NCBI GenBank assembly: GCA_945866095.1
Contig: CAMBGA010000004.1
Location: 1-54,893, forward strand
Direction: 5' to 3'
DNA: 54,893 nt
Origin: Spirosoma fluviale
GTDB taxonomy: Bacteria; Bacteroidota; Bacteroidia; Cytophagales; Spirosomataceae
Part shown: positions 1 to 54,893 of the stretch, piece after piece
How the letters are laid out: each line of letters opens with the position of its first letter
Position numbering within the stretch: the stretch's first letter is position 1
Translations under genes and position numbers: made by a program
Notes under the pieces: generated by a model
The model's input: the letters and a program-made list of their open reading frames with translations, nothing else
What the model was told of the DNA's origin: nothing
Database searches by the model: none

Positions 1-10
1 TTACAGGGAC

Positions 11-96
11 GCTTGGGTGGTGGAACTGGTAGACACGCAGGACTTAAAATCCTGTGAGCCGTAACGCTCGTGTGGGTTCGATTCCCATCCCAAGTA
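11..96 (+). tRNA. tRNA-Leu (anticodon TAA)
   Basis: Class II tRNA with long variable arm; acceptor GCTTGGG/CCCAAGT, anticodon loop ACTTAAAAT, T-loop GGTTCGATTCCC. Confidence 0.93.
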
Positions 97-111
97 CGAT
101 TAATCGACTGG

Positions 112-143
112 AGACCTTCAAGCTTGCTTGAGGGTCTTTTTGT
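112..143 (+). terminator. Rho-independent terminator after tRNA-Leu
   Basis: AGACCTTCAAG-CTTG-CTTGAGGGTCT stem followed by TTTTTG. Confidence 0.8.
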
Positions 144-201
144 TTTAAAATTTATCGGCCACAATTATCTTTTACTAAGTCGAGCTAGCAAAGTTCCAAC
201 A

Positions 202-234
202 AGCTTTACTAACTTTTGAAAAGTTAGTAAAGCT
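202..234. repeat. Long perfect inverted repeat (16-bp arms, 1-nt centre)
   Basis: AGCTTTACTAACTTTT-G-AAAAGTTAGTAAAGCT. Confidence 0.9.
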
Positions 235-316
235 AAAGGTAGCCCTGACGAATGCTCGCTTAGCAAGAACGTTTTTTAATTTGCATTTAGTACTTTTGTA
301 ACTGATCATTTTGAAT

Positions 317-1318
317 ATGCAAAAAATAGTCCTCACCATTTGTTCCATAAACTACTTAGCGCAAGCTAAAACCCTTGGTGATTCACTAAAAAAGCACAAT
401 CCAACATACCGATATTTTATAGGTTTGGTAGACCGATTGGATCAATCGGACATTCAAAAAGAACAGTTGCCCCCTTACGAGCTCATCGAATTGCATACCA
501 TAGGCATCGAAGATTTAGATGAGCTCTGTGAAAAATACAATATCACGGAATTAAATACCGCCGTAAAGCCATTTTTCCTAGATCACATTTACAATACCTA
601 TCCTGAAGCTGAAATTGTTCATTATTTTGACCCAGATATTGTGATTTACCAGCCCTTAACTGAGATAGAAAAGGGATTGGAAAATAACAGTTTATTTTTG
701 ACGCCACACACACTAATGGCCTATCCTGACGAGAATGAGCCACAGGAAAGAGGCTTGCTCAATACAGGACTCTATAATTTAGGTTTTATAGGTACCAAAA
801 GATCCGCTACGACAGCTTCATTTTTGGCTTGGTGGAAAGATCGCTTGCAAGACCATTGCTATATTGACTTGGAAAAAGGCATGTTTGTAGACCAATTGTG
901 GGTGAACTTTGCGCCATTATATTATGAGGATGTGTATGTGAGTCGGCATTTGGGATTAAATATGGCCTATTGGAACCTGCATGAACGTGTGATTACCAAT
1001 GACAATGAGCCTTATGAAATTAACCAAAAGTATCCTTTGATTTTCTTTCATTTCTCTGGATACAGCCCTGAAAAACCTACTCAAATTTCCAAATATCAGA
1101 ACCGGTATACCTTTCAGGAAAAAGGCGATGTAGCCTCACTTTTTGATTTTTATGCCCAAGCATTAATCGCGAATGGCCATAATACGTATAAAAAGTTTCC
1201 TTGTTTTTACATCAAACCAGCGCCAATATTACCTCGCAAAAGATTCTTGCGCGTTCGAAAATACCTCAGCATGCCTTTTCGCTGGCTCGTCAATTTAATC
1301 AATACGGTACAATTATAA
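317..1318 (+). CDS. Putative glycosyltransferase (GT-A/GT8-like nucleotide-diphospho-sugar transferase)
   Basis: ORF; MQKIVLTICSINYLAQAKTLGDSLKKHNP... and a DPDIV (DxD-like) motif; ATG at 317 preferred over TTG at 311. Confidence 0.65.
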   Translation: MQKIVLTICSINYLAQAKTLGDSLKKHNPTYRYFIGLVDRLDQSDIQKEQLPPYELIELHTIGIEDLDELCEKYNITELNTAVKPFFLDHIYNTYPEAEIVHYFDPDIVIYQPLTEIEKGLENNSLFLTPHTLMAYPDENEPQERGLLNTGLYNLGFIGTKRSATTASFLAWWKDRLQDHCYIDLEKGMFVDQLWVNFAPLYYEDVYVSRHLGLNMAYWNLHERVITNDNEPYEINQKYPLIFFHFSGYSPEKPTQISKYQNRYTFQEKGDVASLFDFYAQALIANGHNTYKKFPCFYIKPAPILPRKRFLRVRKYLSMPFRWLVNLINTVQL

Positions 1319-2947
1319 AATTGAAAACTCAACCCGCCGATTGGCCTGTCGACCTTCCTCCGTTTCATTCGTAGCAATAGGTTTCAGTGAACCATATCCT
1401 TTGGCTTGAATACGATTTGAGACCACACCAGCAGCCAATAAATAATTTTTAACCGCATCTGCTCTCGCTTGGGACAACTTCTCGTTAATAGCATCCGTTC
1501 CCGTATTATCCGTATGACCCGAAATTTCAATGCGTAGATCCGCATTTTCTTTCATCACGTCAACCAAGCGTTTTAATTCAGGATCCGATTCAGGCGTTAA
1601 AGTTGCTTTGCCAAGTTCAAAAAACAAATTATTGATGGTCATTTTAGCTCCTTTGGCGATGGCAGCCATGACTAAATCCTTTTCGTCTAATTCCAAATAT
1701 CGCCCTCTTAATTTACTCAAATCCAAGTTGATTGAACTCGGCAAAAACCCGTTGGCCTTCGCCGTGATCCCATAATTTATCCCATAGGGAAGCACTAATT
1801 TATAAAGGCCGGTCGATGGGTCCGGTTTTGCCGTTCCTAATAATTGGCCCGTTTTTAAATCCTCATACGTAATTTCTGCCCCCTCAGGCACCACATTTAA
1901 CGTTTTATTTAATACCTTTCCTGAGACTAAAACAACCGCCTCAGACGTTTCACTCGACCCAATTCGTGGACTTGACTTGACTTCTTGTTGGGCCAATACT
2001 GGTGCCTCCACCTTCTTCACCTTCTTCGGTTCAGCGGGAATTTCGTGTTCCTTTTCCACCGGTATTCGAAAAATATCTTTCTTCCCCATTGAATTTTTGC
2101 TTGACAAAAAATACGCAAAATCCCCTTTGGCAGATAAACTGTAATAGGCATCATACTCCTCTGAGTTTATCGGCGCCCCCACATTGACGGGTTTGCGCCA
2201 AGAAGTCCAAGACTCATCCAAGCGTTTTGAGACATAAATATCTTGGCTTCCAGATCCTCCCGTTCGATCGGAAGAAAAATACAAGGTCTTTCCATCCGCA
2301 GCTAAAAAAGGAGTCGTTTCTGAAAATTCGGTATTGATTGTTGGTCCCAAATTCTCTGGTTTCGACCAATACCCATTCCTCAAAAAACTCACATACATGT
2401 CGTCGCGATCACTATTTTTCTTCTCGGAAAATGCTAGCAAAAGCGCCTTCCCATCCATGCTCAAATAGCCATATTCATTTTTTCCTCGGCTTAGTTTTTC
2501 ATAAGAAGGGATATTGATTTTTTCGGGGATAGACCAACCCGAAATCAATTTTTTGGCGATAGAAAAACCGCGTGTCTCATAGTTTCCTTGCACATAAGCA
2601 CCCTTCAAAAGAATGGTTTGCCCATCAGGCGATATCGATAAAATCGTATTGTATTGATCGCGATTCAATGCATCGGGCATTCTAAAAGCAGTACTCCAAA
2701 CGCCGTTCACATTTTCTGAATACCAAATGTCTTGTGATCCCTTGACTGTTTCAGATCCCTGAGAGCCATATTTATTGGAGGGATGGTTTTTTCTGCCAAA
2801 ATATAAGGTCTTGCCGTCTGGTGCCATGACGGGATTTAATTCGGAAAATTCACTGTTGACCGCCGACCCTAAATTCTCGGGTTGCTTTTGGCCAACAGCC
2901 ATTTGCGTAAATAAAATACCCATAAATAGCATTAAAAACCTCCTCAT
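1313..2947 (-). CDS. OmpA family protein with N-terminal WD40-like/PD40 beta-propeller repeats
   Basis: Signal peptide; repeats such as SPDGQTILLKG and AADGKTLYFSSDR; C-terminal OmpA domain (IEISGHTDNTGTDAINEKLSQARADAVKNYL). Confidence 0.88.
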   Translation of the reverse strand: MRRFLMLFMGILFTQMAVGQKQPENLGSAVNSEFSELNPVMAPDGKTLYFGRKNHPSNKYGSQGSETVKGSQDIWYSENVNGVWSTAFRMPDALNRDQYNTILSISPDGQTILLKGAYVQGNYETRGFSIAKKLISGWSIPEKINIPSYEKLSRGKNEYGYLSMDGKALLLAFSEKKNSDRDDMYVSFLRNGYWSKPENLGPTINTEFSETTPFLAADGKTLYFSSDRTGGSGSQDIYVSKRLDESWTSWRKPVNVGAPINSEEYDAYYSLSAKGDFAYFLSSKNSMGKKDIFRIPVEKEHEIPAEPKKVKKVEAPVLAQQEVKSSPRIGSSETSEAVVLVSGKVLNKTLNVVPEGAEITYEDLKTGQLLGTAKPDPSTGLYKLVLPYGINYGITAKANGFLPSSINLDLSKLRGRYLELDEKDLVMAAIAKGAKMTINNLFFELGKATLTPESDPELKRLVDVMKENADLRIEISGHTDNTGTDAINEKLSQARADAVKNYLLAAGVVSNRIQAKGYGSLKPIATNETEEGRQANRRVEFSIL

Positions 2948-3540
2948 TAAACTTCTTTTTTACCGCGATAAATCCATTTTTTTTCCATTTTTTCGGGTTC
3001 ATAATTCATCAGATAAGTGACCAATTCTACTGGGTTAGTCTCTATATGAAGCGCCGATAAATTGCGTTCCTTCAAAAATCCTTCTTGGACCATATGGTCG
3101 ATATGCTTGATCAAATGATCGTAATAATGAGCTGTATTTAAAATGGTCACAGGCATTTGATGCAAATCCAATTGCTTCCATGTCAACATCTCAAAAAGCT
3201 CATCCAGCGTCCCAAATCCACCCGGCAGCGCAATAACGGCATCCGCCATTTCAGCCATCATCTCCTTGCGCTCATGCATCGACTGCGTCACATGGCAAGT
3301 CTGAATCCCCAAATGTTTCACTTCCCAAGGTTCCATAAATGAAGGAATTACTCCGATTAATTCACCACCAATGCGTAAATATTCATCCGCCAACACGCCC
3401 ATTAAGCCCACACTTCCAGCGCCGAAAATAATCTTACAATCATGTTCTTTTAGGGAACGAACAAGCTTAATCGCCTCTTGTTCGTAAACGACATTATGCC
3501 CCTTCGACGAACCACAATAAATCAAAATATTTTTAGACAT
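2947..3540 (-). CDS. LOG family protein (TIGR00730 Rossmann fold; putative cytokinin riboside 5'-monophosphate phosphoribohydrolase)
   Basis: Motifs PGGFGTLDELFEMLTWKQL and IYCGSSKGHN. Confidence 0.9.
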   Translation of the reverse strand: MSKNILIYCGSSKGHNVVYEQEAIKLVRSLKEHDCKIIFGAGSVGLMGVLADEYLRIGGELIGVIPSFMEPWEVKHLGIQTCHVTQSMHERKEMMAEMADAVIALPGGFGTLDELFEMLTWKQLDLHQMPVTILNTAHYYDHLIKHIDHMVQEGFLKERNLSALHIETNPVELVTYLMNYEPEKMEKKWIYRGKKEV

Positions 3541-4423
3541 AGGTCAATTTTTTTATAGCCTCCGCGAAGCTCGTAAACTTAAACGTAAATGATAACTCTT
3601 TTTGTATTTTTTGACTCGAAACAAAATTCCCTCCCGTCACCAAGCCTGCCAATTCTCCTAAAATAATTTTTAAAAACCAAGTGGGTATCGCCGGAAAAAT
3701 CAAGGGTCTTTTTAATTTTTTTGCAATTATTTTAATCATATCTCCATGTCTAATGGGCTCTGGTGCCACCGCATTGTACACGCCAGAAGCAGAAGAATTA
3801 ATCAAAGATTGATGAAAAATTTCCACCAAATCATCAATATGAATCCAAGATTGCCACTGCTTGCCCGTTCCTAAAATAGCTCCTATAAACCAATAAACGG
3901 GTCGAGCCAATACTCGGAAAATTCCGCCTTGGCCAGACATGACAAGGCCGGTTCTCAACTTCACCACTCGGATTCCTTGGTCTGTAAAAGGATCCACACT
4001 TTTCTCCCATTCTTGAGTACATTCGGCGACAAAATCCTTCCCTGGATTCGATACTTCAGTGCAATTTGTTTCCCCCGTATCCGAACCATAATACCCAATT
4101 CCTGAAGCGGAAACCACCGTTTTTACTTGATGGTTGTTGTTCACTAATGTGTCAACTAACAATCGTGCACTTTCAACTCTTGAGTCCACAATTTCTTTTT
4201 TACGCGCGACGGACCAACGTTTTTCCGCAATTCCAGCGCCAGCTAAATGTACAATGGCATCTATATTTTGCAAGGCCAAAGGATCCATATAATGTTCCTT
4301 TACATTCCATGTAAAATCACCTCCCGATCGAGATAAAATAGCCACGGTGTGACCTTCGGAGGCCAACTTTTCAGTCAATGCCCTTCCGATTAAACCCGTC
4401 CCACCCGTGATTAAAATATGCAT
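3533..4423 (-). CDS. TIGR01777 family NAD(P)-dependent epimerase (SDR39U1-like)
   Basis: MHILITGGTGLIGRALTEKL...; RTGLVMSGQGG; WIHIDDLVEIF. Confidence 0.9.
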   Translation of the reverse strand: MHILITGGTGLIGRALTEKLASEGHTVAILSRSGGDFTWNVKEHYMDPLALQNIDAIVHLAGAGIAEKRWSVARKKEIVDSRVESARLLVDTLVNNNHQVKTVVSASGIGYYGSDTGETNCTEVSNPGKDFVAECTQEWEKSVDPFTDQGIRVVKLRTGLVMSGQGGIFRVLARPVYWFIGAILGTGKQWQSWIHIDDLVEIFHQSLINSSASGVYNAVAPEPIRHGDMIKIIAKKLKRPLIFPAIPTWFLKIILGELAGLVTGGNFVSSQKIQKELSFTFKFTSFAEAIKKLTYV

Positions 4424-7400
4424 CAATTACCTTTTTTAATCGCTTTGTAAATGACCTCATTAATTCCGGTGCGAATATTAGCATCTGAAATCTTGCTATT
4501 ATTCCGAGTAGGATACACGCGATTAGAGAGAAATACATAGACTAAATCATGCTCCGGATCGATCCAAGTATAAGTTCCTGTAAAACCAGAATGACCAAAA
4601 CTGGATGTGCTCGCAGATGCGGCCGCCGAAATTCCAGGTTTTTTCCGATCGACCTTATCAAAACCAACTCCACGCCTTGAATTTTCTTCCATTGAAAAAG
4701 GATAATTCGTCCATTGCTTTACGGTCGATTCTTGAATATATTGTTGGCCCCCGAAGAAACCCTTTTGCAAATACATTTGCATCAATTTCGCTAAATCATT
4801 GGCATTACCAAACAAGCCCGCATGTCCAGAAATCCCATCCAAAAGTGCCGCACCCTCATCATGAACTTTCCCGCGAATCAACGTTTTTCTAAATAAGGAA
4901 TCGTACTCAGTAGGAACTATTCTAGCCAAGGGAAAATATTTTTCCGCTTGATAGACTAAGGTTGACGCTCCCAAAGGCCTATAAAAAGTATTTCCCAAGT
5001 ATTCAGTCCACGAATTCCCTGTAATTTTTGGGGCCATTTGTGGCAATAAATAATAAGACAAATCCGAATACACATATTCTTTTTTCTCCCGCAAAGGTGA
5101 GCTTTTTATGGCCTCGAAAATTTGATTGGAAATCGATCTATGCGCCCATAAATTAGGAGCTACCTGAACTGGGTACTCGTCCGATTGTGCATAAGAAAGC
5201 GTGAATGGCTTCCAACGGGTCACCTCTGTTTTTATGTCCACACAGGTGGCCCATAAATCTTTCTTTTGGCGAATAATTTTCTTAACTCGTTCTTCGCCCG
5301 CAGACTTGGTAAAATACTTTTCGACAAAAGAGTATTTCAACTCGTCTTTGGCATACATTTCGTTGAACTTCTTGCTGTGCACAATCATGTCGGTGCTGTC
5401 AATATAATCTTGCCAAAAAGGAATCCAGGCCTTTAATTTTGCTTGATGTGTCAAGATATCCTCATACTTCAAATCCTTTTTATTGCTGTTCGCCAGTGCC
5501 GGAATGAATTCACCCATGGTATTCTGAACCGAAAATTTTCCTTGATCTTGCCAATGCATCAAAGCCGGTACTGAGGTAGAAATCTTGGTAATCGACGCCA
5601 AATCAAAAATATCTGATTTTTTTAGTGGCTCATTAGTTTCATAAATTTGACTTCCATACGCTTTATGATAGATGACTTTTCCTTCCTTGGCTATCAGCAC
5701 CACTGCTCCGGGAGTCCCTTTAATTTGAATGGCTAAATTGGCCAACGAGTCAACTTGTTGAGCTAAATAGCTTCCTTGTATTCCAACTGCTTCGGGCAAT
5801 ACATTATATTGCAATCTGGCCAAAGTAGGAGTCACAAGTCCTAAGCCAAAAGGATAATCTTTCGAGGCGCTTACCGGCATTTTTCCCTCCGCGGCAATGC
5901 CACCAAAAATCACCTCCGCCGCAGCTTCTTGTTGGGCTATCCCATCCTGATAAGTCATTATCAACGCTGAAGCACGATTTATATTTTCAAATTGGGTCAA
6001 TGTAAATGGATTGGCAAAATGCGTGACAATGGATTTTGATGTAGAAAAGCGCTTAACCAAAGCTTGAATAGATGCTTTGATGGCATAATTATTAACAGGC
6101 CGATAGGAGATTCCATGAATGCCCACAAGCACCGTATTATATTTTTCCAATTCCTTTTCTACCCTTAAAATAGTCGAATCAGCACTTAATTCATCTAAAT
6201 AAAAATGAGGCATTTCAACGTAATTTTCGGCCATTTTTTGAAATTCCGTGGGGAAAACAGCACCATAATTAGCCTTGCCGATGGCCAAAGTCGCAATCTT
6301 TAATGTATCCAAGCGCCTTAGCGGAAGAATGCTTTCACTGTTCTTTAAAATAGTAATTGATTTTTCTGCTAATTGCCTCTTCAAAACCTCTGATTGGATC
6401 GGATTTAAATCTTTGATCAAGTCGTTCATTTGTATCGCTTGATAGCGGTCTAATCCTGCCCATGCTTTGGCATTTAATATACGCTTGACTCTTTTGTCAA
6501 GGTCTTCAATTGAGATTTCATTTTTCTCTAATGCCGATTTGATTGCATTAAATGCAGCGGGAACATCCACAAACGTTTCTAAAATATCATTGCCGGCCAA
6601 GAGTGCTTTTACATTAGCCGTTCCTTCGGGAAACATTTTAGTGGCGCCCTTCATGTCCATCGCATCTGTAAAAACCAATCCGTCAAATTTCATTTCATCT
6701 CGCAAAAGTCCCGTGACAATCGGCTTAGACATGGTACTCGCTAAAGACGCCGTCGAGTCGAGCGAGGGAATGCTCAAATGCCCCACCATAATTCCTTGAA
6801 GGCCCTTTGAAATCAATTCTTTATAAGGAAAAAGCTCCAAGCTATCCAAGCGATTTCGCGTATGCTGAAGCACAGGGATGTCGTAATGCGAATCCACGCC
6901 TGTGTCTCCATGTCCTGGAAAGTGTTTCGCCGAGGTGATGATTCCCCCCTTTTGTAATCCACGCATGTAGGCTAACGCCTTTTGGGTAACTAAATCACGA
7001 TTTTCGCCAAATGATCTGAAGTTGATCACAGGATTTGCCGGATTATTATTGACATCCACCACAGGTGCATAATTGATATGCACGCCTATCCTTTTACATT
7101 GTTGGGCTATTTGGAACCCCATCTTCTCGATGAGCGCATCATTCCCCTGCATCGCGCCTAGGGTCATTTGATAAGGAAACCGAACCGTGGAATCTAATCG
7201 CATATTCAGGCCCCACTCTAGGTCCATGCCAATAAAAAGAGGAACTTTTGATCGCTTTTGAAGCTCATTGACCAATCGGGCCTGAACCGTAGGGTATCCT
7301 GCAAATAGCACAAATCCTCCCACGTGATAATCCCTAATGATCGAAAACAAACGAGTCGTATCGTACACTGGATTTGAATTTCCGCGTGGCATTAATACTT

Positions 7401-7536
7401 GGCCTATTTTTTGATCGATGCTCAAGGTAGCAAAAACGGAATCTACCCATTTTTGTTGGGCATGAGGAAATAAATTAGTCTGGCCTTTTGCTGAAATACT
7501 TAAAAATAAAATACTGAATATGAGAATACGTTTCAT
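4423..7536 (-). CDS. Glycoside hydrolase family 3 (NagZ-like) fused to a serine hydrolase/beta-lactamase domain
   Basis: NagZ signature KHFPGHGDTGVDSHYDIP in the N-terminal half; serine hydrolase SITK and HSGFTGT motifs in the C-terminal half; signal peptide. Confidence 0.9.
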   Translation of the reverse strand: MKRILIFSILFLSISAKGQTNLFPHAQQKWVDSVFATLSIDQKIGQVLMPRGNSNPVYDTTRLFSIIRDYHVGGFVLFAGYPTVQARLVNELQKRSKVPLFIGMDLEWGLNMRLDSTVRFPYQMTLGAMQGNDALIEKMGFQIAQQCKRIGVHINYAPVVDVNNNPANPVINFRSFGENRDLVTQKALAYMRGLQKGGIITSAKHFPGHGDTGVDSHYDIPVLQHTRNRLDSLELFPYKELISKGLQGIMVGHLSIPSLDSTASLASTMSKPIVTGLLRDEMKFDGLVFTDAMDMKGATKMFPEGTANVKALLAGNDILETFVDVPAAFNAIKSALEKNEISIEDLDKRVKRILNAKAWAGLDRYQAIQMNDLIKDLNPIQSEVLKRQLAEKSITILKNSESILPLRRLDTLKIATLAIGKANYGAVFPTEFQKMAENYVEMPHFYLDELSADSTILRVEKELEKYNTVLVGIHGISYRPVNNYAIKASIQALVKRFSTSKSIVTHFANPFTLTQFENINRASALIMTYQDGIAQQEAAAEVIFGGIAAEGKMPVSASKDYPFGLGLVTPTLARLQYNVLPEAVGIQGSYLAQQVDSLANLAIQIKGTPGAVVLIAKEGKVIYHKAYGSQIYETNEPLKKSDIFDLASITKISTSVPALMHWQDQGKFSVQNTMGEFIPALANSNKKDLKYEDILTHQAKLKAWIPFWQDYIDSTDMIVHSKKFNEMYAKDELKYSFVEKYFTKSAGEERVKKIIRQKKDLWATCVDIKTEVTRWKPFTLSYAQSDEYPVQVAPNLWAHRSISNQIFEAIKSSPLREKKEYVYSDLSYYLLPQMAPKITGNSWTEYLGNTFYRPLGASTLVYQAEKYFPLARIVPTEYDSLFRKTLIRGKVHDEGAALLDGISGHAGLFGNANDLAKLMQMYLQKGFFGGQQYIQESTVKQWTNYPFSMEENSRRGVGFDKVDRKKPGISAAASASTSSFGHSGFTGTYTWIDPEHDLVYVFLSNRVYPTRNNSKISDANIRTGINEVIYKAIKKGN

Positions 7537-7656
7537 GTAAAAAATATCAAATTTTGTTTGGGCAAAATAATGTGTGAAAATACGGGAAATGCCTGAATCT
7601 TTGAGGATTTACGATTGATTTTTTCAATGTAATTTTCAATCCCGAAAAAGGAATCG

Positions 7657-7664
7657 TAATTTTG
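7657..7664 (+). promoter_or_regulatory. Bacteroidota -7 element (TAATTTTG) upstream of tpiA
   Basis: Matches TAnnTTTG 22 nt before the start codon; -33 TTG not clear. Confidence 0.45.
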
Positions 7665-7686
7665 CGAACAATTAAAAAATGAAAAC

Positions 7687-8448
7687 ATGAGAAAAAAGAT
7701 CGTAGCAGGAAACTGGAAGATGAATAAAACCGCTGCAGAAGCAATCGCTTTGGCGAATGAGGTGGCCCAATTAGTTAAAGCGGAGGTCGCTGCAGACGTT
7801 CAGGTCATTATGGCCCCTCCCTCTTTATTTATTTCTGAAGTAAATAAAGCGGTTTCGGGCATATCTAATTTAGCCGTTTCCGCTCAAAATTGCCACGAAA
7901 AATCATCCGGTGCTTATACGGGAGAAATTTCTGCTAACATGTTAGCTTCTTCAGGCATTTCTTATGTTATTTTAGGGCACTCAGAGCGCCGACAATATTT
8001 TGCGGAATCAAATACCCAACTAGCCGCCAAAGTAGACGCAGCCTTAGCCGCTGGCTTAACTCCTATTTTTTGCTGTGGTGAAAGTTTAGACCTTCGTGAA
8101 GGGGGAGAATTTTTAGCCTATGTAGCCCAACAATTAACCGAAAGTTTATTCCATTTATCGGCTGAAGATTTTGCTAAAGTAGTGATTGCCTACGAACCCA
8201 TTTGGGCAATAGGTACAGGCCTAACAGCTTCTTCAGACCAAGCACAAGAAATGCATGCGTATTTACGTGGACATTTGGCCACAAAATATGGCCAAAATGC
8301 TGCTGACGATTGCTCTATTTTATATGGTGGAAGTTGCAATGCAAAAAACGCTCAAGAATTATTCGCCTGTGCGGATGTGGACGGAGGATTGATCGGTGGT
8401 GCTTCTTTAGTTGCGGCGGACTTTATTACCATAGCCACTTCGTTTTAA
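7687..8448 (+). CDS. tpiA: Triosephosphate isomerase
   Basis: MRKKIVAGNWKMNK; GHSERRQYF; AYEPIWAIGTG; YGGSCNAKN. Confidence 0.97.
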   Translation: MRKKIVAGNWKMNKTAAEAIALANEVAQLVKAEVAADVQVIMAPPSLFISEVNKAVSGISNLAVSAQNCHEKSSGAYTGEISANMLASSGISYVILGHSERRQYFAESNTQLAAKVDAALAAGLTPIFCCGESLDLREGGEFLAYVAQQLTESLFHLSAEDFAKVVIAYEPIWAIGTGLTASSDQAQEMHAYLRGHLATKYGQNAADDCSILYGGSCNAKNAQELFACADVDGGLIGGASLVAADFITIATSF

Positions 8449-8461
8449 TCTAAGAAATAAA

Positions 8462-8502
8462 AAAAACAGCTATAAAAACGAAATTTTTATGGCTGTTTTC
8501 TA
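8462..8502. terminator. Probable bidirectional terminator between convergent tpiA and the NifU-like gene
   Basis: AAAACAGCTATAAAAA-cgaaa-TTTTTATGGCTGTTTT stem with flanking A/T tracts. Confidence 0.75.
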
Positions 8503-8515
8503 TTTTGGGGAGGTC

Positions 8516-9109
8516 TTAAGCTCCCTCTGCCACCACTTCCTTTACCTCAGGAATCATTCGCGTCATTAATGTTTCAATACCGGCTTTCAGGGTCATTTGG
8601 GACGAAGGACAACCAGAGCAAGATCCCTGTAACAAGACTTTTACCTGGCCTGTTTCCTCATCAAAAGAGTGAAATGAAATCGCTCCCCCATCAGATTCCA
8701 CCGCTGGTCGCACATATTGTTCTAATACGCTTTTTATTTTTCCAATAATCTCCGTATCCGAGTCATCAGAAGTACCATCGGCGGCAGATTCAGGCAATGA
8801 AAATACCGGCTTTTTCTCTTCAAAATACTTTTTCAAGTACTGCTTAATGCCAAATAATTCATCTTCCCACAAAGTCGCCTCCCCTTTGGTGACCGTAATA
8901 AAATTGCTCGTAATAAAAACCCGACGAACAAATTCAAATCCAAAAAGAGCTACGGCCAAAGGAGATGATTTCTCTTTGGTCAAGCCATCAGCTGGTTGTG
9001 AATAATCAAACGAAAGTCCTTCTGGCAATAATTCCACATTGAACACAAATTTCATGGAATGTGGATTGGGGGTAGACTCAGTATAAATATGTATTTGTGG
9101 CGTTTCCAT
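8516..9109 (-). CDS. NifU family protein (N-terminal Nfu domain plus C-terminal NifU Fe-S scaffold domain)
   Basis: TESTPNPHSMKFVFN; GAISFHSFDEETGQVKVLLQGSCSGCPSSQMTLKAGIE. Confidence 0.92.
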   Translation of the reverse strand: METPQIHIYTESTPNPHSMKFVFNVELLPEGLSFDYSQPADGLTKEKSSPLAVALFGFEFVRRVFITSNFITVTKGEATLWEDELFGIKQYLKKYFEEKKPVFSLPESAADGTSDDSDTEIIGKIKSVLEQYVRPAVESDGGAISFHSFDEETGQVKVLLQGSCSGCPSSQMTLKAGIETLMTRMIPEVKEVVAEGA

Positions 9110-9170
9110 AATTTATTTTTAAAATTAATAACAAAGGTAACTCCAATATTGTTGCCGTAAAACAAAAAAA

Positions 9171-9190
9171 CCTAGCATTTTCATGCTAGG
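9171..9190 (-). terminator. Terminator hairpin after rpmA
   Basis: CCTAGCAT-tttc-ATGCTAGG; an A-run on the + strand gives a T-run for minus-strand transcripts. Confidence 0.75.
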
Positions 9191-9213
9191 TCCTTAATAA
9201 TCTATTGAATGAA

Positions 9214-9609
9214 TTACTCAGCAGCTACAGCCTTTTTTGCTGGAGCTTTCTTAGCTTTTGGAACCGCCTCAACAGCCACTTCTTCCGCTATAACTTCCGC
9301 TCCTGGAGCAGGAGCCGCTTTCTTAACTGGCGCTTTTGCCACAGGTGAAGCAGCTACCGCTGGCAACACATGCACAAATGAACGACCTTTAAATCCTTTT
9401 TTGAATGCCACAACACCATCTGACAAAGCAAATAATGTGTGATCCTTTCCTAATCCAACATTTTCTCCTGGATTGTGAGCTGTACCTCTTTGACGTACAA
9501 TAATATTTCCTGCAATAACTGCTTGGCCTCCAAACAACTTAACGCCTAATCGTTTACTATGTGATTCGCGCCCGTTTTTGGATGATCCGGCGCCTTTCTT
9601 ATGTGCCAT
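9214..9609 (-). CDS. rpmA: 50S ribosomal protein L27 with extended Ala/Lys/Pro-rich C-terminus
   Basis: [43 protein letters not shown]. Confidence 0.97.
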
Positions 9610-9649
9610 TTTTTTATAAATTTATGCGTTTAAAACGCTAATTGTAGAC

Positions 9650-9964
9650 TTATTTTAAAGTAATTGACTCAATTAAAACTTTGGTCAAGTTTTGACGGTG
9701 ACCATTCATTTTTTGATAACTCTTTCTACGTTTCTTTTTGAAGACCAAAACTTTTTCTCCACGAACGTGTGCAACAATTTTTCCTGTGATTTTGGCTCCC
9801 GCTACTATGGGTGCTCCTACGGTCACATCTCCGCCTTTATCAACAAGTAATACCTTGTCGAAAACCAGTGCAGCGCCTTCCTCGCCCGCCAAACGGTGGG
9901 TATATACGGTCCGGTCTTTTTCTACTTTAAACTGCTGCCCGGCAATTTCTACGATTGCGTACAT
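9650..9964 (-). CDS. rplU: 50S ribosomal protein L21
   Basis: MYAIVEIAGQQFKVEKD...VFKKKRRKSYQKMNGHRQ. Confidence 0.97.
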   Translation of the reverse strand: MYAIVEIAGQQFKVEKDRTVYTHRLAGEEGAALVFDKVLLVDKGGDVTVGAPIVAGAKITGKIVAHVRGEKVLVFKKKRRKSYQKMNGHRQNLTKVLIESITLK

Positions 9965-10033
9965 TATATTATGTATTTAAGTGAATCCCACGAGGCCAGG
10001 TCTTTACCTTTAAAAGCCCTTTAAATGGGGGTG

Positions 10034-10064
10034 CAAATCTAAAAAGATATTTTCAAATTTACAA
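10034..10064 (-). promoter_or_regulatory. Bacteroidota-type promoter for rplU-rpmA (TTG-N20-TAGATTTG)
   Basis: Minus strand: -33 TTG at 10064-10062, 20-nt spacer, -7 TAGATTTG at 10041-10034. Confidence 0.65.
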
Positions 10065-10076
10065 GTGAGGACTACA

Positions 10077-11246
10077 TTATTCGTAAATAAATTCCCCAAA
10101 AGAACTTCTGATGGTCAGCTTTTTACCTGAAAAAGCCTCCACATGACCGACTATTTGAGCTGGAATTCCGAATGATTCCGCGATCTGAATAATTTCTTCT
10201 GCGCGTTCAGGAGACACATATAATTCCATGCGATGTCCCATGTTAAATACTTGGTACATTTCCTTAAAATCCGTTCCACTTTCTTTTTGGATTAAAGCAA
10301 AAAGCGGAGGGATGGGAAATAAATGATCTTTCACCACATGCACATTGTTGACAAAATGCAAAATTTTGGTTTGCGCGCCACCGGAACAATGTACCATTCC
10401 GTGGATTTGGGATCTCATCGACTTCAAAATGGCCATAATCACTGGCGCATAGGTCCTAGTCGGAGATAATATGAGTTGGCCCACATTCAAATCCGCCCCC
10501 TCCACAACATCCGTTAATTGCTTAGAACCCGAATAAACCAATGACTCGGGAACCGATGGATCAAAACTTTCAGGATATTTTGTGGCCAAATACTTAGCCA
10601 AAACATCATGCCGGGCAGAAGTCAAACCGTTGCTTCCCATCCCGCCATTGTATTTATTTTCATAGGTTGCTTGGCCATCAGAAGCCAAACCAACAATCAC
10701 ATCTCCGGCCTGAATATTAGCATTAGAAACCACATCGCTGCGTTTCATGCGGCCTATCACCGTACTATCCACAATAATCGTTCGCACTAAATCTCCTACG
10801 TCTGCCGTTTCTCCACCTGTGCTATAAATTCCTACGCCATGATCGCGCAGCATTTGCAATACCTCCTCGGTTCCGTTGATAATCTCGGCAATTACCTCCC
10901 CTGGAATTAAGTTTTTATTTCGGCCAATCGTAGACGAAAGTAACATCTGATCCATCGCTCCCACACAGATTAAATCATCTGTATTCATTACCACCGCATC
11001 CTGTGCAATGCCGCGCCAAACCGAAATATCTCCTGTTTCTTTCCAATATAAATAGGCCAAAGAGGACTTTGTCCCTGCGCCATCCGCATGCATAATATTG
11101 CAATACGCTGGATCGCCGCCCAAAATATCGGGTGAAATTTTACAAAAAGCGCCTGGAAAAACTCCCTTGTCTAAATTGGCAATCGCCCGATGAACATCTT
11201 CTTTTGAGGCAGAAACCCCTCGTTGCATATAGCGATCAGACGACAT
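10077..11246 (-). CDS. purM: AIR synthase / phosphoribosylformylglycinamidine cyclo-ligase
   Basis: DGAGTKSSLAYLYWKETGDISVWRGIAQDAVVMNTDDLICVGA; YSTGGETADVGD. Confidence 0.88.
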   Translation of the reverse strand: MSSDRYMQRGVSASKEDVHRAIANLDKGVFPGAFCKISPDILGGDPAYCNIMHADGAGTKSSLAYLYWKETGDISVWRGIAQDAVVMNTDDLICVGAMDQMLLSSTIGRNKNLIPGEVIAEIINGTEEVLQMLRDHGVGIYSTGGETADVGDLVRTIIVDSTVIGRMKRSDVVSNANIQAGDVIVGLASDGQATYENKYNGGMGSNGLTSARHDVLAKYLATKYPESFDPSVPESLVYSGSKQLTDVVEGADLNVGQLILSPTRTYAPVIMAILKSMRSQIHGMVHCSGGAQTKILHFVNNVHVVKDHLFPIPPLFALIQKESGTDFKEMYQVFNMGHRMELYVSPERAEEIIQIAESFGIPAQIVGHVEAFSGKKLTIRSSFGEFIYE

Positions 11247-11249
11247 ATT

Positions 11250-12221
11250 TTATGAAATTTTTAATTGAGCAAACTCTTTGGCAAAATACGTTAAAATCAC
11301 TTGGGCTCCTGCTCGTTTGATGGACAACAAACACTCCAGCATCGCCTTTTCGCCATCGATCCAACCTTGTTGGCCCGCCGCTTTTACCATCGCATATTCC
11401 CCTGAAACATTATAAGCGGCAATAGGTAAATGCGAATTTTCTCTTAACAAAGCGATGATATCCAAATAAGCCAAAGCCGGTTTGACCATTAAAAAATCGG
11501 CCCCCTCGGATTCATCTAATTCTAGTTCTATTAAGGCTTCTCGGCGATTGGCCGGATTCATTTGATATGTTTTCTTATCGCCAAATTTAGGCGCGGATTC
11601 AAGTGCATCCCGAAAAGGTCCATAAAATGCGGAGGCATATTTAGCTGTATAAGCCATAATCCCCACGTTTGAGAAGCCCGCGTCGTCCAATGACTCGCGC
11701 AAATATCCGATACGGCCATCCATCATGTCTGAGGGGCCGATCAATTTAGAACCTGCTTGTGCTTGGGCAATCGCCATTTTAGCTAAAATAGGCAGCGTCT
11801 CATCATTTAAAATTTGGCCTCCTTGAACAATTCCGTCATGCCCATCTGAACTGTATGGGTCCATCGCGACATCCGTCAAGAGACTGATTTCAGGAAATCT
11901 TTTACTTACTTCATAAATGCTCTCCAAATAAAGGGAGCCTTTTTTATGACTTTCTGAAGCGGTAGAATCCTTTTTTGATTCTGCTATTTGGGGAAATAAG
12001 GCAAACGATTGAATGCCTAAATTAACACATGATTCAATTTCCTTGAGTAATAAATCCGTTGAGTAGCGATAAATGCCCGGCATGGATTTGATTTCGGTGC
12101 TCACGTTTTTCCCTTCCATCACGAACAAAGGAAATAACATGTCCTTCACGGAAAGTCTAGTTTCCTCGACCATGGAACGAATTACAGCACTGGAACGATT
12201 TCTACGGGGCCTTTGTAACAT
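11250..12221 (-). CDS. hemB: Porphobilinogen synthase (delta-aminolevulinic acid dehydratase)
   Basis: RPRRNRSSAVIRSMVEE; LTDVAMDPYSSDGHDGIV; ADFLMVKPALAYLDI. Confidence 0.96.
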   Translation of the reverse strand: MLQRPRRNRSSAVIRSMVEETRLSVKDMLFPLFVMEGKNVSTEIKSMPGIYRYSTDLLLKEIESCVNLGIQSFALFPQIAESKKDSTASESHKKGSLYLESIYEVSKRFPEISLLTDVAMDPYSSDGHDGIVQGGQILNDETLPILAKMAIAQAQAGSKLIGPSDMMDGRIGYLRESLDDAGFSNVGIMAYTAKYASAFYGPFRDALESAPKFGDKKTYQMNPANRREALIELELDESEGADFLMVKPALAYLDIIALLRENSHLPIAAYNVSGEYAMVKAAGQQGWIDGEKAMLECLLSIKRAGAQVILTYFAKEFAQLKIS

Positions 12222-12259
12222 CGAAATTTAATTAGAAAACAAAGGTACAAATTATAATT

Positions 12260-12604
12260 TTATTGCGATAATTTGTTCTGGATCTCGTTCAATTTGGCCT
12301 GTAATTCACTAACCACCTTTACATATTCGGCAAACTCTTTCCGAGTCACAAAGCCATATTCTTGAAATTTTGACTCTTCTTCCCAATTGGGCATTTCGGT
12401 GCTAGCCCTAAATGGGGAAAAATCAGATAATTCAAATTCCAAAATAGCAGCAATTTGGATCATCCTTGACAAGGAAGGGTCGGTGATTCCTCGTTCAATT
12501 TTCGAATAGGCCGACACGGTTATGCCTAATTGCATAGACACATAATCTTGGGTATAATCCTTGGCATTTCTAATTTTCCGAATTCGAGCGGCGAAGTCTT
12601 TCAT
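12260..12604 (-). CDS. XRE-family helix-turn-helix transcriptional regulator
   Basis: RIRKIRNAKDYTQDYVSMQLGITVSAYSKIERGITDPSLSRMIQIA. Confidence 0.88.
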   Translation of the reverse strand: MKDFAARIRKIRNAKDYTQDYVSMQLGITVSAYSKIERGITDPSLSRMIQIAAILEFELSDFSPFRASTEMPNWEEESKFQEYGFVTRKEFAEYVKVVSELQAKLNEIQNKLSQ

Positions 12605-12614
12605 AGCTACAAAA

Positions 12615-12631
12615 TTCTAAAACAATTAGAA
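12615..12631. promoter_or_regulatory. Candidate operator (TTCTAA-N5-TTAGAA) upstream of the XRE gene
   Basis: Perfect 6-bp inverted repeat beginning about 10 nt upstream of the start codon. Confidence 0.35.
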
Positions 12632-12773
12632 AATTGGTAGCGCCCTTATCCGACATAATATATACTGAAAGGAAAATAAGTAAACTTATATTTCAATTCT
12701 TGCTCATAGGCTCTAATGACAAGCCTAAAATGAAATATTCTTTCCTGAAAATTGAGTCTGCAAACGAAAAAAA

Positions 12774-14156
12774 CTAGGAAATTTTGTTCAGCTGAAGCCC
12801 CACCGTAGGATCTTCTGACAAATTTAGTCCTGAATTTCGTAAAATAGTGGCCAATGGATCCAATAAATCCTCCGAACCTAGCACCCAAACATTCCAAAAT
12901 TCGGTCAACGGTGCTTGATACACCTCTTCGGCGATCCTAAAAAAATCGCTTTGTTCATATCCTTTTTTGAGATTTCCAAAACGTGCATTCATCAGTTGCA
13001 TTACCTCTCGAATGGACTTGGCTCCCCCAAATTTTTGTTGGATTAATAAGTCTAATCCCAAGGCGACAATTGCCCCTTTAAAATAAATGGAAACTCGCTT
13101 TCCGGGGGTGGAGGGGCCGTAACCGTCCAACCATAGATCCATCGAACTCTGGGTGAGCGATTGAACCGAATAACGATCTCGATCAAAATATAATTTCAAA
13201 TTCCCCAATAGTAAATTCAAATATTCCTCTTCATGAATGACGCCAGAGGCTTTTAAAAACCAATCTCCCAAATAGGTGGTCACGCCTTCCACAATCCAGG
13301 CTGTTTCGAAATACGTAATTTCGCCATAGCGATAAGGCAACAATGGCTTTGGTCTTATGGTGGCAATATTCCAAACATGAAAAAATTCATGCGAAGCTAG
13401 GCCAATTAAATCATCGTAACATGCGCGATCTTCTGGCCCCATGACCATCATCGTGGATTGAGTATGCTCCACTCCGTGATAAAAAGGTTCAGGACAAATC
13501 CAATGTAAAAAATGATACCTTTTTACCGGCACCGCACCCATCCAGGCACATTGATAAGCAACAATTTTCTGATACGCATCGATCAATGGGTCTGAAAAGA
13601 CAGTGGATGGACCTATGCCTTGTAAAAAAAATTGGGCTCCCGCTTCCTTCCACGAATGTGAAAATATTTCTGCAGCGGCAAGAAAAGGAGAATCTACTAG
13701 TTCTCGATAAGTGCGCGCTTGAAACACTTTATTTTTAAAAGTCAAAGAGGTCGCAAATTGCCATTGACCCGGAAAATTGATCCTCAACTCGCATGCCTGA
13801 TTTTCAAAACCTAGGGGACAAACGAGGCAATTGACAAAATTAATGTACAACATGTCCGCATTAGCCACCGAACCTCCCGCATCTCGCTGAACGGCAAAAT
13901 AAGTGTACTCGAACGTAATTGGTGCGATTTCCGTACAATTTAAAACCCAAACAGAAGATTCAATCTTGTCTATGGAAATCTGTTGGCCCCCTTGAAAGGA
14001 TTTTATCTCCGGTATATTTTTAGCAAAGTTTTGTACTTGGTACCGACCCGGCCGCCAAATAGGCAATCCTATTTTCAGCCTCCCTAATTTCTTAGGTAGA
14101 AACTCACAGCTTATTTGGAGCCAATTTTCCTTGTCGGTGGATATCGTATATTTCAT
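12774..14156 (-). CDS. M61 family metallopeptidase (glycyl aminopeptidase-like)
   Basis: HEFFHVWN zinc motif followed by WIVEGVTTYLGD; internal start MKYTISTDKENW at 14156, overlapping the recO stop. Confidence 0.88.
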   Translation of the reverse strand: MKYTISTDKENWLQISCEFLPKKLGRLKIGLPIWRPGRYQVQNFAKNIPEIKSFQGGQQISIDKIESSVWVLNCTEIAPITFEYTYFAVQRDAGGSVANADMLYINFVNCLVCPLGFENQACELRINFPGQWQFATSLTFKNKVFQARTYRELVDSPFLAAAEIFSHSWKEAGAQFFLQGIGPSTVFSDPLIDAYQKIVAYQCAWMGAVPVKRYHFLHWICPEPFYHGVEHTQSTMMVMGPEDRACYDDLIGLASHEFFHVWNIATIRPKPLLPYRYGEITYFETAWIVEGVTTYLGDWFLKASGVIHEEEYLNLLLGNLKLYFDRDRYSVQSLTQSSMDLWLDGYGPSTPGKRVSIYFKGAIVALGLDLLIQQKFGGAKSIREVMQLMNARFGNLKKGYEQSDFFRIAEEVYQAPLTEFWNVWVLGSEDLLDPLATILRNSGLNLSEDPTVGLQLNKIS

Positions 14157-14839
14157 GCCATGACTTCTTGCAAAATTTCCCAAGACCTTAGTTCTCCAAA
14201 GGACTCGATATGCAAGCGATAAAAATACAAAAGTCCCGACAAACATTCCTTGCGCTGAGATCGAGAAATTATAAATGGCTCGCCATAATTGGCCATGACA
14301 AGCTCGCTCAATAATTTAGCATCAATGACGTTAGCACCCGAAAACTGAGACTGTTTTAATTGGTCTATCAACTCCTCCGTGCTCCCAGGTGCAAAGCCTA
14401 AAAATGAGGCCAAATTCCAAAGAAATTGGATATGAAAATTCTCATAATTTCCTTGGGCTCCATCCAAAAATTGGAACGATTCCTCTAGAAAATCATACAA
14501 AGGAAAATTTGCTTCTTCTTCTTTTAAAACTTTGGCTAATATCTCACTTAAGAATAAAGCGATACTGGATTTACCTACGTCAAAAGGAATTTGGCGATAA
14601 GGGAAATAGCATTTTGCTTCTGAAATTCGGTGAAGGCCGCGGCCTGGTTTGTGAAAAACTTCCAGGTCTAACAGGGTCAAGGGTTGGAAAAGCGCCATTT
14701 TATGTTTCGCCTTAGCCGACCGAACCCCATTTTCTATGTAGGATGCGATGCCGAACTCGGCGGTGTAAATAGTCACCAACAAAGATGTTTCTCGGTACTT
14801 TAAATTATGTAGAACAAGTCCCTTAGTCTTGGTTATCAT
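14153..14839 (-). CDS. recO: DNA repair protein RecO
   Basis: MITKTKGLVLHNLKYRETSLLVTIYTAEFGIASYIENGVR. Confidence 0.93.
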   Translation of the reverse strand: MITKTKGLVLHNLKYRETSLLVTIYTAEFGIASYIENGVRSAKAKHKMALFQPLTLLDLEVFHKPGRGLHRISEAKCYFPYRQIPFDVGKSSIALFLSEILAKVLKEEEANFPLYDFLEESFQFLDGAQGNYENFHIQFLWNLASFLGFAPGSTEELIDQLKQSQFSGANVIDAKLLSELVMANYGEPFIISRSQRKECLSGLLYFYRLHIESFGELRSWEILQEVMA

Positions 14840-15611
14840 CGTCCAAATCTAATCCCAACTCCATGGTTAATTTTTGCATGATTTCGTCGACAGAATCTTC
14901 CGGATTAAACCGAATAGGCTCCCTAAATTCTACCGTTAAATTCGTATTTCGCTTTTTCATCAGCAAGCCTTTTTTATCAAAGGCCCTTCTAAATCCATTT
15001 ATTCGAACAGGTACAACCAACGGATTTTCGCCCTTAATCAAATGAGCCGTCCCTTTTCTAAGGGGAGCAAAAGCACGTGTCGTTCCCTGAGGAAAACTAA
15101 CCACCCAACCGCATTTTAAGCCTTTTCCTATTTTGGCAACAGCCTCTAAATCCACTTCCCGCTTAACATCTTCTCCTTTTGCCCTCCAAGAACGATTGAC
15201 TAAAATGGCACCGGCCTGTGCAAAAATTCTTGGCAACAAGCCATCTTCTTTCATCGTCTCAGCTGCTGCGACATAAAATAAATTAGACCTTGGGGCCAAT
15301 AAATAAATGGGGTAATTGATGGAATTTTTAATGCCCCATTTGACCGAAAAAAAGATGTGGTATAAACAAATCACATCCATAAAATAGGTCTGGTGGTTGG
15401 GCAAAAAGAGAATTCCGTTTTCGGGAAGTTCGTCCAAATATTCGGTGCCCTTAATAATGGTCTTATTATAAAAACGCAAACGGCTATAAGTCAAAAACCC
15501 CATGACGATCATGGTGATGCGCTTAAAAACAATGGGGTTGCCGAAAGGGTCTCTTTCTCCTATGCCTAAGGTATCCATAAATTGAAATAATTTTGTCAGT
15601 TTGGATGCCAT
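14823..15611 (-). CDS. 1-acyl-sn-glycerol-3-phosphate acyltransferase-like protein
   Basis: PlsC-type motif FLPNHQTYFMD and FPQGTTR. Confidence 0.85.
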   Translation of the reverse strand: MASKLTKLFQFMDTLGIGERDPFGNPIVFKRITMIVMGFLTYSRLRFYNKTIIKGTEYLDELPENGILFLPNHQTYFMDVICLYHIFFSVKWGIKNSINYPIYLLAPRSNLFYVAAAETMKEDGLLPRIFAQAGAILVNRSWRAKGEDVKREVDLEAVAKIGKGLKCGWVVSFPQGTTRAFAPLRKGTAHLIKGENPLVVPVRINGFRRAFDKKGLLMKKRNTNLTVEFREPIRFNPEDSVDEIMQKLTMELGLDLDDDNQD

Positions 15612-15620
15612 AATAATGGA

Positions 15621-18600
15621 TTAAAATCCGCCTTGTTTTGTTTTCGGTTTTGTCGACTTAGGTGCTTCTTTAACAGGGGCTTGCTTTTTAGTATTCACTG
15701 CTTTTTTCGTTACGCTTGCTTGTCGGTAATATAACAAAAACCGTTTCAAAAAAGTCTCTTTTTCGTCTGCCGCTGCTTCCACAACCCGCACCACATCTTT
15801 GTCTTTTTTATCTACTTTTTCATTTTTAACGGCCTCACGAATGGCCGCCAAAAATTGATTGTCAGAAGAAAAAACCCCTAATTCGCCATTAAAGTACGCA
15901 AAATAATACCAAAGATCTTCCGATAATTCCCAATACCCATAAAACTCTTCCTTGTTTGGCTTCTTTATAACCTCCATATATCCTTTTATCGTACTGTTAA
16001 TGTCCACCGGCCCCACATTAACTAAAGGCAATCCACCCAAGGTATAAAATGAACTTGTATTTGCCGACCAAGACCAATGGACCTTCGAGAAATTGATGTT
16101 TTTAGCAAATTCAGGAGATACTTTGTCTAGGGCCAAATGTGCCTGATCCATTTTTGTTCGAATCGGGTCGACCAATGGTTTTTTCAATAAAAACTCCACT
16201 CTTTTTAGATATTCATCCCGATCCTCCGGCTCATCGGCAGATGTAGAAATGTAGCCTTCGTCCAAATTATATTTGACAATTCGGTCTCCCATGACTTTTA
16301 AAACGGTGGCGGGAATTGGGTATTGGATGCTCAGCCAAGCCTCTATTCGTGGGCTTAACGTGTCGGTAGATAAATTGATTTTACCAAAAGACTTAATCCC
16401 TTCATTTCCCGTAAATAGCTGAACGGGGCCATTGGCTTCCATTCTTTTCTGGTCAATAAATAGCCTCAATTCGCTTGATTTGCCTTTGACTTCATAGGAT
16501 TCTTTCCCCTCATTCACTTCTCCTTCCGCTGAAAAAAGAACCGGATCTAATTCATCTGAAAAGGGCCCTAAAAAAGTAGGGTACAATTTATTATCCGCAT
16601 TGATAAAAATTCCCGCCGTAACAGGTCTGCCCGCCTCATCTCGCAGATTAGCATCTAAACGTAAATTGGCCGATTCGCCTTTTGCATTTTCAAAGGGAAT
16701 CCATGCCGAACGGAAATTTTTCAAGCCAATCAAAGGCCGAATAAATCCTTTTAATTTTAAGAATGGCATTTTCGAAACCACATTAACCTCTCCTTTATAT
16801 TGCTGATGTTCACTCAACAAAATAGGTGTTTTTTCGGGAATTAAGCCCTCCGCCTGAACCCATTGCAAAGGTTCAGAGTTCGTTGATTTAGTTTTAATTG
16901 AAGCAGGAGCAGGTTTCTCAATTTTTAAGAATTCGAAATTTTTAATGGGTATAGCCACCGTGTCCCCATCGCTACGGGGCAACAGATAATTAGCCTCTCC
17001 TTTCCAGGCATCTGAATTAGCTTCAATGACACGCAAGTCAGCCAATTTATGGAGATTATTCAAAGGGTCCAAAAGGGCTCTTGCCCCAGAAAATGGTTTA
17101 AATTGGCCATCCTTTTGAATCGCAAATAAACCTTTCGCCGGAAATACAAAAGCCGCACCGATCGCTACATGTTGAACACCGCCTAATTGTAAAAACTGGG
17201 CTTTTAAATCATATTCGGCTGAAAAAGCCTTAATTGACCCCTGTGTTTCTTGGTCTGCACTGGCTACATTTCGATTTTTCAGAGTCATCAACGTGCTGTC
17301 CGAAGGATTGCTGGTGCTGTCTTCAAGCCAACGAGATAGCTCGAAACCAGATTTCCCAAACATCTTAAACCGTTCTGCTTTCAGATCCCAAAGTGCTTCC
17401 GTCAAAATACTTTGATAAGCAATGTATGGGAAAATAATCGGGCTTTCTTCTCGGCTCGAAAGCGTTTCTACACTCGGTTTGATCGAAACTTTTTGGGTCA
17501 ATAAATTGGCCTCCGCTGTAATGGATTTGGTGAAAATGGCAGGCTTAAATGAAGACATCTGTCTTCCTATGCGCATTTCGCTTTGATTCGTTTGCCACAA
17601 AGAAAAACCTAAATTAAAATGATTGGAGATAAAAACTCCATCCCCAAAGACAAGTTTTCCGCGGGCAAAAACCTTTTTATTATGCACACCCATTTGTCCG
17701 TCTAAACGAACTTGGCTTTGATAAAATGCAAGCTGATTTTTTATGGGTTTGACCCAAAGGCTGTCTTGACTCGGGCGCCAATTTAAAATATGGGCGGCCC
17801 ATTTGGTCTCTGGAAATATGTTTTTTCCTTGATAATTGGATGCCATTTTTCCCTCTAGAGCAGCAGATATCAAAGAATCAGGGTAAAAGTAGGTCGACTT
17901 TTGAACAGACGAAAGGGTTAATATCTGCAAAGTCCCGGAAGCGTGTAAGCCTAATTTATCCATCAGCAATGGCTCAGACATGATGTATTTGGCTTGTTTT
18001 TTATACAAATCCAAAGGGGCTTTACTGGTATATTTAAACCCAAAAGACTGGTCGGGCATTAACACTAACGAAACCTTTAAAGTAGGAATGAGGCCGTCGG
18101 TATAAAAACTCCCTTCAAACGTAATTTCCTTTTGGGTCAAACTATCCAATTCAATGCGGGGAACTTTAAAATAAAACTCTTTTCCATAGGCGCCTTTTGC
18201 ACGCCAAGGCTCATTAAAATAGGAGATTACTCCCGTAGGAATAATGAGTTTTGGATATTCGGCTACGCCCAATCGACCCGACTTGTTATTTGGTGGACTT
18301 AATAAAATGGTCCCCGCCCCATATTTAAATTGGCCCCCTAATTCTCTATTTCCCAAGGAACCATCTTTCAGCTTTGGTAAAAATGTGATGGAATCTATCT
18401 CTTTAAAATTGACCGAGAAATTGGAAAAATTAAAATCAAACAAGGGGCCTCTAAACCGATAATTTCCAATTTTAATTTCTCCTTTAAAATCAAAGTCCCT
18501 TCCTTTGCTAAAGACAATTTGCCGGTCTGAAGGGATAAAATTTGCTTTTAAGGAGTCTGAAACCGTAACCTCTTTTACCCCTCTGACAATAAGTTTTTGA

Positions 18601-20174
18601 GCGGCTAAGTCAATGGATATATTGGCAGAATCGCGGGAAATTTGATTGGCATTTGAGGCCACAAAAAATTTATCAAAATCTTTTTTGGCAAATTGGACTT
18701 GGGCATAATGCCTCCCCATTTTTGTAAAAGATATCACATCCGTTTTAGGGTCATAATTAATGTATCCTGCTTTAACGAATGAATTAAAACCGGGCATTAA
18801 CGCCTTATACTCCTTATTATTTTTCGCTAAAATATCTCCAAAATAGGCCCAATTTCGTTTAGATTCGATGAGGAAATTATACAGCACGCGCATTGGATTG
18901 AACGTCAAAGTACCTTGCAACATTTCGATTCGATCGGGACTATAATAATCGAAAGATTCTATCCAGGCGGGTACTTGGGACTTTCCAGAGATGCGGTAAA
19001 AATCAATTTTATCTGCATTTCTTTTTAAAATGGCTAAGTCGGCCGAAATTCTAATTTGATGATATGAATCTTCAAACAAAAGTCTTTCCTCGGCGATTCC
19101 TTCTAACTTTTTAATATGTAAAGTCTGGTCCTTTGCATACCAATTGCCTCGAATGAATGGATGATACAAAGAGTCCTTGGCGCCCATATAAGTAGTAAAA
19201 GAACCTTTTGGGATATCAATGGAGCCCTCAGGCGAAATCCAAAAAGAGGGTGCCAAAACACGGGCAATCATCTTTTTGTTTTTGACTATTTCGAGTTGGG
19301 CTGCTTCACGCGAAGCCAATAGGCCTAATTTATTCCCTTGAATCCACAATCGGCCTTTTGCGTTTCCAAATTCTCCTACAATAGGTTCTTTCAATGGGTC
19401 ATTTGACCGAAATTCCAGATTAAAATTAGGCGTCCCCGTTTTTCGTTTTAATGAAATTTTGGCCATTCCCTCGTTGGCCTTCCCCTCCATGCTTAACAAA
19501 GATTTGATGCCCAAAAGACTTGCTGACCGAGGCAATATTTCCCATTCATGTAATGTCATTTTAGAATTTGGGATCCCCCAAATGGCCCCCGACAAATCCG
19601 CATCAGCACCTATCCCAAACTTATCCTTCAATAGCCATGAGAATTCCTTACTTTCTAATCGAAGACTATCCTTGCCTATTTTGAATCGAACTTCGGATTT
19701 TTCCCAAATAAACCTAGGTCCATCCGAAATTTTGCTAGGCAATAACCAAGATGCCTGCTCGTCATAAAAATCGGCAGTAGGCACATCTGATAGAGGCGAT
19801 TCGGTATCCCAACCATCATTCTGAGCGGTTGATTGTAAGGTATCTATTAATTTTGTTTGGATCGTAGGCCACAGAATTCGTAAGTTTCCTTGAACGTTTA
19901 TGGTCAGATTTCCTGTTTGTGTCAATTGCTTATTATAAAACCAGGAGTCCAATTGCTCGGCCAAAACCATGGCCGTTTTGGGATCTTTTTGCGCTACTAA
20001 TTTTTTCCAGACTTCCACAAAATCCGAAAACAATACGGGTTCATTGGGGAATTGGACCAGAATTCGTATAAAGAAATATGCCAAGACAGGACTTCGAAAT
20101 CCCACTTTAGGCATTTGAATCAAAATAGCCTGAAGTTCCTTTTTTGCGTTTCGCTTACTGTATTTGAAGACCAA
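15621..20174 (-). CDS. Large protein of unknown function (main reading frame, 1517 aa); N-terminus encoded in the -1 frame upstream
   Basis: Very long ORF with no ATG or signal peptide; opens inside the upstream signal-peptide ORF at an A6 run. Confidence 0.8.
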   Translation of the reverse strand: MVFKYSKRNAKKELQAILIQMPKVGFRSPVLAYFFIRILVQFPNEPVLFSDFVEVWKKLVAQKDPKTAMVLAEQLDSWFYNKQLTQTGNLTINVQGNLRILWPTIQTKLIDTLQSTAQNDGWDTESPLSDVPTADFYDEQASWLLPSKISDGPRFIWEKSEVRFKIGKDSLRLESKEFSWLLKDKFGIGADADLSGAIWGIPNSKMTLHEWEILPRSASLLGIKSLLSMEGKANEGMAKISLKRKTGTPNFNLEFRSNDPLKEPIVGEFGNAKGRLWIQGNKLGLLASREAAQLEIVKNKKMIARVLAPSFWISPEGSIDIPKGSFTTYMGAKDSLYHPFIRGNWYAKDQTLHIKKLEGIAEERLLFEDSYHQIRISADLAILKRNADKIDFYRISGKSQVPAWIESFDYYSPDRIEMLQGTLTFNPMRVLYNFLIESKRNWAYFGDILAKNNKEYKALMPGFNSFVKAGYINYDPKTDVISFTKMGRHYAQVQFAKKDFDKFFVASNANQISRDSANISIDLAAQKLIVRGVKEVTVSDSLKANFIPSDRQIVFSKGRDFDFKGEIKIGNYRFRGPLFDFNFSNFSVNFKEIDSITFLPKLKDGSLGNRELGGQFKYGAGTILLSPPNNKSGRLGVAEYPKLIIPTGVISYFNEPWRAKGAYGKEFYFKVPRIELDSLTQKEITFEGSFYTDGLIPTLKVSLVLMPDQSFGFKYTSKAPLDLYKKQAKYIMSEPLLMDKLGLHASGTLQILTLSSVQKSTYFYPDSLISAALEGKMASNYQGKNIFPETKWAAHILNWRPSQDSLWVKPIKNQLAFYQSQVRLDGQMGVHNKKVFARGKLVFGDGVFISNHFNLGFSLWQTNQSEMRIGRQMSSFKPAIFTKSITAEANLLTQKVSIKPSVETLSSREESPIIFPYIAYQSILTEALWDLKAERFKMFGKSGFELSRWLEDSTSNPSDSTLMTLKNRNVASADQETQGSIKAFSAEYDLKAQFLQLGGVQHVAIGAAFVFPAKGLFAIQKDGQFKPFSGARALLDPLNNLHKLADLRVIEANSDAWKGEANYLLPRSDGDTVAIPIKNFEFLKIEKPAPASIKTKSTNSEPLQWVQAEGLIPEKTPILLSEHQQYKGEVNVVSKMPFLKLKGFIRPLIGLKNFRSAWIPFENAKGESANLRLDANLRDEAGRPVTAGIFINADNKLYPTFLGPFSDELDPVLFSAEGEVNEGKESYEVKGKSSELRLFIDQKRMEANGPVQLFTGNEGIKSFGKINLSTDTLSPRIEAWLSIQYPIPATVLKVMGDRIVKYNLDEGYISTSADEPEDRDEYLKRVEFLLKKPLVDPIRTKMDQAHLALDKVSPEFAKNINFSKVHWSWSANTSSFYTLGGLPLVNVGPVDINSTIKGYMEVIKKPNKEEFYGYWELSEDLWYYFAYFNGELGVFSSDNQFLAAIREAVKNEKVDKKDKDVVRVVEAAADEKETFLKRFLLYYRQASVTKKAVNTKKQAPVKEAPKSTKPKTKQGGF

Positions 20175-20359
20175 AAGCTAATAAACTGATCCGCAATTTT
20201 GGGGGCATCCTTATATTTGCTGGTTGATATCCAGGACTTGACTTCTTGAGGAAGTCGATCTGGGTTACCCGAAATGGATTGCGCTTGACCTTTATGCGAA
20301 TAAATAAAGGCAAAAATTAAATAAGACAGAATCTTTATATGGCGCAACAAATTTGGCAT
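20120..20359 (-). pseudogene. Frame-shifted N-terminal fragment (signal peptide) of the large protein at 15621..20174
   Basis: MPNLLRHIKILSYLIFAFIYSHKGQAQ... signal peptide; adding one A to the A6 run joins ...SETQK to KELQAILIQMPKV. Confidence 0.6.
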
Positions 20360-20425
20360 AATCAAACTCAAAAGAAGGTAAAAATACATAAAAATTTAGG
20401 ATATTTGAGGCTTATAATCCTGTAT

Positions 20426-20938
20426 ATGAATAACGTACTCTCTTTATTTTCTAGTATAAAAGCCTTCGTTTTTGATGTAGATGGCGTCATGACGGATGGG
20501 CAAGTACATGTGCTGGAGACTGGGGAACATTACAGGAGTTTTTTTATTCGAGACGGCTATGCCATCGAAAAGGCAAGGGAGGCCGAATATTCGCTGTGTG
20601 TCATTTCTGGCGGCGGACATCTTGGCGTTAAAAAAAGACTAGAAAATTTAAAGTTTCAAGATATTTACATGAGTTTAGGTGGGCAGGATAAATTGAGCAC
20701 CTACCTTTCTTGGCTTGAAAAAATAGGCATTTCGGAGGATCAAGTTTTATATATGGGGGATGACACGCCTGATTTAAACATATTAAAAAGACCCAAATTG
20801 CTCAGTACTTGTCCAGCAGATGCGATTCCAGAAATTAAATCGGCGGTAAAATACGTGTCACCATGTAAAGGGGGACAGGGCGCGGTTCGAGATGTGATCG
20901 AAAAAGTGATGAAATTACAAGGCAAATGGCCTGAATAA
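20426..20938 (+). CDS. kdsC: 3-deoxy-D-manno-octulosonate 8-phosphate phosphatase (HAD family, KdsC)
   Basis: IKAFVFDVDGVMTDGQV; FFIRDGYAIEKA; YMGDDTPDLNIL. Confidence 0.92.
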   Translation: MNNVLSLFSSIKAFVFDVDGVMTDGQVHVLETGEHYRSFFIRDGYAIEKAREAEYSLCVISGGGHLGVKKRLENLKFQDIYMSLGGQDKLSTYLSWLEKIGISEDQVLYMGDDTPDLNILKRPKLLSTCPADAIPEIKSAVKYVSPCKGGQGAVRDVIEKVMKLQGKWPE

Positions 20939-20948
20939 ACAGCTACAC

Positions 20949-21464
20949 ATGGCACTAATCTTACCGGTAAAAGGAGTCTCTCCACAGTTTGGAAATCATA
21001 ATTGGCAAGCGCCCAATGCGACGATCGTAGGCGATGCCCAATTAGGAGATTATTGCACCATTTGGTTTAATGCTGTGATAAGAGGTGACGTAAATAAGAT
21101 CCGGATTGGCCATCATTCCAATATACAGGACGGAGCCGTCATTCATTGTACGTATCAAAAAACAGAAACAACGATTGGCAACTATGTTTCTATCGCACAT
21201 AATGCCATTGTCCATGGATGTACGATTGAAGATTCTGTTCTAGTGGGTATGGGGGCCATCATCATGGATGGGGCCTATATTGAAACGGGAAGTATCATTG
21301 CCGCGGGGGCAGTAGTCACTCAAAATACGCGTGTGCCTTCTGGTAGTATTTATGCGGGAAATCCGGCCAAATTACTCAAGTCCGTAAGTCCAGAAGCGGC
21401 TGAAATATTCATGCGCACTGCGATGAATTATATCGATTATGCCAAATGGTTTGAGAAGAACTAA
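20949..21464 (+). CDS. Gamma carbonic anhydrase family protein (left-handed beta-helix)
   Basis: TIWFNAVIRGDVNKIRIGHHSNIQDGAVIH; SIAHNAIVHGCTIED. Confidence 0.93.
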   Translation: MALILPVKGVSPQFGNHNWQAPNATIVGDAQLGDYCTIWFNAVIRGDVNKIRIGHHSNIQDGAVIHCTYQKTETTIGNYVSIAHNAIVHGCTIEDSVLVGMGAIIMDGAYIETGSIIAAGAVVTQNTRVPSGSIYAGNPAKLLKSVSPEAAEIFMRTAMNYIDYAKWFEKN

Positions 21465-22348
21465 AAAGATTTCGACTCCAGCATTTCTTTGGCCAGTGAT
21501 TCTTCTTTTTTATACAGACTCTCATCAAATAATGCTCCGTGACCAGAACCCGCTTCATTAAACATCCCGTGTTTGGCATATTGAAAAAATGAGTCATGAA
21601 CGACTTTGTATCCAGCATTTGCAGCATCTTGAAACCATTTAATTCCTATGTCCATCGTCATTAAACCGATGGGGGCAAATGAGCCCTTCGGGGCAGTAAG
21701 CTTACGGGCTAATTGCATGTTGATCAATGCCGCATGCTCGTTCAACCGACACTCCGGTAGCGGCCAACTTGCTTTTTCGGGCTGAATAAGTCCCCAAGTG
21801 ACGGCTCGGTCAACAGGCCAATTTTCATACAATGCGGAAAGTTCATCCATGGTAGGCCTATAATCCCAATATCGACTCCCATCGCAATGAATTTTATGGG
21901 CAGGACAATTCCAACATTGCCCTATATGTCCTATGGCGATATTATCTCCGATTTTACTTAAGTAGTTAGCTAAAATATCCCCATGAAAAACCATGTCATT
22001 ATGAGCTAATAAAAGATAATTTGCTTTCGTTTTCTCCCAAGGATATTGATACCGAATGGAGTATCTGAACATTGGAATTTTAAATAGTAATTTATTTCCC
22101 CAATTTCTTTTTTGAATTTGCCACCATCCCAAAAACAGAGAAGGTTTATAATAAACGACATCCAAATCTTGCACTAAATCTTTCAATTGATTTTCATCAA
22201 AATCAAAAGGTTGCTTTTTTTCTAATTTGATAAAAATTCTACCCACATGATCCCCAGAATATTTCAATAAGGAACGAATAGCTAAAGCCGTTTGATAAGG
22301 CTTTCCATAAACATTAATCGCTATGTCTACTTTAGTTGAAATGCTCAT
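21461..22348 (-). CDS. Putative glycosyltransferase-like protein
   Basis: DIAINVYGKPYQTALAIRSLLKYS (GT2-like start) and YLLLAHNDMVFHGD. Confidence 0.55.
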   Translation of the reverse strand: MSISTKVDIAINVYGKPYQTALAIRSLLKYSGDHVGRIFIKLEKKQPFDFDENQLKDLVQDLDVVYYKPSLFLGWWQIQKRNWGNKLLFKIPMFRYSIRYQYPWEKTKANYLLLAHNDMVFHGDILANYLSKIGDNIAIGHIGQCWNCPAHKIHCDGSRYWDYRPTMDELSALYENWPVDRAVTWGLIQPEKASWPLPECRLNEHAALINMQLARKLTAPKGSFAPIGLMTMDIGIKWFQDAANAGYKVVHDSFFQYAKHGMFNEAGSGHGALFDESLYKKEESLAKEMLESKSF

Positions 22349-22396
22349 TGAATTAAAATACTAAATTAAATAAACTAATGAGAAAATTGCATCTTT

Positions 22397-23269
22397 TCAA
22401 TGACTCAAAAACCCTTTTGATTTTTCACCTGCCGTAATTTCCAAATTCATTCTATTCTTTTTAGTTGGCAATGGACAGGTCGCAAATGGAGTAAACTCAC
22501 AGGGAGGATTAAGCGATTGGTTAAAATCTAAAATAACATTTCCCTCCTTATCCGGCGCACTAGCATATAAAAATCTGCCGCCCCCATAAGTGGTTTTTTT
22601 GTTCGTCAAATCGCCAAAAACGATGAAAAACTCATCTATATTTCCGCCCGCTTCTAATGTGAACTTCTTCCCCTTTATGGTGAAATGTAGCTCCCCGGGG
22701 GAGTCCTCCAAATAATTGCGCCCGGTAATGTCTGTAATATGTAGTTTTTTACCGTGAGTAGCCACAAATTTTGCTTTAATTCGCCAAGAAGAATCAATAG
22801 AGAAATAGTCAATTCCTTTAAAATTCCGAACATATTCTCCCTCTAAATTACGAAGCCTGAGCGCATATTTTTCTCCACGTTTAATGATAAACCAACGAAG
22901 CGATTTGTGCGATAAAACAAGCGCTTTTTTGTCTTCAAAAATGATCATTTTATTTGCCGATTGGCCCGATGAAAATACTTGATTTGCTGCATTTGAGTTA
23001 AAAGTTACAACTCCTTTATTCAAAATAATTGTACCTAAAAAAGAATCGGAATGCTCTGTTGGAAAAACAAAATCATTTTTGGGGTCTGCGCCTATGGTAT
23101 TTTCGCCTTCTTTTAACCAAAATAAGCCGGATAAATTAAGGTAGCCATTTTCATGTTGTAAGCTATCAATGCGTATTTTACGGAACGCAGCTATCTCTTT
23201 TTCGTAGAGATTTTGTTGTGAAAATGCAGCAAATGAAACAAGAAAAACGAAATAGGTTAAAAGCCTCAT
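22397..23269 (-). CDS. DUF1684 domain-containing protein
   Basis: LSGLFWLKEGENTIGADPKNDFVFP; GGGRFLYASAPDKEGNVILDFNQSLNPPCEFTPFATCPLP. Confidence 0.88.
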   Translation of the reverse strand: MRLLTYFVFLVSFAAFSQQNLYEKEIAAFRKIRIDSLQHENGYLNLSGLFWLKEGENTIGADPKNDFVFPTEHSDSFLGTIILNKGVVTFNSNAANQVFSSGQSANKMIIFEDKKALVLSHKSLRWFIIKRGEKYALRLRNLEGEYVRNFKGIDYFSIDSSWRIKAKFVATHGKKLHITDITGRNYLEDSPGELHFTIKGKKFTLEAGGNIDEFFIVFGDLTNKKTTYGGGRFLYASAPDKEGNVILDFNQSLNPPCEFTPFATCPLPTKKNRMNLEITAGEKSKGFLSH

Positions 23270-23300
23270 AAATCCCTAATTTGTGTTTCTACTTGTATCA

Positions 23301-25589
23301 TTATTGACTCATTTGGGCATCTACGACCGCTATCGCTATCATATTGACAATTTCACGTGTGGACGAACCAAGTTGCAACACGTGTACTGGCTTTTTAAGT
23401 CCTAATAAAATAGGTCCTATTTTTTCAATCCCGGCTATCTCTTTGACCAAATTATAGGCGATGTTAGAAGAGGAAAGATTGGGGAAAATTAAGACATTAG
23501 CTCCTTTTTCAGCCAATTCGCTGAATGGGTGATTCTCTTTTAACAACTCCATGTTGAAGGGAAGGTGAGCTTGAATTTCACCGTCAACAATCATACTAGG
23601 ATTTCTTTGTTTTAATAGTTGGACTGCACTTTTCATCTTTTTGGCATCCTCGCCTTCGGCACTGCCAAAATTTGAATAGGTGATCAAAGCAATGCGTGGT
23701 TTGATATTAAACTTTTCCACTTGCTTGGCCGACAACTCCGCGATCTCCACTATTTCCTCCGCACTTGGATTAAAATTCACCGTTGTGTCCGCTAAAAATA
23801 AAGGGCCAAAACGAGTCATCAAAATATACATTCCTGATACTTTTTGAACACCGTCTTTTCTACCTATCGCCTGCAAAGCTGGCCGAACAGTATCTGGATA
23901 ATTACGGCTCATTCCGCCAATCATTGCATCCGCATCACCAGTACTGACCATCATACTTCCATAGTAATTTCTTCTTCGAATGATTTTTTGGGCCTCCGCT
24001 TTGTTTAAACCTTGCCTTTGTCGGCGAATAAATAATAATTCACTATAGCGATTTGCGCGTTCTTTATCTTCATCCGCTACCGGTAAATAAGGATCAATGA
24101 TTTCTACTCCTGGCAACTTAATCGAATTTTCATCTAAAATTTGTTGGATTACCTCCCGATTTCCCAATAAAATAGGCGTTGCAATTTTATCTTGCAATAC
24201 TTCTTGGGCCGCCTTTAAAACAGAAAGGTTTTCGGCGTCCGCTAAAACAACTCTTTTCGGCTTTGTTTTGGCCTTGTTGATAATCACTTTCATCAACGTA
24301 TTATCTAGGCCTAACCTCTTTGACAATTGAAGTTCGTAGGCTTCCCAGTTTTCTATAGGATGCTTGGCCACACCCGATTTCATCGCCGCCAAAGCCACCG
24401 CTGGGGCAACGGTAATTAATAGCCTCGGATCTACGGGTTTAGGAATTATGTATTCCCGGCCAAAAACAATATTGTCCTGTCCATAGGCCAAATTAACAAT
24501 ATCTGGAACCGGCTTTTTCGCCAAATCTGCCAACGCATATACGGCGGCTAATTTCATTTCTTCATTAATTACTTTCGATCGCACATCCAGTGCCCCTCTA
24601 AAAATATATGGAAAACCAAGTACGTTATTCACTTGGTTTGGATAATCGCTCCGACCTGTAGCAAAAATAATATCCTTGCGCGCATTCAATGCCTTGTCAT
24701 AAGCAATCTCGGGCGTTGGGTTTGCCATCGCAAAAACGATGCAATCTTTGGCCATCGGCTTAATCATTTCTTCTGAAAGAATGTCTCCTTTTGATAGGCC
24801 GACGAATATATCTGCGCCAACTAAAGCCTCTGTCAAAGTTGTTTCAGGCGAAAAATGATCATTGGCAAATTCAGCCTTCCTGCCGTCTAAGTTGGTCCGA
24901 AAGGGATGTATCAAACCTTTCGAATCAAACATTAAAATGTTTTGTTTTTGGGCTCCTAAAGAACAATAAAGCCGGGTACATGAAGTAGCTGATGCGCCGG
25001 CGCCATTGATGATAATTTTTACTTTTGAAATATCTTTTTTGACAATCTCCAACGCATTTAATAGCGCCGCCGCACTAATAATGGCGGTGCCATGTTGGTC
25101 GTCATGCATGACCGGAATATCCAATTCGGCCTTTAATCGCTCCTCAATCTCAAAACATTCCGGAGCCGAAATATCTTCTAAATTAATCCCGCCAAAGGTG
25201 GGCTCTAAAATTTTGACCGTTCGAACAAACTCGTCTACATTTTTGGTGTTCAACTCAAGATCAAACACGTCGATATCCGCATAAATTTTAAAAAGCAAAC
25301 CCTTCCCCTCCATTACAGGTTTACTCGCTCCGGGTCCGATATCCCCAAGGCCTAAAACCGCGGTTCCGTTGGAAATTACAGCAACCAAATTCCCTTTCGC
25401 CGTGTACTTATAAATATCTTCGGGATTAGCCGCAATTTCTAAACAAGGGTCTGCGACACCTGGGGAATAGGCTAAAGTCAAATCCTTTTGAGACGCCGTT
25501 TCTTTCGATGGAATTACCTCAATTTTGCCTGGCCTACCTTTCGCATGGTAATGAAGGGCTTCTTCTTTTAATGTGTTATTATCTGCCAT
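23301..25589 (-). CDS. maeB: NADP-dependent malic enzyme with C-terminal phosphotransacetylase-like domain
   Basis: [37 protein letters not shown]-like C-terminal half. Confidence 0.95.
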
Positions 25590-25731
25590 ATACGTTTGTT
25601 GATGTAATTTTAGATTTGTTTAAATCTAGTGCAAGGTTACGAAATTATCGAGTGGAAGGGAAATTAATTGGCTATATTCGCTGAATAAAAATCCAATTTT
25701 TTACCCTATAAATTAATTTGTATTTTGCTAT

Positions 25732-26217
25732 ATGAACCCTTCATTTCATAAATTCAAGTCCATCATTACTCATCCCATCTTATTTAAGTTTTTTTTATTT
25801 CAAAAACTTTCATCTGCCTTTTTTGCCGGTTTAAGCATCCATCATTTTGATGCTCAGACTTGTGTTGTTCGCATCAAGCTTTCTTGGTTTAATCAAAATC
25901 CTTTCCGCTCCATGTACTTTGCAGTAGAAGCTATGGCGGCGGAAATGTGCAGCGGGATGCTAGCCTTATCCCAAATATATCAAAGGTCCCCCAAGGTCAG
26001 CATGCTGGTAGAGGGCATGGAAGCCAAGTTTTTAAAAAAGGCAACTGGGGTCATATTATTTACTTGTGATCAAGGAAAAGAAATTGAAATGGCGGTAGAA
26101 GAAGCGATCCAAACAGGGGAAAGCACTAAAATCACTTGTCTTTCTGTAGGTAAAAATTCGGAAGGAATCGTCGTTGCTGAATTCAACATGCATTGGACAT
26201 TTAAGGTTAAAAATTAG
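25732..26217 (+). CDS. DUF4442 domain-containing protein (hotdog-fold thioesterase-like)
   Basis: NQNPFRSMYFAVEAMAAEMCSG motif. Confidence 0.8.
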   Translation: MNPSFHKFKSIITHPILFKFFLFQKLSSAFFAGLSIHHFDAQTCVVRIKLSWFNQNPFRSMYFAVEAMAAEMCSGMLALSQIYQRSPKVSMLVEGMEAKFLKKATGVILFTCDQGKEIEMAVEEAIQTGESTKITCLSVGKNSEGIVVAEFNMHWTFKVKN

Positions 26218-26346
26218 ACTTATGTCTAATCAAAAATTTGCATGTAAATGTAGGTTCCGGCTGCCAATGTCATAATGATTAGGGCCGTAAATCCTAAAAT
26301 TTTGGCTGTCAATCCATTCGCATTTTAGCTTATAAACCAAGGGCAC

Positions 26347-26802
26347 TTATTTACAAATATCTCTAATTATTTTCAAATGATGTTCCGTGTGCACTTCAAT
26401 AAAAACAAATGTTTCACGAACATTTACCTGCCCAAAAAAGGGATGGACAAAAAAGTGGTTTGGCTCACAATTGCCTAATAGAACTATGTTTTTGTTTGCT
26501 TGTTCAACACTTGAAATTAGACTCGATTCCGTAATTTCTTCCGTGGGCAAAACACCTTTAGGGGCACGAACTTTACCCCTAGGTATTTTCTTTGTGAAGA
26601 ATATGTAGGATTTGCGCCAATTAAATTTAGGCTTATATTCCGCTGGATTCGAACTCAGTAAAGCAGTAATAACTTGATTCATTACTCGTAAAGAATGGTC
26701 TATTTGCCAACCAATGTTGGCATTTGAAACGCTTACATTTTGCCTGTCGGATTGTGGGATATATGTTGACAATTCCGCCAACTGTTTTACAATTTTTTCC
26801 AT
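26347..26802 (-). CDS. DUF1569/DinB-like protein
   Basis: ANIGWQIDHSLRVMNQVI; VHTEHHLKIIRDI. Confidence 0.65.
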   Translation of the reverse strand: MEKIVKQLAELSTYIPQSDRQNVSVSNANIGWQIDHSLRVMNQVITALLSSNPAEYKPKFNWRKSYIFFTKKIPRGKVRAPKGVLPTEEITESSLISSVEQANKNIVLLGNCEPNHFFVHPFFGQVNVRETFVFIEVHTEHHLKIIRDICK

Positions 26803-26890
26803 TTTTTATAAATATTCCCATAAATTTAAGCTAATTAAGAATATTGCACAACGCAATTTTACTATTTAGATTTTACTTAAATTTTATCGG

Positions 26891-27769
26891 GTGGTATATT
26901 TTTTAAAATTTTGGGTTAAGCTAGCGCTAAGGATATTTTGCCCCAAGGTAAATATTGTAAATCCTCATTATTTAAATTCCGAGGGTCCCCTTTTAATCGT
27001 GGCCAACCACCCTAATTCATTTTTAGATGCCGTCATTATAGGTGCATTTTATCAAAGAAAAATACATTTTTTAGCTCGAGGAGATGTTTTCCAAAATCCC
27101 ATATTTGGATATTTACTTCGATCCATTGGTATGATTCCTGTATTTAGAGCAGGAGAAGGAAAGGAACATTTGCACAGAAATAGCCACACATTTCAAGAGT
27201 CCGTTGATATCATGAAAGACGGCGGTGCCGTTTTAATCTTCATTGAAGGCATATGTTTAAACACACATGAAATTCAACCCTTTAAAAAAGGCGCCTCTAG
27301 AATTTTAGAAACGCTCCACGCCCTTGACGTTTTTCCCAAAATTCATGTCATCGGAATGGCCTATAATTCATTTAGAGGAATCGGCAAAAGTGTGAATATT
27401 GACATCACTGAAATCGGGTCTATAAAACCGATTATTGAATCTAGCGACCGCCTTGTTTTCAATGCGCGTGCCATGGAAGAAATGTCGAAAAACATTCACC
27501 TGCCTTTAGAAAAAACTCTTGTCTCGCATGGATTTTCCTATTATTTCCATCTTCCCTATTATCGAATGATCGAATATTGCGTTGACCTGAAATTCAAGCA
27601 AACCGTGTTTTTTGATTCCGTACTTTTTGCCGCCTTATTATTTACCTACCCGATCTACTTGGCTCTATGGATTAGCCTATTGGGTACGATGGGAATCCCG
27701 ATGTTCATCGCCAGCATACTTGTAATTTTGATGCCAATATTGGGCCAAAAAAGCATAAAATTAGCTTAA
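26891..27769 (+). CDS. 1-acyl-sn-glycerol-3-phosphate acyltransferase (PlsC-like)
   Basis: VANHPNSFLDAVIIGAFY; IFIEGICLN. Confidence 0.88.
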   Translation: MVYFLKFWVKLALRIFCPKVNIVNPHYLNSEGPLLIVANHPNSFLDAVIIGAFYQRKIHFLARGDVFQNPIFGYLLRSIGMIPVFRAGEGKEHLHRNSHTFQESVDIMKDGGAVLIFIEGICLNTHEIQPFKKGASRILETLHALDVFPKIHVIGMAYNSFRGIGKSVNIDITEIGSIKPIIESSDRLVFNARAMEEMSKNIHLPLEKTLVSHGFSYYFHLPYYRMIEYCVDLKFKQTVFFDSVLFAALLFTYPIYLALWISLLGTMGIPMFIASILVILMPILGQKSIKLA

Positions 27770-29248
27770 TTTATCTGCGATAAGGCGATCATTGGATAAG
27801 CGAGGAACCTTGTTTTGTCCTCCTAATTTCCCCTCCGATTTCATGTAATTAATAAAGGCATTTTTCTTTAATGGGGTTAAAACGAGGGGTTGGAGAATAC
27901 CGCCAACAATCAAGTCTTTATAGTAAATATTTTGTTGCTGCATGGATTGTTCCAAAGCATCTTTAAACAAGGAAATGTTTTTCGGTTTCTTCGAAAACTC
28001 AACAAGCCACTCATGATAAGGAAGTTCGCCAGGGGCAGGATTAATTTGTGGGGCTAGGGTAAACTCGACAATATTAGCCTCCGGACATGCCGTCAAAGCT
28101 GCTTTCATCGCTCTCTCTACTTCCTCCGAAATAACATGTTCGCCAAAAGCAGAAATAAAATGTTTAATCCTGCCGGTGACAATAATTCGATATGGATTTA
28201 GGGATACAAATTTAACCGTATCGCCGATGGAATAGGCCCAAAGGCCAGCATTCGTAGTTAATAAAAGAGCATAATTTACGCCTAGCTCAACTTCCGCCAA
28301 ACACAATCTCTTTGGCTCTGCGGAAAAATACGTATCCGTAGGTACAAACTCATAAAAAATTCCTCCGTCTACATTAAGCAATAAACCCTCCTCGCCGCTT
28401 GAATCCTGAAAAGCAATAAAGCCCTCAGAAGCCGGATAAGTTTCAAGCACATCCACTTCTCGGCCTATCGATGACATTAATTTTTGCCTATAAGGTTCGA
28501 AGTTGACCCCTCCAGTGACAAACAACTGAAAGTCTGGAAATAAATCGCCGACTTTTTGGCCTGTCAACTCCTCCAATCGATCAAAATACATCTGAACCCA
28601 AGGAGGTATGCCCGAAATTAATCCCATCCGTTGAGTATAGGTTTCCTGAACTATCGCAGCCAGTTTTTCCTCCCAATCTTCGATGCAATTCGTCTGATAC
28701 GCGGGCAATTGGTTTGCCCTTAAATAACTGGGAACATGGTGATTTACAATGCCAGATAATCGGCCCGTAGCTATCCCATTTTTAATATCCAAAGCGGGAG
28801 ATCCCGATAAAAAAATCAATTTTCGATCTAAAAAAGCCGCATTCCCACTGTAAAAAACATAGTGCAATAACGCGTCTCTCGCACCTTGAATATGAAAAGG
28901 CATGGACTCTTTTGAAATAGGAATGTATTTTACCCCAGAAGTGGTACCCGATGTTTTACCAAAGTATGCGGGCTTTCCTGGCCATAAAATATTTTCAGCC
29001 CCTTTGACCATCTCGTCAATATAGGATTTCAAATCCTCATATTCAGCGATGGGGACGATGGATTTAAACTCTAAATAATTTCTGATTTTGGCAAAGGTAA
29101 AAGCCTGCCCAAATATCGTATTTTCTGCTTTTTTTAAATGATGTGACAGCCAATAATCCTGCCTTTCTAACGCATTTTGATGACTTAAACGATGTTTATT
29201 TACAACACGTTTGGCAAATGGTTTAGCAAAAAAAGAACGTAATCCCAT
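27761..29248 (-). CDS. GH3 auxin-responsive promoter family protein (acyl-adenylate/amino acid ligase-like)
   Basis: AYFGKTSGTTSGVKYIPISKE; SEGFIAFQ; ITGRIKHFISAFGEHVI-like block. Confidence 0.92.
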   Translation of the reverse strand: MGLRSFFAKPFAKRVVNKHRLSHQNALERQDYWLSHHLKKAENTIFGQAFTFAKIRNYLEFKSIVPIAEYEDLKSYIDEMVKGAENILWPGKPAYFGKTSGTTSGVKYIPISKESMPFHIQGARDALLHYVFYSGNAAFLDRKLIFLSGSPALDIKNGIATGRLSGIVNHHVPSYLRANQLPAYQTNCIEDWEEKLAAIVQETYTQRMGLISGIPPWVQMYFDRLEELTGQKVGDLFPDFQLFVTGGVNFEPYRQKLMSSIGREVDVLETYPASEGFIAFQDSSGEEGLLLNVDGGIFYEFVPTDTYFSAEPKRLCLAEVELGVNYALLLTTNAGLWAYSIGDTVKFVSLNPYRIIVTGRIKHFISAFGEHVISEEVERAMKAALTACPEANIVEFTLAPQINPAPGELPYHEWLVEFSKKPKNISLFKDALEQSMQQQNIYYKDLIVGGILQPLVLTPLKKNAFINYMKSEGKLGGQNKVPRLSNDRLIADKLS

Positions 29249-29254
29249 CGTTCA

Positions 29255-29926
29255 TTATTTAAAAATTCCTTTAGGATCTGGCATTTTTTCGGCCAATTGG
29301 CTACCAAAATTCAAGTCCATTTGCAATATATCTAAGGTCCTGCATTCGTGAAAATAGGTCCACGCGAGTTCGTATTTTTCTTGATAAAAAGCCACTTGGC
29401 TCCTTTTCATCCACCCATTAGCGTTCTTTGGTTCGTCTTTCAAAGACTGAGCCAGCTCCGCATCTGCTTCTGCCAAAGTTCCACAATCCTTACCATCTAA
29501 ATAACAACTCAAAAGTACAATGGCATAGTCCACGCGCATGAGTGCCTGGGTTGGATCTGAAATTAATCCTTTTGCCAATAATTGCTTGGCCAAAGGATAA
29601 TCCTTTTTCTGAAAGGTAATAACCCCTAAACCCCAAAAGGCATCAATGCTGGAAGTGTCTAAAGCGTTAACCAAATTAAATCGATAAGTCGCTGTGTCCA
29701 ATTTACCTAAAGCCACAAACTCCCAAGCACGCTCTGCGAAGAAATTGGCGGCTTCTTTTCTGGAAGCAAAACTTGCATCGCAACTGCTTATAAATTGGTC
29801 TAACTCCAACTTATCTTTTTGTGGCAGCGCTTTATTTCCAAATAATACTTGGTATTTAACTGGTTTTTGGGCCCAAGTTAGTGTTGACACAAACATCAAC
29901 AACGTAATAACTTTTACTATTTTCAT
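29255..29926 (-). CDS. Tetratricopeptide repeat-containing exported protein
   Basis: Signal peptide; TPR-like ALDTSSIDAFWGLGVITFQKKDYPLAKQLLAKGL. Confidence 0.75.
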   Translation of the reverse strand: MKIVKVITLLMFVSTLTWAQKPVKYQVLFGNKALPQKDKLELDQFISSCDASFASRKEAANFFAERAWEFVALGKLDTATYRFNLVNALDTSSIDAFWGLGVITFQKKDYPLAKQLLAKGLISDPTQALMRVDYAIVLLSCYLDGKDCGTLAEADAELAQSLKDEPKNANGWMKRSQVAFYQEKYELAWTYFHECRTLDILQMDLNFGSQLAEKMPDPKGIFK

Positions 29927-29935
29927 ATCACAAAT

Positions 29936-31402
29936 CTATCGTTTCTTTTTATTTCCTGGTGCGGCTGTCTTATATTTTGAATTTCTTCCTGGTCGATTAT
30001 TTCGATCTGGCCCCTTCGGTCCAGGTTTGCCAGCGGTCTTTCCATTTGCCTTAGGCCCAGTTTTAACGCCCTGAGCCACCGCTCCACTACGCGTTAATCC
30101 ATTTTTACCTAAACCTTTAAGTGCAGCTCTATTTCCATTAGCCCTAGCCTTAATCACCCATTTTTTATCGTGAAAGGCTCCTTTAAAATCAGGATCCTCT
30201 CTTTTTCGCTGTTCATCCACCGACCTCAGCATATCTTGATGCTCTAAGAATGGCGTCTCTTCCACCTTTATGTCATCCGGCAATGCTGTAATTTCTATTT
30301 TTTGCTGGATTATTTCTTCTATTTTATGCCAATGATACGTCTCCGCCAAAGTAATAAAAGTAATAGACTCGCCTACCTGTTCCGCACGCCCTGTTCTACC
30401 GATCCGATGCACATAATCTTCATAAATTAATGGTACATCAAAATTGATCACATGAGAAACCTTAGGAATATCAATCCCGCGTGACGCCACATCCGTTGTA
30501 ACCAAAACCCGAATACTGCCCTCTCGAAATTGCTGCATCGCATTTATACGTGTGTTTTGACCTTTGTTGGAATGTATCACTCTAATTTGATCCACAGGAA
30601 CTACTCTGAAACTTAAATATTTCTCGACTTGATTCACAATATCTTTGCTCCTGCAAAATATCATAACTCTCTCAAATACAGGGTTTTGCAAGAAATGTGA
30701 AAGTGCATTTAATTTGGTTTGAACGTTTTGCGCCTCATAAACATATTGTGTGACTTGGCTCGCTGGAGTAGCCTGCGGAGTAACTTCAATTTTATGCGGA
30801 AACTCTAAAAACTCATGGGAAAGATTCTCAACTTTCTCGGGAAAAGTTGCCGAAAACAATCCATTTTGACGCTTTTTATAGGGTATTTTTTCTAAAATTT
30901 GACGGATTTGAGGCATAAAACCCATGTCCATCATTTTGTCCGCCTCATCTAATATCAGGTACTTCAAATCTTTGGTGCCAATGGCTTCTTTGCGGTATAA
31001 TTCTAAAAAGCGACCGGGGGTTGAAACTAATATATCGACACCAGCTTCTAGGGTTTGAATCTGGGTTTTGGGGCCTAGGCCTCCATAAAGAGCTAATATT
31101 CTTAAGTCAGTAAACTGCGCCAAACCCACCATCACTTCGTGGATTTGCATGACAAGTTCGCGGGTGGGGGCTAAAATCAGGGCCCTTGGTAAGCTCCCTT
31201 GCATGTATTTGCATCGCATTAAAATCGGCAAAGCATACGCCGCAGTCTTACCTGTTCCCGTTTGAGCTATTCCTAACACATCGTGGCCCTGCAATAATAA
31301 GGGAATTGCCTTCTCCTGAATGGGAGTTGGTAAAGAATACCCAACAACATCGCAAGCGCGTTGTAATTGTGGATTCAATCCCAAACGTAAAAACTCACTC
31401 AT
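29936..31402 (-). CDS. DEAD/DEAH box RNA helicase (RhlE-like) with basic low-complexity C-terminal tail
   Basis: GIAQTGTGKTAAY; LDEADKMMDMGF; SATF; HRIGRTGRAEQVG. Confidence 0.95.
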   Translation of the reverse strand: MSEFLRLGLNPQLQRACDVVGYSLPTPIQEKAIPLLLQGHDVLGIAQTGTGKTAAYALPILMRCKYMQGSLPRALILAPTRELVMQIHEVMVGLAQFTDLRILALYGGLGPKTQIQTLEAGVDILVSTPGRFLELYRKEAIGTKDLKYLILDEADKMMDMGFMPQIRQILEKIPYKKRQNGLFSATFPEKVENLSHEFLEFPHKIEVTPQATPASQVTQYVYEAQNVQTKLNALSHFLQNPVFERVMIFCRSKDIVNQVEKYLSFRVVPVDQIRVIHSNKGQNTRINAMQQFREGSIRVLVTTDVASRGIDIPKVSHVINFDVPLIYEDYVHRIGRTGRAEQVGESITFITLAETYHWHKIEEIIQQKIEITALPDDIKVEETPFLEHQDMLRSVDEQRKREDPDFKGAFHDKKWVIKARANGNRAALKGLGKNGLTRSGAVAQGVKTGPKANGKTAGKPGPKGPDRNNRPGRNSKYKTAAPGNKKKR

Positions 31403-31475
31403 TAGAATTGGCTTTGTTTAATTTTGCAAAGGTAGGGAAAATAATATTCTTACCTTTGAAACAAATTTTTACCCT

Positions 31476-32705
31476 GTGGAATTAAAACCTATCTATCTGA
31501 TTACAAGGTTGGGGATTTTAGTGAGCATTTCCATTCTAGTAGGATCCATGTCGTCTCTCTTTCTTTGGGGATTGGAACAAATCGCTTGGATTCGAAACGA
31601 AACACCGTGGCTTTTGTTTGGGCTTCCATTAGTAGGAATTTTTTTCCATGTCATTAAAACATACGACTTTCCTTTTTCCAATGGGAGTGCCAATGATTTA
31701 GTTACTCAAATAAATGAAGATAAATCAAGCAGGAATCCCCAAGCAGGAATTTCAGGAATCTATGCCATTGTCAGTACTTGGTTAAGTCATTTGGTCGGCG
31801 CATCTGTAGGCCGAGAAGGAGCCGCGGTTTTGTTCGGGGGAAATGTAGCCCAAATGGCTTTACAAAAATTGAACTGCCCTTCACAAGAAAAATCCATTTG
31901 GATTCGAGCTGGAATGGCCGCTGGATTTTCTTCCATATTTGGAACTCCCATGGCCGGTTGTTTTTTTGGATTTGAAATCGGAACCGTTGGAAAAATTCAT
32001 TGGCCTTCCCTAATTGCTTGCATTTCTGCTTCCTTTTTAGCGAATTTCATCAGTTTACACGTGTGGGGCACAAAACATGTATTTTATCCCCTCGTTTTTT
32101 TACCGCCAATTTCAATGCTATTTTGGGCCAAATTGATCAGTATTGGCCTATTTTTAGGTATAATTGGCCTAATTTATAAGCGCTTAGAATCGAATATTTC
32201 AAATCTGCTCGCCCAATTGCCCAGACAAACGATTCTCAAAGGACTCTTTTCAGGGTTAATTCTCTTCGTCTTATTTCAAATTCCTATTTTCAAATCTAGT
32301 ATTGGTTTGGGATCAGAATATTTATTAGAACCATTTCAAGAAACATATTCCAATATAAAATTTGCCGGACCCAAATTAATAGCAACGACGCTAAGCCTTG
32401 CCTTGGGTTTTAAAGGAGGCGAAGCAACTCCATTATTTTTAATTGGCTCTCATGCAACTTCATCACTTTCCGAATGGATCCAATTGCCCCATGCATTTTT
32501 AGCTGCCATAGGATTTGTATGTTTATACTGTGGCTTAACGAAAACCCCAATCACGGGATTGTGCATGGGCATTGAACTTTTTGGCCCATCTGCTTGGGCA
32601 TGTTATTTAATCGTAACTTGCCTCGTCATGTACATATCAGGAAATACGGGTTTATTTAAATCTCAAATGGTTGCCAAATGGATCCCAAAAACACCCTATC
32701 AATAA
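31476..32705 (+). CDS. ClC-type chloride channel/transporter
   Basis: GREGAAVLFGG; GFKGGEATPLFLIG; multiple transmembrane segments. Confidence 0.92.
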   Translation: MELKPIYLITRLGILVSISILVGSMSSLFLWGLEQIAWIRNETPWLLFGLPLVGIFFHVIKTYDFPFSNGSANDLVTQINEDKSSRNPQAGISGIYAIVSTWLSHLVGASVGREGAAVLFGGNVAQMALQKLNCPSQEKSIWIRAGMAAGFSSIFGTPMAGCFFGFEIGTVGKIHWPSLIACISASFLANFISLHVWGTKHVFYPLVFLPPISMLFWAKLISIGLFLGIIGLIYKRLESNISNLLAQLPRQTILKGLFSGLILFVLFQIPIFKSSIGLGSEYLLEPFQETYSNIKFAGPKLIATTLSLALGFKGGEATPLFLIGSHATSSLSEWIQLPHAFLAAIGFVCLYCGLTKTPITGLCMGIELFGPSAWACYLIVTCLVMYISGNTGLFKSQMVAKWIPKTPYQ

Positions 32706-33898
32706 TGTATAAAAATATTGAAAAACATTACGATTCCTTCAAGGAGACTCGAATTAAAGAACGAGCTTTCTCCTATGTACTGTGGTTACAATTGATCGAC
32801 GAATGGAAGAAAAGTCCCTTGTTAGACGTTTCGGAAATAGGCCTAACGTATGAAGGAAAACCCATACACCAAGTGAAATTTGGCGTAGGACCCATCCATA
32901 TTTGCGCGTGGTCACAAATGCATGGAGATGAGGCAACGGCAACGATGGCATTAGCTGATATTTTTCTTTTTTTATCCCAGAAAGGGGATGCGTTCGATGA
33001 AATAAGGGAAAAATTGCATCAAAACATTACCTTATTTGTTATTCCAAGATTAAACGCTGACGGGGCCGAAAGGTGGACAAGAGAAACTGCATTAGGCATA
33101 GACATGAACCGAGATGCAAGTAAATTAAACTCTCCTGAGGCGAAAATTTTACACGATTGGGCGCATCAAATAAATCCATTGTTCTCCTTCAATTTACATG
33201 ATCAACATCGATTGTATTCAGTAGGAAATACCACACACCAAACTCACATCGCATTACTTGCGACGACAGGGGATGAGACGGGAACATGGACAGACTCGCG
33301 CTTGCGAGCAGGAAAATTGGCCAACAGGCTAACCCAAATTGTACAGGAAATTTATCCGAACAAAATTGCCATATGGACCGATGAATATAACCCCAGGGCT
33401 TTTGGTGATTATTTTCAAGGCCAAAACTTTGGTTTAATTCTATTAGAATCTGGGGGCGCTGGTTGGGATTTAGAAAAACAATCCTTACGAAAAACGAATG
33501 CGTGCTTATTACTAGATGCCTTCTATGCCATAGCCAACGAAGAATGGAAAACGGAGGAGATTTCAACCTACCAATCTTTGCTAACCAATGAAAGAAATAT
33601 CTTTGATATTAAGCTATTAAATGCTCCCATTGATAACAAAGAAAAAGCTGTAAGGGCTGATATTGGACTCAACATCTGCGAAGATTATATCAATGGTGAA
33701 ATTATATTTACCTGGACATTAGAGGAAATTGGAGACCTTAGCATTTATTCAGGATTGACTGAAATTGACGCAAGTGATTATCAATTAAGCGAACTTCAAT
33801 ACCTTGAAAAAGGAAAAAATTATACCTCCTTACAAATGACCATGAACAATCAAACAGCTTTTGATTTAACACATTACACAAATAAAATAAACAAATAA
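32705..33898 (+). CDS. M14 family zinc carboxypeptidase
   Basis: SQMHGDEATATMALADI; IPRLNADGAERWTRETALGIDMNRD; start overlaps the ClC stop (TAATG). Confidence 0.88.
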   Translation: MYKNIEKHYDSFKETRIKERAFSYVLWLQLIDEWKKSPLLDVSEIGLTYEGKPIHQVKFGVGPIHICAWSQMHGDEATATMALADIFLFLSQKGDAFDEIREKLHQNITLFVIPRLNADGAERWTRETALGIDMNRDASKLNSPEAKILHDWAHQINPLFSFNLHDQHRLYSVGNTTHQTHIALLATTGDETGTWTDSRLRAGKLANRLTQIVQEIYPNKIAIWTDEYNPRAFGDYFQGQNFGLILLESGGAGWDLEKQSLRKTNACLLLDAFYAIANEEWKTEEISTYQSLLTNERNIFDIKLLNAPIDNKEKAVRADIGLNICEDYINGEIIFTWTLEEIGDLSIYSGLTEIDASDYQLSELQYLEKGKNYTSLQMTMNNQTAFDLTHYTNKINK

Positions 33899-33900
33899 CA

Positions 33901-34536
33901 ATGACATCATTACCCGTAATTATTATAGGCGTAAATCCATTTGCCATAGAAGTAGCTCACATATTACAAATCAACAACGTAGTCATTTACGGCTTCTTGG
34001 ACGACGATCCCAAAAAGCAAGGAACCGAAATAGGCGAAATTCCTGTATTGGGCAACACAGAAGAAAACACCTATTGGGATTTAATTGGCAAAACCTGTGG
34101 CGTATTTGTTGCCCTAGAAAATCCCATTGAAAGAAAAAAAATGATTGAAACTATCGAAGAAGACCGAAAAACAAAACCGGTTAATGCCATTCATCCCAAT
34201 GCGTTGATCGCTAATGTGAAGAGTTTGTCCTATGGAATTTACATCGGCGCAGGTTCCATCATTTCCCCTGAAACTAAAATAGCAGACAATGTAATCATAG
34301 GTCCAGGCGTAACCCTCGAAACCGGCGTAATCATTGAAGAATTTTCTCAAATCGGCGCTGGATCAACGGTAGGAAAAGGGGCTAAAATTGACAAGAATGT
34401 ATTTATCGGCATCGGTTCTACTGTCGTAGGAAGTTTGACCATTGGCAAAGGGTCAACCGTAGGAGCAGGGAGCGTAGTGATAGAAAATATACCCATCGGC
34501 AAACGAGTGTTCGGAAATCCAGCTAAAATACTATAA
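33901..34536 (+). CDS. NeuD/PglD-family sugar O-acyltransferase
   Basis: IIGVNPFAIEVAHILQ with hexapeptide repeats; GNPAKIL end. Confidence 0.88.
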   Translation: MTSLPVIIIGVNPFAIEVAHILQINNVVIYGFLDDDPKKQGTEIGEIPVLGNTEENTYWDLIGKTCGVFVALENPIERKKMIETIEEDRKTKPVNAIHPNALIANVKSLSYGIYIGAGSIISPETKIADNVIIGPGVTLETGVIIEEFSQIGAGSTVGKGAKIDKNVFIGIGSTVVGSLTIGKGSTVGAGSVVIENIPIGKRVFGNPAKIL

Positions 34537-34539
34537 GAA

Positions 34540-35265
34540 TTACAGCTTTTCAATATTCTGTGGCTCAACAATACTTAGGAAATGAAACCTTAGGTATAGT
34601 TGGGCCACAATGATTACATCGTCTCCGCAATAAGCTGCTATTCGACCTAAGCCATTTTCCTTATAAAAAACGTGATTTACCCGATCACCAGAAAGATCCA
34701 TTTTTGCGCCTTCGATCCCCATTAATTCAGCCAACAACTCTAATGAACTATACGATCTTCGATCGCCAAACTTCCACATTTCCATCGTGTCTTGGTGTAT
34801 AATCTCCCACGGCTTTTTGCCTTGTAATTGCAATGATTTCGGGATTTCCAGTCCATTAGCAAGCATTCTCCTACACAAATACGGAAAGTCAAATTCCTTT
34901 CCATTGTGAGCCACCAGCGTAAGCTCCCTAGACTTATATGTTTTATTGATGAAAGCAATAAACTCTTGCAGCAACACTTTTTCATCTGCATTGGCAATGG
35001 TCTTAACCTTCAACGAAAGCTCGCCTTGCTTATTGACAAACAAAAATCCCATCCCAACCACAATGATTTTGCCAAACTCAGCATACAAAGCGGCCCGCTC
35101 AAAATACATTTCCTCCAAAGAGATATTGGCTAGATTAACCAAATTCTTCGCTTTTTTTACCCAGAATTCTTTCATTTTATTAGAAATCGAGGAAAAATTC
35201 TCGGATCCGCTTACTGTTTCGATGTCAATGAATAATGTATTCTTAAAGTTTTTTATGGTCTCCAT
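34540..35265 (-). CDS. Predicted 3'-5' exonuclease (PolB-like, ribonuclease H fold)
   Basis: LFIDIETVSGSENF; LVAHNGKEFDFPYLCRRML; YCGDDVIIVAQLYLR. Confidence 0.88.
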   Translation of the reverse strand: METIKNFKNTLFIDIETVSGSENFSSISNKMKEFWVKKAKNLVNLANISLEEMYFERAALYAEFGKIIVVGMGFLFVNKQGELSLKVKTIANADEKVLLQEFIAFINKTYKSRELTLVAHNGKEFDFPYLCRRMLANGLEIPKSLQLQGKKPWEIIHQDTMEMWKFGDRRSYSSLELLAELMGIEGAKMDLSGDRVNHVFYKENGLGRIAAYCGDDVIIVAQLYLRFHFLSIVEPQNIEKL

Positions 35266-35268
35266 TTT

Positions 35269-35284
35269 TGTTTCACGTGGAACT
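35269..35284. promoter_or_regulatory. parS-like site (ParB centromere)
   Basis: TGTTTCACGTGGAACT; close match to TGTTNCACGTGNAACA. Confidence 0.85.
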
Positions 35285-35295
35285 AGTTCATTAAT

Positions 35296-36057
35296 TTATG
35301 CAGATATCGTTTCACGTGGAACGCGAATGATTTCAAATCCAAATAAGTCACTAAGGTGGCCTAAAACGGTTTCTTTTACTTCAAATTCGTTGACGTCAAT
35401 GCCTAATTCATGACTCAAAGAGGTTACTCCTTTTTCGGAAATTCCGCAGGGTACAATGTGTGCGAAGTAAGATAGGTCGGAGTTGACATTAAATGCAAAG
35501 CCGTGCATGCTAATCCAGCGGGATGCTTTTACACCAAAAGCGCAAATTTTTCTTGCTTGGTCAGACTCGTGATTTATCCAAACGCCGGTTAGCCCATTAA
35601 TTCTGCCGGCGATCAAGCCGTAATCTTGACAGGTAAGAATGATGGCTTCTTCGAGCATTCTTAGGTACAGGTGAATGTCGGTATAAAAATTCTCTAGGTC
35701 AAAAATGGGATAGCCAACGAGTTGGCCTGGCCCGTGATACGTTATGTCGCCCCCTCGATTTGTTTTGAAAAACGTCGCATTGATGGTGTGCAAAAACTCT
35801 TCGCGCACCAGTAGGTGTGAGGCGTCACCGCTCTTTCCTAAGGTATATACATGAGGGTGTTGACAGAACAAAAGATAATTGGGCGTTATGCTTGTTTCGG
35901 TTTGAGTGCAATCCCGGTTGGCCAATTTAATTCCAGATATCTCCGACATGAGGCTTTCCTGCATATCCCAAGCTTCTTGGTACGGCACAAGATTTAAATC
36001 AACAACTTGGACTTTTTTATTCTGATGGTACATGTGGGGCTCGTCGCGTCTAATCAT
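35296..36057 (-). CDS. lipB: Lipoyl(octanoyl) transferase
   Basis: HPHVYTLGKSGDASHLL; NRGGDITYHGPGQLVGYPI; GVKASRWISMHGFAFNVN. Confidence 0.96.
   Translation of the reverse strand: MIRRDEPHMYHQNKKVQVVDLNLVPYQEAWDMQESLMSEISGIKLANRDCTQTETSITPNYLLFCQHPHVYTLGKSGDASHLLVREEFLHTINATFFKTNRGGDITYHGPGQLVGYPIFDLENFYTDIHLYLRMLEEAIILTCQDYGLIAGRINGLTGVWINHESDQARKICAFGVKASRWISMHGFAFNVNSDLSYFAHIVPCGISEKGVTSLSHELGIDVNEFEVKETVLGHLSDLFGFEIIRVPRETISA
35308..35323. promoter_or_regulatory. parS-like site inside the lipB 3' end
   Basis: CGTTTCACGTGGAACG. Confidence 0.82.
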
Positions 36058-36098
36058 AAAAACAAAGCTCGTACTTTGGCCAAAACAAATATACGAGA

Positions 36099-36452
36099 AT
36101 GGCGAAACATTTAAAGCAAGGCCAACAGGCGGAGTGGCTAGCGGCCCGATATTTAACGAACTTAGGTTATTTAATTGTTGAGAAAAATTATAGATCCGGT
36201 AGGGCAGAAGTTGATATTATTGGACAGCTTGGCAAGTTCTTGGTTTTTTTCGAAGTTAAATCATTACAAAAAACATTTCACGGAAATCCCGAGGATAGCA
36301 TAGGTAAACATAAAAAACACATGCTATTTCAAGCAGCAGACGCCTATCAAATGGATAATAATTGGCACCAAGAGGTCCGTTTTGATGCAATTTCGGTTAA
36401 TTTTTACCCGCAAGCCATCAAAATTGAGCATTTCGAAGATGCTTTTTCGTAA
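36099..36452 (+). CDS. YraN family protein (UPF0102, endonuclease-like)
   Basis: GQQAEWLAARYLTNLGYLIVEKNYRSGRAEVDIIGQ...FFEVKS. Confidence 0.93.
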   Translation: MAKHLKQGQQAEWLAARYLTNLGYLIVEKNYRSGRAEVDIIGQLGKFLVFFEVKSLQKTFHGNPEDSIGKHKKHMLFQAADAYQMDNNWHQEVRFDAISVNFYPQAIKIEHFEDAFS

Positions 36453-36474
36453 ATTCGTAGTTTGAAAAATAAAT

Positions 36475-36885
36475 ATGATTGCATTCTTAACCGAAGACAT
36501 AACATTTGAGTTAAAAGAAAAGCTGAAACATAAGGCTTGGCTTAAAGAGGCGGCGAAAGCTGAAGGCTTTAGAATAGGAGGGCTGAATTATATTTTTTGT
36601 TCCGACGTTTATTTATTGGGCATCAATCAAAAATATTTGGGCCACGACACCTTAACCGATATTGTCACATTCGACAATTCAGAGGACCCCAAAATGATTG
36701 AGGGAGATATATTTATTTCCATTGAAAGGGTTCAAGAAAATGCGTTAAAATTTGACACCGCCGAATCAGAATTAAAGAGAGTGATGGTTCATGGATTATT
36801 GCACCTTGCAGGCTATAAAGACAAGGACACGGCCCAAAAAGAGTTGATGAGAAACAAGGAAAACGAACACCTTAAAAACATATAA
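36475..36885 (+). CDS. ybeY: rRNA maturation RNase YbeY
   Basis: [28 protein letters not shown]. Confidence 0.95.
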
Positions 36886-36895
36886 ATACATTACG

Positions 36896-36911
36896 TGTTT
36901 CACGTGGAACA
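36896..36911. promoter_or_regulatory. parS-like site upstream of mnmG
   Basis: TGTTTCACGTGGAACA; full match to TGTTNCACGTGNAACA. Confidence 0.9.
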
Positions 36912-36926
36912 CCCAATAAAATTTGC

Positions 36927-38786
36927 ATGCAATATACATACGACGTCATAGTAGTAGGAGCGGGACACGCAGGTTGTGAAGCGGCACATGCAGCAGCACA
37001 AATGGGTTCGCGCGTTTTGCTCATTACCATGAACATGCAAACCATTGCACAAATGTCCTGCAACCCGGCTATGGGCGGGGTAGCCAAAGGGCAGATTGTG
37101 CGAGAAATAGATGCGTTGGGTGGAATGTCTGGAATCATTTCCGACAAAACCATGATACAATTTCGAATGCTGAATCGATCAAAGGGTCCGGCAATGTGGT
37201 CGCCTAGGTGCCAATCAGACAGAATGAGGTTTGCGGAGGAGTGGCGTTGGGCATTGGAAGAAAATAAGAATGTAGATTTTTGGCAAGACTCGGTCCAACA
37301 AATCATCCTAGAAAATGATGAAGTAAAGGGGGTAAAGACGCGTATGGGCATGAGCTATTTTGCGCCGAATGTCGTGTTAACGAATGGAACTTTTTTAAAT
37401 GGGCTCATCCATATAGGAGAGAAGAATTTTGGAGGGGGGAGAATGGCGGAACCAATGGCGATGGGGCTTACGGAACAATTGCTTGAGTTGGGCTTTGAGT
37501 CGGGCAGAATGAAGACCGGCACGCCGCCTAGGGTAGACGGAAGGAGCTTAGATTATGCTGCGATGGAAGAGCAAAAGGGAGACGAAAACCCAAGCTCTTT
37601 TTCATATTTGAGCGAGACCCATATTAAGGAACAGCGCTCATGCTGGATCACGCATACCAACTTAAAAGTTCACGAAGCATTAAGAAAAGGCTTTGATAAA
37701 TCGCCGATGTTTGCGGGAAGAATAAAAGGATTAGGGCCGCGCTATTGCCCATCCGTAGAAGATAAAATAAATCGCTTTGCTGATAAAGACAGTCACCAAA
37801 TCTTTGTGGAACCAGAAGGCTGGAGAACCGTAGAAATCTATGTCAATGGCTTTTCAACATCGCTCCCAGAAGAAATACAATTTGAGGCCATTCGATTAAT
37901 TACTGGATTTGAAAAAGCCAAAATGTTTAGGCCTGGATATGCAATTGAGTATGACTATTTCCCTCCGACCCAATTAAAGTCGACGCTTGAAACAAAAAGA
38001 ATAAGTGGTCTGTTTTTTGCGGGTCAAATTAATGGGACAACGGGATATGAAGAAGCGGCTTGCCAAGGACTAATGGCGGGAATTAATGCACATCAAAAAA
38101 CACATCATTTAGATCCCTTTACTTTGTCAAGATCTGATGCCTACATAGGCGTTTTGATTGACGATTTGATCAACAAAGGAACAGATGAGCCTTATCGTAT
38201 GTTTACGTCGAGGGCCGAATTTAGAACCTTGCTTAGACAAGACAATGCGGATGAGCGATTGACCGACAAAGGATTTAAACTGGGTCTGGCCACACAAAAA
38301 AGAATGGACCGCTTCGTTCAGAAAAAATCGAATGTGGCTGCTCTAATGAGTGAAATAAAAATGATTAAAATTCGCCCTGAAAATATAAACGATTGGCTTG
38401 AAAATAATCAAAGTTCCCCTATCCGAGAAGGCACGCCATTGGTCAATTTATTAAGGCGTTCTGATTTAAGTTTTGAGGCGTTGCTGACCAACGAGCATTT
38501 CAAGGAAATTAAAAACGGCTATACGAATGAAGAATTAGAACAAGTAGAAATCATTGTTAAATACGAGAGCTATATAGAGAAGGAAAGGCTCATGGTTGAC
38601 AAAATGAAAACTATGGAAGACTTAGCGATTCCAGCAAGTTTTGATTACGATAAAATCAAAACCTTGTCCACCGAATCAAGAATAAAACTAAAAGCCATTA
38701 GGCCTGAAACCATAGGACAGGCAAGTCGGATTTCCGGCGTTTCGGCTTCCGATGTTTCTATTTTACTTTTGTTTATGGGTCGATAA
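36927..38786 (+). CDS. mnmG: tRNA uridine-5-carboxymethylaminomethyl(34) synthesis enzyme MnmG
   Basis: [61 protein letters not shown]. Confidence 0.98.
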
Positions 38787-39673
38787 TGATGGAAAAACTA
38801 AGCTCATGTCCTGCCTGCGGTGAAACAAAAATATTGCCCTTTTTAACGGCAAAAGATTATACCGTCTCTAAAGAAACCTTCGAGGTCACTCGTTGCCAGG
38901 CGTGCGAATTACTGTTTACAAATCCTAGGCCAACCGCCTCCGAGGCAGGTCCTTATTATAAGTCGGACAATTACATTTCACATAGCGATACCCAAGAAGG
39001 AATCATTAATAAGCTCTACCACTTAATTCGAAATTTTACTTTAAAACAAAAAGCGCGGTGGATCGAAAAAGAGAAAACAGGCAATATTGAGCTGCTAGAT
39101 ATTGGTTGTGGAAATGGTCACTTTCTTCATGCATGTCAAAAAGCCGGATGGAAAATTAGCGGAATGGAGTTAGACCCCGTAACCGCTGCAAGAGCCACGT
39201 CCATGCTGGGCATTGATATTTATCCTTCGATCAAAGAAATTCCTAAAGAAGAAAAATTTAGATTGATTTCCCTTTGGCATGTACTGGAACACGTGTATGA
39301 GCTTGAGGAATATTTTACCTTTTTCAAATCTAGAATCGCGAAAGAGGGGGTCTTACTTTTGGCATTGCCTAATTCTAAAAGTTTTGATGCACAACATTTT
39401 AAAGAGCATTGGGCGGCCTATGATGTCCCAAGACATATCTACCATTTCGACCCAAGTACAATCGAGTCCTTGGCTAAAAAACATGGGTTTAAATTAAAAT
39501 CAACTAGGGGCCAGATTTTTGATAGTTTTTATATCTCATTACTCAGTCATGAATATAAAACGGGCAAGAAGAAATTGATCCGCTCATTTATGGTCGGTTT
39601 GTGGTCTAACCTAAGCGCCTATTTTGGCAAAGGAAATTATTCAAGTAATTTATATATTTTTGAGCATGTCTGA
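38786..39673 (+). CDS. Class I SAM-dependent methyltransferase with N-terminal zinc-ribbon-like motif
   Basis: CPACGE...CQACELLF; LLDIGCGNGHFLHACQKAGW; LWHVLEHV. Confidence 0.9.
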   Translation: MMEKLSSCPACGETKILPFLTAKDYTVSKETFEVTRCQACELLFTNPRPTASEAGPYYKSDNYISHSDTQEGIINKLYHLIRNFTLKQKARWIEKEKTGNIELLDIGCGNGHFLHACQKAGWKISGMELDPVTAARATSMLGIDIYPSIKEIPKEEKFRLISLWHVLEHVYELEEYFTFFKSRIAKEGVLLLALPNSKSFDAQHFKEHWAAYDVPRHIYHFDPSTIESLAKKHGFKLKSTRGQIFDSFYISLLSHEYKTGKKKLIRSFMVGLWSNLSAYFGKGNYSSNLYIFEHV

Positions 39674-41297
39674 TCTTCGAAGCAAACAGGTTGTTCTCCT
39701 TTTCTTTTTTTTTGTCACGGCTTTATTAATGATTCAAAGTTGTGCACAAATGGCTAGCCCTCCGGGTGGAAAAAAAGATACACTTGCGCCTAAGTTGGTC
39801 ACTTCCATTCCGCTCAATAAGAGTAAGAATTACAAAGGGAAAAAATTGGAGCTAGTGTTTAATGAATATGTCAACGTTAGAAATCTAAATCAAGAATTAC
39901 TTATCACGCCCAATATAGGCACCTACCAAACGCGTATTCGGCCCAATGGCTTGAGCATATTATTGGACAGCTCCCTAAAAGACCAAACAACCTATACCTT
40001 CAATTTTAGAAATTCGATCGAAGATATGTCAGAAAGAAATGTTGGCAAAAACATCAAACTCGTATTTAGCACATCAAACACGATTGATTCTCTAAGTATT
40101 ACAGGGAAAATTAAACTGGTCGACCTAAATAAAGCTTTTGAAAATGTTTTGGTGGGCCTATATCCCTATAATGACACACTTCGAATCGATAAGGCAAAGC
40201 CTTATTATTTCACAAAGACCGATACCTCGGGTATTTATACCTTAGAGAATTTGGCACAAGGGAAGTATTATATGGCTGCATTTATAGATGCCAACAACAA
40301 CCTTTTGTATAACTCGAGTAAAGAACCGGTTGATTTTTTGACGGAGCCATTTTTTACCCTAAACAAAAATGAAACCAAGAATTTTTCTATCTCGCTTCAA
40401 AATCTAGATCCTCTAAAAGTTACCAAAACAACAAGCACAGCCAAAACGGTTTTATATGAAATGAGCCGAGGAATTAAGGACCTAGAATTAGAAAACAAGA
40501 AAGGCCTCGTCTACCAAATAGAAGGAAATAAAAACATCCGAATTTATGTGAAAAACCAGGAGGCAAAAGACACGTTGTTCCTGAGTGCCAACGTGACAGA
40601 CTCGCTAAATAGGAAAATTGAAATACCCTTAAAAGTAAAATTCCGGGAGCTAATTAAAAAAGAAAAGATTGTTCGAACAACCTTACAGGTAAGTTATCTG
40701 CCGGCTCAGGGGAAATATGTTTCGCCAGAGGATTCATTGGTCTTAGGCTTTCCTAAACCTGTTGTTTCTTGGGATAGCAAACGAGTCCAATTTATAACTG
40801 AAGAAAACGAAACTATCACGCTGCCCGATGAAGCGTACATGTGGAACAAATATTCTAACCAATTGACCATTAAACGATCGTTTTTGCCGTACAGGGCGAA
40901 ATTTTTACTTAACCTAGAAAAGGGGGCCTTCGTTAGTGTCGAAAATGATTCCAGCGACGTCCAAAAACAAGCATTTCAATTCCAGGATTTAGAAGAGTAC
41001 GGAAGCATAGAGGGAAAGGTCGGCGAGCTGCCTAGTAACTATATAGTACAACTTCTGAATGCCGCTAACATGCAAGTCTTATATGAACAGAATACAAGCC
41101 AAAAATTCAATTTTTTACATATTGAACCAGGCGTCTATATGATTAGGGCCATCGAAGACACAAATAAAAATGGATATAAAGATATTGGCAATTTTATATT
41201 AAAAATAAAGCCGGAAAGCGTCTTTTATTTAGAGGGAAAAGTGAAATTAAAGGCAAATTTTCAAATTACTGATTTATTGATAAGTGCCCAAAACTAA
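39666..41297 (+). CDS. Ig-like (Big_5) domain lipoprotein
   Basis: Lipobox-like LMIQSCAQM; SPPGGKKDTLAPKLVTSIPLNKSKNYKGKKLELVFNEYV; ATG overlaps the methyltransferase stop. Confidence 0.8.
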   Translation: MSDLRSKQVVLLFFFFVTALLMIQSCAQMASPPGGKKDTLAPKLVTSIPLNKSKNYKGKKLELVFNEYVNVRNLNQELLITPNIGTYQTRIRPNGLSILLDSSLKDQTTYTFNFRNSIEDMSERNVGKNIKLVFSTSNTIDSLSITGKIKLVDLNKAFENVLVGLYPYNDTLRIDKAKPYYFTKTDTSGIYTLENLAQGKYYMAAFIDANNNLLYNSSKEPVDFLTEPFFTLNKNETKNFSISLQNLDPLKVTKTTSTAKTVLYEMSRGIKDLELENKKGLVYQIEGNKNIRIYVKNQEAKDTLFLSANVTDSLNRKIEIPLKVKFRELIKKEKIVRTTLQVSYLPAQGKYVSPEDSLVLGFPKPVVSWDSKRVQFITEENETITLPDEAYMWNKYSNQLTIKRSFLPYRAKFLLNLEKGAFVSVENDSSDVQKQAFQFQDLEEYGSIEGKVGELPSNYIVQLLNAANMQVLYEQNTSQKFNFLHIEPGVYMIRAIEDTNKNGYKDIGNFILKIKPESVFYLEGKVKLKANFQITDLLISAQN

Positions 41298-41579
41298 TGT
41301 GGATAAGTGCCCAAATTGTACACATGTTATCCACAAAGTTAAAGGCCCATTGTGTATAAATAAAATTTGGCCAAGTGCTTGTGGATAACTAATTACTTAT
41401 CCACAACCAAATGAAAACTTATCCACTTAGTAATAATGGCATTGAAAAATATAAGTGTTTAATTATCTGCTAGTTGAAAAGCTATTTTAGACTTATCCAC
41501 TTATCCACAGACATCAATAATGAAGAACAAAAAAGATGTATTTAAAATTTTATTTCTTTTAATTATACTATGTGGATAA
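41298..41579. other. Candidate chromosomal replication origin (oriC): DnaA-box cluster plus AT-rich stretch
   Basis: TTATCCACA or reverse complement at 41298, 41327, 41379, 41396, 41501, 41571; TTATACACA (rc) at 41350; TTATCCACT at 41418 and 41493; 41521-41570 contains 7 G/C in 50 nt. Confidence 0.85.
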
Positions 41580-43084
41580 AGTGTTTCTTTTTCTGTCTGA
41601 TTTTAAATCAAGTCTTTGGCCTAGATAATCATTTGATTGTTCAAGATTCTATTTCCAATCAAAAGTTCAAATCTGAATTCAAATCCATTCAATTAATTAA
41701 AAATGAAAAAAAGCGAAACAAGCTACTGGAAGAATTTGTAAGTAATCATGTAATTAATGGTGATTTATTTACTAATTATGCCTATAATTTGTTTAATGAA
41801 GATAATTTAGCATTAATATGGCTTGATGAATGTGGAAGGAATGTGGATAACTTATTAAAAACGGGAGATTTATCTTTGGTGCAGCAATTTGCTTATGGAT
41901 TATATGAACAACAAATTCCCTTTTCAGAAATAGAGCGATTATTCATTCAGAAAATCCAACAATTTCCCAATGATCCTAATTTAATCGAGTTGTTAGTGAG
42001 TACGTATATTTTTAATGGGGATTGGGACAAGGCTTGGAATCAGCGAAGGGCTTTGGATATGCGATATAAAAATGAGCAGGGTAAGCGCTTGTTAGAATTT
42101 GCTTCCTATATTTTTCAAAGTCAGCAATGGCCTTTGGCTAGTCAAATATTTGATTACTTGATTAAAAGTTATCCCGGATCCAATCAAAAGCCCCGTTGGC
42201 AACAAATGTCAATTGCCGCCCGAGAACAAGTTGTTTTGAGAAAAGAGAATCCGGAAATAGCCGAAGTGAGGAATTTAATTAGTGCTTACCAGAAATTAAG
42301 AAGTGACCGGGGGGATAATGCCATATCAATGAGTTCATATTGGCAGGAGGCGAAATTGTATGCATACCAATTAAAGCAATTGGATTCTGCGGTTATAGTA
42401 TTAAACAAGGGAATTTTGTTGGCGCAAAATGATCTCGATTTACAAGCGCAAATGAAACTGGAGCTCGGAGATATTTTAACGTATGAAGGAAAAAAATACG
42501 ATGCATTAATTCAATATGCTCAAGTGGAAAAGCAAGTCAAAGATTCCCCGCTGGCCTACGAAGCAAAAATCAAAACGGCCAAATTGTATTTTTATACCGG
42601 AGATTTTGAATTAGCCAAAGAGCTCGCAGATATTTTAAAGCAGGGAACACAAAGGGAGATTGCCAACGATGCGCTAGAATTAAGCTTATTGATTGAGGAT
42701 AATACAGGAATAGACTCTTTGGAGGTGGGCTTGAAAAATTTTGCCAACATCCGATTTATGTATGATCAAAAAAGGTGGGCCGAGGGGGATTCTTTGTTGG
42801 CAATCGTGACAAATCAGAACAAACAAGAAAGCTTACAAGACGATATTTTATATCTTAGATCTACTCGAGCGAGACAAAAAGGAGAGAATGCGCTTGCCAA
42901 AGAAATGTATTGGGAAATTTTTAAAAAGTTTCCCGAGGATATTTATGGCGACGATGCTTTATTTTATTTTTTGACGTTAAGCGATACGGCCAATAGTGAG
43001 CCATTTCTTTTATTTATCAAACAATATCCTAGTAGTTTACACCTAAGTGATGTAAGGGTAATGTTAAACAATGCAAAAAAATAA
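41570..43084 (+). CDS. Exported tetratricopeptide-repeat protein
   Basis: Signal peptide MWIKCFFFCLILNQVFG; TPR-like helices including AYEAKIKTAKLYFYTGDFELAKELADIL. Confidence 0.75.
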   Translation: MWIKCFFFCLILNQVFGLDNHLIVQDSISNQKFKSEFKSIQLIKNEKKRNKLLEEFVSNHVINGDLFTNYAYNLFNEDNLALIWLDECGRNVDNLLKTGDLSLVQQFAYGLYEQQIPFSEIERLFIQKIQQFPNDPNLIELLVSTYIFNGDWDKAWNQRRALDMRYKNEQGKRLLEFASYIFQSQQWPLASQIFDYLIKSYPGSNQKPRWQQMSIAAREQVVLRKENPEIAEVRNLISAYQKLRSDRGDNAISMSSYWQEAKLYAYQLKQLDSAVIVLNKGILLAQNDLDLQAQMKLELGDILTYEGKKYDALIQYAQVEKQVKDSPLAYEAKIKTAKLYFYTGDFELAKELADILKQGTQREIANDALELSLLIEDNTGIDSLEVGLKNFANIRFMYDQKRWAEGDSLLAIVTNQNKQESLQDDILYLRSTRARQKGENALAKEMYWEIFKKFPEDIYGDDALFYFLTLSDTANSEPFLLFIKQYPSSLHLSDVRVMLNNAKK

Positions 43085-43145
43085 TTTAATAGTACTATTT
43101 AGGTTCGGCACAAACCATTAACTTTGATTTAAAATCTATTTAAAT

Positions 43146-44921
43146 ATGTCAATAAACCACAACTTCACCCGGGTTTTCGATTTGTTAAAACCTCTTGAAA
43201 CGCATCAAATTCCTGATTTATTTTGTCAAAAGCGAGACGGAGAATGGAGAAAATACTCCAGCTCAGAAGCGCTAGAAAACATTCAAACAATCGCCCTAGG
43301 CCTGTTGGAACTAGGTTTAAAGCCTGGAGAAAAAGTCGCGATTATTTCAGGAAATAGGCCACATTGGAACTTTGTTGATTTTGCCACGCAAATTATAGGG
43401 GGCGTAACGGTGCCCATGTATCCGACGATCACGATTGAAGATTACGAATTTATCTTTGAAAATGCAGAAGTAAAATTTGTGTTTGTTGAGGGCGAAGACT
43501 TGTACTTTAAAGCAAAGGAAGCCTCTAAGAAAAACAAAGGCGTTAAAGAGATTTTTACGTTTGATCCCGTTGAGGGGGCGAAATCTTGGTCCACGGTGAA
43601 AGAAAAGGGTGAAGGAAAAGATGCAAGCATTTTGCAAAATTTGATGGATGCTGTTAAGCCGGACGATTTATTGACTTTAATTTATACCTCTGGAACGACC
43701 GGGCGCCCCAAAGGGGTGATGTTGACGCATCATAATATTGTCAGCAATATTAAATCTACTGACCGAGGAAACTATTTTGGATTAATGAATGGCGACAGGA
43801 CCCTGAGCTTTTTGCCATTATGCCATATTTATGAGCGCACGACGATTTATGTTTATTTGTTTTATCGCGCTTCAACGTACTATGCCGAAAGCATGGAAAC
43901 CATTGCCGATAACATCAGAGAGGTTCAGCCGACCATGTTTACTTCAGTGCCACGATTATTAGAAAAGATTTATGATAAAATCATGGCGAAGGGCAATGAG
44001 CTTACGGGGATCAAAAGAACCTTGTTTTTTGGCGCCATCGAGTTTGGCTTAAGCTATGATCCCATGAAAAAATTGGGATTAATCGATTCGCTCAAGCTTG
44101 GGCTTTATCGAAAATTGATTTTCAGCAAATGGAAAGAGGCTCTTGGGGGCCGAGTGAGATTAATCGCTTCTGGATCTGCCGCTTTACAACCACGCTTATC
44201 TCGGGTGTTTTGGGCAGCCGGAATCCCTGTTTCGGAAGGATATGGATTAACGGAAACATCGCCCATTATATCGATCTCTAAGGTAAATCCACCAGATTTT
44301 CAAGTGGGTTGCGTGGGTTCTGTTTTAGATTGCGTGGAAGTGAAAATTGCCGAGGATGGGGAGATTTTAGCCAAAGGCGATTCGATCATGCCTGGGTATT
44401 ATAAAAATCCGGAGGCAACAGCCGAGGCGATTGACAAGGACGGTTGGTTCCATACGGGTGACATAGGCATTTTTGTGGATGGAAAATATTTAAAAATAAC
44501 CGATCGCAAGAAAGAAATTTTCAAAACTTCGGGCGGAAAATACGTCGCTCCCCAATTGGTCGAAAATAAATTAAAGGAATCATCTTTTATCGAACAATGT
44601 ATGGTGACGGGCGAAGGCCAAAAGTTTCCATCGGCATTGATAATACCGGAATTTACCGCTTTGGGTGTTTGGTGTAAGCAACAAGAAATCAATGCAAATT
44701 CGCCCCAGGAAATGATTGCAAATAAAAGAGTCATCGCCAAATTGGAAGAAGAGGTATTGATGACTATGGCTTCTGTGGCCCAATATGAACAGGTGAAGAA
44801 GTTTGTTTTATTGCCTCGTTTATTTACGATTTCAGATGGGGAAATTACGCCTACGCTAAAATTAAAGCGGAAGCAAATTTATGCGAAGCACGAGGCGGCC
44901 ATTTTAGAATTATATAAATAG
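43146..44921 (+). CDS. AMP-dependent long-chain fatty acid-CoA ligase
   Basis: LIYTSGTTGRPKGVMLTHHN; GYGLTETSPIIS; DGWFHTGDIG. Confidence 0.95.
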   Translation: MSINHNFTRVFDLLKPLETHQIPDLFCQKRDGEWRKYSSSEALENIQTIALGLLELGLKPGEKVAIISGNRPHWNFVDFATQIIGGVTVPMYPTITIEDYEFIFENAEVKFVFVEGEDLYFKAKEASKKNKGVKEIFTFDPVEGAKSWSTVKEKGEGKDASILQNLMDAVKPDDLLTLIYTSGTTGRPKGVMLTHHNIVSNIKSTDRGNYFGLMNGDRTLSFLPLCHIYERTTIYVYLFYRASTYYAESMETIADNIREVQPTMFTSVPRLLEKIYDKIMAKGNELTGIKRTLFFGAIEFGLSYDPMKKLGLIDSLKLGLYRKLIFSKWKEALGGRVRLIASGSAALQPRLSRVFWAAGIPVSEGYGLTETSPIISISKVNPPDFQVGCVGSVLDCVEVKIAEDGEILAKGDSIMPGYYKNPEATAEAIDKDGWFHTGDIGIFVDGKYLKITDRKKEIFKTSGGKYVAPQLVENKLKESSFIEQCMVTGEGQKFPSALIIPEFTALGVWCKQQEINANSPQEMIANKRVIAKLEEEVLMTMASVAQYEQVKKFVLLPRLFTISDGEITPTLKLKRKQIYAKHEAAILELYK

Positions 44922-44956
44922 TATTCTTTTTGGGGCGACCCATTAAATAAATTTGA

Positions 44957-44987
44957 TTGTGTCGCTCTGCTATTTTTTGTAATTTTG
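44957..44987 (+). promoter_or_regulatory. Bacteroidota-type promoter for the gmd operon (TTG-N20-TAATTTTG)
   Basis: TTG at 44957-44959, 20-nt spacer, TAATTTTG at 44980-44987. Confidence 0.65.
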
Positions 44988-45041
44988 CCCCTTATATCGT
45001 GAGGCAAACTAATTTTTTGGCCTCCATTTAAAGTTTATTAT

Positions 45042-46118
45042 ATGTCTCAAAAACAAAAAATAGCGCTTGTTACTGGTATTACAGGTCAAGACGGTGCTTA
45101 TTTAGCTGAATTATTATTGTCTAAAGGGTATGTGGTTCACGGGATAAAGCGGAGAAGCTCTTTGATTAATACAGGTCGAATCAATCATATTTACGAAGAT
45201 CCACATGTGGATTCGTCCAATTTTCACTTGCATTATGGCGATTTGAGTGATTCTACCAATATCATTCGCATTATTCAAGATGTGCAGCCCGATGAGATTT
45301 ATAATTTGGGTGCGATGTCTCATGTTAAAGTTTCTTTTGACGAGCCAGAATACACGGCTCAGGTAGATGGAATAGGAGCGCTCCGTATTTTAGAGGCCGT
45401 TCGCTTGTTGGGACTAACGAAAAAGACAAAAATTTATCAGGCGTCTACGTCTGAATTATATGGTTTGGTGCAGGAGGTTCCTCAGTCGGAAAAAACGCCG
45501 TTTTATCCGCGTTCTCCCTATGCTGTTGCGAAGATGTATGGCTATTGGATCACGGTCAATTACCGAGAGGCCTATGATATGTTTGCGGCGAACGGAATAT
45601 TATTCAATCATGAGTCACCGTTGCGCGGAGAGACTTTTGTGACGCGTAAAATTACGCGAGGGGTTTCTCAGATTGCGCTGGGCCAACAAGATAAAATTTA
45701 CTTAGGTAATTTGGATGCCAAGCGAGATTGGGGACATGCCAAAGATTACGTCGAAGCGATGTGGTTAATTTTGCAGCAAGAGAAACCAGAGGACTTTGTT
45801 ATTGCAACAGGCATTACGACCACGGTTCGCGATTTTATCAAAATGGCTTTTGCGGAAGTGGGCATAGAGGTTGAATTTAGTGGAGAAGGTGTGAATGAAA
45901 TTGCGAAGGTTTCAAAATGCAATAATCCGTTGTACCAAGTGGCCATTGGCAAAGAAGTCGTAGCTGTTGACCCACGCTATTTCCGCCCTACTGAAGTTGA
46001 ATTATTGATCGGAGATCCAACAAAAGCGAAAACGCAATTAGGTTGGACCCTACAATATGACCTACCCGCCTTAGTGAAAGACATGATGGCTTCGGACGTC
46101 AAATTATTTACAAAATAG
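45042..46118 (+). CDS. gmd: GDP-mannose 4,6-dehydratase
   Basis: [66 protein letters not shown]. Confidence 0.97.
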
Positions 46119-46120
46119 AG

Positions 46121-47374
46121 ATGAATCCATCCATTGCGATTATAGGTTTGGGCTATGTGGGCTTTCCGTTAGCAGTGGAGTTTGGGAAACAATATCCTAC
46201 GCTAGGTTTTGATATCGACGCAACGCGTATTTCCGAGTTAAATCGGGGATATGATCGTACACAAGAAGTAAGCGATGCCCAATTAAAGGCTTCGTCACAG
46301 TTAAAATTTTCATCCGAATTAAACGATTTAGCGGGTTGCAATACATTCATTGTGACTGTCCCCACGCCCATTGATCATTTCAAAAAACCAGATTTGGGGC
46401 CATTATTAAAGGCCTCGGAGATGATAGGAAGTGTGTTGAAAAAGGGCGATGTGGTCATTTGCGAATCAACGGTCTACCCCGGTTGTACCGAGGAAGACTG
46501 TGTTCCGGTGCTAGAGAAGCGTTCGGGATTAAAATTTAACGAAGATTTCTTTTGTGGCTATTCGCCGGAGCGGATAAATCCAGGCGATAAAGTAAATACA
46601 TTAACGAAAATCAAAAAAGTTACTTCGGGGTCTACGCCTGAAATTGCAGATTGGGTGGATCAGTTATATCGGTCTATTATTGTCGCGGGAACCCATAAGG
46701 CATCGTCTATCAAAGTAGCTGAAGCGAGTAAGGCGATTGAAAATGCGCAGCGCGATGTCAATATTTCCTTTGTGAATGAGTTGGCCTTAATATTTGATCG
46801 CATGGGAATAGATACTTCAGAGGTATTAGAGGCGGCGGGGACCAAATGGAATTTTTTAAACTTTAAACCGGGCTTGGTGGGTGGACATTGCATTGGTGTT
46901 GATCCGTATTATTTGCTTCATAAATCGGAAAGTTTGGGCTATTATCCGCAGGTTATATTATCTGGCCGAAGGGTAAATGACAATATGGGGCTTTTTGTGG
47001 CAAATAAATTGGTCAAATTGTTAATTCAAAAAGGCAAAAAAATAGGGGGAGCGAAGACCTTGATGTTGGGCATTACCTTTAAAGAAAACTGTCCCGATAT
47101 TCGAAATTCGCGGGTCGTCGATATTTATCGCGAGTTGAGCGATTTTGGAATGGAAGTGGATGTATTTGATCCGTGGGCCAATAAAGCCGAAGTGAAAAAA
47201 GAGCATGGAATTGATTTGGTTACGGAATTAGGGGCCAATTATGATGCGATTGTTTTAACGGTAGCGCACCAGGAGTTTTTAAATTTGCCTTATGCGAGCC
47301 TGAAGGCCGAAAACGGAATTATTTTTGACATTAAATCAGTATTGGACAGAACTTTGGTTGACGCAAGGTTATAA
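46121..47374 (+). CDS. Nucleotide sugar dehydrogenase (Vi polysaccharide/UDP-GlcNAc or UDP-GalNAc dehydrogenase type)
   Basis: IAIIGLGYVGFPLAVEFGK; FCGYSPERINPGDK; NFKPGLVGGHCIGVDPYYL. Confidence 0.94.
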   Translation: MNPSIAIIGLGYVGFPLAVEFGKQYPTLGFDIDATRISELNRGYDRTQEVSDAQLKASSQLKFSSELNDLAGCNTFIVTVPTPIDHFKKPDLGPLLKASEMIGSVLKKGDVVICESTVYPGCTEEDCVPVLEKRSGLKFNEDFFCGYSPERINPGDKVNTLTKIKKVTSGSTPEIADWVDQLYRSIIVAGTHKASSIKVAEASKAIENAQRDVNISFVNELALIFDRMGIDTSEVLEAAGTKWNFLNFKPGLVGGHCIGVDPYYLLHKSESLGYYPQVILSGRRVNDNMGLFVANKLVKLLIQKGKKIGGAKTLMLGITFKENCPDIRNSRVVDIYRELSDFGMEVDVFDPWANKAEVKKEHGIDLVTELGANYDAIVLTVAHQEFLNLPYASLKAENGIIFDIKSVLDRTLVDARL

Positions 47375-47385
47375 ATTAGGAATGA

Positions 47386-47862
47386 ATGGCTTGGTACGCG
47401 GTATATACAAAATCTCGAATGGAGAAAAAGGTTTCTCTGAGATTGGAAGAAGCGGGAATAGAGAGTTATTGTCCAGTGACCAAACGCAAAAAACAGTGGT
47501 CGGACCGGAAAAAGATTGTGGAAGAGGTATTATTTCGCTCTTATATTTTCGTGAACATCGATTTAATTACGCAGGGGGCCACAGTGCGAAAAACGTTTGG
47601 GGTGGTTAATTTTGTGTATTGGTTGCACAAACCTGCGGTGGTACAGGATGGGGAAATATTAGCGATCCAACAATTTTTATCGGATCACATGGAGGTTTCT
47701 GTCATAGGGGACTCAGCGGTGAAAGTAGGTGATTTCATCACGATTGACACAGGGCCACTTAAAGGTCAGACGGCTGAAGTGGTCGGATTAAAAAATAAAA
47801 ATGAGGTTCGTTTGCGTATAGATAGTTTGGGATTTGAATTGGTGGCTAATTTAAGTCATTAA
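47386..47862 (+). CDS. UpxY family transcription antiterminator (NusG-like)
   Basis: MAWYAVYTKSRMEKKVSLRLEEAGIESYCPV; LFRSYIFVNID; C-terminal KOW-like GDFITIDTGPLKGQTAEV. Confidence 0.92.
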   Translation: MAWYAVYTKSRMEKKVSLRLEEAGIESYCPVTKRKKQWSDRKKIVEEVLFRSYIFVNIDLITQGATVRKTFGVVNFVYWLHKPAVVQDGEILAIQQFLSDHMEVSVIGDSAVKVGDFITIDTGPLKGQTAEVVGLKNKNEVRLRIDSLGFELVANLSH

Positions 47863-47895
47863 TAAATTTTATATATTTGATTTTTAATAAAAGAG

Positions 47896-49359
47896 ATGTT
47901 TCAAAAAGCAAAAAGTATGTTGGCGAAGAGTTTGGGCATTTATGCGATCCTTGTTATTTTTTGCTTTTCGTCTTTTGGGCAAAGAGCTGCGGTGCCAACT
48001 TTCTTTTTTGGCGGGGGCATTTCATCTAGCAATTACACCCCTTTTTGGCTTAGGGCTAATCAGTTTGGCGCTGTTCCTACGGAAGGGAATTATGTTAATG
48101 CGGGCGGGTCAACGTACATAGAATACCGAAAAGGGAAAAAGATGGATTGGGGTTTAGGGGCCTCGGCTAGATTAAATCTGGGGGAAACCAAAGCAGATTT
48201 ATTTGTTCAGGAGGTGTATTTGAAAGGAAAATGGGGCATATTTGAATTGTCGGCAGGAAGGAAAAAATATATACAGGGGCTTGTCGACTCTACATTGAGT
48301 TCAGGTTCTTATATTTATTCAGGGAATGCCCTGCCGATGCCCAAAATTGAAATAGTGGTTAATGAATACTGGCATCCCAAATTTTTAGGACAGTTTTTGG
48401 GCTTTAAGGGTAACTTTGTTCACGGATTTTTTGAGCAAGAGAGGAAAAATGTTTCCCAGGTTTATTTACATCAAAAGTCATTATATGGTCGTATTGGGAT
48501 GCCCAATTGGCCTATAAAGTTTTATGGCGGGTTCAATCATCAGGCTCAATGGGGCGGCACAAAAAGGTATTTAAAAAATTATAAGCCAATTGGAGGAGGC
48601 CTGCCAACAAATATACTTAATGATTATTTAGACGTTATCGCGGCAAAATCTTTAGCTGGGGCTGGCGGGGATACGGCTACTTATGGTCCTAATGAGGGCT
48701 TTAATCGTCTTGGAAATCATTTGGGCTCACTAGACATTGGGCTCGAGCTAGAAGGAAAACAGGGAAAACTCTTTTTGTATCGACAAAGCATTTATGATGA
48801 CGGGTCTTTGTATTATTTAAATAATATAACGGATGGCTTACATGGTATTTCGTATCATACGAAGCGTAAAAAGGGCTTATTGAAAATAATATTCGAATAT
48901 CTTAATACAACCTCACAAGGAGGGGCAGAATTTGATCAAAGATTAAATATTAGAGGATTTGATAATTATTTTAACAATGGAATTTATCCTGAAGGCTGGA
49001 CCTATTTAGGCAAAGGAATGGGAACGCCATTAATGACTTTAGATTCTGAAACGGATTTAAACGCGTCCAAGGAGGTGTATTTTGATAATAATCGGGTAGA
49101 AACTTTTTATGTGGGAGCCGAAGCCATGATTGGAGAAAACCGCCTCATGTTTAGGGGCAGCCTTAGCAATGCAATTGGCTCTTTTGGAGCTGAATATGTA
49201 CCCGTTAAAAAGCAACTGGCTTTTGGACTTCAGTGGCAACGACAAATTTTTGTCTTTGGCCAAAATGCATTGTTATCAGCTAACATTGGTGCCGATATAG
49301 GTTCTTGGAAAAAAGATTTAGTGGGGGGAAATTTCATTCTATCAGTTCCGATTCAATAA
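47896..49359 (+). CDS. Capsule assembly Wzi family outer-membrane protein
   Basis: Signal peptide; FWLRANQFGAVP; FELSAGRKKY; beta-barrel-like pattern. Confidence 0.8.
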   Translation: MFQKAKSMLAKSLGIYAILVIFCFSSFGQRAAVPTFFFGGGISSSNYTPFWLRANQFGAVPTEGNYVNAGGSTYIEYRKGKKMDWGLGASARLNLGETKADLFVQEVYLKGKWGIFELSAGRKKYIQGLVDSTLSSGSYIYSGNALPMPKIEIVVNEYWHPKFLGQFLGFKGNFVHGFFEQERKNVSQVYLHQKSLYGRIGMPNWPIKFYGGFNHQAQWGGTKRYLKNYKPIGGGLPTNILNDYLDVIAAKSLAGAGGDTATYGPNEGFNRLGNHLGSLDIGLELEGKQGKLFLYRQSIYDDGSLYYLNNITDGLHGISYHTKRKKGLLKIIFEYLNTTSQGGAEFDQRLNIRGFDNYFNNGIYPEGWTYLGKGMGTPLMTLDSETDLNASKEVYFDNNRVETFYVGAEAMIGENRLMFRGSLSNAIGSFGAEYVPVKKQLAFGLQWQRQIFVFGQNALLSANIGADIGSWKKDLVGGNFILSVPIQ

Positions 49360-49362
49360 TCA

Positions 49363-50598
49363 TTACCCAAAAAACAGGTAACTCACGCCTACAGCCGTAA
49401 TGATTCCAACCAAGTCTGCAAACAAACCTGCCCACAACGTATAGCGAATGTTTTTTACTTGGACCGAACCGAAATAAAGTGCCACCACATACAAAATAGT
49501 CTCAGCAGATCCTTGAAATACACAGGCAAGCCTACCTACAAATGAGTCAGGCCCGAAGGTTTTCATCGTGTCGATCATCATGGCGCGCGACCCACTTCCA
49601 CTAATGGGATGCAAAAGAGCCGTAGGCATCGCGTCGGTAAAGCGATTATCTAAGCTCGTTTGTGCGACAAGCCACTTCATTCCATCCACGACAAATCCGA
49701 GTGCACCCGAATTGCGGAGGCAGGAGATGGCGACCAACATACCCACTAGGTAAGGAATGATTTTAACGGAGGTTTCGAATCCGCCTTTAGCACCCTCTAC
49801 AAAGGTCCCAAAAATGTCAATCTTTTTCCGAAAGGCGGCTGCAATAAAAGAGAAGATTAATAGAAATAAAATACCATTGCTAAAGACTTTGGATTGGATC
49901 TCGATGGACTCTTTTGGCAACTGGCTAAAGTACCACAATATCCCTCCCAAAAATAAGGTTAGGCCGGAGATCCAAGCAAAAAGCACGGGTTCAAAAAGTT
50001 TAATTTTTTGCTTGATGGAAACAACAATCAAACCCGTCATGGTGGTGGCATAGGTCGCCATCAAACAGGGAATAAATACATCAGAAGCATCCTGAGCACC
50101 ATAAATGGCACGTTGCGCCATGATGCTCAATGGGATTAAAACGGGTCCCGCGCTATGCAAAACCAAAAACATAATTTGGGCATTGGATGCCGTATCTTTC
50201 ACGGGATTTATTTCTTGCAGCCCTTGCATGGCCTTAAGTCCAAAGGGTGTTGCCGCATTATCAAGGCCTAATAAATTTGCCGAAAAGTTCATGATCATTT
50301 GGCCATGGACTGGATGATCTTGTGGAATTTCAGGAAATAGTCGGGTGAAAAAGGGCTTAATGCGGCGGGCTAAAAAATGGATGGCTCCCGCCTTTTCACC
50401 TATTTGCAAAATGCCCATAAAAAAAGTCATGACACCTGCGAGCGGAAGAGCGATTTTCATCACAGCCATTTCGGCAGAATCAAACATGCCGTCGACCAGA
50501 ATTTTGAAAATATCGGTGTTACCAAAAAATATAAATTGGATGATAGCTACGAAAAAAGCGACGCCAAAAAACAAAAACCAAATCCAATTTAAAGCCAT
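49363..50598 (-). CDS. Nucleoside recognition (Gate) domain protein, SpmA-SpmB fusion type
   Basis: NFSANLLGLDNAATPFGLKAMQGLQEINP (SpmA-like) and PYLVGMLVAISCLRNSGAL...GSGSRAMMIDTMKTFGPDSFVG (SpmB-like) in one ORF. Confidence 0.9.
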   Translation of the reverse strand: MALNWIWFLFFGVAFFVAIIQFIFFGNTDIFKILVDGMFDSAEMAVMKIALPLAGVMTFFMGILQIGEKAGAIHFLARRIKPFFTRLFPEIPQDHPVHGQMIMNFSANLLGLDNAATPFGLKAMQGLQEINPVKDTASNAQIMFLVLHSAGPVLIPLSIMAQRAIYGAQDASDVFIPCLMATYATTMTGLIVVSIKQKIKLFEPVLFAWISGLTLFLGGILWYFSQLPKESIEIQSKVFSNGILFLLIFSFIAAAFRKKIDIFGTFVEGAKGGFETSVKIIPYLVGMLVAISCLRNSGALGFVVDGMKWLVAQTSLDNRFTDAMPTALLHPISGSGSRAMMIDTMKTFGPDSFVGRLACVFQGSAETILYVVALYFGSVQVKNIRYTLWAGLFADLVGIITAVGVSYLFFG

Positions 50599-50653
50599 GT
50601 GAAAAAGGGAATAATAAATTTTGGCTAAATTTAGGGAAATTCTACATTTTCTG

Positions 50654-51340
50654 ATGATTCGATTGACAAACTTAACTGTATTTATTGTTTTTGCTTTGAC
50701 TGCTTCGCATCAAGGTTTGGCCCAAAACTGTTCGTATGAAGCGGCGATGCGAAAGCAAGGATTAGTGGAAGTTAGCCAAGCGGCTCCTGGCGTAAAGGTC
50801 GAATTAAAATATGCGACGCAAGATAATTTTATGAAACGCGATGTGTATGGCTGCTTGCAGCATGGATATTTACAGAAAGAAGTAGTGGATATGCTGAAAA
50901 AGGCACAAAAATCATTGGAGGCCAACAAGCCCGGCTATCATTTATTGATTTATGATGCGGCTAGACCTTTATCGATCCAATGGATTTTATGGAATACTTT
51001 GACTCAATATCCGCCTAATATCCGAAAAAATTATGTGGCCGATCCACGGGAACATTCCATTCATAATTATGGCAGCGCGATTGATTTAACTGTGGCGGAT
51101 GAAAAGGGAAAGGCTTTGGATATGGGAACTACGTTTGATTTTTTTGGTGAATTAGCTTATCCTTCCAAAGAGCAGGAGCTTTTGGCAAACAACAAATTGT
51201 CAAAAAAGGCGTACGAAAATCGGCTTATACTAAGAAATGCGATGAAGGAAGCGGGATTTATGCCGATCGAATATGAATGGTGGCACTTTAATGCGTTTTC
51301 ACGCGCAGAGGCTAAAAGGCGATACCAAGTAGTTCAATAA
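50654..51340 (+). CDS. M15 family metallopeptidase (D-alanyl-D-alanine dipeptidase, VanX-like)
   Basis: YDAARPLSIQW; REHSIHNYGSAIDLTV; EYEWWHFNAF; signal peptide from M at 50654. Confidence 0.92.
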   Translation: MIRLTNLTVFIVFALTASHQGLAQNCSYEAAMRKQGLVEVSQAAPGVKVELKYATQDNFMKRDVYGCLQHGYLQKEVVDMLKKAQKSLEANKPGYHLLIYDAARPLSIQWILWNTLTQYPPNIRKNYVADPREHSIHNYGSAIDLTVADEKGKALDMGTTFDFFGELAYPSKEQELLANNKLSKKAYENRLILRNAMKEAGFMPIEYEWWHFNAFSRAEAKRRYQVVQ

Positions 51341-51434
51341 ATAGGGCTTTTTATCCTGATTGCTTGCCGTTTATCCAAAAATCAGTTTTTGGGCACGTCA
51401 AAATTCGTAACATTGCAGAAATAAATTGAAAGAG

Positions 51435-52892
51435 ATGAATGCAAAAAAATTAGCCATATTGTTTTTCCTATTGGGAACTGTTCCATTTGTTGGCAATAGC
51501 CAAACGGCCATTCAAGGAAATGCTAAAATAACCAAACTTACATTAACTCAGGCGGTGGAGACGGCCTTGCAGCATAATCTAAATGTAAGGTCCTATGAGG
51601 TTAATTTGCAAAATGCGGAGTTAACGTACCAACAAGCGAAATATAATCAGTTGCCTTCTTTGAATGGAAATATGAATCAGGCGGCGAGTTTTGGTCGTTC
51701 GATTAATCCCTACACGAATGGGTATGATTCGCGAAACATCAATTATTACAATGTCGGCTTGAATGCCAACGTGTTGTTGTTTAATGGGGGCCAATTAAAA
51801 AACAGTGTATCTCAGAGCGATTTTAATTTAAAGGCCACAAGGGAGGATTTGGTGTCTATTCGCGAAAATATTTCGTTGCAGGTGGCACTGTCGTATTTGT
51901 CTATTTTAAATGCGGAAGACCAATTGAGCATCGCTAAAACTCAAACGGATATTACGAAATTACAGATTGAAAGAACAGAGAAATTAGTGCGCGCTGGGTC
52001 ATTAGCAAATTCGAGTTTATTGGATTTGAAGGCGCAGCTGGCCAACGAGGAGTCGAACTTAGTGACGTTTCAAAGTAATTTGGACATCAATAAATTAACG
52101 CTTTTGCAGTTGCTAAATGATTCGAGTATTCAGCTATTTGAGCTGGAGCGTATTCAGGTTCCGGTGCCAAGTACTAAGGCCTATGATGTCAGTATTGCCG
52201 ATATATATACTAAAGCGTTATCGGCCCAACCATTAATTCGGGCGGCAGATTTCCGTGTTCAGGGGGCGGCAAAAAGTATTGAAGTAGCGAAAGCATTCCG
52301 TCTGCCAAGTATTTCCTTGAATGGGAGCTGGTCTGCGAATCAGTCCAACGCGTTAAAATCAGTAGAAATTTTAGGTTCTCAAACGGTTAATTTAGGAAAT
52401 GTAGCTATAGCTGGACAAAATTACCCAATCACAACGACTCAGATGAAGTTTGGGGAGGGCACGACGGTTGGTTATTTTGATCAGCTGAATAATACGCAAA
52501 ACAAGGTGATCTCGTTGAATTTAAACATTCCTATTTTTGCCAAAAATTTTAATAAGACACGGGTTTCGCAGGCTAATTTACAGCGCATGAATTTGGAGAT
52601 AGAGGCGGAACGCGCACGATTAACATTGCGTCAAAATATTGAGCAGGCATATGTAAATATGTTAAATGCGGCGAAGAGATATGAGGCGGGGAACGTACAA
52701 GTATTTGCGTTAGAAGAATCTTTTAGGGCTTCGGAAAGTCGCTTTAATGCAGGTACGATTGACTTTGTAAGTTACAATTTGCAGAAAACAAATTTGGACA
52801 AGGCGAAATTGAGTTTGATTCAGGCCAAATATGATTTTGTGTTTAGGACGAAGATTTTGGATTTTTACCAAGGAAAGAGTTTGACTTTTTAG
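51435..52892 (+). CDS. TolC family outer-membrane protein
   Basis: LTLTQAVETALQHNLNVRSYEVNLQNAELTYQQAKYNQLPSLNG. Confidence 0.93.
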   Translation: MNAKKLAILFFLLGTVPFVGNSQTAIQGNAKITKLTLTQAVETALQHNLNVRSYEVNLQNAELTYQQAKYNQLPSLNGNMNQAASFGRSINPYTNGYDSRNINYYNVGLNANVLLFNGGQLKNSVSQSDFNLKATREDLVSIRENISLQVALSYLSILNAEDQLSIAKTQTDITKLQIERTEKLVRAGSLANSSLLDLKAQLANEESNLVTFQSNLDINKLTLLQLLNDSSIQLFELERIQVPVPSTKAYDVSIADIYTKALSAQPLIRAADFRVQGAAKSIEVAKAFRLPSISLNGSWSANQSNALKSVEILGSQTVNLGNVAIAGQNYPITTTQMKFGEGTTVGYFDQLNNTQNKVISLNLNIPIFAKNFNKTRVSQANLQRMNLEIEAERARLTLRQNIEQAYVNMLNAAKRYEAGNVQVFALEESFRASESRFNAGTIDFVSYNLQKTNLDKAKLSLIQAKYDFVFRTKILDFYQGKSLTF

Positions 52893-53001
52893 GTAATAGG
52901 TATTAAGTATTAGGTAACAAGTAACGGGTAATAGGTATTAGGTAAAAAGTAATAAGTAATAAGTAACAGGTAATAGGTATTAGGTAAAAAGTAATAGGTT
53001 T
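52891..53001. repeat. Heptanucleotide tandem array, consensus ARGTAWN, 15 units plus one degenerate unit
   Basis: aggtaat aggtatt aagtatt aggtaac aagtaac gggtaat aggtatt aggtaaa aagtaat aagtaat aagtaac aggtaat aggtatt aggtaaa aagtaat aggttta. Confidence 0.93.
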
Positions 53002-53041
53002 AAAACATAAAATGGTAGGTTGGCGCGCGAAGCGACTATCT

Positions 53042-54457
53042 ATGAATCAAAAAATTATGGCAACAAAGAATAATAAAAAAACGTGGATTATCATCGCAGC
53101 GGTGGTCGTAGTAATTTTGGGAGGTTTAGGTTTGGCCAAGAAGATGGAATGGATCGGAAAGGTGGAGCCTACGGAGGTGGAGTTGACGAAAGCGGCTAAA
53201 GCAACGATTATTGAAAAAGTTTCGGCTTCGGGAAAGATACAGCCTGAGGTGGAGGTGAAAGTTTCACCGGATGTGTCGGGGGAGATTGTGTCTTTGAATG
53301 TGGCAGAGGGAGATTCTGTGGTGGTGGGCCAAGAAATTTTGAAGATACGTCCGGATAACTATGTGAGTTTATTGGCTCGAGCGGAGGCGCAGGTCAATGC
53401 GATGAAGGCGAGTACGGAACAAAGCAAGGCGGTATTAGCACAAAGTGAAGCAAGATTAAGTAAGTCAAAAATTGATTTTGACCGAAATGTAAAATTGCAT
53501 AATGATAAGGTGATTTCGGATGCGGACTTTGATCAGTTCCAGTCGGCATACTTAGTGGCCAAGCAGGACTTAGAGGCGGCAAAGGCGAATGTGAAAGCGG
53601 CAAATTTTAATGTAAAGAGCTCGGAGGCGGCGCTAAAAGAGGCGCGGACTAATTTAACAAAGACGACGATTTATGCGCCTCAGAGTGGCATCATTTCGAA
53701 GTTGAACGTGGAATTGGGCGAGCGTGTCGTAGGAACGTCGCAGATGGCGGGAACGGAGATGTTGCGGATTGCGAATTTGAATAACATGGAAGTTCGGGTT
53801 AATGTGAATGAGAATGATATCACGAGGGTCAGTTTGGGTGATACGGTGATGATTGACGTGGATGCATTTTCTTCCTCGGAGCGCAAGTTTAAGGGTTTGG
53901 TGTATGAGATAGCGAGTTCGGCAAATTCATCGGGTGCGGCATCTATGTCTACGGATGCGGTGACGGAGTTTGAGGTGAAGATTCGTATTTTACGTAGCTC
54001 GTATAGCGATTTAATTAAGGGCAAATTATCATATCCGTTGAAACCTGGGATGACGGCATCGGTTGAGATTTTGACGAATAGAAAAGATCAAATATTAACG
54101 GTTCCGTTGTCAGCGGTTACTACCCGTGAGATTGGGGCTAAAACAGAAGAGGTAAAAGAGGATGCTATGGCCAAAAATGGTGCGACAGCTGTTACACAGG
54201 AGGATGCCAATACGGCTAAGCGTAGGAAGGAAAACACGAAAGAGGTTGTTTTTGTCATGGAGAAGGGCCAAGTGAAGCAAATACAAGTGAAGACAGGCAT
54301 TTCGGATTTTGACAATATTGAAATTGTCTCGGGCTTGAATGAAGGCCAAGAAATCATTTCTGGCCCGTATGCAACGGTTGCGAAGAAGTTGAAGGAAGGG
54401 GACAAGGTGAAAAAAAAGGAAATAAAGTCGGCGGATCGTAGCGCAGATAAGAAATAA
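53042..54457 (+). CDS. Efflux transporter periplasmic adaptor subunit (HlyD/MacA family)
   Basis: N-terminal transmembrane helix; VSASGKIQPEVEVKVSPDVSGEIVSLNVAEGDSVVVGQEILKI; TIYAPQSGIISKLNVELGERV. Confidence 0.93.
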   Translation: MNQKIMATKNNKKTWIIIAAVVVVILGGLGLAKKMEWIGKVEPTEVELTKAAKATIIEKVSASGKIQPEVEVKVSPDVSGEIVSLNVAEGDSVVVGQEILKIRPDNYVSLLARAEAQVNAMKASTEQSKAVLAQSEARLSKSKIDFDRNVKLHNDKVISDADFDQFQSAYLVAKQDLEAAKANVKAANFNVKSSEAALKEARTNLTKTTIYAPQSGIISKLNVELGERVVGTSQMAGTEMLRIANLNNMEVRVNVNENDITRVSLGDTVMIDVDAFSSSERKFKGLVYEIASSANSSGAASMSTDAVTEFEVKIRILRSSYSDLIKGKLSYPLKPGMTASVEILTNRKDQILTVPLSAVTTREIGAKTEEVKEDAMAKNGATAVTQEDANTAKRRKENTKEVVFVMEKGQVKQIQVKTGISDFDNIEIVSGLNEGQEIISGPYATVAKKLKEGDKVKKKEIKSADRSADKK

Positions 54458-54531
54458 ATTGAAAAAAACGAGGGGCTATCTTGCTTTTAACGAATTAGCC
54501 CCCTATTTTTGCATTCCCGTAAAGGGCAAAC

Positions 54532-54605
54532 TCCTTCTTAGCTCAGTTGGTTAGAGCACATGACTGTTAATCATGGGGTCCCTGGTTCGAGCCCAGGAGA
54601 GGGAG
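54532..54605 (+). tRNA. tRNA-Asn (anticodon GTT)
   Basis: TCCTTCTTAGCTCAGTTGGTTAGAGCACATGACTGTTAATCATGGGGTCCCTGGTTCGAGCCCAGGAGAGGGAG; acceptor pairs with one G-U. Confidence 0.93.
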
Positions 54606-54614
54606 CAAACAGGA

Positions 54615-54640
54615 AAGTCACTAGAAATAGTGACTTTTTT
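54615..54640 (+). terminator. Rho-independent terminator after tRNA-Asn
   Basis: AAGTCACTA-gaaa-TAGTGACTT followed by T-run. Confidence 0.85.
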
Positions 54641-54683
54641 CGTTTAAAAACATCCCCTATTACATCCATTCATAGATTTTTGT

Positions 54684-54702
54684 GGTTCAAGCCCAGTAGA
54701 GG
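54684..54702 (+). repeat. Degenerate copy of the tRNA-Asn 3' end (T-arm/acceptor)
   Basis: GGTTCAAGCCCAGTAGAGG vs tRNA GGTTCGAGCCCAGGAGAGG at 54584-54602; 17/19 identical, offset exactly 100 bp. Confidence 0.6.
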
Positions 54703-54893
54703 ATTTGGTGGTTTTAAGTCCTTTTTCCAAGAGGATTATATCTAATATTTTCGTTTTGTGCCAAGAATGTGCCAAGAGCTTGGTTTTAATCAACGTGATT
54801 TCGTCTTTTTAATGAGAGAAGTCATTCTGTAAATTGGAGGAAGTTTATGACCTCATTTTTATTTTTTATGGATAAGCCAGCAAATTTTTAAAA

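Follow-up and report, generated by a model that had tools for sequence, protein, structure and literature searches.

A predicted chromosomal replication origin close to mnmG in an uncultured Aquirufa-like bacterium of the order Cytophagales

Positions 41298-41579 of the contig studied here, possibly extending to 41850, are very probably the site (oriC) at which chromosome replication begins in an uncultured bacterium of the Cytophagales that resembles Aquirufa. The contig (C4, 54,893 bases, analysed over its whole length and hereafter called the window) belongs to a draft genome (G000) of 2.48 Mb in 186 contigs that is 81% complete. The MnmG protein encoded in the window is 97-98% identical to that of Cytophagaceae MAGs and 85% identical to those of Aquirufa ecclesiirivi and A. 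nivalisilvae, and we therefore consider the organism an Aquirufa-like member of the Cytophagales.

A preliminary description of this DNA had proposed an oriC at this place, and the proposal is now supported by the DnaA boxes, by a switch in GC skew, by the proximity of mnmG and parS-like sites, and by conservation. The locus combines the features expected of a DnaA-dependent bacterial origin, namely a box cluster, an adjacent AT-rich block, a nearby skew minimum, a conserved position and a DnaA gene in the genome, with those of the Bacteroidota type of origin, in which dnaA is not adjacent and mnmG is close by. As in ParABS systems, sites resembling parS are found near the predicted oriC, at a conserved place. 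We regard the locus as a solid, if ordinary, addition to a known type of site; both the separation of oriC from dnaA and the use of mnmG as a marker have already been reported for Bacteroidota.

The DnaA-box cluster, its AT-rich block and the neighbouring genes

Nine DnaA-box 9-mers lie within 41298-41579, comprising six perfect boxes (TTATCCACA), one TTATACACA and two TTATCCACT (Table 1). The perfect boxes of the minus strand appear on the forward strand as TGTGGATAA, and the one-mismatch box of the minus strand appears there as TGTGTATAA. The preliminary description had listed nine DnaA-box-like 9-mers in mixed orientation in about 280 bp, and all nine are present; five of its coordinates were exact, and those given as 41350, 41379, 41396 and 41418 were each one base too low. 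It was also right that the last two forward boxes share one base, with a TTATCCACT box at 41493-41501 and a perfect box at 41501-41509.

This clustering is far beyond chance. The densest 282-bp segment contains 6 perfect boxes and 9 boxes with at most one mismatch, as compared with maxima of 1 perfect and 2 near boxes per 282 bp in 40 first-order Markov simulations of the whole window, and the same maxima among 3000 simulated 282-bp pieces with the composition of the local flanks. No second DnaA-box cluster was found anywhere in the 54,893 bases, in agreement with the earlier statement; a further perfect box, starting at 41842, falls within the TPR gene.

The dnaA gene, previously noted as missing from the window, is located on contig C51 of the draft, where the single DnaA gene was detected (TIGR00362, 526.5 bits); this contig is without any perfect box and has a few scattered one-mismatch boxes. 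In the box-binding domain of the draft's DnaA protein the DHSTV motif is present, which has a role in DnaA-box recognition, and boxes of the TTATCCACA type are therefore to be expected.

Between the tandem box pair and the last box of the cluster lies the AT-rich block. Its part 41521-41570 has 7 G/C in 50 positions, exactly as first counted, and 50-mers as AT-rich as this occur at only three places in the window. Over 21 aligned sequences the mean column agreement is 0.92 for the boxes, 0.83 for the block at 41510-41570 and 0.59 for the other intergenic positions. Since the block exceeds the other intergenic positions in this measure, it is evidently conserved in its own right, and its composition and conservation make it the strongest candidate for an unwinding element. 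TT(A/G)T motifs of the E. coli type are not enriched in it (2 found versus 2.5 expected from shuffles).

The same stretch contains a short frame (MKNKKDVFKILFLLIILCG, 41520-41579) that by eye resembles a signal peptide and ends in the last DnaA box with the stop codon TAA. The ATG at 41520 was considered as a signal-peptide start for the TPR gene and rejected, being out of frame with that gene and running into a stop.

To the left of the cluster lie lipB, a yraN-family gene, ybeY, mnmG, a methyltransferase gene and an Ig-like gene (the lipoprotein gene of the preliminary description), and to the right the TPR gene followed by that of an AMP-binding enzyme. A distance of 2.5 kb separates the 3' end of mnmG from the first box, and three parS-like palindromes, identified by sequence match only, are found 4-6 kb left of the boxes. 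These occupy the same places in close relatives, and parS-like sites lie left of mnmG also in Emticicia, Rufibacter, Ohtaekwangia and others; the earlier remark that mnmG and parS-like sites accompany the cluster is confirmed on both counts, and both are conserved among relatives.

Further out, 6 kb right of the predicted oriC, a gene for an UpxY-family transcription antiterminator (47386-47862) adjoins nucleotide-sugar genes (GDP-mannose 4,6-dehydratase and nucleotide sugar dehydrogenase), and these genes probably form the start of a surface-polysaccharide locus.

Table 1. Features of the predicted oriC region, in coordinates of the window
Feature	Position	Strand	Remarks
parS-like site TGTTTCACGTGGAACT	35269..35284		exonuclease-lipB gap; equivalents in relatives
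parS-like site CGTTTCACGTGGAACG	35308..35323		lipB 3' end; equivalents in relatives
parS-like site TGTTTCACGTGGAACA	36896..36911		between ybeY and mnmG; same place in relatives
mnmG (gidA), oriC-linked marker gene	36927..38786	+	NCBIfam TIGR00136, E 1.3e-253
Methyltransferase gene (Methyltransf_23)	38786..39673	+	profile match and synteny
Ig-like (Big_5) gene, left of predicted oriC	39624..41297	+	synteny; start codon provisional
DnaA box, perfect TTATCCACA	41298..41306	-	right after stop codon of Ig-like gene; conserved in genus
DnaA box, perfect	41327..41335	+	conserved in genus
DnaA box TTATACACA, one mismatch	41351..41359	-	conserved in genus
DnaA box, perfect	41380..41388	-	17 bp to next box, spacing fixed in most of genus
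DnaA box, perfect	41397..41405	+	conserved in genus
DnaA box TTATCCACT	41419..41427	+	perfect TTATCCACA here in several relatives
Overlapping tandem DnaA boxes TTATCCACTTATCCACA, 8-bp offset	41493..41509	+	directed toward AT-rich block
AT-rich block, proposed DNA unwinding element	41510..41570		84% A+T; conserved AACAAAAAAG, then T-rich
TPR gene, right of predicted oriC	41570..43084	+	missing at this place in one subclade of genus
DnaA box, perfect	41571..41579	-	overlaps first TPR codons (ATG 41570); conserved in genus
Outlying DnaA box, perfect, within TPR gene	41842..41850	-	conserved in closest relatives

Conservation of the locus and GC skew

Using MnmG as the query, we fetched 80 named loci. 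The best box cluster is situated about 2-3 kb past mnmG in Aquirufa, Larkinella, Runella, Emticicia, Fibrella, Rhodocytophaga and others, and the gene order in these Cytophagales is mnmG, methyltransferase, Ig-like gene, boxes and TPR gene, with the Runella and Emticicia loci being without the methyltransferase. The Chitinophagaceae loci fetched are without these flanking genes, and no similar clustering of perfect boxes is seen around their mnmG. Within the genus, the order, orientation and spacing of the boxes are nearly fixed (17, 22, 74-75, 8 and 70-71 bp in most members), and the 17-mer of the tandem pair (TTATCCACTTATCCACA) was recovered from 19 of the 39 genomes searched, including 18 of the 25 belonging to the genus.

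Summed along the window, the GC skew reaches its minimum at 35436, which is 6 kb to the left of the boxes and falls amid the three parS-like sites. For the source genome the skew refers to the window, as a draft in 186 contigs precludes a whole-chromosome calculation. On a 766-kb contig of A. ecclesiirivi (G039:C11) the orthologous cluster marks a change in the sign of the skew, which is negative in 8 of the 9 samples to its left and positive in 10 of the 11 to its right. A congener assembled as a single contig of 2,505,188 bases (G007) carries the cluster at 1,241,620-1,242,044, with ten perfect boxes; over the 400 kb around it, the skew minimum is at 1,236,869, about 5 kb from the boxes, and this minimum is local, not global. 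The skew of a 9-Mb single contig from another family (G028) was too weak and too thinly sampled to inform.

ParB was not found in the 81%-complete draft, including with the model TIGR00180, and one ParB_N protein is present in each of three congeners more complete than the draft. In G007, dnaA (65-1441) and parB (2496594-2496872) would be 9 kb apart across the join if the chromosome is circular, and both are about 1.24 Mb from the predicted oriC and the parS-like sites. In two further congeners, G013 (contig C11) and G020 (contig C4), dnaA and parB share a contig, at a distance of 8-9 kb, and mnmG is on a different one.

A second DnaA-box cluster and alternative readings

The draft contains a second cluster (G000:C123:5120-5235) of four perfect boxes and ATATCCACA, flanked by an HTH_3 gene on one side and by a PRA-PH (MazG-like) gene on the other, and upstream of the latter. 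It is conserved in the genus, where all 22 untruncated loci have at least two perfect boxes and 21 of the 22 have at least three. These observations could be read to mean that the mnmG-linked cluster is a site titrating or reactivating DnaA, akin to datA/DARS of E. coli, and that the real oriC is elsewhere, for example at this second cluster; we consider such a reading highly improbable. Of the two clusters in the draft, 41298-41579 has more boxes; it also adjoins an AT-rich block, lies near parS-like sites and is associated with the skew switch. It is also conserved well beyond the genus, whereas MazG-like homologues found in four other families have no box cluster at the corresponding place. 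Moreover, the MazG-side locus of G007 is 892 kb from the predicted oriC, in a mostly positive run of skew with no change of sign.

The MazG-side cluster does not displace the cluster at 41298-41579 as oriC. At a guess, it may act as a promoter under DnaA control or serve to titrate DnaA. It is possible, if somewhat doubtful, that it tunes the availability of DnaA or couples nucleotide-pool cleaning to initiation, as a datA/DARS-like or DnaA-regulon element; to our knowledge, no such element has been described for these bacteria.

The boxes at 41298-41579 might also belong to a promoter through which DnaA controls the neighbouring TPR gene, since the last box overlaps its start codon and the AT-rich block is just upstream. 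In one subclade of the genus, however, no TPR gene is found at this place and the AMP-binding gene is the immediate neighbour, yet box content, box spacing and AT-rich block are all retained; the skew switch and the parS-like sites would furthermore be left unexplained. We consider this reading highly improbable as well, and regulation of the TPR gene may exist in addition to origin function.

The possibility of two origins, or of an origin that has moved, is equally remote. It draws on the sampled skew of G007, which has a second and deeper minimum near 210 kb, in a low-GC stretch (0.318). The preliminary description had proposed looking for the skew minimum at the cluster; this agrees with the window, to within 6 kb, with the sign flip in A. 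ecclesiirivi and with the local minimum of G007, whose deeper minimum is elsewhere. Near 210 kb, however, G007 has no cluster of perfect boxes, and if its stretch of 210-800 kb were inverted, a single minimum would remain, located at about 1.24 Mb, with arms of about 1.15 and 1.36 Mb. Because turning this stretch leaves a single minimum and arms of similar length, one inversion or misjoin can account for the 210-kb minimum and is, judging from the sampled skew, its likeliest cause.

Proposed function and comparison with known origins

For the region as oriC, we infer the following course of events. DnaA, supplied by its gene elsewhere on the chromosome, would occupy about nine boxes and would melt the duplex in the AT-rich block, toward which the tandem pair at 41493-41509 is directed. 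The replicative helicase would load at the melted block, with two forks departing in opposite directions, and the daughter origins would be segregated by ParB bound to the parS-like sites on the left.

In E. coli, oriC is next to gidA/mnmG and apart from dnaA, its TTATCCACA boxes flank an AT-rich unwinding element, and no parS is used. The predicted origin described here is likewise near mnmG and away from dnaA, with TTATCCACA boxes beside an AT-rich block; unlike that of E. coli, it is downstream of mnmG with two more genes in between, and has parS-like sites nearby. The tandem boxes 6/7 of B. subtilis are also set at an 8-bp offset. Together with DnaA-trios they make up a basal unwinding system, and in both cases the tandem pair is beside an AT-rich stretch (PMC8287927). 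The DnaA-trio rule calls for at least three trios that have the correct polarity and lie no more than 16 bp from a box (PMC8287927); unlike in B. subtilis, inspection by eye of the tandem pair, and of that pair only, revealed no run of three trios with the expected polarity directly after it, and the box strand there appeared A-rich where N-T-N repeats would be expected. An enterobacterial oriC has been placed at gidA-mioC (PMC10225481), and mioC is not among the neighbouring genes identified at our locus.

The oriC of Bacteroidetes is reported to be commonly far from dnaA (PMC4755523), and Ori-Finder 2022 is reported to put the origin of Flavobacteriaceae strain KMM 8389 at mnmG, a marker of oriC (PMC12843772). 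The locus resembles predicted Bacteroidota origins (DoriC / Ori-Finder; Prevotella intermedia OMA14) in its box cluster far from dnaA and at a skew switch (PMC4755523), and that of KMM 8389 in having mnmG as a marker (PMC12843772). It differs from the origins of these two strains, which belong to another order or class, in its methyltransferase, Ig-like and TPR flanks, which represent a Cytophagales arrangement. Our search of one literature library found no paper on an origin of Aquirufa or the Cytophagales.

The prediction places the replication origin in small-genome bacteria whose group is represented mostly by draft genomes. In these bacteria oriC and parS appear to have stayed together, and dnaA and parB form a pair at another locus, which in G007 is about half a chromosome distant. 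The succession of mnmG, methyltransferase and Ig-like gene followed by boxes would provide an origin marker for much of the Cytophagales, one that is recognizable even on a single contig.
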